64,000 nucleotides of DNA from an uncultured Porphyromonadaceae bacterium (GTDB taxonomy: Bacteria; Bacteroidota; Bacteroidia; Bacteroidales; Muribaculaceae): NCBI GenBank assembly GCA_945916235.1, contig CAMEGQ010000003.1:1-64000 (forward strand), given 5' to 3'. A program made the position numbers and the translations under genes. This document shows, piece after piece, positions 1 to 64,000 of the stretch (positions within the stretch are counted from its first letter, which is position 1; each line of letters opens with the position of its first letter). Below the pieces are notes generated by a model. That model made no database searches. It worked only from the letters and a program-made list of their open reading frames with translations, and was not told where the DNA came from.

Positions 1-77
1 TGGTGGAGTACAGCGGACTCGAACCGCTCACCTCGACACTGCCAGTGTCGCGCTCTAGCCAGATGAGCTAGTACCCC
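1..77 (-). tRNA. tRNA-Ala (anticodon GGC)
   Basis: Reverse complement GGGGTACTAGCTCATCTGGCTAGAGCGCGACACTGGCAGTGTCGAGGTGAGCGGTTCGAGTCCGCTGTACTCCACCA folds as a cloverleaf; anticodon loop CTGGCAG gives GGC; G3-U70 alanine identity pair; encoded CCA. Confidence 0.95.
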
Positions 78-457
78 GTGTTGGATTCAACGGTGCAAAT
101 TTAAGCATTTCCGTTGAATCCACAAAATTTTCAGATATTTATTTCACGCACCAGCATTTTCTTGGTTTAGCCGGCAACAGGGTCCGCTCCGCTGGGCGGA
201 TACACTATTGCCACAGCGACGGCCGCCGGAATTCCGGTTGGCAGGCAGCGGTATGGCAGCGCCCCAAAACCCCGCAAAAACCCCGTCAGAGACAGGCAGT
301 TACCCCCCCTGCGACAGCATTTGCCGCCACCCTCCGGCAGCCATTGCCGCCACCCTGCGCGAAGGTTTATAACATAGCGGCCGGAGCGGCCCGCATCCGA
401 CCCCGCTTTCAGCCCTGCTATCAGGCTTGAGCGCTTGCTTAAACCCACTTTTTATCG

Positions 458-465
458 TAAATTTG
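458..465 (+). promoter_or_regulatory. Bacteroidota -7 promoter box TAAATTTG upstream of mutS
   Basis: Matches TAnnTTTG; 23 nt before ATG at 489. Confidence 0.55.
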
Positions 466-488
466 TAGCTCTAAACAATCTTCCGCAT

Positions 489-3185
489 ATGGCTAAAAAG
501 GTAGTGAAAACGCCCCTGATGGAGCAGTATTTCTCAATGAAACAGGAGCATCCCGATGCCATCCTGCTCTTCCGGGTGGGCGACTTCTACGAGACCTTCT
601 GCGACGACGCCATCACAGCCTCGTCGATCCTCGGAATCACACTGACGCGTCGCGCCAACGGCGCCGCTTCCTCGATAGAACTGGCCGGATTTCCCCACCA
701 TGCCCTCGACTCCTATCTGCCCAAGCTCGTGCGCGCCGGCAAGCGCGTGGCCATCTGCGAGCAGCTTCAGGATCCCAAACTGGTGCGCGCCGGGGAGATT
801 GTGAAGCGCGGCATCATCGAGGTGGTCACCCCCGGAGTGTCGCTCAACGACAATGTGCTTGACCATAAGGAGAACAATTTCCTTGCTGCCGTATATTTCC
901 CCAAAGGTTCGGCCCGCGGTCAGGTGGGCGTGGCCTTCCTCGATATCTCCACAGGCGAATTCCTCACCTCGGAGGGGACGGCCGACTATGTCGACAAGCT
1001 TCTGGCCAACTTCTCCCCCAAGGAGGTGCTGGTGGAGCGCGGCAACAAGGCCCTGCTGGAGCAGATGAACTCCGGCCGCTACCTCGCCTTCGAGCTTGAC
1101 GACTGGGTATTCACTGCCCAGAGCGCCAACGACCGGCTGCTGCGCCAGTTCGAGACCGCCTCGCTCAAGGGGTTCGGCCTGGGCAATCTCCCCACAGCCG
1201 TAATCGCCGCCGGAGCCATCCTCCATTATCTCGACATCACCCGCCATACCCACACGCGCCATATCACCTCGCTGCGCCGCATCGAGGAGGAGAGCTTCGT
1301 GCGTCTGGACAAATTCACAGTCAGGAACCTCGAACTCCTGTCGCCGCTGGGCGACGAGGGGAAGAGCCTGCTCGATGTGCTCGACCGCACCATCAGCCCC
1401 ATGGGGGCGCGCCTGCTGCGCCGCTGGATATCCTTCCCGCTGCGCGACCCGGTGCAGATCAACGCCCGCCTCGACGCCGTAGAGTATTTCTTCCGTGAAG
1501 TGGAGAGCCGCGAAGCCGTGCGCGACAATCTGGAATGCATCGGCGACCTGGAGCGCCTGATCTCAAAAGTATCAACTCAGCGCATCTCCCCGCGCGAGAT
1601 GCTGCAGGTGAGCCGCGCACTGGCCGCCGTGGAGCCTTTGAAAGCCATCCTGGAGGCCTCCGACTGCAAACGCCTGCAGTCGATAGGGCAGCAGCTCAAC
1701 CCCTGCGCCCAGATCCGCAGCCGCATAGAGCGCGAAATAGTGGAGGACGCCCCCAACCAGCTCAACCGCGGCAATGTGATCCGCGAAGGGATCGACGAAG
1801 AGCTCGACCAGCTGCGCCACATCGCCTTCTCCGGCAAGGACTATCTGCTTGAGATTCAGCGCCGCGAGAGCGAAGCCACCGGCATCCCCTCGCTCAAGAT
1901 TGGCTACAACAATGTGTTCGGCTACTATATCGAAGTGACCAACACCCACCGCGACAAGGTGCCGCAGGAGTGGATCCGAAAGCAGACTCTGGTAAATGCC
2001 GAACGCTATATCACTCAGGAACTTAAGGAATACGAAGAGAAGATACTGACAGCTCAGGACCGCATCGGGATCATCGAGACGCGTATATACAACGATTTGA
2101 TGGCCGCTCTGGGCGAGTATGTCACTGCCATTCAGGTGGATGCATCGATGCTTGCGCAGGTCGACTGCCTGCAGGCCTTCACCCGCGTGGCCATAGAGAA
2201 CCGCTACAACCGCCCCGTGGTCGACGATTCGCTTGAGATTTCCATCACCGAGGCCCGCCACCCCGTGATTGAGCGCGAACTGCCCCCCGATGAGCCGTAT
2301 ATCGCCAACTCTGTATCGCTCGACCCTGAACGACAGCAGATAATGATGATTACCGGCCCGAACATGAGCGGTAAGTCGGCCCTGCTGCGCTCAACGGCGC
2401 TCAACGTGCTGATGGCCCAGATCGGCTCGTTCGTACCGGCCCAGGCGGCTCATATCGGCGTGGTCGACAAGATTTTCACACGCGTGGGCGCTTCCGACAA
2501 TATCTCGCTGGGCGAGTCGACATTTATGGTCGAGATGAACGAGGCCGCCTCGATACTCAACAATATGAGCGCCCGCTCGCTCATCCTCTTCGACGAGCTC
2601 GGACGCGGCACATCCACCTACGATGGCATCTCAATAGCCTGGGCCATAGTGGAATACATCAATGCCTCGCCTCTGAAACCGAAAACTCTCTTCGCCACCC
2701 ACTACCACGAGCTCAACGAGATGGAGCACAACTATCCCGGAGTGGTCAACTACAACGTATCGGTGAAGGAGATCGATGGCAAGGTGGTATTCCTGCGCAA
2801 ACTGGCTCCCGGCGGGTCGGAACATTCGTTCGGTATCCATGTGGCTAAGCTCGCCGGCATGCCCCGAGAGATTGTGGAGCGCGCCGACCGCGTGCTCCAT
2901 CAGCTGGAGTCGTCGGCACCAGGCTCTGTGACGGCCGCAAACGCTCCCTGTGACGCGGAAAACGCGCGGGAAGGGAAAGTGTCAGGCGGACCCAAAAGCG
3001 TGGCTAAGGCGGCCACTAAGACGCTCTCAACGGGCGCCACGATGCAGATGTCGTTCTTTCAGCTCGACGACCCGGTGCTCTCGCAGGTGCGCGACGAGAT
3101 TCTCAACCTCGACATCAACAACCTCTCCCCCATTCAGGCCCTCAACAAGCTCTCCGACATCCGCTCCATCATCACCGGCAAATAA
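489..3185 (+). CDS. mutS: DNA mismatch repair protein MutS
   Basis: [37 protein letters not shown]; Walker [26 protein letters not shown]. Start moved from 435 to 489 because of MutS N-terminus and promoter position. Confidence 0.97.
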
Positions 3186-3396
3186 CCCCCGGCTCGACAA
3201 TAATTATGAATGGCTTGGCATAAATATATCCTGCAATAATTCTTCTTCCTCGAAATTATTGGAGGATTTACCCATCTTCCTCCCAATCTACATTTAAAAG
3301 CTAAATGAGCCATCGCTTTTATCGCCTTTTATAGCGGTATTTGTCGCAAATTCATTATTGTAGAAACGAGCTAACTCCCCGGGGGCCTAACTGATT

Positions 3397-4248
3397 CTAA
3401 CTGATTCGGACGGGCTTCTGGCCTTTGGAGGCGGTGGATTTGCCGTAGGCTACGGCATGGTGGGGGCAGGCGTGGTAGCAGCGCAGACACATGGCGCATG
3501 CCGGGCCCCACTGGGGGCGACTATGAGAGGTCGGGGCCAACTGCGGGCGACCGGGAGAGGCCGCCACAGCCCCGGAAACGGGCCTCTCTGCCACTTTTTC
3601 CGCTCCGGCAATAGAGATGTTGCCCATGGGGCAAGAACGCGCACAGAGGCCGCAGGAGGTGCAGGCGTCGGTGGTATGGAAGGGGAGCGGCGACATAAGA
3701 AAGGCGGCGAACAGATGGCTTACGATATGCGTCTTGACCCAGGCCCAGGAGCCGCGCTCAAGATCCGACAGCGAGGAGCCGCGGGCGATTTCCGAGGCTA
3801 TATGCTCTACCCGGGCTGGCATGGCGGCAAGTTTGGCCTGGGCTACTTCGGCTGAATCGACATCAAACCCCTTGAGACATACGTAGGTGTTGGGCATTGT
3901 GACCGACCAGGCTCCGCGCGGATTCCAGCCGCGATGGCTCAGGGCATCGGCCCATACGGCGTCGGTCCAGCCGGTATCGTCACCGCAAGTGACTACAAGA
4001 TAATGGTTTACTTTCGGAAAGCATTTCATGCGGCACCGGCGGATGAACCGGCGCACCACTCCCGGCAGCGTCCAGGCGTAGACCGGAGTCACCCATACGA
4101 CTCTTTCCGCCTCTTTCACCTCAGCCTCAAACCGCTTCGGCTCGCGCAGGATATCCCCCTCCAGCCGCGTCACGCTCTCCCCGAGATGCCGGGCGAGCGC
4201 CATGGCCACCGCCAGAGAATTGCCTGTCCCCGAAAAACAGATTATCAC
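3397..4248 (-). CDS. EFR1-type flavodoxin/4Fe-4S ferredoxin fusion protein
   Basis: N-terminal flavodoxin-like MIICFSGTGNSLAVA; C-terminal cysteine motifs CTSCGLCARSCP and CAMCLRCYHACP. Confidence 0.85.
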   Translation of the reverse strand: MIICFSGTGNSLAVAMALARHLGESVTRLEGDILREPKRFEAEVKEAERVVWVTPVYAWTLPGVVRRFIRRCRMKCFPKVNHYLVVTCGDDTGWTDAVWADALSHRGWNPRGAWSVTMPNTYVCLKGFDVDSAEVAQAKLAAMPARVEHIASEIARGSSLSDLERGSWAWVKTHIVSHLFAAFLMSPLPFHTTDACTSCGLCARSCPMGNISIAGAEKVAERPVSGAVAASPGRPQLAPTSHSRPQWGPACAMCLRCYHACPHHAVAYGKSTASKGQKPVRIS

Positions 4249-4257
4249 AGTCCTTAA

Positions 4258-5373
4258 TTATTTAATTGTCACCTGAGTTGCGCCGTAGCCGTATTCGCGG
4301 AATGAAGCATCCTGAACGCGATGCTCCTTGTAGCGGTAGTTGAGCTCCTTCGTCAGAGCCTGACGGAGCACTCCCTCCCCCTTGCCATGGATAAATACAA
4401 TCTTCTGGCCGTGGTTGCGCAGATTCTCGTCCATCACGCTGCGGAAGGTATCCACCTGATAATTCAGTATGTCGGCAGGGCTCATTCCGGCGGTGGTGTC
4501 GAGCAGTTCGCCGGCATGGAGATCAACCACCAGAGTGCCCTCGGCGTTCTTCTGCGCCTTCGATTTTTTAGGCTGGGGTGCGATGTCGCGGCGCTTCACC
4601 GGACGGGCATCGCGGCGCTTCTTCTGAAGCAGCGCCTCCTCCAGGCCCGACGAATCGATGGTCATGGCCCGCTGGGGGATATCGTTTTTGACAATGTCGA
4701 CAGCAATCACAGGCTCGTCGAAGTAGGGGTTGGCGTGGAAGCAATGGAGCTTGAAGAATTTTGTGGTGTCGAGGCGCTGCTCCACAGCCACAGGCGCCTT
4801 GAGGGCAAAGGGCTTATCGCGTTTGAAGGCCACATACTGGAAAGCCACGCGGTCGAGGCGCGCCACTTGTTCGCGGGTCAGCTCCTCGATGAAGATCTGG
4901 ATGTTCGGTTCGACCAGTCCGGCCCATCGGGTAGTCCACCCCTCGTCGCCGTCAGCCCGCGAGAGATAGGTCAGATAGAGATAATAGTTGGAATCATTGA
5001 CCAAATAGGCTTCGAATCCGGTGGTTGACAGGTGCTTAAGTTCCATGGCCTCATAGGCGAACACCACATTGAGTCTGTCGCCTCCGGGGGTCTCGAGCAT
5101 CGGGGCCGGAGCGGGCGCCTCAGGCACTACGGTCTTCACCTCTTTGCTGCGGCGCTCGGCCTCGTCGGCCTCTTTCTTCTGCGCCGTGCCGCCGAACACG
5201 TCCTTACGCATGGCCTGCTCGCCGGCTGCCGACACCACCACCAGCTCTTTCATGAGCACAGGAGTGACGAAGCCGTCGTCTTCCTCCACATGGGCTATCT
5301 GACCGTCGACTTTCACCACAGTTCCGCCGCCGGTAGAACTCAAAAACCTCACGATATCTCCAACTTTTGCCAT
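4258..5373 (-). CDS. DUF2027/Smr-domain protein
   Basis: N-term GDIVRFLSSTGGGTVVKVDGQIAHVEEDDGF; C-terminal Smr motif VDLHAGELLD...FIHGKGEGVLRQAL. Confidence 0.85.
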   Translation of the reverse strand: MAKVGDIVRFLSSTGGGTVVKVDGQIAHVEEDDGFVTPVLMKELVVVSAAGEQAMRKDVFGGTAQKKEADEAERRSKEVKTVVPEAPAPAPMLETPGGDRLNVVFAYEAMELKHLSTTGFEAYLVNDSNYYLYLTYLSRADGDEGWTTRWAGLVEPNIQIFIEELTREQVARLDRVAFQYVAFKRDKPFALKAPVAVEQRLDTTKFFKLHCFHANPYFDEPVIAVDIVKNDIPQRAMTIDSSGLEEALLQKKRRDARPVKRRDIAPQPKKSKAQKNAEGTLVVDLHAGELLDTTAGMSPADILNYQVDTFRSVMDENLRNHGQKIVFIHGKGEGVLRQALTKELNYRYKEHRVQDASFREYGYGATQVTIK

Positions 5374-5552
5374 ATTTTCAACATTTTATGATTCATAAAA
5401 AAAATCGCCCTGCCCGCCCTTGGGGCAAAGATACGCATTTTCCGCCTCATTTCCGCAGTTTTCGGCCGAAGCATAGCGGATATAGCGCATCCAAAGAGAC
5501 GACCTGAGAATAGCACTAAAACAGTTTTGCGGGGAGCTCAACGCAGCGGGGG

Positions 5553-5717
5553 TCAGCGCAGGCAGGAGGTGTAGCGGCCGTAGGCGGTCACTATCACGAA
5601 GGCCACTACGTAGCGCCGGCTGACTATCGGGCCGCCGGATGCCGGCTGTGTATTCTTTTCAGGCTCGGCAGAGCCGGGAGCGACGGTGTTCTGGTCCGTC
5701 ATGGTATTTTCAGACAT
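5553..5717 (-). CDS. small hypothetical protein (54 aa), not in supplied ORF list
   Basis: Reverse-strand ATG at 5717 to TGA at 5553: MSENTMTDQNTVAPGSAEPEKNTQPASGGPIVSRRYVVAFVIVTAYGRYTSCLR; lies 21 nt downstream of the DUF4491 stop in the same orientation. Confidence 0.4.
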   Translation of the reverse strand: MSENTMTDQNTVAPGSAEPEKNTQPASGGPIVSRRYVVAFVIVTAYGRYTSCLR

Positions 5718-5738
5718 AAGGATTTAAGGGCAAACAGA

Positions 5739-6038
5739 TTATTTGCGGCGATCGGGATTGTCGGGAAACCATCCCTTGCGCACCCGTTCGCGCTGCTCGA
5801 AGATTTCGCGGATGGTCCAGAAGCATGAAAAGGCGAGGACGCCGAGGATGGTCTGCGCCAGCACCGAGCTGACAAACACAGACCCTATGGCAAACGAGAT
5901 GCCGGCCAGCAGGAACCACCACCAGCAGCGTGTGCCGAACCACCAGTAGCACTTGACCACAAGCGGATGAAACAGGCCGATAATGACAAACGTCACCAGT
6001 CCGAGCACCAACCCCGTAAAATGAAATTCCATAATCAC
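5739..6038 (-). CDS. DUF4491 family small membrane protein
   Basis: MEFHFTGLVLGLVTFVIIGLFHPLVVKCYWWFGTRCWWWFLLAG, several TM segments, family-like C-terminus. Confidence 0.75.
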   Translation of the reverse strand: MIMEFHFTGLVLGLVTFVIIGLFHPLVVKCYWWFGTRCWWWFLLAGISFAIGSVFVSSVLAQTILGVLAFSCFWTIREIFEQRERVRKGWFPDNPDRRK

Positions 6039-6916
6039 TTTCCTCCGTGTTTCTTATACGCGGCCGCCATGCGACGGTCATAGCCGCGGCTTCGTGCCCG
6101 CGGGCCGTTGTAGGCCAGGGCGAATTTTAACCATTGATGTTTGCGGATAGCCTCTACCATGGCCGGATTGGCCGAGATAAACCTTGCGAAAATCTCCAGC
6201 TGATCGCGCTCTGACCGGCTCATGAGAGTGACGAATTCCTCCACGTCGGTGCATCCGCATTTGCGCCAGTTGAATCCTCCGATCTGGAACATCCCCCAGA
6301 AGCAGCTCTCCAGCGCCGAGGCGCGGTGGACGCGGCAGGCGGCTTCCAGACGGCGGTAACGGCCGGCCTGAGTCTTGGCATCTTTGCCCGTACGGAACAC
6401 CTCGGGCGCCCGTTTGCGGACCGTAGCGAGGCTGACTCCGTGGCGCTTGGCCATCTGGCGGTAGATGCTCATATCGAAGTTGATAATCGGTTTGCCCGGG
6501 GCGGAGAATCCGCGATGCGACGCTCCGGCCTCTATGTCGACCACAGCTTTGATGGCGGCAATGTCGACGTCGAGCTCGGCAGCCACCTGACGGTAATCTT
6601 CGTCGGTGAGCATCTCATATTTCAGCTCGTCACCCTTGGCGAAGGCGGGGAGCTCCGTGGCCGAGAAATGCGGGCGCACGAGTTCCACATTCGGGTCGAA
6701 GCGCAGCTCGGGAAACAGCAGCGAATCTTTGTGAAGCGCACTGACGTAGGGGTCGGGCATAGCCGCAACAATACTGTCGGGCATACTGACGGCGCCCGAT
6801 TCGGTATGTGCCTGCGCCGGGCTACCGGCGGTGACGCCCCCGGCCGCAAGGACCCGGGGCGTCAGTATCGTCGACAGCAGCGGCAGGATATGCCACAACT
6901 CAAACTTAAATTTCAT
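6035..6916 (-). CDS. secreted N-acetylmuramidase (DUF3380-like) domain protein
   Basis: Signal-like N-terminus; IKAVVDIEAGASHRGFSAPGKPIINFDMSIYRQM and WGMFQIGGFNWRKCG as in N-acetylmuramidase domains. Confidence 0.75.
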   Translation of the reverse strand: MKFKFELWHILPLLSTILTPRVLAAGGVTAGSPAQAHTESGAVSMPDSIVAAMPDPYVSALHKDSLLFPELRFDPNVELVRPHFSATELPAFAKGDELKYEMLTDEDYRQVAAELDVDIAAIKAVVDIEAGASHRGFSAPGKPIINFDMSIYRQMAKRHGVSLATVRKRAPEVFRTGKDAKTQAGRYRRLEAACRVHRASALESCFWGMFQIGGFNWRKCGCTDVEEFVTLMSRSERDQLEIFARFISANPAMVEAIRKHQWLKFALAYNGPRARSRGYDRRMAAAYKKHGGK

Positions 6917-6940
6917 GGTATCCGATTTCAGCCGCCTGAT

Positions 6941-8401
6941 TTACTTCTTCAGGTCGGCTACTTTCTCGAGAGTGCGGCGCAGCTGGCCCCAGAAACGCTC
7001 CACGGCGGGGATATGCATGCGCTCGCTGGGCGAGTGAACGTCGCGCAGCGTCGGACCGAACGATACCATGTCGAGGCCGGGATAGTTCTGCTGGAAGAGC
7101 GAACATTCCAGACCGGCGTGGATGGCAGTGATTTTCGGTTTTACGCCGTAGAGTTCCTCATAGGAGTCGGATGCCATCTGCATGATGGGCGAGTCGAGAT
7201 TGGGCGTCCATGCGGGATAGCCCTCGCCGTGCTCCACAGTGGCACCGGCCAGAGTGAAGACAGCCTCCACCTGGTTGGCGATGTCAATCTTGCGCGAGTC
7301 GACGCTCGAACGCTGCGAGGTGGTCACCAGAATCTTGTTGTCGGCTACCATCTTCACCGAAGCGAGATTGGTCGAGGTCTCTACGAGCCCTTCGAGGTCG
7401 CGGCTCATCGATACGACTCCGTGAGGAGCGCAGTAGAGCGACAGGATAAGGTTGCGGCCCGTGGCCTCGTCGATGGCGAATTCGGGGCGGTCAACGCTGT
7501 CCATTGTAAGTTTCAGAGTGGTCTCAAGGCCTTTGTATTCACGCTCGATGTCGGCTACATACTGGTTGAAAGCGATGCGGATCTCCTCTTTGCGTGAGGT
7601 GTGGACGCCGAATACCACATGGGCTGCACGCGGGATGGCGTTACGCAGGTTGCCGCCGTCGATGTCGCATACTGCGATCTCGTGCTTCTTCATCAGATTG
7701 AACAGGAAGCGGGCCACGAGCTTGTTGGCATTGGCGCGCCCCAGATGGATGTCGCCGCCGGAGTGGCCTCCCAGACCGTCGCGCACGTCAATCTTGAAGT
7801 AGTGGAAATCCTCGGGAGCGAAGGAGCGGTTGTAGTGGAACGTTGCCACCGTATCGAGACCGCCGGCGCATCCTACGAAGATTTCAGCATCATCTTCCGA
7901 ATCGAGGTTGATGAGCATCGAGCCGGTCAGCTCGCCCTTCTCGAGATTGTTGGCGCCGGTCATACCGGTCTCCTCGTCCATGGTGATAAGCACTTCCAGC
8001 GGACCATGCCTGAGGCTCTTGTCGGTCAGAATAGCCAGAGCTGTGGCCACGCCGATACCATTGTCAGCGCCCAGAGTAGTGCCGTCGGCTCTTACCCATT
8101 CGCCTTCCACGATGGTCTTGATCGGCATGGTGTTGAAGTCGAAACTCTTGTCGTTGCTCTCGCAGACCATGTCCATATGGCCCTGGAGGATGACGGTGGG
8201 AGCGTTTTCGCAACCGGGAGTGGCGGGCTCGCGCAGAATCACGTTACCGATCTTGTCGGCGTGGGCGTCGATGCCGTGCTCTTTTGCAAAGTCGAGGATA
8301 TACTTGCGGATTTTCTCCTCTTTTTTCGACGGACGGGGGATCTTGGTGATCTCGTCGAAAATCTCAAATACAGCCTTAGGCTGCAGATCTTTCACTTGCA
8401 T
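6941..8401 (-). CDS. pepD: aminoacyl-histidine dipeptidase (PepD, M20)
   Basis: VILQGHMDMVCE, DGTTLGADNGIGVA, MDEETGMTGA, GLGGHSGGDIHLGRAN, AIHAGLECSLF. Confidence 0.95.
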   Translation of the reverse strand: MQVKDLQPKAVFEIFDEITKIPRPSKKEEKIRKYILDFAKEHGIDAHADKIGNVILREPATPGCENAPTVILQGHMDMVCESNDKSFDFNTMPIKTIVEGEWVRADGTTLGADNGIGVATALAILTDKSLRHGPLEVLITMDEETGMTGANNLEKGELTGSMLINLDSEDDAEIFVGCAGGLDTVATFHYNRSFAPEDFHYFKIDVRDGLGGHSGGDIHLGRANANKLVARFLFNLMKKHEIAVCDIDGGNLRNAIPRAAHVVFGVHTSRKEEIRIAFNQYVADIEREYKGLETTLKLTMDSVDRPEFAIDEATGRNLILSLYCAPHGVVSMSRDLEGLVETSTNLASVKMVADNKILVTTSQRSSVDSRKIDIANQVEAVFTLAGATVEHGEGYPAWTPNLDSPIMQMASDSYEELYGVKPKITAIHAGLECSLFQQNYPGLDMVSFGPTLRDVHSPSERMHIPAVERFWGQLRRTLEKVADLKK

Positions 8402-8581
8402 AATTTCTTTCTTATTAAAGCAGTTAATTTACTATTTCAGGGGGCATTTCCGGCGCGCAAATAAGGCGTCGGAGGTCTTAAAATTCGTTTGAGAATGGAA
8501 AAATCTGTTAAAATGCCCGATTCTCACCTCCGAAGTTACAAAAATAAATTTATATCCCGCGAAAAATTAAGGTAACTTTCC

Positions 8582-8589
8582 TATATTTG
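8582..8589 (+). promoter_or_regulatory. -7 promoter box TATATTTG
   Basis: Matches TAnnTTTG; overlaps the TTG start proposed at 8587 by the ORF track. Confidence 0.5.
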
Positions 8590-8622
8590 CGCAGAAATAA
8601 TGTTTTCAGCACATTCGAGAAG

Positions 8623-8793
8623 GTGAAATTAATCGCATTGACACTGGCTCTTTTGGCCGCCGCAATAGTGATGCTCGGCGTGAAAGTGCTCTTCGTAAAA
8701 GGCGGAAAATTCCCTTCGGGACATGCCCACGACCTTGAAGCCCGGCGCCGTCAGGCACAGGCTCGACTCCGTGAAAACGAAAAAACAAAGTAA
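8623..8793 (+). CDS. small single-TM hypothetical protein
   Basis: VKLIALTLALLAAAIVMLGVKVLFVKGGKFPSGHAHD; GTG at 8623 preferred over TTG 8587 because the promoter box overlaps the latter. Confidence 0.6.
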   Translation: MKLIALTLALLAAAIVMLGVKVLFVKGGKFPSGHAHDLEARRRQAQARLRENEKTK

Positions 8794-8807
8794 AAACCAT
8801 ACACTTC

Positions 8808-9449
8808 ATGAAAATCTCACATTACGCTGCCGCATTCGCAGCGCTTGCAATGGTCACCTCCTGCGCATCCAAGGGGTCAGACGACGCCGCAACCGCCAAG
8901 GAAGAGACCAAAACGGTGAAAGTGGAAGGCGAAAGCTTCACCCCCACCACCAACATCCGATACTACAACATGGATACCGTGATGGCCAACTACGACCTGG
9001 TAAAATCGTTCAACGAGTCCAATCTGCGCACCATGACAGAGCTCCAGAACGCCCAGCGCTCGCGCGAAGGCGAACTTAACCGTCTGGCAGCTTCGATCCA
9101 GCAGAAGATGCAGAACAACGGCTACCTCTCGGAAGCTTCCTACAATGCCGACATGGCAGAGCTCAACAAGAAGCAGCAGGCCGCCCAGAACTATCTCGGC
9201 TCCCTTCAGGCACAGGCTCAGGAAGAGGCTCTGCGTCAGCAGAACGAATTCCTCGACTCGCTCGACAATTTCCTGGCCACCTACAACAAGGCTCACCACT
9301 ACGACGCTATTCTGCTCTACGCTCCCGGCGAACTCTTCAACCCGGCGCTCGACATCACCAAAGATATCGTTGAGGGTCTGAACGCAGCTTACAAGAAGGC
9401 AAATCCCGCCAAGGCCGACGACAAGAAAGCCGACGCAAAGAAGAAATAA
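8808..9449 (+). CDS. OmpH/Skp-like periplasmic chaperone, lipoprotein signal
   Basis: Lipobox-like MVTSCASKG; coiled-coil and Skp-like C-term AHHYDAILLYAPGELFNPALDITKDIVEGLN. Confidence 0.85.
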   Translation: MKISHYAAAFAALAMVTSCASKGSDDAATAKEETKTVKVEGESFTPTTNIRYYNMDTVMANYDLVKSFNESNLRTMTELQNAQRSREGELNRLAASIQQKMQNNGYLSEASYNADMAELNKKQQAAQNYLGSLQAQAQEEALRQQNEFLDSLDNFLATYNKAHHYDAILLYAPGELFNPALDITKDIVEGLNAAYKKANPAKADDKKADAKKK

Positions 9450-9511
9450 GCCGCAATCAGACGCCCTTAGCGTTAAAATTGCGTTAGTATATTAACTGTC
9501 AGCAATTTACC

Positions 9512-9551
9512 ATAGCAATGGCCGCTCCCCAATCCGGGCGGCCATTGCTAT
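9512..9551. terminator. strong intrinsic hairpin
   Basis: ATAGCAATGGCCG ... CGGCCATTGCTAT, 13-bp perfect stem, downstream of the OmpH-like gene. Confidence 0.8.
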
Positions 9552-9555
9552 TTGC

Positions 9556-10330
9556 ATTTAGGGGAGATCCACCGGCAGTCGCACCATGTCGAAATTCTCC
9601 CACTTAAGGAATTTTGGGTATCAGCTAATGTTAAGCAGCGATATTTCATTGATTATCAACCGGTTGTTGGGGAGCCTCAATACTGTTTACTAAAGGAGGG
9701 TATGAAACAATGTAAAAGTCCAGTCTTTCGCTCGACAACCTCATCATAGAGGGTGTCGTCGCGGAAAGCATGGAATGGTATCTTATGTCGATCCCTAAAA
9801 TCGGGTCAGATGCAAAAACCGGTTGAAAGGTTAAATTATAGAAGCATTTAAAGATCTGATTGTCGATGATTTCATGCAGGAAGTGATTCCGCGGTGGCTC
9901 CGTAGGTGCCACAATGCCGCAACCCTCGGAGAGGGTTAATAATGTAGCGCATGGGGCAACGCCTTCGTTAAAAAGCTCGCGCCATGGGTGCATAAGTTCT
10001 CACATAGTTAATCACCTTCGTAGATGGTGAATAATGTTAGTTTGTTGATTCGCAAATACATATTATAAGCTTTTCATTTTATTCACCATCTACGAAGGTG
10101 CTGGGATGATGAGAGCCTTTAAACCCCAGAGAGCGAACCACCTACAGTGGCCTCGCTCTCTGCGCTACATTATTGGCCCTCTACGAGGGCCACGACGACA
10201 CCCTCTACAAGGTTGTCATCGAATGAAAAGCTTTTTAGAATACCCTTTCTTATTTTAACAACCACATTTTTACATTGACCCATAAAATCTCATGGGTTAA
10301 AAGCTTTGGGTAGCGTCAAAGAATCCGGCG
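9556..10330. repeat. gene-less island with diverged palindromic hairpin units in mirror-image orientation
   Basis: Units at 9734-9757, 9894-9912, 9921-9950, 10013-10036 on + and 10075-10100, 10161-10191, 10197-10217 on -; shared (stem)GTA(stem)AATAATG pattern; no intact gene. Confidence 0.7.
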
Positions 10331-10342
10331 CGTAACAGTAAA

Positions 10343-10378
10343 ACACAGGCCGCCCGGGGTAGTCCGGACGGCCTGTGT
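10343..10378 (-). terminator. intrinsic terminator downstream of apt
   Basis: ACACAGGCCG ... CGGCCTGTGT, 10-bp perfect stem. Confidence 0.75.
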
Positions 10379-10421
10379 ATTGCATATTTTGATAAAATAT
10401 CAGCCTATGATTCGATACGAA

Positions 10422-10940
10422 TCAATACTTAATCAGGGAGGTGACCTCTACGTCGGCGGGGAGGCTGGCGCGGCCGTTGAGGGCCGTAAGCTCAATGATG
10501 AAGTTGACGTAGATCTTTTTGGGGTTCATGCGCTTTACCAGTTCGATAGCGGCAGCCATTGTACCGCCGGTGGCGAGCACATCGTCGTGAAGCACCACCA
10601 CATCGTCGGGTGTGATGGCGTCGCGGTGGATTTCGATGGTGTCAACGCCGTACTCTTTCTGATACGAGGCCTGCAGGGTGTCGGCGGGCAGTTTGCCGGG
10701 CTTGCGCACGGGCACGAAACCGGCGCCCAGTTCGAATGCCAGGATTGAGCCGCCGATGAAACCGCGCGATTCAATACCAACCACCTTCGTGACGCCCTTA
10801 TCACGATACGTCTGCGACAGATCCCATCCGATGATATGGAGGGCACGCGGATCTTTGAACACTGTGGTAAGATCCTTGAACACGATCCCCTTCTGAGGGA
10901 AGTCGATTACGTCGCGTACTTTTGACTTGATGTATTCCAT
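10422..10940 (-). CDS. apt: adenine phosphoribosyltransferase
   Basis: VRDVIDFPQKGIVFKDLTTVFKDP; VVGIESRGFIGGSILA; VVLHDDVLATGGTMAAAIELV. Confidence 0.96.
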   Translation of the reverse strand: MEYIKSKVRDVIDFPQKGIVFKDLTTVFKDPRALHIIGWDLSQTYRDKGVTKVVGIESRGFIGGSILAFELGAGFVPVRKPGKLPADTLQASYQKEYGVDTIEIHRDAITPDDVVVLHDDVLATGGTMAAAIELVKRMNPKKIYVNFIIELTALNGRASLPADVEVTSLIKY

Positions 10941-11027
10941 TGTTTATAGTTTTGAATTTGTTTTCTATTTTGATTAAATCCCGAACCGGGGATTTTGCTA
11001 AATGATTAATATGTTGCCAAAAAACGA

Positions 11028-11043
11028 TGTTCCACGTGGAACA
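11028..11043. promoter_or_regulatory. parS: parS-like ParB-binding palindrome
   Basis: TGTTCCACGTGGAACA, perfect 16-bp palindrome (18 bp with flanking A/T); matches the conserved bacterial parS core. Confidence 0.8.
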
Positions 11044-11046
11044 TTC

Positions 11047-12988
<1,942 letters not shown>

Positions 12989-12999
<11 letters not shown>

Positions 13000-13504
13000 A
13001 TTTCAACAATTCCAGGGCCGCATTTTCGTTGGCTTCCATAATCTCACGCTCTCCGGGACCTTTGTCGTTGATGCCGCAGAGATGAAGCACACCATGGATG
13101 ATCACCCTCAGCAGCTCCTGGTCGTAGGTCGAGCCCACGGCCTCAGCGTTGGTGGCCACGGTGTCGAGCGAGATTACCATATCGCCGCGAAGCAGCCGGC
13201 CGCGACAGCGGTCGAAGGTGATGATGTCGGTGTAATAGTCGTGGTTGAGAAACTGGCGGTTGACTTCAAGAATATGGTCGTCGTTGCAAAACTGATAATT
13301 CAGATCGCCGACCATGCGGTCGTGACTTTTGGCTACAGCTTCAATCCATCGGCCCAGGCGGTCGAAGTCGAGCTGAGGCATTTCCACAGATTCAGTCAGC
13401 CAAAGGATTTTTTCACCGGTCATCGCTAAAGGTTGGACAAGTTGAGTAAATTTGCGGTTAACGATTTCACCGCGACCGGTAATTCCAAGTGAAATTACCC
13501 GCAA
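12989..13504 (-). CDS. ybeY: endoribonuclease YbeY
   Basis: LNYQFCNDDHILEVNRQFLNHDYYTDIITFD; HGVLHLCGINDKG (HGxLHLxGxD motif); overlaps the mnmG start. Confidence 0.92.
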
Positions 13505-13781
13505 AGGTAGCGAATTCTTTTCAAAAAGACAATTCGCAAATTTTTGAGCAAAATTCCTGCGAAAACCCTGAAAATAAAGCCAAAATTCCCGACCTCCCGC
13601 CCGTTTGATCCAAAATTTTCAATTCTCAGAGCGGTAAAAAAGCCCCGACGTGAGCACATCTCACTGATATATAAGCATTTGCTGGAACATTACGCTTGCC
13701 GGCAAAAACAAGGCAGAAAAATAGCCCGGAGCGCAACATTGACAGAGCCGGTGGCGTTTCAATTAAAAAGGAGCAATTATT

Positions 13782-14639
13782 ATGGAAAACGAACCGAAAA
13801 AGACCGTCAGCGAGCCGAAAAGGACCGATGGAGATTCGAAAGAGAAAGTCATCGAACCGAAAAGGACCGATAGAGATTCGAAAGAGAAAGTCATCGAACC
13901 GAAAAGGATAGTCATCATGGGAGCGACCTCCGGTATCGGACTCGCCGTGGCCGAGCGGCTGTTGGCCGACGGGTGCCGGCTGGGAATAGCCGGAAGAAAT
14001 GCCGAGTCGCTCCGGCAGCTTGAGCAGCGCTGGCCGGGTCAGGTGGTTTACTCCGAAATCGACATCACCGAAGATAAAGCGGTCGGTCGGCTCGAAGACC
14101 TAATCAGTAGGCTCGGAGGTATGGATACATATTTCCATATCTCCGGGGTAGGCTACGAAAACAGCACGATGGCCACGCCGCCAGAAGTGCGAACGATGGA
14201 AACTAACGTCACCGGGTTCGTGCGCATGATGTCTACAGCCTACCGCTATTTCCGCAGCCACGGAGGCAAAGGCCACATCGCCGCCATCACCTCGGTGGCC
14301 GGAACCAAAGGGATCGGCCATCTGGCTGCTTACAGCACTTCAAAACGCGCACAGCAGACCTACCTCGTGGCCCTTGAGCAGCTGGCCAACGAGCAGGGCC
14401 TTTCTATCCGCTTTTCCGACATACGCCCCGGATGGGTTCGCACTCCTCTGCTTGCTGAAGGCGAGAAATATCCGATGCTGATGAGCGTCGATTACGCCGC
14501 GGACCGCATCATCCGAGGCCTTCATCGCCGGGTGACGGTGGTCGACTGGCGATGGGGAATCCTCACCGCCCTCTGGCGCCTCATCCCCAACCGCCTGTGG
14601 GTCCACATGCGCCTCAACACCAACCTCCACCTGAAATAG
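13782..14639 (+). CDS. SDR family oxidoreductase with repetitive N-terminal extension
   Basis: RIVIMGATSGIGLAVAERLL; AAYSTSKRAQQTYL (YxxxK); 14-aa repeats precede the Rossmann fold. Confidence 0.85.
   Translation: MENEPKKTVSEPKRTDGDSKEKVIEPKRTDRDSKEKVIEPKRIVIMGATSGIGLAVAERLLADGCRLGIAGRNAESLRQLEQRWPGQVVYSEIDITEDKAVGRLEDLISRLGGMDTYFHISGVGYENSTMATPPEVRTMETNVTGFVRMMSTAYRYFRSHGGKGHIAAITSVAGTKGIGHLAAYSTSKRAQQTYLVALEQLANEQGLSIRFSDIRPGWVRTPLLAEGEKYPMLMSVDYAADRIIRGLHRRVTVVDWRWGILTALWRLIPNRLWVHMRLNTNLHLK
13806..13907 (+). repeat. 42-bp tandem direct repeat (~2.4 copies) in SDR N-terminus
   Basis: GTCAKCGARCCGAAAAGGACCGATRGAGATTCGAAAGAGAAA units at 13806, 13848 and partial 13890. Confidence 0.9.
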
Positions 14640-14733
14640 CTCCCCCGCGACTTTCGATTGATTTGTATAAGAAGGCGAAAAAGCGTAATTTTGCCATATC
14701 AGGGTAAGTGGGCCCGGCAAAATCAGAGACATT

Positions 14734-15966
14734 ATGGCGCTTAATTGGATTTGGATCGCTTTCTTTGTGGTAGCCTTCGCGGTAGCGGTGTTCAAGACCG
14801 TATTCCTGGGGGATATGAGCGTATGGAGCGAAGTGATGGGAGCTTCGTTTCAGTCGGCTGCCACAGCATTCGAGATATCATTGGGTCTGGCGGGGATACT
14901 GTCCCTTTGGCTCGGACTGATGAAAATCGGCGAACAGGCCGGGGTAATCGGCTGGTTCGGCCGATTGATTTCGCCGCTGTTCTGCCGCCTGTTTCCCGGG
15001 GTGCCTAAGGGGCATCCTGCCATGGGGTCGATTTTCATGAACGTATCGGCCAATATGCTCGGCCTCGACAACGCCGCCACTCCGCTCGGCCTCAAAGCCA
15101 TGCAGGAACTCCAGACCCTCAACAAAGAGAAAGATACAGCCACCGACGCCATGATTATGTTCCTGATACTCAACGCGTCAGGACTATGCTTCATCCCCAT
15201 CAGCATCATGATGTACCGCGCCCGGGCCGGGGCAGCCAACCCTACCGACGTGTTCATGCCGATACTTCTGGCCACGTTTATCTCCACGTTTGTAGGCATT
15301 GTGGCGCTCTGCCTCAAGCAGCGCATAAGGCTTACCGACCCGGTGCTGGCGGCATGGCTGGCTGGTATGGCGCTGGTCATCGGCGGCATCGTGTGGATCT
15401 TCAGCGGTATGGAAGGAAGGGCAGTGGAGCGCTGGTCGACATTTTTCGCAAACGCGCTGCTGTTCGGAGTGGTAATATCATTCATATTAGCCGGAGCCAT
15501 AAAGCGCATCAACGTATATGCCACCTTTATTGAAGGGGCTAAGGAAGGATTCCACACGGCTGTCACCATAATCCCCTATCTGGTGGCCATCCTGGTGGCC
15601 ATCGGGATGTTCCGTGCCTCCGGAGCCATGGAACTGATCACCGAGTGGACCACCTCGGCTGTGGCAGCCTGCGGCCTCGACACCCAATGGGTTGAAGCCC
15701 TCCCGACGGCATTGATGAAACCGCTCTCCGGGAGCGGATCGCGCGGCCTGATGGTCGACCTTATGGCCACCCACGGCCCCGATGCCTTCGTCAGCCGTGT
15801 GTCGGCGGCGATTCAGGGGTCAACTGATACCATGTTCTATGTTCTGGCGGTCTATTTCGGGTCGGTAGGCATCAGAAAGACCAGATATGCAGTAGGTTAC
15901 GCTCTGCTGGCCGACTTCTCCGGGACGTTGGCAGGAGTGCTTGCCGCCTACCTGTTTTTCGGATGA
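14734..15966 (+). CDS. nucleoside recognition domain protein (SpmA-SpmB fusion type)
   Basis: GSIFMNVSANMLGLDNAATPLGLKAM and C-terminal PLSGSGSRGLMVDLMATHGPDAFVSRVSAAIQGSTDTMFYVLAVYFGSVGIRKTRYA. Confidence 0.88.
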   Translation: MALNWIWIAFFVVAFAVAVFKTVFLGDMSVWSEVMGASFQSAATAFEISLGLAGILSLWLGLMKIGEQAGVIGWFGRLISPLFCRLFPGVPKGHPAMGSIFMNVSANMLGLDNAATPLGLKAMQELQTLNKEKDTATDAMIMFLILNASGLCFIPISIMMYRARAGAANPTDVFMPILLATFISTFVGIVALCLKQRIRLTDPVLAAWLAGMALVIGGIVWIFSGMEGRAVERWSTFFANALLFGVVISFILAGAIKRINVYATFIEGAKEGFHTAVTIIPYLVAILVAIGMFRASGAMELITEWTTSAVAACGLDTQWVEALPTALMKPLSGSGSRGLMVDLMATHGPDAFVSRVSAAIQGSTDTMFYVLAVYFGSVGIRKTRYAVGYALLADFSGTLAGVLAAYLFFG

Positions 15967-16005
15967 GGATAGTTCTTGCCGACTACATAATTAAAGGAAG
16001 AAACG

Positions 16006-16764
16006 ATGAAAGAAGATATACGACTGGTGGTCAATCCTTCGGTACCTGAGGAGCTACGCTCCGCAATGGAGCGTGTAGTCCGCGAAGGGATGGGGCCGGA
16101 GGCTGAGCTGATCTACGACGGCGGCCGCAACCGCCTGTGGGTAGAAAAGGTGAAGCCAGAGCCGTCAGGAAGCCAAGGGGTCGTGACGGAGATGAACGTC
16201 AAGGCTTTCGGTCTGCCGAAATTTCCCAACAGCCTGATTTACGGCGTGTTCCGCAAGAGCAAAGCGCAGCGGAGCTACGAGCACGCCATGCGGCTGCTCC
16301 AGCTCGGCTTCGACACTCCTCAGCCGATGGGCTACGCCGAGGTGAGGGTAGCTGGCTCTGCCCTACTCCGCCGCAGCTTCTACTTCAGCGCCCAGTTGCC
16401 CTGGCCCAACATGCGCTTCTGGGAATCGGACAAGGACTACGACCATCTGCGCGACGCCTGGGGTGCGGAAATAGCCCGGCTTCACCAAGCCGGAGTATGG
16501 ATGAAAGATCATTCCGCCGGCAACATCCTGCGCCACCGCGACGATAACGGCCACTGGCATTTCGCTTACGTCGACCTCAACCGTATGGCCTTCGGCGTCA
16601 CCGATGAACACCGGCTGATGAAGATGTTCAAATCGGTATCTACGGCGCTGGAATTCACCGTGGCGCTGGCGCGCTCCTACGCCCTCGCTGCCGGCAAAGA
16701 CCCCGACAAGGCCGCTTCCATGGCCGAAAAGATTTACAGGCGCTTCAACCGCCGCAAGCATTAA
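16006..16764 (+). CDS. Kdo/WaaP-like lipopolysaccharide kinase family protein
   Basis: LHQAGVWMKDHSAGNILRH and FAYVDLNRMAFG kinase-like motifs. Confidence 0.75.
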   Translation: MKEDIRLVVNPSVPEELRSAMERVVREGMGPEAELIYDGGRNRLWVEKVKPEPSGSQGVVTEMNVKAFGLPKFPNSLIYGVFRKSKAQRSYEHAMRLLQLGFDTPQPMGYAEVRVAGSALLRRSFYFSAQLPWPNMRFWESDKDYDHLRDAWGAEIARLHQAGVWMKDHSAGNILRHRDDNGHWHFAYVDLNRMAFGVTDEHRLMKMFKSVSTALEFTVALARSYALAAGKDPDKAASMAEKIYRRFNRRKH

Positions 16765-16791
16765 AATGTTCATTATTCATCACTGATACAC

Positions 16792-18462
16792 ATGACACAC
16801 AAAATAGAGATTTTCTGCAAGAATCTGGGGAAGACGATCGAAGTAAGCGGCGGGGAAACCCTGCTCGAAATCGCCGGCCGCCTGGGAATCATGCCCGACG
16901 GGATGCGGCCGATAGTGGCGCTGGTCAACAATAAGACCGAACCGCTGGGATATGCCGTCTACGGCCCCAAGCAGGTGGAATTCCTCTCGCGATCCTCGGC
17001 CCCGGGAACGAGAGCCTACACGCGCTCGCTCTGCATGATGCTCTATTGCGCTGTCAGAAAGCATCTTCCCGACACCCGGCTGCGCATCGAGCATTCCATC
17101 AGCGGCGGATACTACTGCCGCCTGATACCTCAGCCAGCCGATGAGAATATCACCTCTACCCTGCTGGAATCTATGCGCCGGCTGCATGAGCTGGCCCTCC
17201 CCTTCTGCCAGCGCGAGACGCTGTCGACCGAACTCATCGACAAATTCCGCAGCGAAGGGATGGACGATAAGGTGCTCCTGCTTGAAACCATTCAGAATCT
17301 CTACTCATCATACTCCACGCTCGACGGTGTTGCCGACAGCTACTACGGCGCTCTGGCGCCCTCCACGGCCGAAATCGACACCTTCGACCTCAAACCATGG
17401 AAGGAGGGCTACCTGCTGATGGGCGTTGACCGCAAGGAACCTAAGAAGCCGGCTGTATTTGCGCCCCAGGATAAGATGTACGAGGCCTACATCGACCATC
17501 TGCATTTCAACGATGTGATCGGAGTCTCCGACGTAGGCCAACTCAACCGCGAGATAGAGCTCAACCACTCGTCATACCTCATCCAGGTGGCCGAGGCCAT
17601 GCATTCGCGTAAAATAGGGAAGATCGCCGACGAAATCGCCGGGCGCTACCATCAGGGCGGAGCGCGCATCGTGCTGATTGCCGGCCCGTCAAGCTCCGGC
17701 AAGACCACCACTACCAAGCGTCTGGCCATCTACCTTACGACCAATTTGCTGAAGCCAAAGATGATATCGCTCGACAACTATTTCGTCAACCGCGACCTCA
17801 CTCCGCGCGATGCCGACGGCGACTTCGATTTCGAGTCGATATACGCTCTCGACCTCAAAGCCTTCAACGCCGACCTTAGCGCCCTGCTGCGCGGCGAGGA
17901 GGTAGCTCTGCCGACATACAATTTCGAGCGCGGAGAGCGCGTCTACAAGGGCGACAAGATGCGTCTTGACGACAATTCGCTCCTGCTTATCGAGGGTATC
18001 CACGGCCTGAACCCGATGCTCACGGCTCAGATTGAGGAAAAGATGAAGTATCGCGTGTATGTGTCGGCCCTGACCACTCTCTCAATCGACGATCACAACT
18101 GGATTCCCACCACCGACAACCGACTGCTGCGCCGAATCATCCGCGACTATAAATATCGCGGCACCAGCGCCGTAGAGACCATCCGCCGATGGCCGAGCGT
18201 GCGCCGCGGCGAGGAAAAATGGATATTCCCGTACCAGGAAAACGCCGATTCAACGTTCAATTCGTCGCTGCTGTTTGAGCTTGCCGTGATGAAAGATTAT
18301 GCTGAGGCGATTCTGCGCGATGTGCCCAACAATCTGCCGGAATATGCCGAAGCGTATCGCCTGCGCCGCTTTTTAAGCTATTTCAAAGCCATCGGAGAGA
18401 AGGGCATCCCCTCGACGAGTCTGCTCAGGGAGTTCCTCGGCGGCAGCTCCTTCCATTATTGA
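16792..18462 (+). CDS. uridine kinase-like nucleoside kinase with TGS/ThrRS-like N-terminus
   Basis: N-term IEVSGGETLLEIAGRLG; P-loop IAGPSSSGKTTTTKRLAIYL; DNYFVNRDLTPRD; YNFERGERV. Confidence 0.88.
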   Translation: MTHKIEIFCKNLGKTIEVSGGETLLEIAGRLGIMPDGMRPIVALVNNKTEPLGYAVYGPKQVEFLSRSSAPGTRAYTRSLCMMLYCAVRKHLPDTRLRIEHSISGGYYCRLIPQPADENITSTLLESMRRLHELALPFCQRETLSTELIDKFRSEGMDDKVLLLETIQNLYSSYSTLDGVADSYYGALAPSTAEIDTFDLKPWKEGYLLMGVDRKEPKKPAVFAPQDKMYEAYIDHLHFNDVIGVSDVGQLNREIELNHSSYLIQVAEAMHSRKIGKIADEIAGRYHQGGARIVLIAGPSSSGKTTTTKRLAIYLTTNLLKPKMISLDNYFVNRDLTPRDADGDFDFESIYALDLKAFNADLSALLRGEEVALPTYNFERGERVYKGDKMRLDDNSLLLIEGIHGLNPMLTAQIEEKMKYRVYVSALTTLSIDDHNWIPTTDNRLLRRIIRDYKYRGTSAVETIRRWPSVRRGEEKWIFPYQENADSTFNSSLLFELAVMKDYAEAILRDVPNNLPEYAEAYRLRRFLSYFKAIGEKGIPSTSLLREFLGGSSFHY

Positions 18463-18529
18463 ACCCCAGCTCCGACGCTACCCCCGCTCCCCCAGCTCCC
18501 CCAGCTCCGACGCTCCTCATAATCTCTTA

Positions 18530-18620
18530 TAAATCATATAATTCGTATAAATCTTATAAAAATTATACGAATTAGCCGACTTATACGATTTATATGAATT
18601 ATACGAATTAGCCGACCTAT
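18530..18620. repeat. AT-rich direct/inverted repeat cluster between convergent genes
   Basis: AATTATACGAATTAGCCGAC at 18561-18580 and 18597-18616 (20-bp identical, 36-bp period); TAATTCGTATAA/TTATACGAATTA 12-bp inverted repeat at 18539-18574. Confidence 0.8.
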
Positions 18621-18691
18621 ACAAATTATTGGTTAAGATTATGCTGCGGAAACATTATGCTCGCTGTGCATAATTTTTGATGAAATAGCCG

Positions 18692-19390
18692 CTATGAGCG
18701 GAGGACGGGCCAGGTGTAGGCGCGCAGGCGGGCTACCAGCTGGCGTTCGCAGCCGCCGAGATATGAGTTGAGCAGGGTGTGGAAGGCCGGCGAATGGTTA
18801 AGCTCCGTCAGGTGGGCGATTTCGTGGGCGATTACGTAGTCGCACAGCTCCTCGGGGAGAAAAAGAAGCACATAGCTGAGCGATATCACTCCCGAGGCCG
18901 AGCACTGGCCGAGGATGCGGTGGCCGCGCGACACTTTCCACTCCACCGGATGCCGCCCCAGGCGGTCAGCTATGCTGCGGGCATGCGGCAGAAGAACCTC
19001 AGGGGCAACCCTTCGCGCCAGCCGGCACAGCATATCGGAAATGGCGCGGGTCGTGGTATCATTCTGAAAATCAAGCGAAGAGCCGACCTCCAGCGACGAC
19101 ATCGGCAGAGCGGCTCGGCCCAGGATGCGGTCTGGCATGTGGGTCTGTCGGGCTATGCGGAATGAGGCCAGCGGAAACGTGAGCGTCTGGTCGGGCGTAT
19201 ACCTCAGGTTCGGACGCGACGAAAGCAACCGGGGAATGAAATCTTCGAGGACGCGCGCTATCTCGTCGCGGCTGATCCCCTCAGGCACCGAAAGCGCCAG
19301 AATGCCGTTTTTCCAACGGGCTGTGACGCGGTGGGAGTTGCGCCGGAATGTGATGGAAATCTGGCCGAGATCGGGGTGATAGAGCAGCAT
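18692..19390 (-). CDS. YgjP/DUF45 (SprT-like) metallopeptidase family protein
   Basis: VIAHEIAHLTELNHSPAFHTLLNSYL zinc-binding HExxH-like motif. Confidence 0.85.
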   Translation of the reverse strand: MLLYHPDLGQISITFRRNSHRVTARWKNGILALSVPEGISRDEIARVLEDFIPRLLSSRPNLRYTPDQTLTFPLASFRIARQTHMPDRILGRAALPMSSLEVGSSLDFQNDTTTRAISDMLCRLARRVAPEVLLPHARSIADRLGRHPVEWKVSRGHRILGQCSASGVISLSYVLLFLPEELCDYVIAHEIAHLTELNHSPAFHTLLNSYLGGCERQLVARLRAYTWPVLRS

Positions 19391-19402
19391 GTTGCGGGAG
19401 AG

Positions 19403-20311
19403 TTAAAGCGTCAGCGAACCCATGCCCAGTTTGTCGCGGAGGGTGTCGGTGAAGCAATGGTCGGAGGTGGTGACCAGACGCAGCGACAGAGGCGAGCGCG
19501 TAAGCGTCAGCGTAGCTGCTACGGGGAGCGTGGTGGCTTTGCCGTCGATGGCCAGACGGTAGCCCGAGCCGCGCGACTCCACATCTATGTCGATACGCGT
19601 AGAGGCAGGAACCACCAGCGGACGCATCGAGAGCGAATGGGCGGCGATAGGCGAGATGGCCCAGCCGTCCAGTGTCGGAGCCAGTATCGGGCCGCCTACC
19701 GAGAGATTGTAGGCCGTTGAGCCTGTGGGAGTTGCAATTATCAGCCCGTCGCCTTTGTAGGCCAGGCCGGGGTGGGAGTCCAATCGTGTGCGCACCGTGA
19801 CCATGGTAGAGATATCGCCTCGGGTGATGGCCACCTCGTTGAGCGCCACCAGCGGGAGCATCGGGTCAGTCGTGGTCCCGTGGATCTCCACATGAATCAT
19901 CGCGCGGGTCTCGACGGAGAAATCGCCATGCAGCAGACGGTCGTAGATGTCGTCGGGCTTCTCGAAGGTGAAGGCCGAGAGATAGCCCAGATGGCCGGTG
20001 TTGATACCTGCCACGGGCGTACGGTCGGAGGCCACCCAGCGGGCCGTCTTGAGGAAGGCGCCGTCGCCGCCGATGGAGATAGCCAGGTCGGCGTTGGGAG
20101 CCTGGCTCAGGGGGAGGTAATCGAGCCCGAGCGCGAAGCGGTCGCCGAGGCGCTCGGTGAGCATCCTCAGAAAGGGTTCGGCCACGACCACGTCGAAGCC
20201 ACGCGAAAGGAGAGTGGTGAACAGGCGGGCGATTTCCTGGAAATGGCCTTCCTGACGGCGGTTGCCATTTACTGCAATGCGCATCTTGTTGATATTTAGA
20301 TTAATCGGCAC
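19403..20311 (-). CDS. nadK: NAD kinase
   Basis: LAISIGGDGAFLKTARWV; GINTGHLGYLSAF; TPTGSTAYNLSVGGPI. Confidence 0.95.
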   Translation of the reverse strand: MPINLNINKMRIAVNGNRRQEGHFQEIARLFTTLLSRGFDVVVAEPFLRMLTERLGDRFALGLDYLPLSQAPNADLAISIGGDGAFLKTARWVASDRTPVAGINTGHLGYLSAFTFEKPDDIYDRLLHGDFSVETRAMIHVEIHGTTTDPMLPLVALNEVAITRGDISTMVTVRTRLDSHPGLAYKGDGLIIATPTGSTAYNLSVGGPILAPTLDGWAISPIAAHSLSMRPLVVPASTRIDIDVESRGSGYRLAIDGKATTLPVAATLTLTRSPLSLRLVTTSDHCFTDTLRDKLGMGSLTL

Positions 20312-20356
20312 ACTCGCTGCGCCGACTGCGCTCCTTCATGCCGAAGGGGTTGATGG

Positions 20357-20746
20357 TTAGAAATTTTCAAGGTAAAGCAGAAGCTCGCGGGCGCGGGCCA
20401 GAGCCGTATCGTCGGGGAGCTGCGAGGGCGACTGCGCATAAAGCGTGTCGTAGCCGTAGCGGGCCAGCGAGCGCGACAGTGAATCAGCATTGGCGGCGCG
20501 TGCGCGCAAGAACACCACCGGACGGTCAGCCTCGTCGCGCATCGACGTGACGCAGAGCGTCAGCAGCTCTGTGTCGCAATCTTCCACCGCCCGCGCTATC
20601 TCCGAAGCCGAATAGGCTCCGGGGCGGCAGGCCAGAAAGATCTCGCAGATTTCAGGCTGCACAGGCATCAGCGTCTCCAGACGCTCGGCCGGAGATAGAG
20701 CCTCAGAGAGGTATCGCTGTATGGACTGACTGTCTTGTGCCGACAT
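20357..20746 (-). CDS. short CBS-protein-like/hypothetical protein between nadK and pdxJ
   Basis: C-term RPVVFLRARAANADSLSRSLARYGYDTLYA; position between nadK and pdxJ is where a CBS-domain protein sits in related genomes. Confidence 0.5.
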   Translation of the reverse strand: MSAQDSQSIQRYLSEALSPAERLETLMPVQPEICEIFLACRPGAYSASEIARAVEDCDTELLTLCVTSMRDEADRPVVFLRARAANADSLSRSLARYGYDTLYAQSPSQLPDDTALARARELLLYLENF

Positions 20747-20833
20747 AGGCGGAGTGAGGAAGTTAGGAGTGTAAAATTCTGTTAATATCTTAAATTAACG
20801 GACCGATAGGGCGCCGGAATCAGAAATTCTGAG

Positions 20834-20841
20834 TAATTTTG
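20834..20841 (+). promoter_or_regulatory. -7 promoter box TAATTTTG upstream of pdxJ
   Basis: TAnnTTTG match, ~150 nt upstream of the pdxJ ATG. Confidence 0.5.
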
Positions 20842-20989
20842 CAAAAGGTTTACCCCTGCCCTACCCGATTTCCGGCGGTAGCCGCGCCGCAGCTCGGCGG
20901 CGCTTCAGGGTTCGACTGCAAAGATAGAGAAAATCGTTCAGTAACGAAACTTTCGGCAGGGATGTTAAGATTTTTTTCAATCTGAAAAA

Positions 20990-21709
20990 ATGACTACAAA
21001 TTTAAGCGTAAACATTAACAAGATAGCGACGTTGCGCAACGCCCGCGGCGAGAACAACCCCGACGTGGCTCAGGCGGCTGTCGACTGCGAGCGCTTCGGC
21101 GCCGACGGTATCACGGTGCATCCGCGCCCCGACGAGCGGCATATCCGCCGCTCCGACGTGCTGACCCTGCGCCCGCTGGTAAAGACTGAATTCAACATCG
21201 AGGGCTACCCCTCGGAAGACTTCATGCGCCTGGTGATGATGGTGCGACCCGAGCAGGTGACCCTCGTGCCCGACGCCGCCGACGCGCTGACATCAAGCGC
21301 CGGATGGGATGTGGCTGAGAATATGGAATTCCTCACCGGCATTGTCGACCGCCTGCGCGAGGCCGGCATCCGCAGCTCAATCTTCGTGGGTACCGATGTA
21401 GACAATATCGTCCTGGCTGCCAAGACCGGAGCCGACCGCGTGGAGCTTTATACCAAGCCCTACGCCGACATGTATGAGACTGACCCGCAGCGCGCCGTGG
21501 CGCCCTTCGCCGAGGCCGCCCGCGCCGCCCGCAAGGTGGGCCTGGGCGTCAATGCCGGCCACGATCTGAGCTTGAAGAACCTGAAATTCTTCAAGGATAA
21601 TGTGCCGTATCTCAACGAGGTGTCCATCGGCCATGCGCTCATCTGCGATGCCCTCTACATGGGGCTGGAGGCCACTGTCAAGGCCTATAAAGCCTGCCTC
21701 AAAGGATAA
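20990..21709 (+). CDS. pdxJ: pyridoxine 5'-phosphate synthase
   Basis: [65 protein letters not shown]. Confidence 0.97.
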
Positions 21710-21798
21710 ACCCGAAGGGGCCTCCTGACACTAAAAAGAAAACACAGCGCGCCGCCACGGGCGGCCTTGCAAAATATTAATCTAATTATTATCGCGAA

Positions 21799-22476
21799 AT
21801 GGTTTTACTTGACACTGCCATCAACGGCACACCGGTTGCAACCGCTCACCAGATGGAGCTTTCGCTCTGGGACCTCTGCCTCAAAGGCGGACCACTGATG
21901 ATTGTAATTGCCTTGCTGGCATTGGTCGGCATCTATATCTTCATTGAGCGCGCCATCGTGATCAACCGCGCCGCACGTGAAGACGACACATTTATGAAGC
22001 GTATCCGCGACTATATCCACGAAGGAGAGATCGAGAGCGCTTTCAACCTCTGCAAGAAAAACGCATCGCCCTATTCGCGCCTGATAGCCAAGGGTATATC
22101 GCGTATCGGTCGCCCCGTCAACGACATCCAGACAGCCATCGAGAACACCGGCAACATCGAAATCGCCAACCTCTCGAAAGGGCTTCCCTGGCTGGCCACC
22201 ACAGCCGCCGGCGCCCCGATGCTCGGATTCCTCGGCACAGTAATCGGAATGGTCGAGGCTTTCTACTCCATCGCTTCCGAGGGGAATTCAGCCAATATCG
22301 CCACCTTCTCAAGCGGTATCTACACAGCCCTGGTCACCACAGTGGCCGGTCTGGTAGTGGGCGTAATAGCCCTGTTTGCCTACAATTACCTCGTGGCCAG
22401 AATCAACACGGTGATGAACCTTCTGGAGTCGAAATCCATGGAGTTCATGGACCTGCTCAACGAGCCCGCCTCCTGA
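21799..22476 (+). CDS. exbB: MotA/TolQ/ExbB proton channel family protein
   Basis: LPWLATTAAGAPMLGFLGTVIGMVEAFYSI; IYTALVTTVAGLVVGVIALFAYNYL. Confidence 0.93.
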   Translation: MVLLDTAINGTPVATAHQMELSLWDLCLKGGPLMIVIALLALVGIYIFIERAIVINRAAREDDTFMKRIRDYIHEGEIESAFNLCKKNASPYSRLIAKGISRIGRPVNDIQTAIENTGNIEIANLSKGLPWLATTAAGAPMLGFLGTVIGMVEAFYSIASEGNSANIATFSSGIYTALVTTVAGLVVGVIALFAYNYLVARINTVMNLLESKSMEFMDLLNEPAS

Positions 22477-22538
22477 AGCCGGCTTACAGTGTGACTCTTC
22501 CTCAGGTATTAACCCATTAAAGAATTGCATCCCAAGAT

Positions 22539-23033
22539 ATGCTGAAAAGGCCGAACCAGATGATGGACACGTTCTCAATGGCCTCCATGACCGACGTGAT
22601 CTTTCTGCTGCTGATATTTTTTATGGTGACGTCGACGTTTGTGTTCCCGACGGGCCTTGAGGTGTCGCTGCCTCAAAGCACAGAGCAAAGCGCCGTAAAA
22701 CCCACCACGCGAGTATACATTGATGCCGATCAGAATCTCTTTGCCTCCACGGGCGAGGAGCAGCCCCAGCCGCTGAAAATCGACGCGCTGGTAACCTTCC
22801 TCAAGCTGGCCCAGGAGCAGGATTCCACCGGTTTCATCGCCCTCTATGCCGACGAGACAGTGCCTTACGGCCGCATCGTGGAAGTGCTCAATGCCGGAGC
22901 GTCCAACAATCTGAAGATGGTGCTGGCTACCAAGCCAATAGCCACTCATCTGCCTGACATTCAAGGCGGAAACCAGCCTGAGGCTGCCGCTGCAGAAGCC
23001 GAAACAGCCCCGTCGGCCGAAACCGTAAAATAA
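22539..23033 (+). CDS. exbD: ExbD/TolR biopolymer transport protein
   Basis: MDTFSMASMTDVIFLLLIFFMVTSTFV; ETVPYGRIVEVLNAG. Confidence 0.92.
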   Translation: MLKRPNQMMDTFSMASMTDVIFLLLIFFMVTSTFVFPTGLEVSLPQSTEQSAVKPTTRVYIDADQNLFASTGEEQPQPLKIDALVTFLKLAQEQDSTGFIALYADETVPYGRIVEVLNAGASNNLKMVLATKPIATHLPDIQGGNQPEAAAAEAETAPSAETVK

Positions 23034-23037
23034 TCTG

Positions 23038-23841
23038 ATGCGCAAAAAAGACCGCATAATAGCCGCTTTGGTGACGCTGCTTCTTCTGGGAGCGGCGGTG
23101 CTGACGCTGTGTCACACCTATCTGCGATTCCCGCCCAAGGGGTTCGAAAATATCATGCCCCAGAAGGAGGAGACGATTGTGCTCGAAGAGGTGGAGCCGA
23201 TTTTCGCCACCGGCGAATTTGTGCGCACAGGCGACAACCTCGACCCCACTGCCCTACCCGACCAGCCGGCGCCAAGCTCCGTCGATGCCGATGTCCCCAC
23301 ACAGGACGGCCCTGACCTGACCAACGCCGGGAAAGCGGCCACCCCCAAGCAGGTGGTCAGCTCCGAGCAGCCCTCCCCTGCCAAGGTTAAGAAAGAGCCC
23401 AAGGGCCCCACCAAGGAAGAGCTGAAAAAGGAGAAAGAGCGCCAGGAAGCCGCCCGCCAGCAGCAGGCCAAGAAAAACGTGGCCGACGCCACGAAAAAAG
23501 CATTCGGCGGCGGCAAAGGTAAAGGCACCGCCGGCTCTGCCGAAGGAAACTCCGGCTCGGGAGCCATCACCGGAACCCCGGGCAACGGCCTGAAAGGCCG
23601 CTCGATAGAGAATTGGACCACAGTGCCCTCGACCAAACTGGGCGTAATCGCCATCCGCGTCAAGGTCGACGACCGAGGCAATGTGGTCAACGCCAGCTAC
23701 GATGCCGCTTCCAGCAGCGGACCCGTGGCCGCCGACCGCAAGATGCGTCAGAGCTGTCTGGCACGCACCCGTCAGTGCCGCTTCTCGGTGCTCGAAGGCT
23801 CACCCGTGCAGAGCGGCGTAATCACATGGAATTTCCGCTAA
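23038..23841 (+). CDS. TonB-like energy transducer
   Basis: N-terminal TM, K/E/P-rich linker, TonB_C-like GVIAIRVKVDDRGNVVNASYD end; follows exbBD. Confidence 0.8.
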   Translation: MRKKDRIIAALVTLLLLGAAVLTLCHTYLRFPPKGFENIMPQKEETIVLEEVEPIFATGEFVRTGDNLDPTALPDQPAPSSVDADVPTQDGPDLTNAGKAATPKQVVSSEQPSPAKVKKEPKGPTKEELKKEKERQEAARQQQAKKNVADATKKAFGGGKGKGTAGSAEGNSGSGAITGTPGNGLKGRSIENWTTVPSTKLGVIAIRVKVDDRGNVVNASYDAASSSGPVAADRKMRQSCLARTRQCRFSVLEGSPVQSGVITWNFR

Positions 23842-23866
23842 ACGGAGACCTCAAAAAGATAGATCT

Positions 23867-25384
23867 ATGAACCGGACAATTATCACATTTGCAATAGCGC
23901 TGGTGGGTATGATTTTTGCCTCGGAAGTCGCCGGGCAATCGCTGTTCGACGAGATGATTGTCGACGGCGAGACCGTCAGCATCGACTCCGTGAAGCCTGA
24001 CGCGAACGCCCACCATAAGGCTGCACCGACTCAGGCCGAAAAACATCGGGAAGCCATAATGAAAGCCTCGGAGGAACGCGCCCGTCGAGCCCGCAAGGCT
24101 GCCATGAAGCGCCGCGGAATCGACAACCCGCTGTGGGAGATGACCGACAGCGAGGGTAACCTCCTCGAGCCCGAAGATTTCGGCGCTGTGGAGCTCAATG
24201 TCGACTCCACTATGGATGTCAGCCGCCTGACGCTCCCGGCCATAGCCTTCATGCCCCCTATCTACTCCGGATATTCAACCGCACTGGCCATCGCCGACCC
24301 CACGGTGATGTCGGCCGACTCGATAATCCCCGACAATCTCACCTGGGCCGACCTGATCGTGCGCCGCGACCACCGTCGCAACGCTTTCGTGCAGAATTTT
24401 ATGATGCAGAACCCCGGCTCTGTGCGCTACAATCTGGAATTCATGCCGCGTCCGCCCAAGGAATTCGTCATGGAGGTGGACCCCGGGCAGGCCAAAATCA
24501 ATGTGCGCGAGTTTACCCGCGACGAGAAAGCCCTCAAGGAATATGTCAAGCCCGTAGAGCTGCCACGCATCAACTGGCTGAAAAAATTCGACGCCTCGCT
24601 GCAGTTCTCCCAAGCCTATGTGTCGCCCAACTGGTATCAGGGCGGTAATTCCAACCTCAACGCCATCCTCAATCTGCTCTACGACGTAAAGCTCAATCCG
24701 GCCTTCCATCCCGACTTGATTTTCGAGACTTCGATGCAGTATAAACTGGGCGCCAACACAGTGCCCGACGATACGGTCCACGGCTACAACATCTCGGAAG
24801 ACCTTCTGCAGATCAACTCGAAATTCGGCTACAAGGCAGTGAAACGCTGGTACTACTCTGTGACTGTGCAGTTTAAGACCCAGCTGCTCAACAGCTACAA
24901 CACCAACTCCAACCGCCTGAAATCGGCCTTTCTCTCTCCCGGCGAACTCAATGTCGGCCTCGGTATGACCTACAGCAATGAGAACAAGAAGAAGACCATG
25001 ACCTTCACCGCCGCCGTCTCCCCTCTGAGCTACAACCTGAAGATGTGTACCAACTCCAAACTGAACCCCACATGGTTCGGCATCGAGGAAGGTAAGAAAA
25101 CCATATCGCAATATGGTTCGAGCTCCGAGATGACCTTCCGCTGGAAGATGACCTACAATATCGAGTATTTCTCGCGTATGTTCATCTTCACCAACTATGA
25201 GTATCTGCAGGGCGACTGGGAGCATACCGTCTCCTTCAACATCAATAAGTATCTGTCGACCAGACTGTATGCCCACCTGAGGTATCAGAGCGACGCCAAG
25301 AAGATCGAGGACACGCGCTGGAACAAGTGGCAGCTGAAGGAGATACTGTCGATAGGGTTTTCCTACCGGTTCTCACGTTCTTAA
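23867..25384 (+). CDS. DUF3078 domain-containing secreted protein
   Basis: FDASLQFSQAYVSPNWYQGGNSNLNAILNLLYDVKLN; beta-barrel-like C-term YRFSRS. Confidence 0.82.
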   Translation: MNRTIITFAIALVGMIFASEVAGQSLFDEMIVDGETVSIDSVKPDANAHHKAAPTQAEKHREAIMKASEERARRARKAAMKRRGIDNPLWEMTDSEGNLLEPEDFGAVELNVDSTMDVSRLTLPAIAFMPPIYSGYSTALAIADPTVMSADSIIPDNLTWADLIVRRDHRRNAFVQNFMMQNPGSVRYNLEFMPRPPKEFVMEVDPGQAKINVREFTRDEKALKEYVKPVELPRINWLKKFDASLQFSQAYVSPNWYQGGNSNLNAILNLLYDVKLNPAFHPDLIFETSMQYKLGANTVPDDTVHGYNISEDLLQINSKFGYKAVKRWYYSVTVQFKTQLLNSYNTNSNRLKSAFLSPGELNVGLGMTYSNENKKKTMTFTAAVSPLSYNLKMCTNSKLNPTWFGIEEGKKTISQYGSSSEMTFRWKMTYNIEYFSRMFIFTNYEYLQGDWEHTVSFNINKYLSTRLYAHLRYQSDAKKIEDTRWNKWQLKEILSIGFSYRFSRS

Positions 25385-25395
25385 TCTGCCGGGAA

Positions 25396-26019
25396 ATGAT
25401 GCGTCTGAGGGAAAAGCTTTTATCCGCCGCCGTGGCTGCCGTCGTGGCGGTGGCGCCTGTAGCTCAAGCCTCCGGCGCCGAACATGTCGGTGCCACTTCG
25501 TGGAAGGTGAAAACGGCTACAGTGGAAGCCCTTAAGGCGGCTGTCGAGGCAAAGGCCTCCGACGAGGCTGAAGGTGTCTGGCGCATGACCGAAGACGGCA
25601 CCGTGGTGGGGATAGTAGAAGGCGCAGTAGCCGGCGGCAAACAAAGGGGTGGGGGAGCCGAAGGGGCATTGACCCGGGAAGCTGACCGCACGCTGCTGAT
25701 TGTAGTGCTGAAGTCGGTGAGGGCTTCGGTAGAGGCCGGCACGGTGGTAGGCTGGATGCGCCCCACTGCCAAACCGGGCTACTATCAGGGGAAGATGTTC
25801 ACACGCTGCTACGCCGGCGAATTTTCGCGTCCCAAACCGTTTACGCTCCATAAAGCCGATGCTAACCATCTGACAATGAAGGAACAGAAAAACGGCTGGC
25901 GCTTTCTCCCGTGGCGAATGCTTCCCTGGATGTTTCGCCGCGGAGTGCAGAAAGTCGACACCCGCGACCAGGGGATGGAGGGGATGGTCCGCGTCGGCTC
26001 CGACGTAAGATACTTGTAA
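25396..26019 (+). CDS. secreted hypothetical protein
   Basis: ATG in frame with ORF at 25327; signal peptide MMRLREKLLSAAVAAVVAVAPVAQASG. Confidence 0.6.
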   Translation: MMRLREKLLSAAVAAVVAVAPVAQASGAEHVGATSWKVKTATVEALKAAVEAKASDEAEGVWRMTEDGTVVGIVEGAVAGGKQRGGGAEGALTREADRTLLIVVLKSVRASVEAGTVVGWMRPTAKPGYYQGKMFTRCYAGEFSRPKPFTLHKADANHLTMKEQKNGWRFLPWRMLPWMFRRGVQKVDTRDQGMEGMVRVGSDVRYL

Positions 26020-26102
26020 AGGGCAGTCCGCGGGACGAATACGGCAAAGATTGCCACGGCGTCCCGGCCCGACAGAGCATAAATAAAAAACTTCAATCAC
26101 TC

Positions 26103-26621
26103 ATGTCAAGACTTCTCAAATTCAGCCTGGCGCTTGCGGCCCTGACAGCCGCACTGGCCGTTATGCCTGCGGAAGCGAAGCGCGTGAAGACCACACGCGG
26201 AAGGCTCAAGGCGACGCCCACAAGGGTGGAGGCTCCGGCTGTATATTGCGATACTCTTGACTACAAGGCGTTTAAAGACGGAGTGGGGGAGAGGGCAACC
26301 TCGGCAGAGCCTATCGGATTCGCCGGATATGACAAGCCGCTTCGCGGACGCAAGGAGACCCTGTTTGTGACCAACCGTACGGGGAAGGAGCTGATGGGCG
26401 TGGTGTTCCGGATTTCATATTTCGACTCCGCAAAGCGGCTGCTCCATCGCGCACGCCACGAAGTAGGTCTGGAGGTGCCGGCAGGGGAAACCCGCCGCAT
26501 CGACCTGACGTCGTGGGACAAACAGCAGACCTTCTACTATCGCGGCTCGAAGCGCGGACGCAGCGCCGGAGTGCCGTATACGATTGAAATAGAGACAGAT
26601 ACTATATTTTTAGCAAAATAG
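26103..26621 (+). CDS. secreted hypothetical protein
   Basis: MSRLLKFSLALAALTAALAVMPAEAKRVK signal peptide; VTNRTGKELMGVVFRISYFDSAKRLLHRARHEV. Confidence 0.65.
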   Translation: MSRLLKFSLALAALTAALAVMPAEAKRVKTTRGRLKATPTRVEAPAVYCDTLDYKAFKDGVGERATSAEPIGFAGYDKPLRGRKETLFVTNRTGKELMGVVFRISYFDSAKRLLHRARHEVGLEVPAGETRRIDLTSWDKQQTFYYRGSKRGRSAGVPYTIEIETDTIFLAK

Positions 26622-26633
26622 CAATAAGGCCCT

Positions 26634-26696
26634 TAAAATCTTTAAAGTCCCTAAAGCCCTTAGAGCCTTTAGAACCTTTAGAATCCTTTAGGATTT
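26634..26696. repeat. degenerate ~9-bp tandem repeat (CCTTTAGAA-like)
   Basis: TTAAAATCTTTAAAGTCCCTAAAGCCCTTAGAGCCTTTAGAACCTTTAGAATCCTTTAGGAT. Confidence 0.8.
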
Positions 26697-26712
26697 CATC
26701 CCAGAAAGCGAT

Positions 26713-27303
26713 ATGCACCCGATAGAGGCGATAAAGAAGCTGATGAACATCACCCCCGAACAGGAGGAGGCGGTGATGGCGCTCATGCATGAGACCAAGA
26801 TGGCCAAAGGGGAGACGATAGAGGGTGCCACCACCATCAGCACCCGCGCCTTCTATCTGGCCAAGGGTGCGGCGCGCATCTACTACACCAGCCACGGCCG
26901 CGAGCACACCGTCTCTTTCGCCTTCGACGACACCTTTCTCGTTCTCCCGCAGCTGATCAGACGCCAGTATATGGATACGCTCGCCATCCAGTTTCTCGAG
27001 CCGTCGAGGCTCATCTCCTTCCGCCATGCCGATGTAAAGACCGAGCTGGAACGCACCCGCAGCGAGGTCTCGCTTGAGTCGATGTTGATCATCAACACCG
27101 CTCTGGCCAACTATGTCGGATATCTGGAAGAGCGTGTGCTGGTGATGCAGTCACTTTCGGCGCGTGAGCGCTACGAGTGGGCTCTGCAACGGTTTCCCCG
27201 ACTTACCGACTGCGCCACCACCACTCAGATTGCGTCGTTCCTGGGGCTGACCAAGGAGACGCTCTACCGCATCAAAAACGGCAACTACCGCAAAACGAAA
27301 TGA
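26713..27303 (+). CDS. Crp/Fnr-family transcriptional regulator
   Basis: cNMP-like FYLAKGAARIYYTSHGREHTVSFAFDDTFL; C-terminal HTH TTTQIASFLGLTKETLYRIKNG. Confidence 0.85.
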   Translation: MHPIEAIKKLMNITPEQEEAVMALMHETKMAKGETIEGATTISTRAFYLAKGAARIYYTSHGREHTVSFAFDDTFLVLPQLIRRQYMDTLAIQFLEPSRLISFRHADVKTELERTRSEVSLESMLIINTALANYVGYLEERVLVMQSLSARERYEWALQRFPRLTDCATTTQIASFLGLTKETLYRIKNGNYRKTK

Positions 27304-28037
27304 ACGAACAACAAATAGCCGCCGGGGCGCTTGACCACTACTCGCGCCGCACAGGCCACACACTGACCCCCAAAGCCGCCCTGATTGATATGGACGGCAC
27401 TCTGCTCGACTCGATGAAGCTCCACACCATGGCCTGGTACCGCCTGGCCACCGAACTGGGCATCGACTGCACCCGCGAGGAATTCTACCTATACGAGGGG
27501 ATGACCGGAGCCGAGACCATCAACCGCCTGATGCGCCGGCAGTGGGGACGCGACGCCACCGACCGCGAAAAAACCGAACTCTACCATCGCAAAACGTGTT
27601 ATTTCAATGAGATGCCCCGGCCTGGAATCATCCCAGGAGCCGACAGAATGATTAAGACTCTGATGGACAGCGGCATACGGCGCGTGCTGGTGACCGGTTC
27701 GGGCCAATTGTCGAATCTGGAGCGACTTAACACCGATTTCCCGGGAGCCTTCGCCCCGGATCTGCGCATCACCTCGCGCAATGTGACCCACTGCAAGCCT
27801 CATCCCGAACCTTACCTCAAGGGGATGGAGCTCGCCGGAGTGGAGCCGTGGAAGGCCATCGCCATCGAGAACGCTCCCATGGGCGTGCGCTCGGCTTCCG
27901 ATAGCGGTGCGCTTGCCGTGGCCGTATGCACCGGCCCGATACCTGCCGAAGCGATGCACGAAGCCGGAGCCGACGTGGTCTTCCCCTCGATGGAGGCCTT
28001 CGCCGATGTGCTCCCTTATATTTTGAACAAAGACTGA
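27300..28037 (+). CDS. HAD family hydrolase (beta-phosphoglucomutase-like)
   Basis: ALIDMDGTLLDSMKLH; VTGSGQLSNLERL; CKPHPEPYLKGMELAGV; AIENAPMGVRSA; ATGA overlap with upstream gene. Confidence 0.88.
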   Translation: MNEQQIAAGALDHYSRRTGHTLTPKAALIDMDGTLLDSMKLHTMAWYRLATELGIDCTREEFYLYEGMTGAETINRLMRRQWGRDATDREKTELYHRKTCYFNEMPRPGIIPGADRMIKTLMDSGIRRVLVTGSGQLSNLERLNTDFPGAFAPDLRITSRNVTHCKPHPEPYLKGMELAGVEPWKAIAIENAPMGVRSASDSGALAVAVCTGPIPAEAMHEAGADVVFPSMEAFADVLPYILNKD

Positions 28038-28050
28038 AAACTTACCGACT

Positions 28051-29115
28051 ATGGATACCCGAGTAATCTTTACCAACCAGGTGGAGGAAGCGATCGACAG
28101 CGCCGTGGAAGCCATGGCGCCCGCAGGAGTGTATGTGCTTGTTGATACCAATACGGCCAAATATGTGCTTCCGCGCCTGCAGACTGGCTCGAAGGCCATT
28201 GCAGCGGCCAAAGTGCTGATGATGAGCGCCGGAGAGGAGAATAAGAACCTCGAGACTCTCGCCCGGGTATGGACCGGGCTCGGCGACGGAGAAGCCACGA
28301 GGCGCTCGGTGATGATCAATGTCGGAGGCGGAGTGGTGACCGACCTGGGCGCATTCGCAGCCGCCACCTTCAAGCGCGGAATCCGGTTTATCAACGTGCC
28401 CACGACTCTGCTGGGCGCCGTCGACGCCTCGGTGGGCGGCAAGACGGGCATCGACTTCAACAATCTCAAAAATGAGGTGGGTGTGATCCGTCAGGCCGAC
28501 CTCGTGATAGTCTCCACCACCTTTTTCCGCACTCTCGACAGCCAGCAGATGCTCTCGGGCTATGCCGAAATGGTGAAACATGCAGCCCTGACAGGCCCTG
28601 AGGCCGTCAGCCGCCTTCTGCGCTACAACCTTGCCGATTACGACGACGACCAGCTGCTGCGCCTGCTCTGCGAGAGCGTGGAGGTGAAGCGCTCGGTAGT
28701 GGATAAAGATCTGAACGACAACGGAGTACGCCGCACTCTCAACCTCGGCCACACCACAGCCCACGCCCTGGAGGCGCTGGCTCTGAAGCGCGGCGCACCC
28801 ATCGCCCACGGGTATGCCGTGGCTATGGGGATGGTAGTCACTCTGGTGCTCTCGCGCATGCTCAAGGGGTTCCCCTCCGAACGCCTCCACAGCTTCGCCC
28901 ACTGGGTTAGGGAGACATACGGGACAATGGCCATCACCTGCGACGACTATCCCGAACTTCTGCAGGCCATGACTCACGACAAGAAAAACCATCGCGCCGG
29001 CGAGGTGATGTTCGTGCTGCTCAAAGACTGGGGACAGCCCGAAATCGACCAGAGCGTCGACGCTAAGACCATCGAAGCCGCCCTCGACATCTACCGCGAC
29101 CTGATGGGCATCTGA
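28051..29115 (+). CDS. aroB: 3-dehydroquinate synthase
   Basis: NVGGGVVTDLGAFAAATFKRGIRFINVPTTLLGAVDASVGGKTGIDF; LNLGHTTAHALEA. Confidence 0.96.
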   Translation: MDTRVIFTNQVEEAIDSAVEAMAPAGVYVLVDTNTAKYVLPRLQTGSKAIAAAKVLMMSAGEENKNLETLARVWTGLGDGEATRRSVMINVGGGVVTDLGAFAAATFKRGIRFINVPTTLLGAVDASVGGKTGIDFNNLKNEVGVIRQADLVIVSTTFFRTLDSQQMLSGYAEMVKHAALTGPEAVSRLLRYNLADYDDDQLLRLLCESVEVKRSVVDKDLNDNGVRRTLNLGHTTAHALEALALKRGAPIAHGYAVAMGMVVTLVLSRMLKGFPSERLHSFAHWVRETYGTMAITCDDYPELLQAMTHDKKNHRAGEVMFVLLKDWGQPEIDQSVDAKTIEAALDIYRDLMGI

Positions 29116-29181
29116 CCCCCGGCCTGCTACTTGGCTGCAGGGGCATTGCTGTGAACTGGCGGATAATTGGAAAATATTTTG

Positions 29182-29189
29182 TAACTTTG
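29182..29189 (+). promoter_or_regulatory. -7 promoter box TAACTTTG upstream of pheT
   Basis: TAnnTTTG match ~37 nt before pheT ATG. Confidence 0.55.
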
Positions 29190-29226
29190 CGCGAAAATGG
29201 GGAAGTATAAATCAATCGATTGAAAA

Positions 29227-31704
29227 ATGAATATTTCTTACAAATGGCTTAAGGACTACCTGACCTTCGACCTGGCTCCGGAGAAAGTGTCGGAAGCCCT
29301 GACATCCATCGGGTTGGAGACAGACGGCCTGGAAGAGGTAGAGACCATAAAAGGCGGCCTTAAAGGGCTGGTAATCGGCAAAGTGATCACATGCATGGAG
29401 CATCCCGACAGCGACCATCTGCACATCACCACAGTGGACCTCGGCGACGGACAGCCTACCCAGATCGTCTGCGGCGCTCCCAATGTGGCAGCCGGTCAGA
29501 CGGTGGTAGTGGCCACAGTCGGCTGCAAACTCTACGACGGCGATAAGGAATTCGCCATCAAGAAATCAAAAATACGCGGTGTGGAATCGTTTGGCATGAT
29601 CTGCGCCGAAGACGAAATCGGCGTGGGCAAATCTCACGACGGCATCATCGTAATCCCCGAAGACAAGGCACCCAAAGCCGGCACTCCCGCAGCCGAATAT
29701 TTCGGCGTGGAGAGCGACTGGGTGATGGAGGTGGACCTCACCCCCAACCGCATCGACGCAGCCAGCCACTACGGCGTGGCCCGCGACCTGGCTGCCTATC
29801 TCGACTGCCATCTGGCCCACAGCGACCTGAAGAAGCCTTCGGTCGACAATTTCCACCCCGACCGTGCCGACGGCGCTATCCCAGTTGAGGTGATCGACAC
29901 TCTGGGCGCTCCGCGCTATTGCGGCCTCACCATCCGAGGCGTGAAAGTGGCCGAAAGCCCTGAATGGCTGCGCAACCGCCTGGAAACCATAGGCGTACGC
30001 TCGATAAACAATATCGTCGACATCACCAATTATATCCTCCACGGCATCGGCCAGCCGCTCCACTGCTTCGACCTCAAAACCATCGAGGGCGGACGCATCG
30101 TGGTCAAGACAGTGGCTGAAGGCACACCCTTCACCACTCTCGACGGCGTAGAGCGCAAACTTTCCGAAGCCGACCTGATGATCTGCGACACCAATAAGCC
30201 GCTCTGCATCGCCGGTGTGTTCGGAGGCCTGAACTCGGGCGTTACCGAGCAGACCACCGACATCTTCCTGGAAAGCGCCTACTTCAATCCGACGCGCGTG
30301 CGCCGCACAGCGCGCCGCCACGGCCTGAGCACCGACGCCTCGTTCCGCTATGAGCGCGGGCTCGACCCCAACGCCACCGTCTACGCCATCAAGCTCGCCG
30401 CCATTCTGGTGAAGCAGCTCGCCGGCGGTGAAATCTGTGGCGATATTGTCGATATCTATCCCTCACCCGTAGAGCCTTTCAAGGTTGAGCTGAGCTACAA
30501 CTACCTCAACTCGCTCATCGGCAAAGATATAGCCCACACTGAAGTGGACGCTATCCTCAATTCGCTCGAAATCGAAATCACGGGCCGTCCCGACCTGGAC
30601 ACCGTGCAGCTGGCAGTGCCGACCTATCGCGTCGACGTGACCCGTCCCTGCGACGTGGTGGAGGATGTGCTCCGCATCTATGGCTACAACAATGTGGAGA
30701 TTTCCACCACTGTCCACTCCTCGCTGCAGCTTAAGACGCTGACCGACAGCTCCGACGACCTCCAGCGCCTGATTTCAGAACAGCTCACCGGATGCGGATT
30801 CAACGAAATCCTCAACAACTCGCTGACCGCCGAAGGGTATTACACCGACCTTACGGCCTATCCCGCCGACCACTGCGTGAAACTCCTGAATCCGCTCAGC
30901 ACCGACCTGAACGTGATGCGCCAGACCCTGCTGTTCGGCGGTCTGGAGTCGATAGCCCACAATGTCAACCGCCGCCATGCCGACCTGGCTTTCTATGAGT
31001 TCGGCAATGTCTACACAGCCAACCCCGCGGTGGAATCAACATCGGAGGCTCCCCTGGCTCCCTTCAGCGAAAGCGCCCACATGGCTCTCTGGCTCACCGG
31101 CAATTCACGCCATTCCAACTGGGCCCGTCAGGCAGAAGAATTCACATTCTTCGACCTCAAAGGGTATGTGGCCAACATTCTCGCCCGTTTGGGCCTGTCA
31201 GCCAACGAAATCGCCCTTAACAAGCTGACCGACAACAACATCTACTCCGCTGCGCTCGAAATCAAGACCCGCAATGGAAAGCTCCTCGGCAGCATGGGTC
31301 AGGTGGCTAAGACGGCGCTGGTAAAGGCCGACATCAAGCAGCCGGTATTCTACGCCGAGTTCGACTGGGGTGCACTGGTGAAACTGGCCGTTAAGAAGAA
31401 GGCCGAATTCACCCCGCTGCCCAAGACTCTGCCCGTGAAACGCGACCTCGCCCTGCTGGTCGACAACGCTGTCACAATGGCTCAGATCGAAGCCGTAGTG
31501 GCCGAAAGCGAACGCCGCCTGCTGCGCGGTGTGGAGCTCTTCGACGTGTACGAAGGGAAAAATCTCCCCGCCGGCAAAAAGTCGTATGCCATCTCCATCA
31601 CGCTTCAGGACACCGAGAAAACCCTTCAGGACAAGCAGATCGACGCCACCATGGCCAAGGTAATCAAGAACCTCCAGACCAAGCTCTGCGCCGAGCTTCG
31701 CTAA
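29227..31704 (+). CDS. pheT: phenylalanine--tRNA ligase beta subunit
   Basis: MNISYKWLKDYLTFDLAPEKVSEALTSIGLETDG; CGAPNVAAGQTV; RRHGLSTDASFRYERGLDP. Confidence 0.97.
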   Translation: MNISYKWLKDYLTFDLAPEKVSEALTSIGLETDGLEEVETIKGGLKGLVIGKVITCMEHPDSDHLHITTVDLGDGQPTQIVCGAPNVAAGQTVVVATVGCKLYDGDKEFAIKKSKIRGVESFGMICAEDEIGVGKSHDGIIVIPEDKAPKAGTPAAEYFGVESDWVMEVDLTPNRIDAASHYGVARDLAAYLDCHLAHSDLKKPSVDNFHPDRADGAIPVEVIDTLGAPRYCGLTIRGVKVAESPEWLRNRLETIGVRSINNIVDITNYILHGIGQPLHCFDLKTIEGGRIVVKTVAEGTPFTTLDGVERKLSEADLMICDTNKPLCIAGVFGGLNSGVTEQTTDIFLESAYFNPTRVRRTARRHGLSTDASFRYERGLDPNATVYAIKLAAILVKQLAGGEICGDIVDIYPSPVEPFKVELSYNYLNSLIGKDIAHTEVDAILNSLEIEITGRPDLDTVQLAVPTYRVDVTRPCDVVEDVLRIYGYNNVEISTTVHSSLQLKTLTDSSDDLQRLISEQLTGCGFNEILNNSLTAEGYYTDLTAYPADHCVKLLNPLSTDLNVMRQTLLFGGLESIAHNVNRRHADLAFYEFGNVYTANPAVESTSEAPLAPFSESAHMALWLTGNSRHSNWARQAEEFTFFDLKGYVANILARLGLSANEIALNKLTDNNIYSAALEIKTRNGKLLGSMGQVAKTALVKADIKQPVFYAEFDWGALVKLAVKKKAEFTPLPKTLPVKRDLALLVDNAVTMAQIEAVVAESERRLLRGVELFDVYEGKNLPAGKKSYAISITLQDTEKTLQDKQIDATMAKVIKNLQTKLCAELR

Positions 31705-31749
31705 CCTACCGTCAGACAGAATAATAAAATCACAGATAAAACATACAAT

Positions 31750-32469
31750 ATGGGACGCGCATTTGAATATCGCAAAGCCAGAAAACTCAAACGCTGGGGC
31801 AACATGAGCCGCACGTTTACTCGTATCGGTAAGGAAATCACCATCGCCGTTAAGGCCGGCGGCCCCGATCCTTCCACCAACCCGCGCCTTCGCGCACTGA
31901 TGCAGAACGCCAAGGCTGAAAACATGCCTAAGGACACTGTGGAACGCGCCATCAAAAAGGCCACCGACAAAGACGCAAAAGACTATAAGGAAATCACTTA
32001 CGAAGGATACGGCCCCTACGGCATCGCAATCTTCGTAGAAGCTGCCACCGACAACAACACCCGCACAGTGGCCAACGTGCGTTCCTATTTCACCAAACAC
32101 GGCGGCTCGCTCGGCACTCAAGGCTCGCTGACCTTCCTCTTCGACCATAAGGTAGTGCTGAAGATTCAGCCGAAACCCGACATGAGCCTCGAAGACCTCG
32201 AACTTGAACTTATCGATTACGGCGTGGACGAAGTCGAGCAGGACGAGGAAGAAGGAACCGTATTGCTCTACGGCCCGTTTGAGGAATACAGCAACATCCA
32301 GCAGTATCTCGAAGGAAACGGCTTCGAAATCCTCTCTACCGAATTCGTTCGCATCCCCAACGATGTGAAGGAGGTAACCGAAGAGCAGCGCGAAAGCCTC
32401 GACAAACTTCTCGAGAAACTCGAAGAAGACGAGGATGTGCAGAATGTATTCCACAACATCGCCGAATAA
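31750..32469 (+). CDS. YebC/PmpR family regulator
   Basis: MGRAFEYRKARKLKRWGNMSRTFTRIGKEI; AENMPKDTVERAIKKA; YEGYGPYGIAIFVEAATDN. Confidence 0.95.
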   Translation: MGRAFEYRKARKLKRWGNMSRTFTRIGKEITIAVKAGGPDPSTNPRLRALMQNAKAENMPKDTVERAIKKATDKDAKDYKEITYEGYGPYGIAIFVEAATDNNTRTVANVRSYFTKHGGSLGTQGSLTFLFDHKVVLKIQPKPDMSLEDLELELIDYGVDEVEQDEEEGTVLLYGPFEEYSNIQQYLEGNGFEILSTEFVRIPNDVKEVTEEQRESLDKLLEKLEEDEDVQNVFHNIAE

Positions 32470-32534
32470 TCCACGGCCTTGAAAGCCAAAGGAATATACA
32501 TTCCAAAACCCACTAACCTAAACTGAACGAAAGA

Positions 32535-33137
32535 ATGTTTTCGGGAATTGTAGAAGAAGCGGCCACAGTGGTCAAAGCTGTGCGCGAAGGCGGCAACGTC
32601 CACCTGACGCTCAGATGCAGTTTTGTCGACGAGCTGAAAATCGACCAGTCGGTAGCCCACAACGGGGTCTGCCTGACGGTGGTGGCTATCGCCGACGGCA
32701 CCTACACCGTGACAGCCATCGAGGAGACGCTGCGCCGCAGCAATTTAGGCCTGCTCAAAGAGGGCGACAGAGTGAACGTGGAGCGCTGCATGCTGATGAA
32801 CGGCCGACTGGACGGCCACATCGTGCAAGGCCACGTAGACTGCACCGCCCGCTGCGAAGCCATCGAGGAGGTGGAGGGAAGCCGCTACTTCCTGTTCCGC
32901 TACGAGGTGGACGAGGCTATGGCCCGCAAGGGTTACGTCACAGTGGAAAAAGGATCGGTTACGGTCAACGGCGTCAGCCTGACGGTCTGCGACTCCGAGC
33001 GCGACTCTTTCCGCGTAGCTATCATCCCCTATACCTTCGAGCATACGAATTTCGGCGACATCCGGGTAGGCTCCACAGTCAATATCGAATTCGACATCAT
33101 CGGAAAATACCTCGCCCGGCTGGCCACCTGCCTCTGA
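32535..33137 (+). CDS. ribE: riboflavin synthase alpha subunit
   Basis: MFSGIVEEAATV; VAHNGVCLTVV; RLDGHIVQGHVDCTA; VTVNGVSLTV. Confidence 0.95.
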   Translation: MFSGIVEEAATVVKAVREGGNVHLTLRCSFVDELKIDQSVAHNGVCLTVVAIADGTYTVTAIEETLRRSNLGLLKEGDRVNVERCMLMNGRLDGHIVQGHVDCTARCEAIEEVEGSRYFLFRYEVDEAMARKGYVTVEKGSVTVNGVSLTVCDSERDSFRVAIIPYTFEHTNFGDIRVGSTVNIEFDIIGKYLARLATCL

Positions 33138-33174
33138 CGTTCCACTCACATTCAATTCTACCAACAACAAAATG

Positions 33175-33196
33175 AAAGCCGCCTTCGGGTGGCTTT
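33175..33196 (+). terminator. intrinsic terminator after ribE
   Basis: AAAGCCGCC-TTCG-GGTGGCTTT followed by T-rich tract. Confidence 0.8.
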
Positions 33197-33222
33197 TATT
33201 TTGTTGAAATAACGGAATTTAC

Positions 33223-33230
33223 TAAATTTG
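33223..33230 (+). promoter_or_regulatory. -7 promoter box TAAATTTG upstream of GH31 gene
   Basis: TAnnTTTG match with TTTTG ~20 nt upstream. Confidence 0.6.
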
Positions 33231-33267
33231 CAGATGGGGGTCGCCCAATGGCGGCCATACGTATGCC

Positions 33268-35682
33268 ATGAAGATTATACTTACATTCAAACGATCAATG
33301 CTCGCAGCCGCCGTGGCTGCGGCAGCAATGAGCGCTCAGGCGCAAGTGATAGAAAATCTGCAACCTCTGGGGAGCGTCAGCTGGACCACACCCGAAGGGA
33401 GAGTTGTGACGGTGGAAGCCATCACAGCCAACATCTTTAAAGTCAGCAATACAGCCGCCAAAAAAGCGGCTCACGGACTTACGGCCGACAATGCTGATGC
33501 CGTATTGAAAGGCACGAAAGGCGGTCTTCATGCCGTGGTCGACGAGGCCACGGGGTCGGTGATGATTCTTTCGCCCGACGGACGCGGAATCTTCGACTCC
33601 GGCAAACGTCAGGAGGGGATCCGCGCTCTCGACAGCGATAAGATCCGCGATGGTAAGGTTGGCGCCAAGCGCTTTTCGCTCAAGCAGTTGGGCGACGGGC
33701 ACACCTATTTCGGAGCCGGAGAGCGCGGCCACAAACTGAATTTTGCCGGCGATACTCTGGTGAACTACAACCGCCAGAACTACGGCTACACAGGCACCGA
33801 CCCGCGCATCTCGCAGATGAACATCACCATGCCCCTTCTGATAAGCGGCGACGGCTCAGCCATCCTCTTTGACGATTTCGCACAGTCGGCCATGACAGCC
33901 GGTGAGACGGTGGAATACACCACCGTAGCTCCCGGCGATGTGGCTTACTACTATGTTTCATCGCCCGACGGACTGAAGGGATTGCCCGAAGAATTGTCAA
34001 AAATCATTGGCACTCAGCCGCTTCCTCCGCTGTGGAGCCTCGGCTACATCACCTCGAAATATGGCTATAAGACTGCGGCTGAGGCTGATTCGGTGGTATC
34101 GGTGCTAAAGCGCGACGGCTATCCGCTCGACGGCATGGTGCTCGACCTCTATTGGTATGGAAAAGAGCAGGATATGGGCCGCCTGGCATGGGAACCGACC
34201 ACCTGGCCCGACCATGCCAAGGTGCTTAAACGTCTGAAAGACAAAGGAGTAAACATGGTGGCAATCTCACAGCCATACGTGCTCCGCAACGGCAAGGGGT
34301 TGGACAATTACAACTATCTGGCTTCCAAGGGGATGCTCGGTAAGGATGAGAAGGGCGCAGTGCGCGACGTAACCATCTGGGTAGGCGAAGGCGGGATGCT
34401 CGACGTATCCAACCCTGCGACAAGGGAGTGGCTGTCAGAAGTTTACAAGAAAAATACCGATGAAGGTATGACAGGCTGGTGGGGCGACCTGGGCGAACCG
34501 GAAGTGCACCCCGACAGCATGTATCATTATAACGGGCTGACTACCAGAGAATACCATAATCTTTACGGCAATGAATGGAGCAAAATCATCTCTGACCTCT
34601 TTGCCAAAGAATACCCCGACCGGCGCCTGATGACGCTCATGCGAGGGGGTACTACGGGGCTGCAGCGCTATTCAGTGTTCCCCTGGTCAACCGACGTGAG
34701 CCGCTCGTGGGGCGGTCTGGAGCCTCAGATCCGTATTATGCTCAACTCCGGACTCAGCGGCATGGGCTACATGAGCCACGATGTGGGCGGTTTCGCCATC
34801 GATGAAGAAAACCCCTATGAACCTGAACTTTACGTACGCTGGCTGCAGCTGGGTCTGTTCTCGCCTGTGCTCCGCACTCACGCTCAGGCCACAGCCGAAC
34901 CGTTCCATTATCCTGACCAGCAGGGGATTATACTCCCCATCATCAAAGAGCGTTACCGCTGGCTCCCCTACAATTACACCTTAGCATACGAAAACGCCGC
35001 TACGGGGATGCCGCTGGTGCGTCCCGTAGGTCTGTACAGCTCAGATCCTCAGGCGTATGCTGATGTGGAAGATGAATATCTCTGGGGCCGCGACGTGCTC
35101 GTGGCGCCGGTGCTGACCAAAGGAGCCACTGAGCGCCAAGTGCGTCTTCCCGAAGGCAAATGGGTGAATCTCAACGGTTTAAACCAAACAGTTGAAGGAG
35201 ATACCACCCTTACGGTTGCGGCTCCGCTTGAGGTAATCCCCATGTTTGCCCGCGCCGGAGCCCTGCTGACCAAGGCCGACTACAAGATGGAGAACACCCG
35301 CGACTATACTCCTGCGAATTACACTGTGGATTATTATCCCGTTGAGGGTGTGGGAGTTACCGAGGCTGAGATGTTTGAGGACAACATGACCACGCCCGAT
35401 ACGCTCCGAAAGGGCGCCTACGCTCTGCTGAAGCTTCAGGCAGATAATTCCAGCGAGGCTATAGTGCTGACTGCCAACGTAGAAGGCAGCTACGAGGGGA
35501 TGCCCGCCAAACGCGCTCTTACCTTCAGAATCCATAATGTAGCCTCGCCCAAGAGCGTCAGCACTACCGCCGGCGGCAAAAAGCTGAAAGCAGCCACTAA
35601 CTACAATTCTGAGGCCAAAGTTCTGACAGTCAGCGTCAAAAACTGGATGGGCAAGGACCTGAAAATCACCATCGACAAATAA
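33268..35682 (+). CDS. GH31 family alpha-glycosidase
   Basis: LPPLWSLGYITSKYGYKTAAEADSVV; GMVLDLYWYG; GWWGDLGEPEVHPD; SHDVGGF. Confidence 0.93.
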   Translation: MKIILTFKRSMLAAAVAAAAMSAQAQVIENLQPLGSVSWTTPEGRVVTVEAITANIFKVSNTAAKKAAHGLTADNADAVLKGTKGGLHAVVDEATGSVMILSPDGRGIFDSGKRQEGIRALDSDKIRDGKVGAKRFSLKQLGDGHTYFGAGERGHKLNFAGDTLVNYNRQNYGYTGTDPRISQMNITMPLLISGDGSAILFDDFAQSAMTAGETVEYTTVAPGDVAYYYVSSPDGLKGLPEELSKIIGTQPLPPLWSLGYITSKYGYKTAAEADSVVSVLKRDGYPLDGMVLDLYWYGKEQDMGRLAWEPTTWPDHAKVLKRLKDKGVNMVAISQPYVLRNGKGLDNYNYLASKGMLGKDEKGAVRDVTIWVGEGGMLDVSNPATREWLSEVYKKNTDEGMTGWWGDLGEPEVHPDSMYHYNGLTTREYHNLYGNEWSKIISDLFAKEYPDRRLMTLMRGGTTGLQRYSVFPWSTDVSRSWGGLEPQIRIMLNSGLSGMGYMSHDVGGFAIDEENPYEPELYVRWLQLGLFSPVLRTHAQATAEPFHYPDQQGIILPIIKERYRWLPYNYTLAYENAATGMPLVRPVGLYSSDPQAYADVEDEYLWGRDVLVAPVLTKGATERQVRLPEGKWVNLNGLNQTVEGDTTLTVAAPLEVIPMFARAGALLTKADYKMENTRDYTPANYTVDYYPVEGVGVTEAEMFEDNMTTPDTLRKGAYALLKLQADNSSEAIVLTANVEGSYEGMPAKRALTFRIHNVASPKSVSTTAGGKKLKAATNYNSEAKVLTVSVKNWMGKDLKITIDK

Positions 35683-35757
35683 TGAATCAATTATTAATCA
35701 ATAAATTAAGTATATAATTGCCCGATGGGCAACCTTAAATCCTTACCATACCGAGAG

Positions 35758-38211
35758 ATGAAGATATTTGCGACGATGCTGGCGGCAGCGCTGCCGCTGA
35801 TGGCCATGGGCAATCGCCCTGACAGCCTGATGCTGTTTTCCTATGCCAATCCCAACGGCGAAGGCGGCCTGAAACTGGCCTGGAGCGCCGACGGAGAGCA
35901 CTGGACAAAACTGAATTCCGGAAATTCCGTGGTCAACTCCGACTTCGGTCCGTGGGGCTCGATGAAGAAGATGTATGAGCCGAAGCTGACACAGGCCGCC
36001 GACGGCATGTGGGTGGCCACATGGAAACTCAAGCCGGACAACGACGCCACGGCCATGGCTCTCTCGGAAGACCTTATCCATTGGGGCGCACAGACTTACG
36101 CCCAAGGCGAGCAGAAATATGAGCCCAAGCCGGGCCATGCTTCGGCCGTAAGCACTCTGACTCCGGCTAAGGCCAAGGTGGGAAGCAAGGAGTATGTCGG
36201 ATGGGTGAATATGGTGCCCGCATCGACAGTGGAAACTCTGGAGGCATGGGGTGATGCCCGCGCCCGACATAACGAACTCTACGACCAGACGATGAGCGAG
36301 GATTCGCGCCGGTTTGCCGACCTGACGCCCCTGAAAGGGAAACTGACCGTATATCCCGAGCAGCGCAAACGCATAAGCGACAAGCTGATGGGTATCTTCT
36401 TCGAGGATATCAACTATTCCGCCGACGGCGGCCTGTATGCCGAACTGGTGCGCAACCGCGACTTCGAATTCACACCGCGCGACCACCGCGGCTGGGGTCC
36501 GGCCACAGCCTGGAGCCTGCGCAACGCCGATGGCGACTCCGTCACGCTGACCATCGCCACTGAAAACCCCATCCACGCCAACAATCCGCATTACGTCACC
36601 CTACAAGGCGGCGACTGCCTCACGAACGAAGGCTTCGACGGGATTCCGGTGAAGAAAGGGGAGAAATATTTCGTGAGTCTTTTCGGCAGAGCCGTAAAGG
36701 GCGGTGCCAATCGTGCTATAGTGCAATTGATTGACCCACAGGGTAATATTATCGGCAAAGCCGACCTGAAATTTGGAAAGAAAGGGTGGAAAAAAGCCGA
36801 GACCACACTGACGGCCTCGCAAAGCTGCAAGGATGCCACCCTGCGGGTGAGCGTACCCGAAGGGGCGACAGCCGACCTCGATATGATTTCGCTGATGCCC
36901 GAGAAAACATTCAAAGGGCGCCGCAACGGCCTGCGTGAAGATCTGGCACAGACTTTGGCCGACCTTAATCCGAAGTTTGTACGCTTCCCCGGCGGATGTG
37001 TGGCCCATGGCGACGGCATCGACAATATCTACGACTGGAAGGGTTCGATCGGACCGCTCGAAGCGCGCAAGCCGCTGAGCAATCTCTGGGGATACCATCA
37101 GACCCGCGGACTGGGTTATCACGAATATTTCCTCTTTTGTGAGGACATCGGCGCCCAGCCGCTCCCGGTGGTTGCTGCCGGAGTACCCTGCCAGAATTCG
37201 GGAAAGAGCTGGCACGGAGCGCATGATCTGGTCACCTCATGCGGTCAGCAGGGCGGTATCCCGATGGATTCGCTCGACAGCTATATCCAGGATGTGCTCG
37301 ACCTTATCGAGTATGCCAACGGCGACGCCAAGACCACCCGCTGGGGCCGCGAACGCGCCAAAGCCGGACACCCTGCTCCCTTCAATCTAAAGATGATAGG
37401 GATAGGAAATGAGGATATGATCACCGAGGTATTTGCCGAGCGCTTTAAAGCGATCAACAAGGCTGTGACAGCGAAATATCCTGATATCAAGGTGGTTGGC
37501 ACAGTCGGCCCGTTCTATGAAGGCACCGACTACGATCTGGGCTGGCAGCTGGCCACCGAAGAAGGCCTTCCGCTTGTCGACGAGCACTACTATGTGAAGC
37601 CCGGCTGGCTTATCCACAATCAGCATTACTACGACTACTACGACCGTAAAAAGCCTCACGTATATCTGGGCGAATGGGCCGCCCACCTCGACGGACGTCC
37701 GTCGAACATCGAGACAGCTCTGGCCGAAGCCCTCTGGCTGACAGCCGTAGAGCGCAACGCCGATGTGGTGGAGATAGCCTCATATGCCCCGCTGCTGGCC
37801 AAAGAGAAGCATACGCAGTGGCGTCCCGACCTGATTTACTTCAACAATTCCGAAGTGAAACCGACTGTCGACTACTACATTCAGCAGCTGTACGGCGAAA
37901 ATCCCGGAGCCGAGTATGTCAGCTCGGAGCTGAAACTCGACGGAGGTCAGCGCGCCGACGTGACGCGCCGCGTGGCCGTTTCTGTGACGCTTTCGCCCGA
38001 AGGGAAGGAGATAGTCAAGATAGCCAACCTGCTTCCGGTGGAAGTGACCCTCGAACTGGAGGGGGTAGATGGCGGCAAAGAGTTCACGCGTACCGAAATC
38101 AGCGGCAAACCCGCCGATACAGATTCCAAACCCGTCGAGAAGCACGCCTGGACCTCAGGCCAGCAAATCACCCTCCCCGCCTATTCCTTTACCCTCCTCA
38201 GAGAAAATTAA
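35758..38211 (+). CDS. GH51 alpha-L-arabinofuranosidase with N-terminal beta-propeller-like (GH43-like) segment
   Basis: GH51: GIFFEDINYSADGGLYAELVRNRDFEF, RFPGGCVAHGD, MIGIGNEDM, VYLGEWAAH. N-term: LAWSADGEHWTKL ... ALSEDLIHW. Confidence 0.9.
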   Translation: MKIFATMLAAALPLMAMGNRPDSLMLFSYANPNGEGGLKLAWSADGEHWTKLNSGNSVVNSDFGPWGSMKKMYEPKLTQAADGMWVATWKLKPDNDATAMALSEDLIHWGAQTYAQGEQKYEPKPGHASAVSTLTPAKAKVGSKEYVGWVNMVPASTVETLEAWGDARARHNELYDQTMSEDSRRFADLTPLKGKLTVYPEQRKRISDKLMGIFFEDINYSADGGLYAELVRNRDFEFTPRDHRGWGPATAWSLRNADGDSVTLTIATENPIHANNPHYVTLQGGDCLTNEGFDGIPVKKGEKYFVSLFGRAVKGGANRAIVQLIDPQGNIIGKADLKFGKKGWKKAETTLTASQSCKDATLRVSVPEGATADLDMISLMPEKTFKGRRNGLREDLAQTLADLNPKFVRFPGGCVAHGDGIDNIYDWKGSIGPLEARKPLSNLWGYHQTRGLGYHEYFLFCEDIGAQPLPVVAAGVPCQNSGKSWHGAHDLVTSCGQQGGIPMDSLDSYIQDVLDLIEYANGDAKTTRWGRERAKAGHPAPFNLKMIGIGNEDMITEVFAERFKAINKAVTAKYPDIKVVGTVGPFYEGTDYDLGWQLATEEGLPLVDEHYYVKPGWLIHNQHYYDYYDRKKPHVYLGEWAAHLDGRPSNIETALAEALWLTAVERNADVVEIASYAPLLAKEKHTQWRPDLIYFNNSEVKPTVDYYIQQLYGENPGAEYVSSELKLDGGQRADVTRRVAVSVTLSPEGKEIVKIANLLPVEVTLELEGVDGGKEFTRTEISGKPADTDSKPVEKHAWTSGQQITLPAYSFTLLREN

Positions 38212-39101
38212 GAGCCGAGGATAAGGAGGAAAAGCGAGAGGAGGAGGATTGAGAGGTCGATGAGCTTTTGGCGGATGTGCTGCTCGTGAAGCACCCAGAT
38301 ACCGAAAGCGAACGACACCAGCACGCTGCCGCGGCGGATCATCGACACCACCGAAATCATGGAGTCGGGCTGCGAAAGCGAATAGAAATAGCAGATGTCG
38401 GCTCCGGTGAGGAACACCGAGATGCCTACTATCGACCAGCGCCAATGAAATGCCGTATCGGAATGGCTGCCCCCGCGGGTGGCCATTGCCGTACGTGTAA
38501 GAATCAGTACCACCCCACTCATAATGATGGCCTGATACAGCGAATACCATGCCTGAACCTCCAGCGGACGGTACATCCCCAGCAGGTATTTATCGTAGAG
38601 TGCCGATACAGCGCCTAAAACAGTGGCTCCTATCGACATCCATAGCCACCGCGAATGTTTGAACGAGAAACCCTCTTTGGAGCCTATGCGCGATATGAAG
38701 AAGAGCGAAGCGAACCCCAGCAGTATACCCGTCCACTGGAGCAGATTGAGTCTTTCGCCAAATATCAGAAGCGCTCCGACGAGCACCATTACCGGACGGG
38801 TTGCATTGATAGGCCCCTGGATGGTGAGCGGAAGATGCTTTATAGCGAAATATCCGAGTATCCACGATGAAAGCACTATCACAGCCTTGGCCACAATCTG
38901 CAGATGTCCCGTAATGGTGTTGCCAAGACCGTAGTTGCCTTCAAGTATGCCTGAGATGAGCACTGGCGAGAGAAGGAGAGTGCCGAACACAGTGTTAAGA
39001 AGAAGCACTATGGGGACATTATTCCCCTTCAGCGAAATCTTCTTCATTATATCGTAGAAGCCCAGTCCGACGGCCGAGCATATAGCGAGCAGGATCCACA
39101 T
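38208..39101 (-). CDS. EamA/DMT family transporter
   Basis: ~10 hydrophobic segments; GPINATRPVMVLVGALLIFGERLNLLQWTGILLGFASLF. Confidence 0.85.
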   Translation of the reverse strand: MWILLAICSAVGLGFYDIMKKISLKGNNVPIVLLLNTVFGTLLLSPVLISGILEGNYGLGNTITGHLQIVAKAVIVLSSWILGYFAIKHLPLTIQGPINATRPVMVLVGALLIFGERLNLLQWTGILLGFASLFFISRIGSKEGFSFKHSRWLWMSIGATVLGAVSALYDKYLLGMYRPLEVQAWYSLYQAIIMSGVVLILTRTAMATRGGSHSDTAFHWRWSIVGISVFLTGADICYFYSLSQPDSMISVVSMIRRGSVLVSFAFGIWVLHEQHIRQKLIDLSILLLSLFLLILGS

Positions 39102-39180
39102 AAAGTTATCAGAAGTTATTAGAGCGGCTTTTAATTCGGGTGCAAAATTAGTAAATTTGTATTATATGGGGCCTCGGAGC

Positions 39181-39631
39181 CTGATACAAAATTTCATCCG
39201 GCCCGCATCCATAAAATTTTCCACTTTACTGTGGAAAAAGGTGTGGAAAAGTAGGGTGGAAAAAAGTAATATAAAAGTTGGCTTTGATAGATGGAGAAAG
39301 GGTATATAAAAGAAAATGAACGCCGCAAAATATTGCATACGGAGTTTATGAGCGGGTTATCTCAGGGATTTTCCACAGAAAAAGGTATGGAATGTGGGAG
39401 AAAGTTGCTAACTTTGCACATTATCAACATGATGTTGATAAACATAGGTAATGGCTGATTATCAAAGCTTGGGGAGTTGATAAAGTATGGAATACTGCTT
39501 GATAAACTTCAATAACCCTAAAATGCAAGAAAAGCGCTTAGAAGTTTTCCAAGGTTTCAACAGCTATTATTCATATTAGGGGGAAGAGATTTTTTAAAGA
39601 TAAATTTTTCAATTCATAGAATTATAAATAA
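39181..39631. other. oriC: candidate chromosomal replication origin (oriC): DnaA-box cluster in AT-rich non-coding DNA
   Basis: Exact TTTTCCACA/TGTGGAAAA at 39230-39238, 39242-39250, 39369-39377; exact TTATCAACA/TGTTGATAA at 39421-39429 and 39433-39441; one-mismatch sites at 39217, 39255, 39475; AT-rich flanks. Confidence 0.7.
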
Positions 39632-40624
39632 ATGAATGTTGAAAAAGGTTTCGTAGACGCTCCGATAGAGGAGGGGATTGACCTCAAACAGGCGATTCTT
39701 CAGTTGAAGAAGGAAAAGAATGCAGCCATTCTGGCCCACTACTATCAGAAGAAGGAGATACAGGAAGTGGCCGACTTCATCGGCGACTCGCTGGCCTTGG
39801 CCCGTATCGCCCAGCGTCTGGATAATCCGATCATAGTGATGTGCGGAGTCCACTTCATGGGAGAGACGGCCAAGATACTCTGTCCTGACAAGAAGGTGCT
39901 CCTTCCCGATGTGAACGCCGGATGTTCGCTGGCCGATTCGTGTAAGGCTGAAGATCTGAAAAAGGTGAAGGAGGAAAATCCCGGGCTGACGGTGGTAAGC
40001 TATGTCAACACCACAGCCGATGTGAAGGCTCTGACTGATGTGGTGGTCACATCTTCCAACGCCCTGCAGATTGTGGATGCTCTGCCCAAGGATGCAAGAA
40101 TCCTGTTTGGCCCCGACCGCAATCTCGGAAGCTACGTCAGTGCCCGCACCGGCAGGGAGATGAAGATATGGGATGGTGCATGCCATGTGCATGAGCAATT
40201 TTCCACCGAGGGGATTGTGGCTCTCAAGAAAGAGCATCCCGGGGCGAAGGTGCTGGTGCATCCCGAATGTAAGAAGTCGATAGTGATACTTGCCGACAAG
40301 GTAGGGTCAACGGCAGCCCTGCTGAAATATGCTCAGCAGAGTGATGCCGCCGAATTCATAGTGGCCACAGAGCCGGGAATCATCGTCGAGATGCAGAAGA
40401 GCTGCCCCGGCAAGACTTTCATCCCGGCTCCGCCCGAGACGAGCGAAGGCACCGTGGGCTGCGGATGCAACGACTGCGCCTATATGAAGCTCAACACCCT
40501 CGAAAAGCTTTACAACACTCTCAAATATGAGCTTCCGGAGGTGAAGGTTGATGAAGAAGTGGCAGCCAAGGCTATAAAACCTATCGAGAAGATGCTCGAA
40601 ATGAGCGAACAACTCGGCATTTAA
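39632..40624 (+). CDS. nadA: quinolinate synthase A
   Basis: [75 protein letters not shown]. Confidence 0.96.
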
Positions 40625-40688
40625 GCCTTCTAACTCTGTAGAGGCTCTGCTAATAATAAACCAAGGGGAAAATAAGAAAAATTTGATT

Positions 40689-43460
40689 ATGGAATACAAG
40701 CATAAAGAGATTGAGAAGCGCTGGCAGCAGCGATGGAAAGAAGATAAGACATACAAGGCTGAAATCGACGGGAAGAAGCCGAAGTATTATGTACTGGATA
40801 TGTTCCCCTATCCGTCGGGAGCCGGTCTTCATGTAGGACACCCGCTGGGATATATAGCATCCGATATTCTTGCCCGCTACAAGCGTCTGAAAGGTTTCAA
40901 TGTGCTTCATCCGATGGGTTACGACGCCTACGGTCTGCCGGCAGAGCAGTATGCCATCCAGACAGGCCAGCATCCCGAAGTTACTACAAAGAAAAATATC
41001 GCCCGCTATCGCGAGCAGCTTGACAACATAGGCTTCTGCTTCGATTGGGACCGCGAAGTGCGTACCTGCGATCCCGGCTACTATAAATGGACCCAGTGGG
41101 CTTTCATCCAGATGTTCTCCCACTATTACGACACCAGGGAGCAGAAAGCCAAACCTATCGCCGACCTGATCGCCCACTTCGAAGCTAAAGGCACCGAAGG
41201 GGTTCATGCCGCAGCTTCCAAAGAGCTGAAGTTTAAGGCTGAGCAATGGAAGGCTATGGATGAAAAGCAGAAGTCGGACACCCTGATGAACTACCGCATT
41301 GCCTATCTCGGCAATACGATGGTAAACTGGTGTCCGAAACTCGGCACTGTGCTTGCCAACGACGAAGTGAGCGAAGGTGTGAGCGTGCGCGGCGGTTACC
41401 CAGTGGAGCAGAAACTGATGTATCAGTGGTGTCTGCGCGTCAGCGCCTATGCCGAAAGACTGCTTGCCGGACTGGAGAAACTTCAGTGGAGCGACTCCAT
41501 CAAGGAGACACAGCGCAACTGGATAGGAAAGTCGGAAGGCGCCGAGATGCAGTTCAAGGTGAAGGACAGCGATGTGGAGATGACTATCTTCACCACCCGT
41601 GCCGACACCGTGTTCGGCGTCACCTTCATGGTTCTGGCTCCCGAGAGCAAATATGTGGACATGGTGACCACTCCGGAAAAGAAAGCTGAAGTGGAGGCTT
41701 ACCGTCAGGAAATCAAGCATAAGACAGAGCGCGAGCGCATGATTGATAAGAAAGTGAGCGGCGTATGGACGGGTGCTTATGCCATCAATCCGCTGTCGGG
41801 CAAGGAGATACCCATTTGGGTGAGCGACTATGTGCTTGCCGGCTACGGCACAGGCGCCATCATGGCCGTTCCGGCTCATGACAGCCGCGACTATGCTTTC
41901 GCCAAACATTTTGATCTCCCGATTATCCCGCTCATCGAGGGTGCCGACGTCAGCGAGCAGAGCTACGATGCCAAGGAGGGTAAAGTGATAAATTCATGCG
42001 GAGGCGAGCTTGATCTTAACGGTCTCGACGTAAAGGAAGCTATCGCCAAAACCAAGCGATTTATCGAAGAAAAGGGGATAGGCAAAGTAAAGACCAACTA
42101 TCGTCTGCGCGATGCCATCTTCAGCCGTCAGCGTTACTGGGGCGAGCCTTTCCCCGTATATTACAAGGATGGAATACCCCACATGCTCAGCGAAGACTGC
42201 CTGCCGCTGCAGTTGCCCGAAATAGACAAATATCTCCCCACCGAGACGGGCGAACCGCCGCTGGGCCGAGCCAAAGGATGGGAAACTCCCGAAGGGTATA
42301 AGCTCGAACTGAACACAATGCCGGGCTTTGCAGGCTCGTCGGCCTACTATCTGCGCTATATGGATCCCCATAACGATCAGGCGCTGGTAGGGAAAGAAGC
42401 CAACGACTACTGGCGTTCGGTTGACCTCTATGTCGGCGGAACGGAGCATGCCACAGGCCATCTGATTTATTCGCGCTTCTGGAATAAATTTCTTTACGAC
42501 CTGGGCAAGGTGTGCGAGGACGAACCCTTCAAGAAACTTATCAACCAGGGCATGATTCAGGGACGAAGCAATTTCGTCTACCGCATCAAGGATACGAACA
42601 CCTTCGTGTCGCTCGGACTCAAGGATAAATACGATGTAACGCCCATCCATGTGGATGTGAACATCGTCAGCAACGATATCCTCGACGTTGAAGCCTTCAA
42701 GGCATGGCGTCCGGAGTATGCCACCGCCGAATTTATCCTCGAAGATGGCAAATATGTTTGCGGCTGGGCTGTGGAAAAGATGTCGAAATCGATGTTCAAT
42801 GTAGTGAACCCCGACGACATAGTGGAGAAATACGGCGCGGATACGCTGCGACTCTATGAGATGTTCCTCGGTCCGGTGGAGCAGAGCAAGCCGTGGGATA
42901 CCAACGGTATCGACGGTGTGAACCGCTTCATCAAGAAACTCTGGAACCTCTTCTATAAGGGCGACCAGTGGCTCGTGACGGATGAAAAGTCGAGCGCCGA
43001 ATCTCTCAAATCTATTCATAAACTCATCAAGAAGGTGACGGCCGACATCGAGGCGTTCTCATACAATACCTCGGTGAGCGCATTCATGATCTGCGTGAAC
43101 GAACTTACCCAGCAGAAATGCCATTCACGCGAGGTGCTGGAGATGCTGGTAGTGCTCCTTGCTCCGTTTGCGCCCCATGTATGCGAGGAACTCTGGCATG
43201 CTCTCGGCCATGAAAGCTCGGTTTGCGACGCCCAGTGGCCCGACTGGAACGAGGAATATCTGGTTGAAAAGAATGTGACCTATCCGGTAAGTTTCAACGG
43301 CAAACCGCGCTTCAATCTTACCGTTGCAGTCGATACGCCTGCCGCCGACATTGAGAAAGCCGCTCTGAGCGATCCGGCAGCTGCCAAATGGCTCGAAGGA
43401 AAGACCGTGAAGAAAGTAATCGTAGTGCCCGGCAAGATAGTCAATATCGTAATCGGGTAA
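40689..43460 (+). CDS. leuS: leucine--tRNA ligase
   Basis: [58 protein letters not shown]. Confidence 0.97.
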
Positions 43461-43526
43461 AATTTGGAGCTAAAGCTCTGAACCATATATAAATATATTA
43501 TGGATTGGGAGCTTTTAGAGTGAAAA

Positions 43527-45131
43527 TTGATGGAAGGAAGGAGAAAAGAAAGTAGTAATCTCTGTCCGGGAGCCCGATGGTGGGGTCTCGGATGGGGATT
43601 TTGCTTGTTTGTAGCCCTGTATACGCTGCTAATGGGGGCGTTTCAATGGTGGGTGATGACCGGGAGAGACGATGTGAAGTTTATGCTGTGGATGGGGGAG
43701 TTTATGGGGAGAGATGCTACCGACGGAATCAGCAACATAGGCCTCGGCTTCAGTTTTGAGGGGCTGCGGGCCTATATTCAGGAATTGCGCATGCTGGAAA
43801 ACGGGCGCATCACCTCGTGGGTGGCTCCGCTGTTTACGGCCTACTGTCCCGAGTGGGTTAGGGCGGCTATCTACGGATTGTCGGCGGGGGTGATGATGCT
43901 CATGGCCGGCAAACTAAGTATCAGCTACGGATCGGGTGTTTCAGAAGAAACGCCGGAAATTTCAGAAGAAAGAAGATGGATAATACCGGCGTGCGTAGCG
44001 CTTGGGGTGGTCACGCTCTTGCCATGGAGAGACGGAATGGCATATTTTGCCTTCGGCCTGAATTATGTGACGGAATCTGTGCTGATGCTTGCAGCTATTT
44101 GGCTGATCTGCCGGATAAAGATGGAGGCTAAGTGGTGGATGTGGCCGGCGCTGATGATTTTGGTATGGCTGACAGCGCGGATACATGAGGGTTTCGGCCT
44201 GCCGCTGTTGGCCGGAATGGTGACAGCTTTGAAATTCAAAGATTTAAGGACAAAGCCGCTCTATTGGCTGACTTTAGCTGTGCTTTTGGCGGCCAACTGC
44301 CTGACGGCTATAAATCCGGCTGTAAGCCGGAGGCTGGCGCAGGTGGCTGGAGAGGTTGTATTCAGCCAGACGTCACTGATAAAGTTTGCCGTCAAGGGGA
44401 TACTGGTGGAAGGGATTGTGGCCGCATGGATTGTGATGCTCTGCAGCCAAAAGTGGAGGAGGAAGTTGAGGAGACTCGTGGATGACCCTGTGGCCTTGAT
44501 CTGCGCGGTGACGATGCTGGGCAGCTATGCCATATCGCTGAAGATGCTTGGCGGCCATAGGTCGCTATGGTGCGCCAATCTTATGGCTATTATATTGATG
44601 GCCAAGATGATAGACTTTCCTGTTTGGAAATGGTGGAAGATAGTGGCAGGGATGGTATATGCTGTGTTGCTGATATTTTTGGTCAGCGTGGTGTGCCGCC
44701 AGCGGATGCTATGGCAGCAGGATAAGGAGATTATGGAGCTGCATAAGGTAAGCTCCACGGGGACAGTATATTACGACATTATTGAATTTCCGCGCCTGTC
44801 AGACTGGGGGTATACTACCGCTGACCGATGGAGGAAAAAAGACTGCCATGAAGGCTACAATTGCTATTCTTCGTTATCGGCAGGAATCTTTACAGTGGTG
44901 CCGACGGCGCTTGAGGGCTTCGAGGGTTCCCGGTGGGAAAAGTGCATAATCGAAACCTCAGAAGGTGAGATAGAAGCGATGGATGTTAAAGGGGTATTAC
45001 TGGCCGAAAGGTCTGAGTTGCAGCGGTTTAATCCCGAAGAAGAGAAAAGCATGATAAATATGGGAAGCTATCAGGCGATGCCGTTCATAGCCGGCGACGG
45101 ACAGCTTTACTACTATCTGGTAAGATTTTAG
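43527..45131 (+). CDS. DUF6056-like polytopic membrane protein
   Basis: Multiple TM segments; GRDDVKFMLWMGEFMGRDATDGISNIG; ARIHEGFGLPLLAGM. Confidence 0.6.
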   Translation: MMEGRRKESSNLCPGARWWGLGWGFCLFVALYTLLMGAFQWWVMTGRDDVKFMLWMGEFMGRDATDGISNIGLGFSFEGLRAYIQELRMLENGRITSWVAPLFTAYCPEWVRAAIYGLSAGVMMLMAGKLSISYGSGVSEETPEISEERRWIIPACVALGVVTLLPWRDGMAYFAFGLNYVTESVLMLAAIWLICRIKMEAKWWMWPALMILVWLTARIHEGFGLPLLAGMVTALKFKDLRTKPLYWLTLAVLLAANCLTAINPAVSRRLAQVAGEVVFSQTSLIKFAVKGILVEGIVAAWIVMLCSQKWRRKLRRLVDDPVALICAVTMLGSYAISLKMLGGHRSLWCANLMAIILMAKMIDFPVWKWWKIVAGMVYAVLLIFLVSVVCRQRMLWQQDKEIMELHKVSSTGTVYYDIIEFPRLSDWGYTTADRWRKKDCHEGYNCYSSLSAGIFTVVPTALEGFEGSRWEKCIIETSEGEIEAMDVKGVLLAERSELQRFNPEEEKSMINMGSYQAMPFIAGDGQLYYYLVRF

Positions 45132-45279
45132 AGCCGGTTTGCCAATAGATGATAACGGCTCTTAACCGGTGACGCAGATTTCTACCTGTCGTGAGCAGTT
45201 GGCAGATCGGCGGCGACGCGCAGGCGGGGAGGGCAATAAATGGGGTGATATGACGTTAATTAATAGGAAAAATATACCT

Positions 45280-48200
45280 ATGAAATTAGCTGAAATCAAA
45301 ATATATAGAGAATTATTTGCCAAGCGGACTGCTGAAAGGGCTACAGGAGGGCTTAAAGGCTGGGCGAGGGAAAGATCTGCCGGGCTTTTGGTCCGGGCTG
45401 TCGTGGCCCTTTTTGCCGTATTCGCGGCCGGTCAAGCGTTCGGATTCGATCTGAGCACCTATGCCGAAAAGTCGAAACTTTCGTCGGGCAAATGGGTGAA
45501 AGTATCGGTCAGCTCTACCGGGATGTATCAGATTCCGGAGGCAACGTTGCGCAACTGGGGTTTAGAGCCCTCAAAAACAAAGGTTTACGGCTACGGAGCC
45601 CGTCGAGTGCCCGATTATATGCAGCTGTCGACATTTGCCGACGATGTGCCTCAGACCCCTTCGGAATATGTCAGCGGACGCGGCGTGTATTTCTACGCCG
45701 AGGGTCCGGTGACCTGGAGCAGCCGTCTCACAGGCTACTATCAGCCTGTGCAGAACCCGTTTACGCTCGTAGGCTACTATTTTCTGAGTGATTCCGACCC
45801 TGAGGAGCGTCTGGCTCCCGGCACATCCGGCTCTGAGGCTGAGGCAGGGGAGACCACAGTGTTTCTCGACCGGCTCTATCACGAGCTGGAGCGCGTCTCC
45901 CCCGGGGAGAACGGCTTTCTGCTCGTAGGCGAGGATTTCCGTCTTACTCCGCAGCAATCATTTGAATTTCAGCTTACTGACGCTGTCGACGGCGGAGTCG
46001 GACGTATCCAGACATCGTTCGTATCGAAGATTGTAAGCGGCGAAGGGCGTGTGAGTCACAGCATTAACGGCACAGAACTTAGTTTTTCGTCGGCCGACCG
46101 CATCGCGGCCAATACCGATGTACACAGCGCCGGACTGGAGTCGCTCAGCCGCAAGACCTTCGAAGTGAAAGGATCAAAACTGACGGTAGGCATCAGGTTT
46201 ACCCCCACCGGATCGGTGAGCTCGGCCAATCTGAACTATATCGGCATCAGCTATGAGCGCAAGCTGAAGTTGCCTCAGAGCAAGCGACTGCAATTCTGGT
46301 ACGACCGGATGAAAGTCACCATGGAGGGAGCCACCGAAGGGATGCGTCTGTGGGATGTGACCGACCCGATGGCTATTACGGCTGTCTCGGCGCGTATTGC
46401 CGACGGAAAAGCCTCATGGCAAAGCTCTTACGGTAACACCATGCGCAGTTATGTGGCCTGGGATCCCAAGGGTACCTTCCCCACTCCTACGCTGGAGAGC
46501 AATGTGTCGGCTCAGAATCTTCACGGGCTGAAAACGCCTGATATGGTGATATTTACGCCTGCTGAATGGAAAAATCAGGCCGAGAGGCTGGCGCAGGTGC
46601 ACCGCGACGACGAGATCGACCCGCTGGAGGTGCTGGTGCTGACCCCTCAGCAGATTTACAACGAATTTTCGTCGGGTTCGCCCGATGTGCAGGCTTTCCG
46701 CAAGCTTATGAAGATGCTCTACGACCGCGGCAACGCCGGTCAGGGGAAGAAACTGCGCTATGCCATATTTATGGGCCGGCCCACCTACGATCCGCGACTG
46801 CTGACAGCCGACGTGCAGGCTCTGAAATACCCGATGCTCCCCTCGTGGTTCTCCGACTCCGGACTCAACGAGAACACGGCCTTCACCAGCGACGACCCGC
46901 TGTCGTTTCTGGAAGATGACTCGGGACTTTATCAGGGCCGCGACTATCTGTCGGTGGCCATCGGGCGTCTGCCCGTCACATCCGTGAGCGAGGCTCGCAA
47001 CGCTGTGGACAAAATCATAGCCTACAGCAACAAGATGCCCAAGACCTCGTGGAAAAACTCCGTGCTGGTGTTTGCCGACGATCAGGACAGCGGACAGCAT
47101 ATGACTCAGGCCAACACCATGGCCGACAATTTCCTCAGCGGCGACTCCGGCAGCGACATCTTCGTGCGCAAACTCTACATCGACCAGTATGAGCTTGTAG
47201 GCAACCACTATCCCGATGCCAAGACCCAGCTTTTCCGTCAGCTTGACGAGGGTGTGATGCTCTGGACCTTCCAGGGCCACGCGGCAGCTACTTCGCTGAC
47301 CCATGAGCAGGTGGTGACCTATCAGGACCTCAACTCGATGAATCTGCGCCACTGGCCGGTGCTCTATGCCGCCACGTGCTACTTCCTGCGCTGGGACTCC
47401 ACCACGCGCTCCGGAGCCGAGATTCTGTTTGCCAATCCAAACGGCGGCGTAATCGCCGCCATCAGCGCCACGCGTCCGGCCTACATCTCGCTTAACGGCG
47501 AGCTCTCGGCCACCATGGGCCGCAATCTGCTCAACCGAGACGATCGCGGCTACATAGTGCCCATCGGCGAAGGCTACCGTCAGGCCAAGAACGACTACCG
47601 CAACATGTCGGGCCACCTGGTCTCGAACGAGAACAAGCTGCGCTACGTGCTTCTGGGCGACCCGGCTCTGCGCATGGCTCTGCCAAGCCACCGCGTAGTG
47701 TTGGAAAGTGTTGATGGTAAGGCTATTACGCCGCTCGACGGAGACGATGAGCCCGTGACACTCATGGCCCGCCAGACGGCCACGCTGAAAGGCCGGGTAG
47801 TCAGCGCAGCCGACGGCTCGACGCTCAGCGACTTCAACGGCACGGTCAACGCCACTGTCTATGACGCCGAGGAGAGCTACACCACCCGAGGCAACGGCAA
47901 GGACGGCCAGCCCGTCAGCTACGACCAGCAGGGCAACCGTCTGACCGTCGGCACCGCCAAGGTGACCAACGGAGAATTCAGCATGACCGTCAGCATGCCT
48001 GCCGAAATCGCCAACAACTACCGCCCCGGAGCCATCAACCTCTACGCCTATTCCACCGCAAAAGGGAAAGAGGCAGCCGGAGTATGCCGCCAGCTGTATG
48101 TGTATGGCGAAGATTACGACGCTGTGCCCGATACGCAGGCGCCAGAAATTGAGAAGATGTATCTGAATCACCCCTCGTTCGTCAACGGACAGGAGGTGAA

Positions 48201-48804
48201 CGCCGAGCCGGTGCTTCTGGCGCGAGTGCGCGACGACCGCTCGATCAATATGAGTGTGGCAGGTGTGGGCCATGCCATGTCGCTCAGCCTCGACGGAGGG
48301 GAGAAGACATGGGGCGATGTGGCCGACTACTTCACTCCGCTTTCCGACGGGAGCGCCGGAGGCGACATCCTCTACCCGCTGAGCGGACTGAAGGAAGGAT
48401 ACCACACGCTGACGCTCCGAGTATGGGACAACGGCCCCAACTCCACCTCGGCCGATATTGAATTCTTCGTGGCTCCGTATGTGGCCCCGACGGTATATGA
48501 GGTCTATACGGACAAGAACCCCGTGGACGATTGCGCCAACTTCTATGTGGTGCATGACCGCCCCGACAGGAATGTGACAGTGAGCGTGGAGGTATACAAC
48601 CTCATGGGCCGTATGCTCTGGAAGCAGAGCGAGAGCGGACGCAGCGAGATGTTCACCTCGATGCCGCTGACATGGGATCTTCTCGACACCGGCGGGCGGC
48701 GCGTGCCCCGCGGCATATACCTCTACCGCGCTACCGTCACCGACAAGGAGACCGGAGAAACCTCTTCCACCGAAACAAGGAAACTCGCTGTGCGCGGGCT
48801 GTAA
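45280..48804 (+). CDS. porU: C25-family peptidase, type IX secretion sortase PorU-like
   Basis: LSSGKWVKVSVSSTGMYQIPEATLRNWG; catalytic-like TFQGHAAATS and YAATCYF; T9SS CTD-like VPRGIYLYRATVT end. Confidence 0.8.
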   Translation: MKLAEIKIYRELFAKRTAERATGGLKGWARERSAGLLVRAVVALFAVFAAGQAFGFDLSTYAEKSKLSSGKWVKVSVSSTGMYQIPEATLRNWGLEPSKTKVYGYGARRVPDYMQLSTFADDVPQTPSEYVSGRGVYFYAEGPVTWSSRLTGYYQPVQNPFTLVGYYFLSDSDPEERLAPGTSGSEAEAGETTVFLDRLYHELERVSPGENGFLLVGEDFRLTPQQSFEFQLTDAVDGGVGRIQTSFVSKIVSGEGRVSHSINGTELSFSSADRIAANTDVHSAGLESLSRKTFEVKGSKLTVGIRFTPTGSVSSANLNYIGISYERKLKLPQSKRLQFWYDRMKVTMEGATEGMRLWDVTDPMAITAVSARIADGKASWQSSYGNTMRSYVAWDPKGTFPTPTLESNVSAQNLHGLKTPDMVIFTPAEWKNQAERLAQVHRDDEIDPLEVLVLTPQQIYNEFSSGSPDVQAFRKLMKMLYDRGNAGQGKKLRYAIFMGRPTYDPRLLTADVQALKYPMLPSWFSDSGLNENTAFTSDDPLSFLEDDSGLYQGRDYLSVAIGRLPVTSVSEARNAVDKIIAYSNKMPKTSWKNSVLVFADDQDSGQHMTQANTMADNFLSGDSGSDIFVRKLYIDQYELVGNHYPDAKTQLFRQLDEGVMLWTFQGHAAATSLTHEQVVTYQDLNSMNLRHWPVLYAATCYFLRWDSTTRSGAEILFANPNGGVIAAISATRPAYISLNGELSATMGRNLLNRDDRGYIVPIGEGYRQAKNDYRNMSGHLVSNENKLRYVLLGDPALRMALPSHRVVLESVDGKAITPLDGDDEPVTLMARQTATLKGRVVSAADGSTLSDFNGTVNATVYDAEESYTTRGNGKDGQPVSYDQQGNRLTVGTAKVTNGEFSMTVSMPAEIANNYRPGAINLYAYSTAKGKEAAGVCRQLYVYGEDYDAVPDTQAPEIEKMYLNHPSFVNGQEVNAEPVLLARVRDDRSINMSVAGVGHAMSLSLDGGEKTWGDVADYFTPLSDGSAGGDILYPLSGLKEGYHTLTLRVWDNGPNSTSADIEFFVAPYVAPTVYEVYTDKNPVDDCANFYVVHDRPDRNVTVSVEVYNLMGRMLWKQSESGRSEMFTSMPLTWDLLDTGGRRVPRGIYLYRATVTDKETGETSSTETRKLAVRGL

Positions 48805-48817
48805 GAGAAAGTTTTTG

Positions 48818-48825
48818 TAACTTTG
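48818..48825 (+). promoter_or_regulatory. -7 promoter box TAACTTTG upstream of rex
   Basis: TAnnTTTG match overlapping the TTG start at 48823 in the ORF track. Confidence 0.55.
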
Positions 48826-48837
48826 CAGATTAAAGAG

Positions 48838-49467
48838 ATGATAGAAAATAAGACCGACATAATTCCCGAACCGGCGCTGCGGCGGATGCCCTGGTATCTG
48901 TCGTATGTGACGATGCTGCGCGAGCGCAATGTGGAGTTTGTGTCATCTACCCAGATAGCGCGCGAACTGAAGGTCGACTCTTCGCAGATAGCCAAAGACC
49001 TCTCTTTCCTCGACATCAAGGGGAAGACCCGCATCGGCTACGAGGTGAGCCTTCTGGAGCGCAAGCTCAAGGAGTTTCTCGGGTTCAGCCGCCGGCATAA
49101 GGCCGTGATCGTAGGCGTCGGTTCGCTCGGAAGCGCCCTGATGCAGGATTCGGGACTGATGCGCTACGGGCTGGAGATAGTGGCCGGATTCGATGTGGAT
49201 CCTAAGCTCACGGGGACGATGGTCCACGGCCTGCCCGTGTATCATATCGACGAACTCGAAGAGCGGCTGGCCGCTCTGGGAGCCGGCATCGGAATCCTGA
49301 CCGTGCCTGTGGAGCATGCGCAGGAGATGACCGACCGTCTTATCGAGGCCGGATGCAACGCCATTTGGAATTTTACGCCGTTCAGAATCTGCGCACCTCA
49401 CAACGTGGTGATTTCCAACACCTCGATATATGCGCATCTGGCGGTGATGTACAATAGGATGGCATGA
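48838..49467 (+). CDS. rex: redox-sensing transcriptional repressor Rex
   Basis: MPWYLSYVTMLRERNVEFVSSTQIARELKVDSSQIAKDLSFLDIKGKTRIGYEV; VIVGVGSLGSALM. Start set to ATG 48838. Confidence 0.93.
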   Translation: MIENKTDIIPEPALRRMPWYLSYVTMLRERNVEFVSSTQIARELKVDSSQIAKDLSFLDIKGKTRIGYEVSLLERKLKEFLGFSRRHKAVIVGVGSLGSALMQDSGLMRYGLEIVAGFDVDPKLTGTMVHGLPVYHIDELEERLAALGAGIGILTVPVEHAQEMTDRLIEAGCNAIWNFTPFRICAPHNVVISNTSIYAHLAVMYNRMA

Positions 49468-49485
49468 TTTTTGCTGCAGACTGAG

Positions 49486-50118
49486 ATGAAGATTATTGTC
49501 ATCGACAGAGAACCGGGCAGATGGCCGCAGGCCATGGAAGAGGCGCTGACCTCGGAAAGGATCGCCGACCCTCGGGAGATACCCGCCACGCTGCTGACCG
49601 ACTCGGCTGTGACGCGCAACGGACACCCCATATTTCTGCCCGATTTCGCCATAGGCTGGAGGGTGGATATCTGCGTCTACTTCAGCATCGGGCGGCTCGG
49701 AAAGTCGATTCCGGCGAAGTTTGCCCACCGCTATTTCGACGGTTGGGGGCTGGCAGCCAGAGTGGTCCGCAATGAAGCCGACCTCCGGCCTGCCAATGCT
49801 CTTGAAGCTAATTTCGACGGAGCCATCTGCGCAGGGCCTAAAATGGAGATGGAAATGCCGCTCCCGTCGCTCCTGAGAGTTGAGACGCTCGAAGGAAACG
49901 GACCCCGGCAGACGCAATGGGAGCTCAGTCAGACCGGCCTTGCCGATTTGCGGCAGGCGGCTGAGCAGACGGTGGCGCTCGTGAGCCGGTATATGACCCT
50001 CCGCAACGGAGACCTGGTGATTCCGGGCCGCACGGGGCTGAGCATGGAAGCCAAAATAGGGGCGAAGGTCAAGCTGACGGCCGACGGCCGCGAAGCCCTC
50101 TACCTGAAGATAAAATAA
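49486..50118 (+). CDS. fumarylacetoacetate hydrolase-like protein, apparently degenerate
   Basis: HPIFLPDFAIGWRVDICVYFSIGRLGKSIPAKFAHRYFDGWGLAARVVR. Confidence 0.55.
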   Translation: MKIIVIDREPGRWPQAMEEALTSERIADPREIPATLLTDSAVTRNGHPIFLPDFAIGWRVDICVYFSIGRLGKSIPAKFAHRYFDGWGLAARVVRNEADLRPANALEANFDGAICAGPKMEMEMPLPSLLRVETLEGNGPRQTQWELSQTGLADLRQAAEQTVALVSRYMTLRNGDLVIPGRTGLSMEAKIGAKVKLTADGREALYLKIK

Positions 50119-50167
50119 GCGCGCGGGGCGTAACCTCGGGGAAAGAGAAACATTAAGGAACATCTGA

Positions 50168-53100
50168 ATGAAAACAGACATGATATATTCGACATTGCGT
50201 AAAGCTGCGATAGGCATTATGGCCGCCGTAGGGATAGGCTCTTTCGCCGTTCAGACGCAGGCTGCCTCGAAGCTCAGCAGCGGAAAATGGGTGAAAATCA
50301 GGGTGGAGACCACCGGTATTCACCAGATTACCGACGCCCAGCTCAAGGAAATGGGCTTCGCTGACCCTTCGAAGGTGGCAGTCTATGGCAATCCGGCTGT
50401 GCTGATGGCCAATTATAAGCTTACCGCCGACCTTACCGATGACGTAGTGGCCATTCCGAGCAAAAATGTCGACGGCAAACTGCTGTTTTACGCTCTCGGC
50501 GACATGTATCTGAAGCCTGTGAGGGGGTATAATCCCACCTATACGTACAAAAATGAACACGTATCGGTGCTTCGCAACTTTTATGCCGACTACGGCACAT
50601 ATTTCCTGACCGACAGCCAGCCCGCGGCCGAAGTGAAGCAGATAGCCGCTCCCGAGGCGCCCGCAGAAACTGACATCAACTCGGGCTACGGCCTGGTATG
50701 CTACGAAGACGAGGCTTCGAACCCCGACAGTTTCGGTCCGCGCTATTTCTCGCCCGGCCTGACCAAAGGGGAGACCGGAGTATACAACTTCAAGATGCCC
50801 CAGTTCCGCGAAGGTAACGAGACAGACGGCTACACGAAGATGCCGATGCTGTTTTTGATCGCATCGAAAAACACATCTTCGGCACAACAGAGCATTCAGC
50901 TTCCCGGCAATGCTTCCGGTTCGATTTACATCAGCAAACACAGCGAAAGCTACCACCACTACTACGGACAGTCGTCGATTTTCAATGCCAACACCTCAGC
51001 GGCTCCGGTAAAGGCGACAGCTGACGACACCTACAGCGTGAAGATCAACACCACAATCAACGGTACGCTCTGGCTCGACTATTTCACTGCGCTTTATCCG
51101 CAATGGAACCGCATGGGCGACCGCAACTGTGCCGAATTTGCCTATACCAACATCCAGAAAACCAACACCATCAGCTTCGAAGCCGATGAGGCCAAGGATT
51201 GGATAGTATGGGACATCACCGACCCGATGGAAGTGAAGGAGATGGCCTACATCCGTTATGCCGAGACTCCGGAACCCCCCGAGAACCCCGAAAATCCTGA
51301 GAATCCAGAGAATCCCGAGAACCCCGAGAATCCGGAAGGTACTGAGGGTACCGAAGGCACTGAAAACGCCGGGACCACTGAAGGAGAAGGAACTACGGAG
51401 GAGCCGACGGAGCCGCAGCCCAAGAAGCTGCTGCTTGCTTCGCCCGGCACCTTCACCACCTCGATGGGCCAGCAGGCGTTCGCGCGACTGATGGTGTTTG
51501 ACCCGTCGGCTGAATATGAGGGAGTTACGCCCGTGGGCGACGTCGAAGCGCAGGATCTGCACTCAATGGATGTGCCTAATATGCTGATAGTCACCATCAA
51601 AGACCTCATGCCGGAGGCTGAGATGCTTGCCGGCATCCACAAGAAATACACCGGGGTGGAAACGGCCATCGTGACCCTCCCGGAGGTGTACAACGAATTT
51701 ACGGGCGGCACGCCGCATATCATGGCTGTGCGCAAGCTCGCTTCGATGCTATACAAGCGCAACCCGGAGAAATTCCGCTCGATACTCTTTATGGGTCCGG
51801 CGCATAACGACAACCGCTACCTGAAATCGGACGACCGCGAGGCGATGCACGCGCAGTATCTGCCCATGTACATGAACGAATCGCCCAACACTTTCGGCTC
51901 GGCTCCTACGGGTTATCAGACCGATGCCTTCGTGGCCATGCTTGATTATGACAAAAGCGACTTTACGGCCACTTCGCCGAATATGACAGTGAGTGTGGGC
52001 CGTATCCCCATCGCCGACCGCAGCAAGATGCAGAGCTACATCCGCAAAGTAGAGCATTTCCTGAAAAACGTGAAGGGGAACGAGATGATGAACAATGCGG
52101 TAATCTCGACCGATGCCGGCAATGAAAACGGCCACATGATTGACGGCGACAAGCTCGCCGACATTATCCTGAAGGAGTCGCCGACTACCACAGTGGTCAA
52201 AGCCCACAACTCGATCTACCCCTTTGTGAACAATCGCGCCCAGACGCCCAACAATATCCTGACCGCCAACTTCAAGAAGGGTACCGGCTACTACACCTTC
52301 AGCGGCCACTCGCTTTCGCATTATCAGATAGGCGGCGGCGAAATCTGGAACGTCACGATGCTCGAGAATCTCGACTACGATGTGCCCGTCTTCGCTATGC
52401 TGTCGACCTGCGGCGTAGCCGACCCCGACAAGACCTCGCGCAGTATGACCGATGCCTTCCTCGACAAGGAAAAGGGCGGAGCCATCGGCGTGGTGGCATC
52501 GTGCCGCACCGTGTTCATGGATAAAAACCAGTATATGGCCGAGCAGGTGACCGGCGCGCTGTTCACCAAAGGGAAGTCGAAGACCTACGGCGACGTGTTC
52601 CGCAACGCCTTCAACGGATGTCATAACATAGGTCTGTCATCGTCGCAGACCTCCGACGTGATGCTCAACACGCTTTGCTACGGACTCTACGGCGATCCCG
52701 AAATCCCCATACCCTCGGAGAATGTGTATCCGACGCTGACGGCTGTGAACGGCGAGGCTATCGCCAAAGACGCTTCAGTCAAGGTCAACGCCAACTCGAA
52801 ACTGGCGCTGGCGGGTACGGTCAACAATGCCGACGGGGAAACAGACTGCAGTTTCAACGGCTTTGTGCGCGTGAACATCTACGACGCTCCCAAGACGATG
52901 AAGGTGATCAACGCTGAAAACGATACTTATCTCGGTCAGGAGACCACCCTCGACGAGAGTCTGATCAGCACCAAGATTCTTGAAGTGAAAGACGGCAAAT
53001 TTGCCGGCGAAGTATATGTGGCCAATCCGGCCCGCGAAGGGAAATACAACCGAGTGCAGCTCTACGCCTACAATGACACCCAGTGGGGCCGAGGCGGCAG

Positions 53101-53785
53101 CTATGGCCTTCAGATAGCCATCAGCGACGAATATCCCGCGCTTACCGAAGCCACGGCGCCCGAGATTCTTACGTATTACATCAATACCGAGGATTTCACC
53201 GACGGCGATGTAATCAACGGCGATGGCGCCCGGGTATATGCCACAGTGGCCGCCAACGAGTTCGGCCTGATGGGCGAATACTCCACCGTGGGCCACGATC
53301 TGCAGCTGGTGCTCGACGGAGTCAGGACCCTCTCCGGAGCCGCAGGCTATTTCGTGGTTGACCCCGATGGCTCAGGCTCGCTCGACTTCCCGCTGAGCGG
53401 AGTGGCCGAGGGACGCCATACGCTGACGCTCCGCGTGACCAACGGCGCCGGACAGTCCACGACACGCTCGCTGGAATTCACTCTTGTGAACGCCGCTTAT
53501 CATCCCACCCTTGCCGTGGAGGAATATCCCGCCACGGAGCAGGCCACCATCACCCTTGATAACTCCTCGACTCAGACCCCCGCAGGGCATATCGTGATAA
53601 GCTCTACCACAGGCGAGCATGTGCTGACGGTGGAGAATCCCGCATTCCCTTACGTATGGAATCTGAAGGATGCCGAAGGCAACCGTGTGGAGAACGGACG
53701 ATATGAGGCTGAAGGTTTCTTCCGCGACGGCAACAAATACGGACACGCCGCGAAGGTGGAAGTGATTGTTCATGCTGACAAGTAA
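50168..53785 (+). CDS. second C25-family (PorU-like) peptidase
   Basis: KLSSGKWVKIRVETTGIHQITDAQLKEMGF parallels the 45280 protein; YTFSGHSLSH and MLSTCGVADPDKTSRSMTDAFL catalytic-like motifs; C-terminal Ig-like/CTD. Confidence 0.78.
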   Translation: MKTDMIYSTLRKAAIGIMAAVGIGSFAVQTQAASKLSSGKWVKIRVETTGIHQITDAQLKEMGFADPSKVAVYGNPAVLMANYKLTADLTDDVVAIPSKNVDGKLLFYALGDMYLKPVRGYNPTYTYKNEHVSVLRNFYADYGTYFLTDSQPAAEVKQIAAPEAPAETDINSGYGLVCYEDEASNPDSFGPRYFSPGLTKGETGVYNFKMPQFREGNETDGYTKMPMLFLIASKNTSSAQQSIQLPGNASGSIYISKHSESYHHYYGQSSIFNANTSAAPVKATADDTYSVKINTTINGTLWLDYFTALYPQWNRMGDRNCAEFAYTNIQKTNTISFEADEAKDWIVWDITDPMEVKEMAYIRYAETPEPPENPENPENPENPENPENPEGTEGTEGTENAGTTEGEGTTEEPTEPQPKKLLLASPGTFTTSMGQQAFARLMVFDPSAEYEGVTPVGDVEAQDLHSMDVPNMLIVTIKDLMPEAEMLAGIHKKYTGVETAIVTLPEVYNEFTGGTPHIMAVRKLASMLYKRNPEKFRSILFMGPAHNDNRYLKSDDREAMHAQYLPMYMNESPNTFGSAPTGYQTDAFVAMLDYDKSDFTATSPNMTVSVGRIPIADRSKMQSYIRKVEHFLKNVKGNEMMNNAVISTDAGNENGHMIDGDKLADIILKESPTTTVVKAHNSIYPFVNNRAQTPNNILTANFKKGTGYYTFSGHSLSHYQIGGGEIWNVTMLENLDYDVPVFAMLSTCGVADPDKTSRSMTDAFLDKEKGGAIGVVASCRTVFMDKNQYMAEQVTGALFTKGKSKTYGDVFRNAFNGCHNIGLSSSQTSDVMLNTLCYGLYGDPEIPIPSENVYPTLTAVNGEAIAKDASVKVNANSKLALAGTVNNADGETDCSFNGFVRVNIYDAPKTMKVINAENDTYLGQETTLDESLISTKILEVKDGKFAGEVYVANPAREGKYNRVQLYAYNDTQWGRGGSYGLQIAISDEYPALTEATAPEILTYYINTEDFTDGDVINGDGARVYATVAANEFGLMGEYSTVGHDLQLVLDGVRTLSGAAGYFVVDPDGSGSLDFPLSGVAEGRHTLTLRVTNGAGQSTTRSLEFTLVNAAYHPTLAVEEYPATEQATITLDNSSTQTPAGHIVISSTTGEHVLTVENPAFPYVWNLKDAEGNRVENGRYEAEGFFRDGNKYGHAAKVEVIVHADK
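51270..51350 (+). repeat. 9-bp coding tandem repeat (Pro-Glu-Asn)
   Basis: Degenerate GAGAAYCCY units encoding PENPENPENPENPENPENPEGTEGTEG. Confidence 0.9.
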
Positions 53786-53850
53786 GAGCGGCGCCGACCC
53801 CGGGTCGGACCGACAATATAAAGAGACGAAAGAATAGACCGAATAAAGAG

Positions 53851-55641
53851 ATGACGATAGAAGAGATCGTAGCGCAGGCAGTGGCGAAGGCCGTGAAGGA
53901 ACTTTACGGCGTGGAAACAGCTGCAGAGGCTATCGTGCCTCAGACCACAAGGAAAGAATATGAAGGGAACCTCACCATAGTGGTGTTCCCGTGGGTGAAA
54001 GCTGCCCGCAAGGCCCCCGAGGCCGTGGGTAACGAGATAGGTCAGTGGCTGGTGGAAAACGAGCCGGCAATCGACCGCTTCAATGTGATAAAAGGGTTCC
54101 TGAATCTGGTGATCGAGCCGACATTCTGGAATTCGGTGCTCCATCATATCGTTGAGACGCCCGACTACGGCTTCACAGAGGCCACTGAGAGCTCGCCGCT
54201 GGTGATGGTGGAGTATTCTTCGCCGAACACCAACAAGCCGCTCCATCTGGGCCATGTGCGCAACAATCTGCTCGGCTATTCGCTGTCGCAGATTCTCAAA
54301 GCCTGCGGCAACCGCGTGGTGAAGACCAATATCGTCAACGACCGCGGCATCCACATCTGCAAGTCGATGCTCGCCTGGCTGAAGTGGGGCGACGGCGTCA
54401 CCCCCGAGAAGGCCGGCAAGAAGGGCGACCACCTGATCGGCGACTTCTATGTGCTTTTCGACAAGCATTACAAGGCCGAAATCAAGGAAATCGCCAAGCG
54501 CGACAACATCAGCGAGGAGGAAGCCGAGAAGCGCTCGCCGCTGATGGAGGAAGCCCGCGAGATGCTGCGCCGCTGGGAGGCCAAAGACCCCGAAGTGCGC
54601 AAGCTGTGGGCCATGATGAACGAGTGGGTCTACGCCGGATTCGACCAGACCTACAAGCGCATGGGAGTGGACTTCGACAAGATATATTACGAAAGCAACA
54701 CCTACCTCGAGGGGAAAGAGAAAGTGATGGAAGGGCTGGAAAAGGGGATCATGTTCCGCAAGGAGGATGGCTCGGTATGGGCCGACCTCTCCGACGCCGG
54801 GCTCGACCAGAAACTGCTGCTTCGCGCCGACGGTACGTCGGTCTATATGACTCAGGATATCGGCACAGCCAAACTGCGCTATCAGGATTTCCCCATCGAC
54901 AAGATGATATACGTGGTCGGTAACGAGCAGAACTATCATTTCCAGGTGCTGTCGATACTTCTCGACCGCCTCGGCTTCAAGTGGGGCAAGGACCTCGTCC
55001 ACTTCTCCTACGGCATGGTAGAGCTTCCCGAAGGGAAGATGAAGAGCCGCGAAGGGACAGTGGTCGACGCCGACGACCTGATGGAAGAGATGGTGGAAGG
55101 CGCGCGTCAGGTGTCGCAGGAGCTCGGAAAGCTCGACGGCCTCACCGCGCAGGAGATCGACGAGATCTGCGAGACCGTGGGTCTGGGAGCGCTGAAATAT
55201 TTCCTGCTGAAGGTCGACCCGCGCAAGAATATGCTCTTCAACCCCAAGGAATCGATCGATTTCAACGGCAATACCGGACCTTTTATTCAGTATACCTACG
55301 CCCGTATCCGCTCCGTGCTCCGCAAGGCTGCCGAGCAGGGATTCGATAAGGTCGACTACCTGACGGTAACGCCCAACGAGAAGGAGATAGAGCTGATTCA
55401 GGCGCTGGCCAACTTCCCCAGCGTGGTGAGTGAAGCCGGGCGCACCTTCTCGCCGGCGCTTGTGGCCAACTATACCTACGATCTGGTGAAGCAGTTTAAC
55501 CAGTTCTACCACGACTATTCAATCCTGAAAGAGGAGGATAAGGCCGTGAAAGCTCTGAGGCTGGCGCTCTGCGAGGCTACGGCTTCGACGGTGAAAAAGG
55601 CCATGGGGCTGCTTGGAATCAGCGTCCCCGAGCGTATGTGA
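53851..55641 (+). CDS. argS: arginine--tRNA ligase
   Basis: VEYSSPNTNKPLHLGHVRNNLLGYSLSQIL; MKSREGTVVDADDLMEEM; QYTYARIRSVLRKA. Confidence 0.97.
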   Translation: MTIEEIVAQAVAKAVKELYGVETAAEAIVPQTTRKEYEGNLTIVVFPWVKAARKAPEAVGNEIGQWLVENEPAIDRFNVIKGFLNLVIEPTFWNSVLHHIVETPDYGFTEATESSPLVMVEYSSPNTNKPLHLGHVRNNLLGYSLSQILKACGNRVVKTNIVNDRGIHICKSMLAWLKWGDGVTPEKAGKKGDHLIGDFYVLFDKHYKAEIKEIAKRDNISEEEAEKRSPLMEEAREMLRRWEAKDPEVRKLWAMMNEWVYAGFDQTYKRMGVDFDKIYYESNTYLEGKEKVMEGLEKGIMFRKEDGSVWADLSDAGLDQKLLLRADGTSVYMTQDIGTAKLRYQDFPIDKMIYVVGNEQNYHFQVLSILLDRLGFKWGKDLVHFSYGMVELPEGKMKSREGTVVDADDLMEEMVEGARQVSQELGKLDGLTAQEIDEICETVGLGALKYFLLKVDPRKNMLFNPKESIDFNGNTGPFIQYTYARIRSVLRKAAEQGFDKVDYLTVTPNEKEIELIQALANFPSVVSEAGRTFSPALVANYTYDLVKQFNQFYHDYSILKEEDKAVKALRLALCEATASTVKKAMGLLGISVPERM

Positions 55642-55695
55642 TGTTTAATAAACCAAGGGGGAGAGGTAATTGTTAAATAAATAAATAAAGAAATT

Positions 55696-56400
55696 ATGGA
55701 TTACTATTCGACTAATGAATACCCGCAGAGCCTTGACGTCAAGGTGTCGGCGGTGATGAAAAATGTGTATCTCAAGATGTTCCTGGGGCTGCTGCTGACC
55801 GCAGCTGTGGCCTACGGAGTGGCAGCCATGAGCTCCACGCAGGGATTTCTGCAGATGCTGATGACCAATTCGTGGATCTACTGGGGTCTGGCAATTCTGG
55901 AAATCGGTCTGGTAATGTGGATTTCAGCCGGACTTCGCAAGATGAGCTCGGGTATGGCTACAGGCCTGTTCGTGCTCTTTGCCATAGTCAACGGACTGAC
56001 CCTCTCGCTGATATTCGTGGCCTATTCGCTGCCCGCCATCTTCAAGACCTTCGTGATCACGGCCGGAGTGTTCGGGGCGATGAGCGTGTACGGATACTTT
56101 ACCACACGCGACCTGACGAAGATCGGCTCCTATCTGTATATGGCCCTGTTCGGCATGATTATCCTGATCGTAGTCAACATCTTCTGGGCTAATTCCACTC
56201 TGGACTGGATTATCAGTTTCGCCGGCGTGGCCCTGTTCATCGGTATCACCGCATGGGACACCCAGACCATCAAGCGTATGGCTCAGGCCGACCCGACGAT
56301 GGCCAACGGAAAGCTGGCAACGCTCGGAGCGCTGAATCTGTATCTGGATTTCATCAACCTGTTCCTGTATCTGCTGCGCTTCTTCGGCAACCGCGACTAA
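55696..56400 (+). CDS. Bax inhibitor-1/YccA family protein
   Basis: Seven TM-like segments; FGAMSVYGYFTTRDLTKIGSYLYMALFGMI; TAWDTQTIKRMAQ; GALNLYLDFINLFLYLLRFFGNRD. Confidence 0.93.
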   Translation: MDYYSTNEYPQSLDVKVSAVMKNVYLKMFLGLLLTAAVAYGVAAMSSTQGFLQMLMTNSWIYWGLAILEIGLVMWISAGLRKMSSGMATGLFVLFAIVNGLTLSLIFVAYSLPAIFKTFVITAGVFGAMSVYGYFTTRDLTKIGSYLYMALFGMIILIVVNIFWANSTLDWIISFAGVALFIGITAWDTQTIKRMAQADPTMANGKLATLGALNLYLDFINLFLYLLRFFGNRD

Positions 56401-56407
56401 GCGTCGA

Positions 56408-57439
56408 CTAACGGAGGAAGAAGAGCAGGCGCGCTGCGAGCCTATTTTTGCGGCGCACGCGCTTATCGCTCAGGATGGCTTTGCGCATCTGGCGCATCCC
56501 GCGGATGCACCGGCTGAAGGCGCCGGGCGCTATGCGCCTCCCCTGAAGCGGATGCATCAGCAGAAGTAAGAAAATATTACAATAAGCACTGAATCGGCGG
56601 CTGATGGCTGCCGATTCTGCTTTCGGATGGTCGGCCCGCACCGACTCAAGGATGCGGTCGGTGACGTCGAGCACATCGAGCCGACGGGCCGAAAAAGTGT
56701 GGATAAAGCTGTGAGGATTGTCGCGGTAGAAATAGACCGGAGCCGGAACACAGGCTATCCGCGCGGCGAAGGCGCCTGTGAGCGCAAGCTGCTCCACCAG
56801 AGGGTAGAGGCGGCAGCTGATGTCCTGGTCCTCATAGTAGCATCCCTCGCGGAAGCGCTCCGTGCGGAACAGTTCGGCGCTGAAAAGCACTCCGCAGGCG
56901 CTTCCTGAGAGTTCCTCCTGATACAGGATGCTCTGCAGGGCCTCGTCGGGAGTGAAAAAGACGGGGCTGACCGCTTCATCGGGGTCAGAATCGACGACAG
57001 ACGGGTCGGAGGAGCGCATCAGACGGCCGACAACGATGGGAGCGAATGTTTCCCGGGCCGTCTCGATAAGGCGCGCGAGAGCCGAGCGATAGAGCAGGTC
57101 GTCGGCATCCAGAAAGAAGAGCCACGGGGCGCAGGCGGCGTCGATGCCGGTATTGCGGGCTGCGGAAAGACCGCCATTGGAGCGCGAGACAGGGCGGAAA
57201 CGCCCGTCGCGCGCGGCATATCCGGCGGCTATAGCGGCGGTAGCATCCGTTGAGCCGTCGTCGACGATTATGACCTCGAAATCGGAGAAAGTCTGGGCCA
57301 TAACGGAGTCGAGACAGGCCGGAAGCCACTGTTGGGCATTGTAGGCCGGGACGATGACGGAAATTTGTGGACCTGAGGCACTCATGATGGCAAAGATATA
57401 TAAAAAATGGGAAACGGGGGAGAAAAAGCGCAGAAACAA
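56408..57439 (-). CDS. glycosyltransferase family 2 protein
   Basis: ISVIVPAYNAQQWLPACLDSVMAQTFSDFEVIIVDDGSTDATAAIA; LSAARNTGIDAACAPWLFFLDADD. Confidence 0.93.
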   Translation of the reverse strand: MFLRFFSPVSHFLYIFAIMSASGPQISVIVPAYNAQQWLPACLDSVMAQTFSDFEVIIVDDGSTDATAAIAAGYAARDGRFRPVSRSNGGLSAARNTGIDAACAPWLFFLDADDLLYRSALARLIETARETFAPIVVGRLMRSSDPSVVDSDPDEAVSPVFFTPDEALQSILYQEELSGSACGVLFSAELFRTERFREGCYYEDQDISCRLYPLVEQLALTGAFAARIACVPAPVYFYRDNPHSFIHTFSARRLDVLDVTDRILESVRADHPKAESAAISRRFSAYCNIFLLLLMHPLQGRRIAPGAFSRCIRGMRQMRKAILSDKRVRRKNRLAARLLFFLR

Positions 57440-57475
57440 CCAAAAGCTTGTAATCCCCGTTTAATATTAAATAGC

Positions 57476-57483
57476 TAAATTTG
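57476..57483 (+). promoter_or_regulatory. -7 promoter box TAAATTTG
   Basis: TAnnTTTG match upstream of 57578 CDS. Confidence 0.5.
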
Positions 57484-57577
57484 CAGGCGGAAAGTAAAGC
57501 GTCCGCACATGGCCGACTCTGCAGGCTTAACACACAAGCGCGGACGGACTAAGGCAAACTAATATAAAAATGAGGAA

Positions 57578-58558
57578 ATGAACTGTCAGAAACTGCTGAA
57601 ATATTTGATGGCCGGCGGAATGTCTGTCCTTGTGGGGATGCCGCAGGCAAGAGCCGAACGATTCGAACTGCTGAAATACGGCGATTTCGAGAATTGGGTG
57701 ACACGCCATGTGCCCGAATCGCGTATCATAGGCGGCAAGACCAAGACGCTCTATGAGATAGCTCCCAACGCCACCATCGAGGGGGATAAAGCTTATCAGA
57801 ACATGGGCGGCTCGCCGTGGGCCACATCGAATGTGATGGCCAAGGTGGCCACAGTGACCAAAGGGAGCAACGCAGTATTCCCCGATACGCGCCCTACGGG
57901 CGGACGCGCCTGCAAGATGACCACAATGATGGAGCATTGCAAGGCTCTGGGTATCATCAATGTAGACGTGGTAGTCGCAGGGTCGATATTCCTTGGAAAA
58001 TTTCTGGAGCCGGTAAAATCGACCAAGGAGCCGTATTCCAAAATGGAGATGGGTATCCCGTTTACGGGCCGTCCGAAGGCTCTGCGTTTCGACTATAAGC
58101 TGGATATGCCGGCCAATGCCGACCGCACGTATTCGTCGGGATTCGGCAAGAAAAAGACCTACAGCGGCCACGACAATGCCGAGGTATTTATCATTCTTCA
58201 GCGCCGCTGGGAGGATGCCAACGGCAATCTTTATGCCAAACGTGTAGGCACCGGACGCCGCCATTTCGGCAAATCCACCAACGGATGGGTCAACAACTAT
58301 GAGATACCCGTATGGTACGGCGACATCACCTCCCGCAGCGACTATAAGCAGTGGATGGGGCTGATTCCTCAGGAGAAGAGCTACTATGCGCGCAACAGCA
58401 AGGGGAAGATGGTGCCCGTGAAGGAAGTAGGGTGGGATTCGCCCGACGCCAAGCCGACGCATCTTATGTTGATGGCCTCGTCGGGGAGCGGCACAGCCTA
58501 TATCGGCACTCTGGGGCTGACGCTCTGGGTCGACAATATGGGGCTTTTGTATGATTGA
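57578..58558 (+). CDS. PCMD-like (putative carbohydrate metabolism) secreted protein
   Basis: Signal peptide; GDFENWV ... PRTGGRACKMTT-like region (DTRPTGGRACKMTT); KALRFDYKLD; C-term LTLWVDNMGLLYD. Confidence 0.6.
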   Translation: MNCQKLLKYLMAGGMSVLVGMPQARAERFELLKYGDFENWVTRHVPESRIIGGKTKTLYEIAPNATIEGDKAYQNMGGSPWATSNVMAKVATVTKGSNAVFPDTRPTGGRACKMTTMMEHCKALGIINVDVVVAGSIFLGKFLEPVKSTKEPYSKMEMGIPFTGRPKALRFDYKLDMPANADRTYSSGFGKKKTYSGHDNAEVFIILQRRWEDANGNLYAKRVGTGRRHFGKSTNGWVNNYEIPVWYGDITSRSDYKQWMGLIPQEKSYYARNSKGKMVPVKEVGWDSPDAKPTHLMLMASSGSGTAYIGTLGLTLWVDNMGLLYD

Positions 58559-58567
58559 AAAATTGAT

Positions 58568-58575
58568 TATCTTTG
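58568..58575 (+). promoter_or_regulatory. -7 promoter box TATCTTTG upstream of upp
   Basis: TAnnTTTG match 35 nt before ATG. Confidence 0.55.
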
Positions 58576-58610
58576 CAAGAATACAATAACCAACACGCAA
58601 TACAGACATC

Positions 58611-59264
58611 ATGAAAATCGTTGATTTTGCTAAGGAGAATTCGCTTATCAGTCAGTATATGAGCGAGTTGAGAGATGTGGATTTGCAGAAAGACATGATG
58701 CGCTTCCGCAAAAACCTGGAGCGTATAGGCGAGATTATGGCCTATGAAATCTCCAAGACCCTCGACTACAAGACAGTCGACACCCAGACGCCGCTGGATG
58801 TGGCTAAATCGCATGTGATTGATTCGCAGATAGTTCTGGCTACGATTTTCCGTGCCGGAGTCCCCTTCCATCAGGGATTCCTCAACTTTTTCGACCATGC
58901 CCAGAATGCTTTCGTGAGCGCCTACAGAAAATATAAGGAGAAGGAGAATTTCGATGTATGCATCGAATATCTGGCCTCGCCGCGCCTGGACGGTAAGACG
59001 CTGATTCTGGCCGACCCGATGCTGGCTACCGGCGCATCGATGGAGCTGAGCTACCGCGCGCTGCTGACAAAGGGGATGCCGGCCAAAATCCACGTGGCTT
59101 CGGTGATCGCCTCGAAGCAGGCTGTGGATTATGTCAAGGCTCACTTCCCCGAGGACCGTACGGAGGTGTGGATCGGCGCTGTCGACGATAAAATCAACGA
59201 ACATTCGTATATCGTGCCCGGTCTCGGCGATGCCGGCGACCTGGCCTACGGCATCAAGGAGTAA
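58611..59264 (+). CDS. upp: uracil phosphoribosyltransferase
   Basis: TIFRAGVPFHQGFLNFF; ILADPMLATGASMELSYRALL; PGLGDAGDLAYGIKE. Confidence 0.94.
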   Translation: MKIVDFAKENSLISQYMSELRDVDLQKDMMRFRKNLERIGEIMAYEISKTLDYKTVDTQTPLDVAKSHVIDSQIVLATIFRAGVPFHQGFLNFFDHAQNAFVSAYRKYKEKENFDVCIEYLASPRLDGKTLILADPMLATGASMELSYRALLTKGMPAKIHVASVIASKQAVDYVKAHFPEDRTEVWIGAVDDKINEHSYIVPGLGDAGDLAYGIKE

Positions 59265-59285
59265 GAAGTCTTTGCAAAAGGAGAT

Positions 59286-59315
59286 AAAAAAAGCCGCCCG
59301 AAAGGCGGCTTTTTT
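59286..59315. terminator. intrinsic terminator between upp and convergent gene
   Basis: AAAAAAGCCGCC-CGAAA-GGCGGCTTTTTT, usable in both directions. Confidence 0.92.
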
Positions 59316-59331
59316 GTTGGTTATAAGGTAA

Positions 59332-60069
59332 TCAGAAGATTTTGCCTGCGAGGGTGAATTTCAGCACGGGATAGACGGTGATTTTGTCCATGATCTTCTG
59401 GAAGTCGTCGTCTTCCTCCACGCCACGGGTCACTTCGCCGGAGGCGGTGTAGAGATGGGGCTTGCCGTGGAACTGCACACCGAGCTCAACATTGAAGTTG
59501 AGAAGACGTTTGGGCACAGGGCGTCCCCAGCCGAGGCCGAGATAGGGGCGGAATTTCTTCACGCGGATCGAACCTTCTACCGAACCGTCTTTGAGGGGGA
59601 TGCGGTAGTCACCGATTTCCACGTTACCGTCGACACCACGCAGATGCTGCGATGTGCCGGTCACCTTAACCAGGTCGGCACCGCCGAAGAATGCGCCTGC
59701 TGCCACGTAGAAGCTACCCACGGGGAAGGGGTAGATGTTGAAGATGATAGAGCCCTGAGTGCGCTTCATCGAGCCTTCCACATCGATGGTGTCGTCGATG
59801 TTGCCGCCGTAGGAGCTGCCGTTGGTGCCTGTGATATAGACATCGGCCGATTCGTTCACATGGAAGCCGGGCATGAAGTGGACGCCTGCACGCATCTGGA
59901 TGAAGCGGGTGATAGGAGTGGCGGCTTCGACGGAAACACCGAGGGTACCGACGCCGACGGAAACGCCGAGGTGGTTGAACATGTTGTGCGACTTCAGGAA
60001 TGAGTCGGCGCTGGCTGCCTGTACGCCCATCATTACGACGGCTGTAAGGACAAGAATGAATTTCTTCAT
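59332..60069 (-). CDS. outer-membrane beta-barrel-like secreted protein
   Basis: MKKFILVLTAVVMMGVQAASA signal; GVSVGVGTLGVSVEAATPITRFIQMRAGVHF; LGLGWGRPVPKRLLNFNVELGVQFHG. Confidence 0.65.
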   Translation of the reverse strand: MKKFILVLTAVVMMGVQAASADSFLKSHNMFNHLGVSVGVGTLGVSVEAATPITRFIQMRAGVHFMPGFHVNESADVYITGTNGSSYGGNIDDTIDVEGSMKRTQGSIIFNIYPFPVGSFYVAAGAFFGGADLVKVTGTSQHLRGVDGNVEIGDYRIPLKDGSVEGSIRVKKFRPYLGLGWGRPVPKRLLNFNVELGVQFHGKPHLYTASGEVTRGVEEDDDFQKIMDKITVYPVLKFTLAGKIF

Positions 60070-60311
60070 AAACAGATTGTGAAAAAGATTGGTTGATTAG
60101 ATAATTCAGCAGCTGGAGGGTCAATTCCCCGTCCATGCATCTGAGTCAGAAGTCTGGAACAGACAGGCAAAATTAATAATTTTTAACCGAAATGCAATGT
60201 TTTGTGGATTAAATTTCATTTTTAATCACAGAAAAGTTGGTAAAAAAGTCGGTAAATGGCGCAGAATACAGAAATATATGGCAGAAATGGGAAATAATCA
60301 AAATTTTGTGT

Positions 60312-60319
60312 TAACTTTG
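60312..60319 (+). promoter_or_regulatory. -7 promoter box TAACTTTG upstream of psd
   Basis: TAnnTTTG match. Confidence 0.5.
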
Positions 60320-60384
60320 TGAGTTAAGAAGGGAAGACTGCGCCCGAAAAGAAGCGCCTGCTTCCCGAAAATGAACCTAACGAA

Positions 60385-61089
60385 ATGAGAGTTAAAATAC
60401 ATCACGAAGGAGCGAACGAGCTGACTGTCACTGCCATCATCATGGCGGTGGTGATGGTGGTGCTGTGGTTTGTGCTTCGTGAGTTGCCGTGGCTGTTCGC
60501 TATCATCACCGGAGTGATGGTGGTGATGTATCTGCTGCTGGTTAACTTCTACCGGTCGCCGAGGCGCAATTTCCCGGGAAATCCGAAGAATGCGGTGGTG
60601 GCATCGGCCGACGGAAAGGTTGTGGCGCTTGAGGAGACGATGGAAAACGAGTATCTGCATTGTCGCTGCATCCAGCTGTCGGTGTTTATGAGTCCGATGA
60701 ATGTTCACGCCAACTGGTTCCCGGTGAATGGCGAAGTGATATATTCCGTGCACCATCCCGGGCGAAAGATGGCGGCATATCTGCCCAAATCGTCGTCGGA
60801 GAATGAGCGCTCTACCGTAGTGATCCGCACGCCCGAGGGGCAGCTGGTGCTGATGCGTCAGGTGGCCGGCGCTATGGCGCGGCGCGTGGTGACGTATGCC
60901 CATCCCGGCAACGAGGCGCGCATCGAAGACCATATGGGATTTATCAAATTAGGGTCGAGGGTCGACTTGTTCCTCCCGCTTACGACCACTATCAATGTTC
61001 AGATCGGCGACGCCACTGTGGGCGGCGTGACGCAGGTGGGAACTCTCCATCCCGAAGCTCCCGATCCCTGCAAGCCGTCTGAAGCCTAA
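60385..61089 (+). CDS. psd: phosphatidylserine decarboxylase family protein
   Basis: VNFYRSPRRNFPGNPKNAVVASADGKVV; SVFMSPMNVHANWFPVNG; GFIKLGSRVDLFLPL. Confidence 0.93.
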   Translation: MRVKIHHEGANELTVTAIIMAVVMVVLWFVLRELPWLFAIITGVMVVMYLLLVNFYRSPRRNFPGNPKNAVVASADGKVVALEETMENEYLHCRCIQLSVFMSPMNVHANWFPVNGEVIYSVHHPGRKMAAYLPKSSSENERSTVVIRTPEGQLVLMRQVAGAMARRVVTYAHPGNEARIEDHMGFIKLGSRVDLFLPLTTTINVQIGDATVGGVTQVGTLHPEAPDPCKPSEA

Positions 61090-61102
61090 CGCAGACAAAA
61101 AT

Positions 61103-61855
61103 ATGTTGCGAAAAATCGTTACATCCGTACCTAACTTACTGACCTGCTGCAATCTGCTTTGCGGCGCTCTGGCCTGTATATTTTCATTTTCAGCATATCA
61201 GATTTTTCCCGACCTGCTGGGGCTTAACGGCCGCCAGATAGTGTGGATACTCATCGGCGCGGCTGCCGTGTTCGACTTTTTCGACGGAGCAGCGGCGCGC
61301 TGGCTGCATGCACCCTCGCCTCTGGGCAAGGAGCTTGACTCGCTGGCCGACCTGGTGAGTTTCGGCATGGCGCCTGCGATGCTGATGTACAATATCCTGA
61401 CCGTCTGGGCCGCATCGTGGTGGATCCCCTATGTGGCGCTGATTATCCCTGTGATGGGAGCGCTCCGGCTGGCAAAATTCAACCTCGACGATTCGCAGAC
61501 CACCACATTCAAGGGCCTGCCCATCCCGGCCAACGCCATATTCTGGATCGGAGCCACCGCCTGGATGCAGAGCCACGCCAAAGAGTGGATCGCCGCCCAT
61601 ATCTATCTGGGCAATCTGATAGTGTCGGTAGCTATCATCGGCGTAGCGCTGCTGATGGTGACGGACATCCCGATGTTCTCGCTGAAACTCAAGAACTTCC
61701 GCATCGGAGAGAATCTCCTGCGGTATATCCTGATAATTGCGGCCGCAGTGTTTGTAGGCATGTTTGGCGTGGAAGGGTTCGCCTATACTATTATTCTTTA
61801 TTTCGTACTGTCGACGTGTGTGATGCCGGTCCATGGCCCGTCGAAAGCTCATTGA
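61103..61855 (+). CDS. pssA: CDP-diacylglycerol--serine O-phosphatidyltransferase
   Basis: VPNLLTCCNLLCGALACIFSF; FDFFDGAAARWLHAPSPLGKELDSLADLVSFGMAPA. Confidence 0.93.
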   Translation: MLRKIVTSVPNLLTCCNLLCGALACIFSFSAYQIFPDLLGLNGRQIVWILIGAAAVFDFFDGAAARWLHAPSPLGKELDSLADLVSFGMAPAMLMYNILTVWAASWWIPYVALIIPVMGALRLAKFNLDDSQTTTFKGLPIPANAIFWIGATAWMQSHAKEWIAAHIYLGNLIVSVAIIGVALLMVTDIPMFSLKLKNFRIGENLLRYILIIAAAVFVGMFGVEGFAYTIILYFVLSTCVMPVHGPSKAH

Positions 61856-61928
61856 TTCACTGACAGAGGCTGACCGCGTGACGAACGTGGAAGATGCCGA
61901 GAATATCTATTGACTACAGGCTTGAACT

Positions 61929-62294
61929 ATGTCGTTTTTCCTGACTCTTATATTTTTTGTGATAATATACTATCTGCTTCGGATGCTTCTGAAGGGATTC
62001 TTCGTGTACCGGCGTCTGCGCCGGGGCGATTTTTCCGACTTTTTCGGGCGTCCGGGTGCGCAAAGCTCCGCCACGCGCGACAGCCATAACCGGCGTAAGT
62101 CGGGATGGAGCGCGCCCCGGCCAAAGCGCAAGAAGATAGCGAAAGATGTGGGGGAATACGTAAAATATGAGGAGATAGAGGAGGAGACCACCACCTCTGA
62201 GACTCACAACTTTACCGACGGCTCATCGTGCCGGCTCGAGACGGAGCAGCAGGTGGAGGATGCCGTGTGGGAAGAAATCAAAGACGATAAATAG
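61929..62294 (+). CDS. DUF4834-like small membrane protein
   Basis: MSFFLTLIFFVIIYYLLRMLLKGFFVYRR; DVGEYVKYEEIEEE. Confidence 0.7.
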   Translation: MSFFLTLIFFVIIYYLLRMLLKGFFVYRRLRRGDFSDFFGRPGAQSSATRDSHNRRKSGWSAPRPKRKKIAKDVGEYVKYEEIEEETTTSETHNFTDGSSCRLETEQQVEDAVWEEIKDDK

Positions 62295-62983
62295 AGCGGA
62301 GCTTCCGGTCCGAGCGAGAAGATCAGATCGAGAACCGACTGGTTGGGACAGAAGCCCAGACGCGACGCGCGCAGCTGATAGTAAGGTTCAGCCGCGAGTG
62401 AGGCCATGTCGCGCTCAAGCGCTGCGAAAGCCGGGGATATCGCAGATGGATGATGTCCGGATTCATCGGCCATATCTGCGGAGGCTGATGCGGGAGAGAG
62501 TCTGCTCAGACCGGAGGATGGGGGACATGTCAGTTCAGCGGGCGTAGTGATGCTCAGGATTGAGCGGATCAGGGCATCCAGGGAGGTCAGATAGGCCTGA
62601 ACCGAGGTGAAGGCTTCCACGGTATCGGCGCAGAGGTAGGGGAGCAGCCGGTCAATGTAGAATTCGAAGAAAGGTGTGCGTGAATAAGCCGATTCAAGAG
62701 TGACGAGATGGACATGCCACCAGTTGCCGTGGGCTGACAGCGGCACGTCGGCCCATGTGGCCCGCGGGATGCCGTGAGGTTTGCCCACAGGGAGGGTAAG
62801 AGTGACCGGCCCGTTGGTGTCGACCACCGAAGTGCGGTGGATCTGCTTGGCGCGCTTGTCGTAGAGCAGTCCCTTGGCTATGCGGGCATTGGCGCAGGCT
62901 GCTACGGCGGCATAGTAGGCCACAGAGCCGAAATAGCGCGGCTCGATAGCTACTGAATTAGATATGATTACGGGATATCCCAT
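62204..62983 (-). CDS. WbqC-like family protein
   Basis: YDKRAKQIHRTSVVDTNGPVTLTLPVGKPHG; WWHVHLVTLESAYSRTPFFEFYIDRLLPYL; FCPNQSVLDLIFSLGPEAPLYL. Confidence 0.85.
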   Translation of the reverse strand: MGYPVIISNSVAIEPRYFGSVAYYAAVAACANARIAKGLLYDKRAKQIHRTSVVDTNGPVTLTLPVGKPHGIPRATWADVPLSAHGNWWHVHLVTLESAYSRTPFFEFYIDRLLPYLCADTVEAFTSVQAYLTSLDALIRSILSITTPAELTCPPSSGLSRLSPASASADMADESGHHPSAISPAFAALERDMASLAAEPYYQLRASRLGFCPNQSVLDLIFSLGPEAPLYLSSLISSHTASSTCCSVSSRHDEPSVKL

Positions 62984-63100
62984 GCGAAATCTTTCGGATT
63001 TACCGGCGCCAAAACGCCGTCGGACTGATGTCGTACCGCTACCATAAGGCCTGTACGCTGACGCCGTATGTCCCCCGGCGCTCTGTCTGCACCTTCGGCC

Positions 63101-64000
63101 TTATTTCTTGTCGGGGTTGGCGGAGCGGAAGATGCGCGACCAGCGGATTTTGCCGTCGAAGAGCGAATGGTCTTTGTCGAACGAGATGAGCACACGCCAG
63201 GGAGTGCCGACGATGTGGTCTTCAGGTACGAAGCCCCAATAGCGCGAATCGAGCGAGTTGTCGCGGTTGTCGCCCATCATGAAGTAGTAATTCTGGCGGA
63301 AGGTGTAGGTGTCTTTCGGTTTGCCGCCGATGTAGAGATGGCCGTCGCTGAAAGTGGCGTCGGGATTGTTCTCATACACTCGGATGGTGCGGCCGTAGAT
63401 GTCCCAAGCCTTCTGGCTCATGCGGATGGTGACTCCATTCTTGGGTATCCACAGGCCGTTGGAGCCGCCGTAGTTGGCGCGTGTCCAGCTGGCCGATTCC
63501 GAGGCCGGGAAGAGCGGTGAAAACTGCTCTGGCTCGGGTATCTGGCGCAGTATGCGGCCGATTTTAGGCGATTGCGTCATCTGCTCCACCATAGAGGCTG
63601 TGAGCGGGGAGAGGTAGATGGGTGGCACTTCGCCGTTGGCATTCATCGTGAAGCCCGAGGCCAGCAGCGAGGGGATGTCGTCGGCGGTAAAATCCACGCG
63701 CATGCGGTCGTCGACGGGGATACCCAGGGCCTCGAAATCTTCGTCAGAGAATGTCGGGTCGGTAATCTGGTAGAAATGGTTGAACTGGACGTTTTCGGGC
63801 GTCAGGAAGGGCTTTCCGTCGATGAGGATCTCACCGTCGGCAATGCGGATGCGCTGACCGGGGAGCCCGACCACGCGCTTCACATAGTTTTCGCGGCGGT
63901 CGATGGGGCGGTAGATGCGCTCGCCGAAGGTGGCTTTATCCGACAGCACGCGGTCGCGCCCGTACATCGACACCAGAGTGTAGTAGTCGGGGTTGGAGAC
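63101..64000 (-). CDS. lepB: signal peptidase I (5' end beyond window)
   Basis: [54 protein letters not shown]; open frame continues to the window edge. Confidence 0.93.

Follow-up and report, generated by a model that had tools for sequence, protein, structure and literature searches.

The replication origin of Escherichia coli, oriC, lies separate from dnaA and combines DnaA boxes with AT-rich unwinding DNA. In the oriC of Bacillus subtilis, the basal unwinding system (BUS) consists of DnaA-boxes 6 and 7 and DnaA-trios: tandem boxes, a short GC-containing spacer, and three or more trinucleotides in phase whose middle base on the bound strand is A, followed by AT-rich DNA (PMC6669920, PMC8287927). 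The published search criterion for a BUS is a DnaA-box pair within 16 bp of three or more NAN trios, and E. coli scores weakly for this system (PMC8287927). For the Bacteroidetes, the part of PMC4755523 considered here describes the predicted oriC of chromosome I of Prevotella intermedia OMA14 and other DoriC origins as non-coding segments of about 0.4 to 0.5 kb that lie far from dnaA and hold several DnaA boxes at a transition in GC skew; that part of the text gives neither a gene neighbor nor an unwinding module for the OMA14 origin, which is likened to ours by description and not by sequence. The literature that we searched, which did not extend to DoriC entries, yielded no published link between nadA and oriC and no experimentally mapped Bacteroidales origin; we do not claim first discovery.

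We analyzed a 64,000-nt stretch of DNA (the window) in which an earlier note had proposed a candidate oriC upstream of nadA. An excess of DnaA boxes, conservation, and a skew switch at the element in relatives all support that proposal, and we judge that the 0.4-kb region before nadA is very probably (roughly 0.94) the chromosomal replication origin of this gut-type Bacteroidales bacterium. It shares with the OMA14 origin the features described above, and with the E. coli origin its position apart from dnaA and its boxes and AT-rich DNA; gene context and box arrangement differ from those of E. coli. Tandem boxes, a short GC-containing spacer, in-phase trinucleotides with a central A on the strand that DnaA would bind, and AT-rich DNA beyond them recall the B. 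subtilis BUS. Unlike the BUS, the element is not beside dnaA; most of its putative trios read 3′-AAT/AAG-5′ rather than 3′-GAT-5′, and its trio-proximal boxes deviate from TTATCCACA. An oriC at this place is an essential but ordinary element of a known kind. What the analysis adds, well supported by the sequence comparisons, is an apparent origin landmark that can be found by sequence across the order, with a candidate unwinding module, and that occupies the same place before nadA in most of the close relatives considered. Bacteroidales are major bacteria of the gut; a homologous element that is locatable in draft genomes, even when displaced, would anchor coverage-based growth-rate estimates and replichore-aware assembly checks and would provide a minimal fragment for mini-chromosome and DnaA unwinding assays.

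A cluster of DnaA boxes upstream of nadA

A non-coding gap of 530 bp (39102–39631) separates a divergent upstream gene for an EamA-family transporter (38208–39101, − strand; Pfam PF00892) from nadA, which encodes quinolinate synthase (39632–40624, + strand; Pfam PF02445). Its GC content is 34%; most of the window lies at 50 to 60%. Exact TTWTCMACA sites number five in the gap against a mean of 0.04 in dinucleotide shuffles, and sites with at most one mismatch number nine against 1.05 (0/5000 shuffles reached either count). The earlier note would have taken a box density no higher than in other intergenic regions as a refutation; within the window, the gap proved densest: the runner-up 400-bp stretch has three sites with at most one mismatch, and the other AT-rich stretches have between none and two each. 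The whole assembly (2.72 Mb) contains 135 exact TTWTCMACA sites, with no second cluster of this kind among the 100 matches listed. An Rfam search of the region gave nothing meaningful.

The conserved non-coding unit, hereafter the oriC element, spans 39217–39631 (+ strand) and is matched by an nhmmer profile of relatives at 39228–39660. Every box listed in the earlier note is present in it, at the coordinates given there. The distal cluster (39217–39263) comprises one-mismatch sites at 39217(+) and 39255(−) and exact TTTTCCACA/TGTGGAAAA sites at 39230(−) and 39242(−); the third exact site of this type is the TTTTCCACA box at 39369–39377 (+). The two exact TTATCAACA/TGTTGATAA sites, at 39421(+) and 39433(−), form an inverted pair, TTATCAACA-TGA-TGTTGATAA (39421–39441), which is nearly invariant as TTATnAACA..TGTTnATAA in 24 aligned loci. 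The remaining one-mismatch site, TTATCAACT (39475–39483, − strand), keeps its position in relatives as TGTTnATAA. Boxes that the earlier note had not listed are GTTTCAACA at 39554(+) and TTTTCAACA at 39637(−), the latter just within nadA. Alignment of relatives also delimits a block, AATAAC...gCAAGaAA (39511–39533, + strand), that lies within the element, has been kept throughout the order, and is not a DnaA box.

A candidate unwinding module

Box searching and comparison with relatives revealed tandem DnaA boxes on the + strand at 39545–39562, namely TTTTCCAAG (start 39545; two mismatches) and GTTTCAACA (start 39554; one mismatch), conserved in relatives as AAAGTTATC...TATnAACA. In the alignment, they are followed by a DnaA-trio-like run, CTA TTA TTC ATA TTA (39564–39578, + strand; complement 3′-GAT AAT AAG TAT AAT-5′), and then, by A+T content, by an AT-rich tract (39590–39631, + strand) that is the likely site of extended opening; A+T reaches 84% across 39602–39651. 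After the last box, the aligned columns of 67 loci give AACA-GCC-(T/A)T(A/C) repeated, with T in every third column at frequencies of 0.93, 0.90, 1.00, 0.84, and 0.81. Four or more in-phase triplets occur in 50/67 loci, compared with at most 3/67 at four control starts. Our first period-3 statistic, the difference between the best and second-best phases over 18 columns, did not reach significance (690/5000), since T is abundant in two of the three phases. With between-phase variance over the five triplets, the result was 1/200,000; this statistic was picked after the columns had been seen, so that the run-length counts with control starts are the safer evidence.

A box pair close to at least three trios, as sought in BUS searches, is thus found at 39545–39578, and tandem boxes, short spacer, and in-phase trinucleotides together match, at the level of sequence, the arrangement published for the BUS. 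The earlier note had looked for an unwinding element in AT-rich DNA. The best-supported site is the box pair with its trios and the AT-rich tract that follows them, rather than the AATATAAAAG/TATATAAAAG tracts that the note had named. By homology of layout, DnaA would bind the boxes at 39217–39263, 39369, 39421–39441, and 39475, and the tandem pair would guide a DnaA filament onto the trinucleotides. The strands would part at the trios, with the opening running into the AT-rich tract before nadA; helicase loading would follow, and two forks would then leave.

Conservation of the element

We located nadA in 113/119 genomes of the family. Upstream of it, relatives carry boxes at matching distances of about −402, −264 (the box at 39369), −190, and +5; the distal-cluster boxes at −402 and −390 both recur at these distances, and the whole region of ~430 bp can be aligned. 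An nhmmer profile built from 18 aligned nadA-upstream loci matched many more loci, including those of Bacteroides finegoldii, B. gallinarum, Mediterranea, Azobacteroides, and Paludibacter. The core model R1, which matches the window at 39393–39567 (E 1.1e-26), has matches in 113/119 family genomes and 61/198 order genomes, mostly one per genome and mostly no more than a few hundred bases from nadA. It found no match in 137/198 order genomes, and the element is therefore not universal in the order. In the family, conservation (113/119 genomes) goes together with about one copy per chromosome, as would be looked for in an oriC. Box sequences drift, and some relatives have few exact boxes; a sample of ~1.6 Mb from four relatives contained a single cluster of at least three exact boxes within 300 bp, namely the element of genome G092.

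GC skew and the location of dnaA

Cumulative G−C in the window declines up to 33 kb, stays level between 33 and 39 kb, and climbs steadily from 39 kb. From a tiny sample, the earlier note had read C≥G to the left of the locus and G≥C to the right, and the window curve agrees in direction. The minimum that the note expected near 39.3 kb was borne out in part: the rise starts at 39 kb, and the minimum itself, within the window, is the 33- to 39-kb plateau, lowest at 34,055. The right edge of this plateau is the box cluster, which fits an origin there and does not fix its position. The assembly consists of 170 contigs, and the skew of this genome is therefore local to the window. The plateau (33000–39000) spans GH31 and alpha-L-arabinofuranosidase genes on the + strand, and the segment is possibly a later insertion or inversion beside the origin.

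Among the named nadA loci of relatives that the profile matched, 60 had enough flank; mean skew in these was −0.023 upstream and +0.038 downstream, and it was lower upstream than downstream in 44 of them. Two relatives, G092 and G057, are complete or nearly complete. In G092, a single contig of 3.3 Mb, most sampled skew values are below zero as far as 1.375 Mb and above zero beyond it, and the element lies at 1,376,942; in G057, the negative-to-positive switch is at ~2.945 Mb and the element at 2,944,569. In G311, from another family, the switch falls near 0.1 Mb and the element at 107,499, at a resolution of ~50 kb and with noisy local values. The switch looked for at an origin thus coincides with the homologous element of G092, of G057, and of G250 (see below), and roughly so in G311.

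The earlier note had allowed for an oriC away from dnaA, and the element does lie away from it: an intact-looking DnaA of 460 aa is encoded on another contig, C93, where the 3.2-kb dnaA locus holds only a single exact box, and in G092 dnaA is ~600 kb from the element. A neighboring dnaA is frequent among bacterial origins but does not define them. A remote dnaA is common for Bacteroidetes origins, according to the part of PMC4755523 considered here. Identical weak Bac_DnaA-domain matches occur at ~25 places on the G092 contig (G092:C1), in 262-aa frames that most likely encode the IstB-type ATPases of an insertion sequence present in many copies.

The element apart from nadA

Several genomes have parted the element from nadA. 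In G092, it is 3 kb away, between a glucose-6-phosphate-isomerase-like gene and a gene for a 344-aa protein. In G250, from a different family (37% GC), R1, a model built on other genomes, matches at 1,652,645 (E 6.8e-9), and finer sampling puts the skew switch at the element; nadA is at 1.844 Mb, 192 kb away, and shows no switch. In further genomes, element and nadA are on separate contigs, and in G018 and G109 the element is present with no match for nadA. Of nine family genomes in which the two are apart, seven show a rise in skew across the element, from negative to positive in six; no rise was seen in the other two, G036 and G007. By comparison, a negative-to-positive change was seen at 0/4 of the nadA loci examined in these genomes. 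These nine genomes are all drafts with flanks of only ~10 kb, so that single cases are weak and the set, together with G250, carries the argument. Because the skew change tracks the element and not nadA, and the element persists after losing its place beside nadA, we rejected a plain nadA regulatory region as the main function.

A probable nadA promoter within the element

The region likely doubles in part as the nadA promoter. The sequence contains TAACTTTG (39409–39416, + strand), whose TAnnTTTG pattern we take to be the Bacteroidota-type −7 promoter motif and which is the probable nadA promoter, as well as TAATTTTG (39143–39150, − strand), a −7 motif facing the EamA gene. These two opposed motifs explain the inverted repeat I1 (39140–39158/39401–39419), which we had considered as a structure. 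In relatives with adjacent nadA, the −7 motif is conserved as TTAACTTTG; it is degraded where nadA is not adjacent, and the displaced copies at loci L140, L009, and L041 have a degraded TAACTTTG motif but retain boxes and unwinding module.

The conserved −7 motif directly precedes the box palindrome, and one could therefore read the boxes as a nadA promoter regulated by DnaA or another repressor, with no origin present. nadA has also retained a partial promoter-plus-box-pair module after the element moved, in G092 (L041 10015–10128; G092:C1:1380030–1380159) and in L159 (−170 to −77 of nadA), which hints that the boxes may also serve nadA. This reading is nevertheless very improbable as the whole explanation, since genomes with a remote nadA or none found (G018, G109, G250, and others) still have the element, displaced elements lose the promoter and keep boxes and trios, and the skew switch goes with the element. 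The boxes could regulate nadA as well, though not as their only role. Together, the separated cases indicate that the conserved function is that of an origin, in which the nadA promoter is a separable lodger. Still less credible is a DnaA-titrating cluster (datA/DARS-like) close to the origin but not at it: box clusters by themselves are no proof of an origin and the window skew plateau covers 33 to 39 kb, but the skew switch tracks the element in relatives with differing neighbors, the unwinding module is conserved, and the window has no other box cluster.

A more speculative proposal, which we regard as rather doubtful, would make origin and nadA promoter one nested unit throughout the Bacteroidales: DnaA on the palindrome that follows the −7 motif would tune NAD synthesis with initiation, and nadA, once parted from the origin, would keep its own copy of the box module.

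Locus L248 (G037:C37) carries two inverted copies of the origin element (3968–4426 and 14563–15021), each of ~460 nt and 90% alike, 10.1 kb apart and with iterated repeats on their flanks. This double element is possibly a duplicated oriC or an assembly effect.
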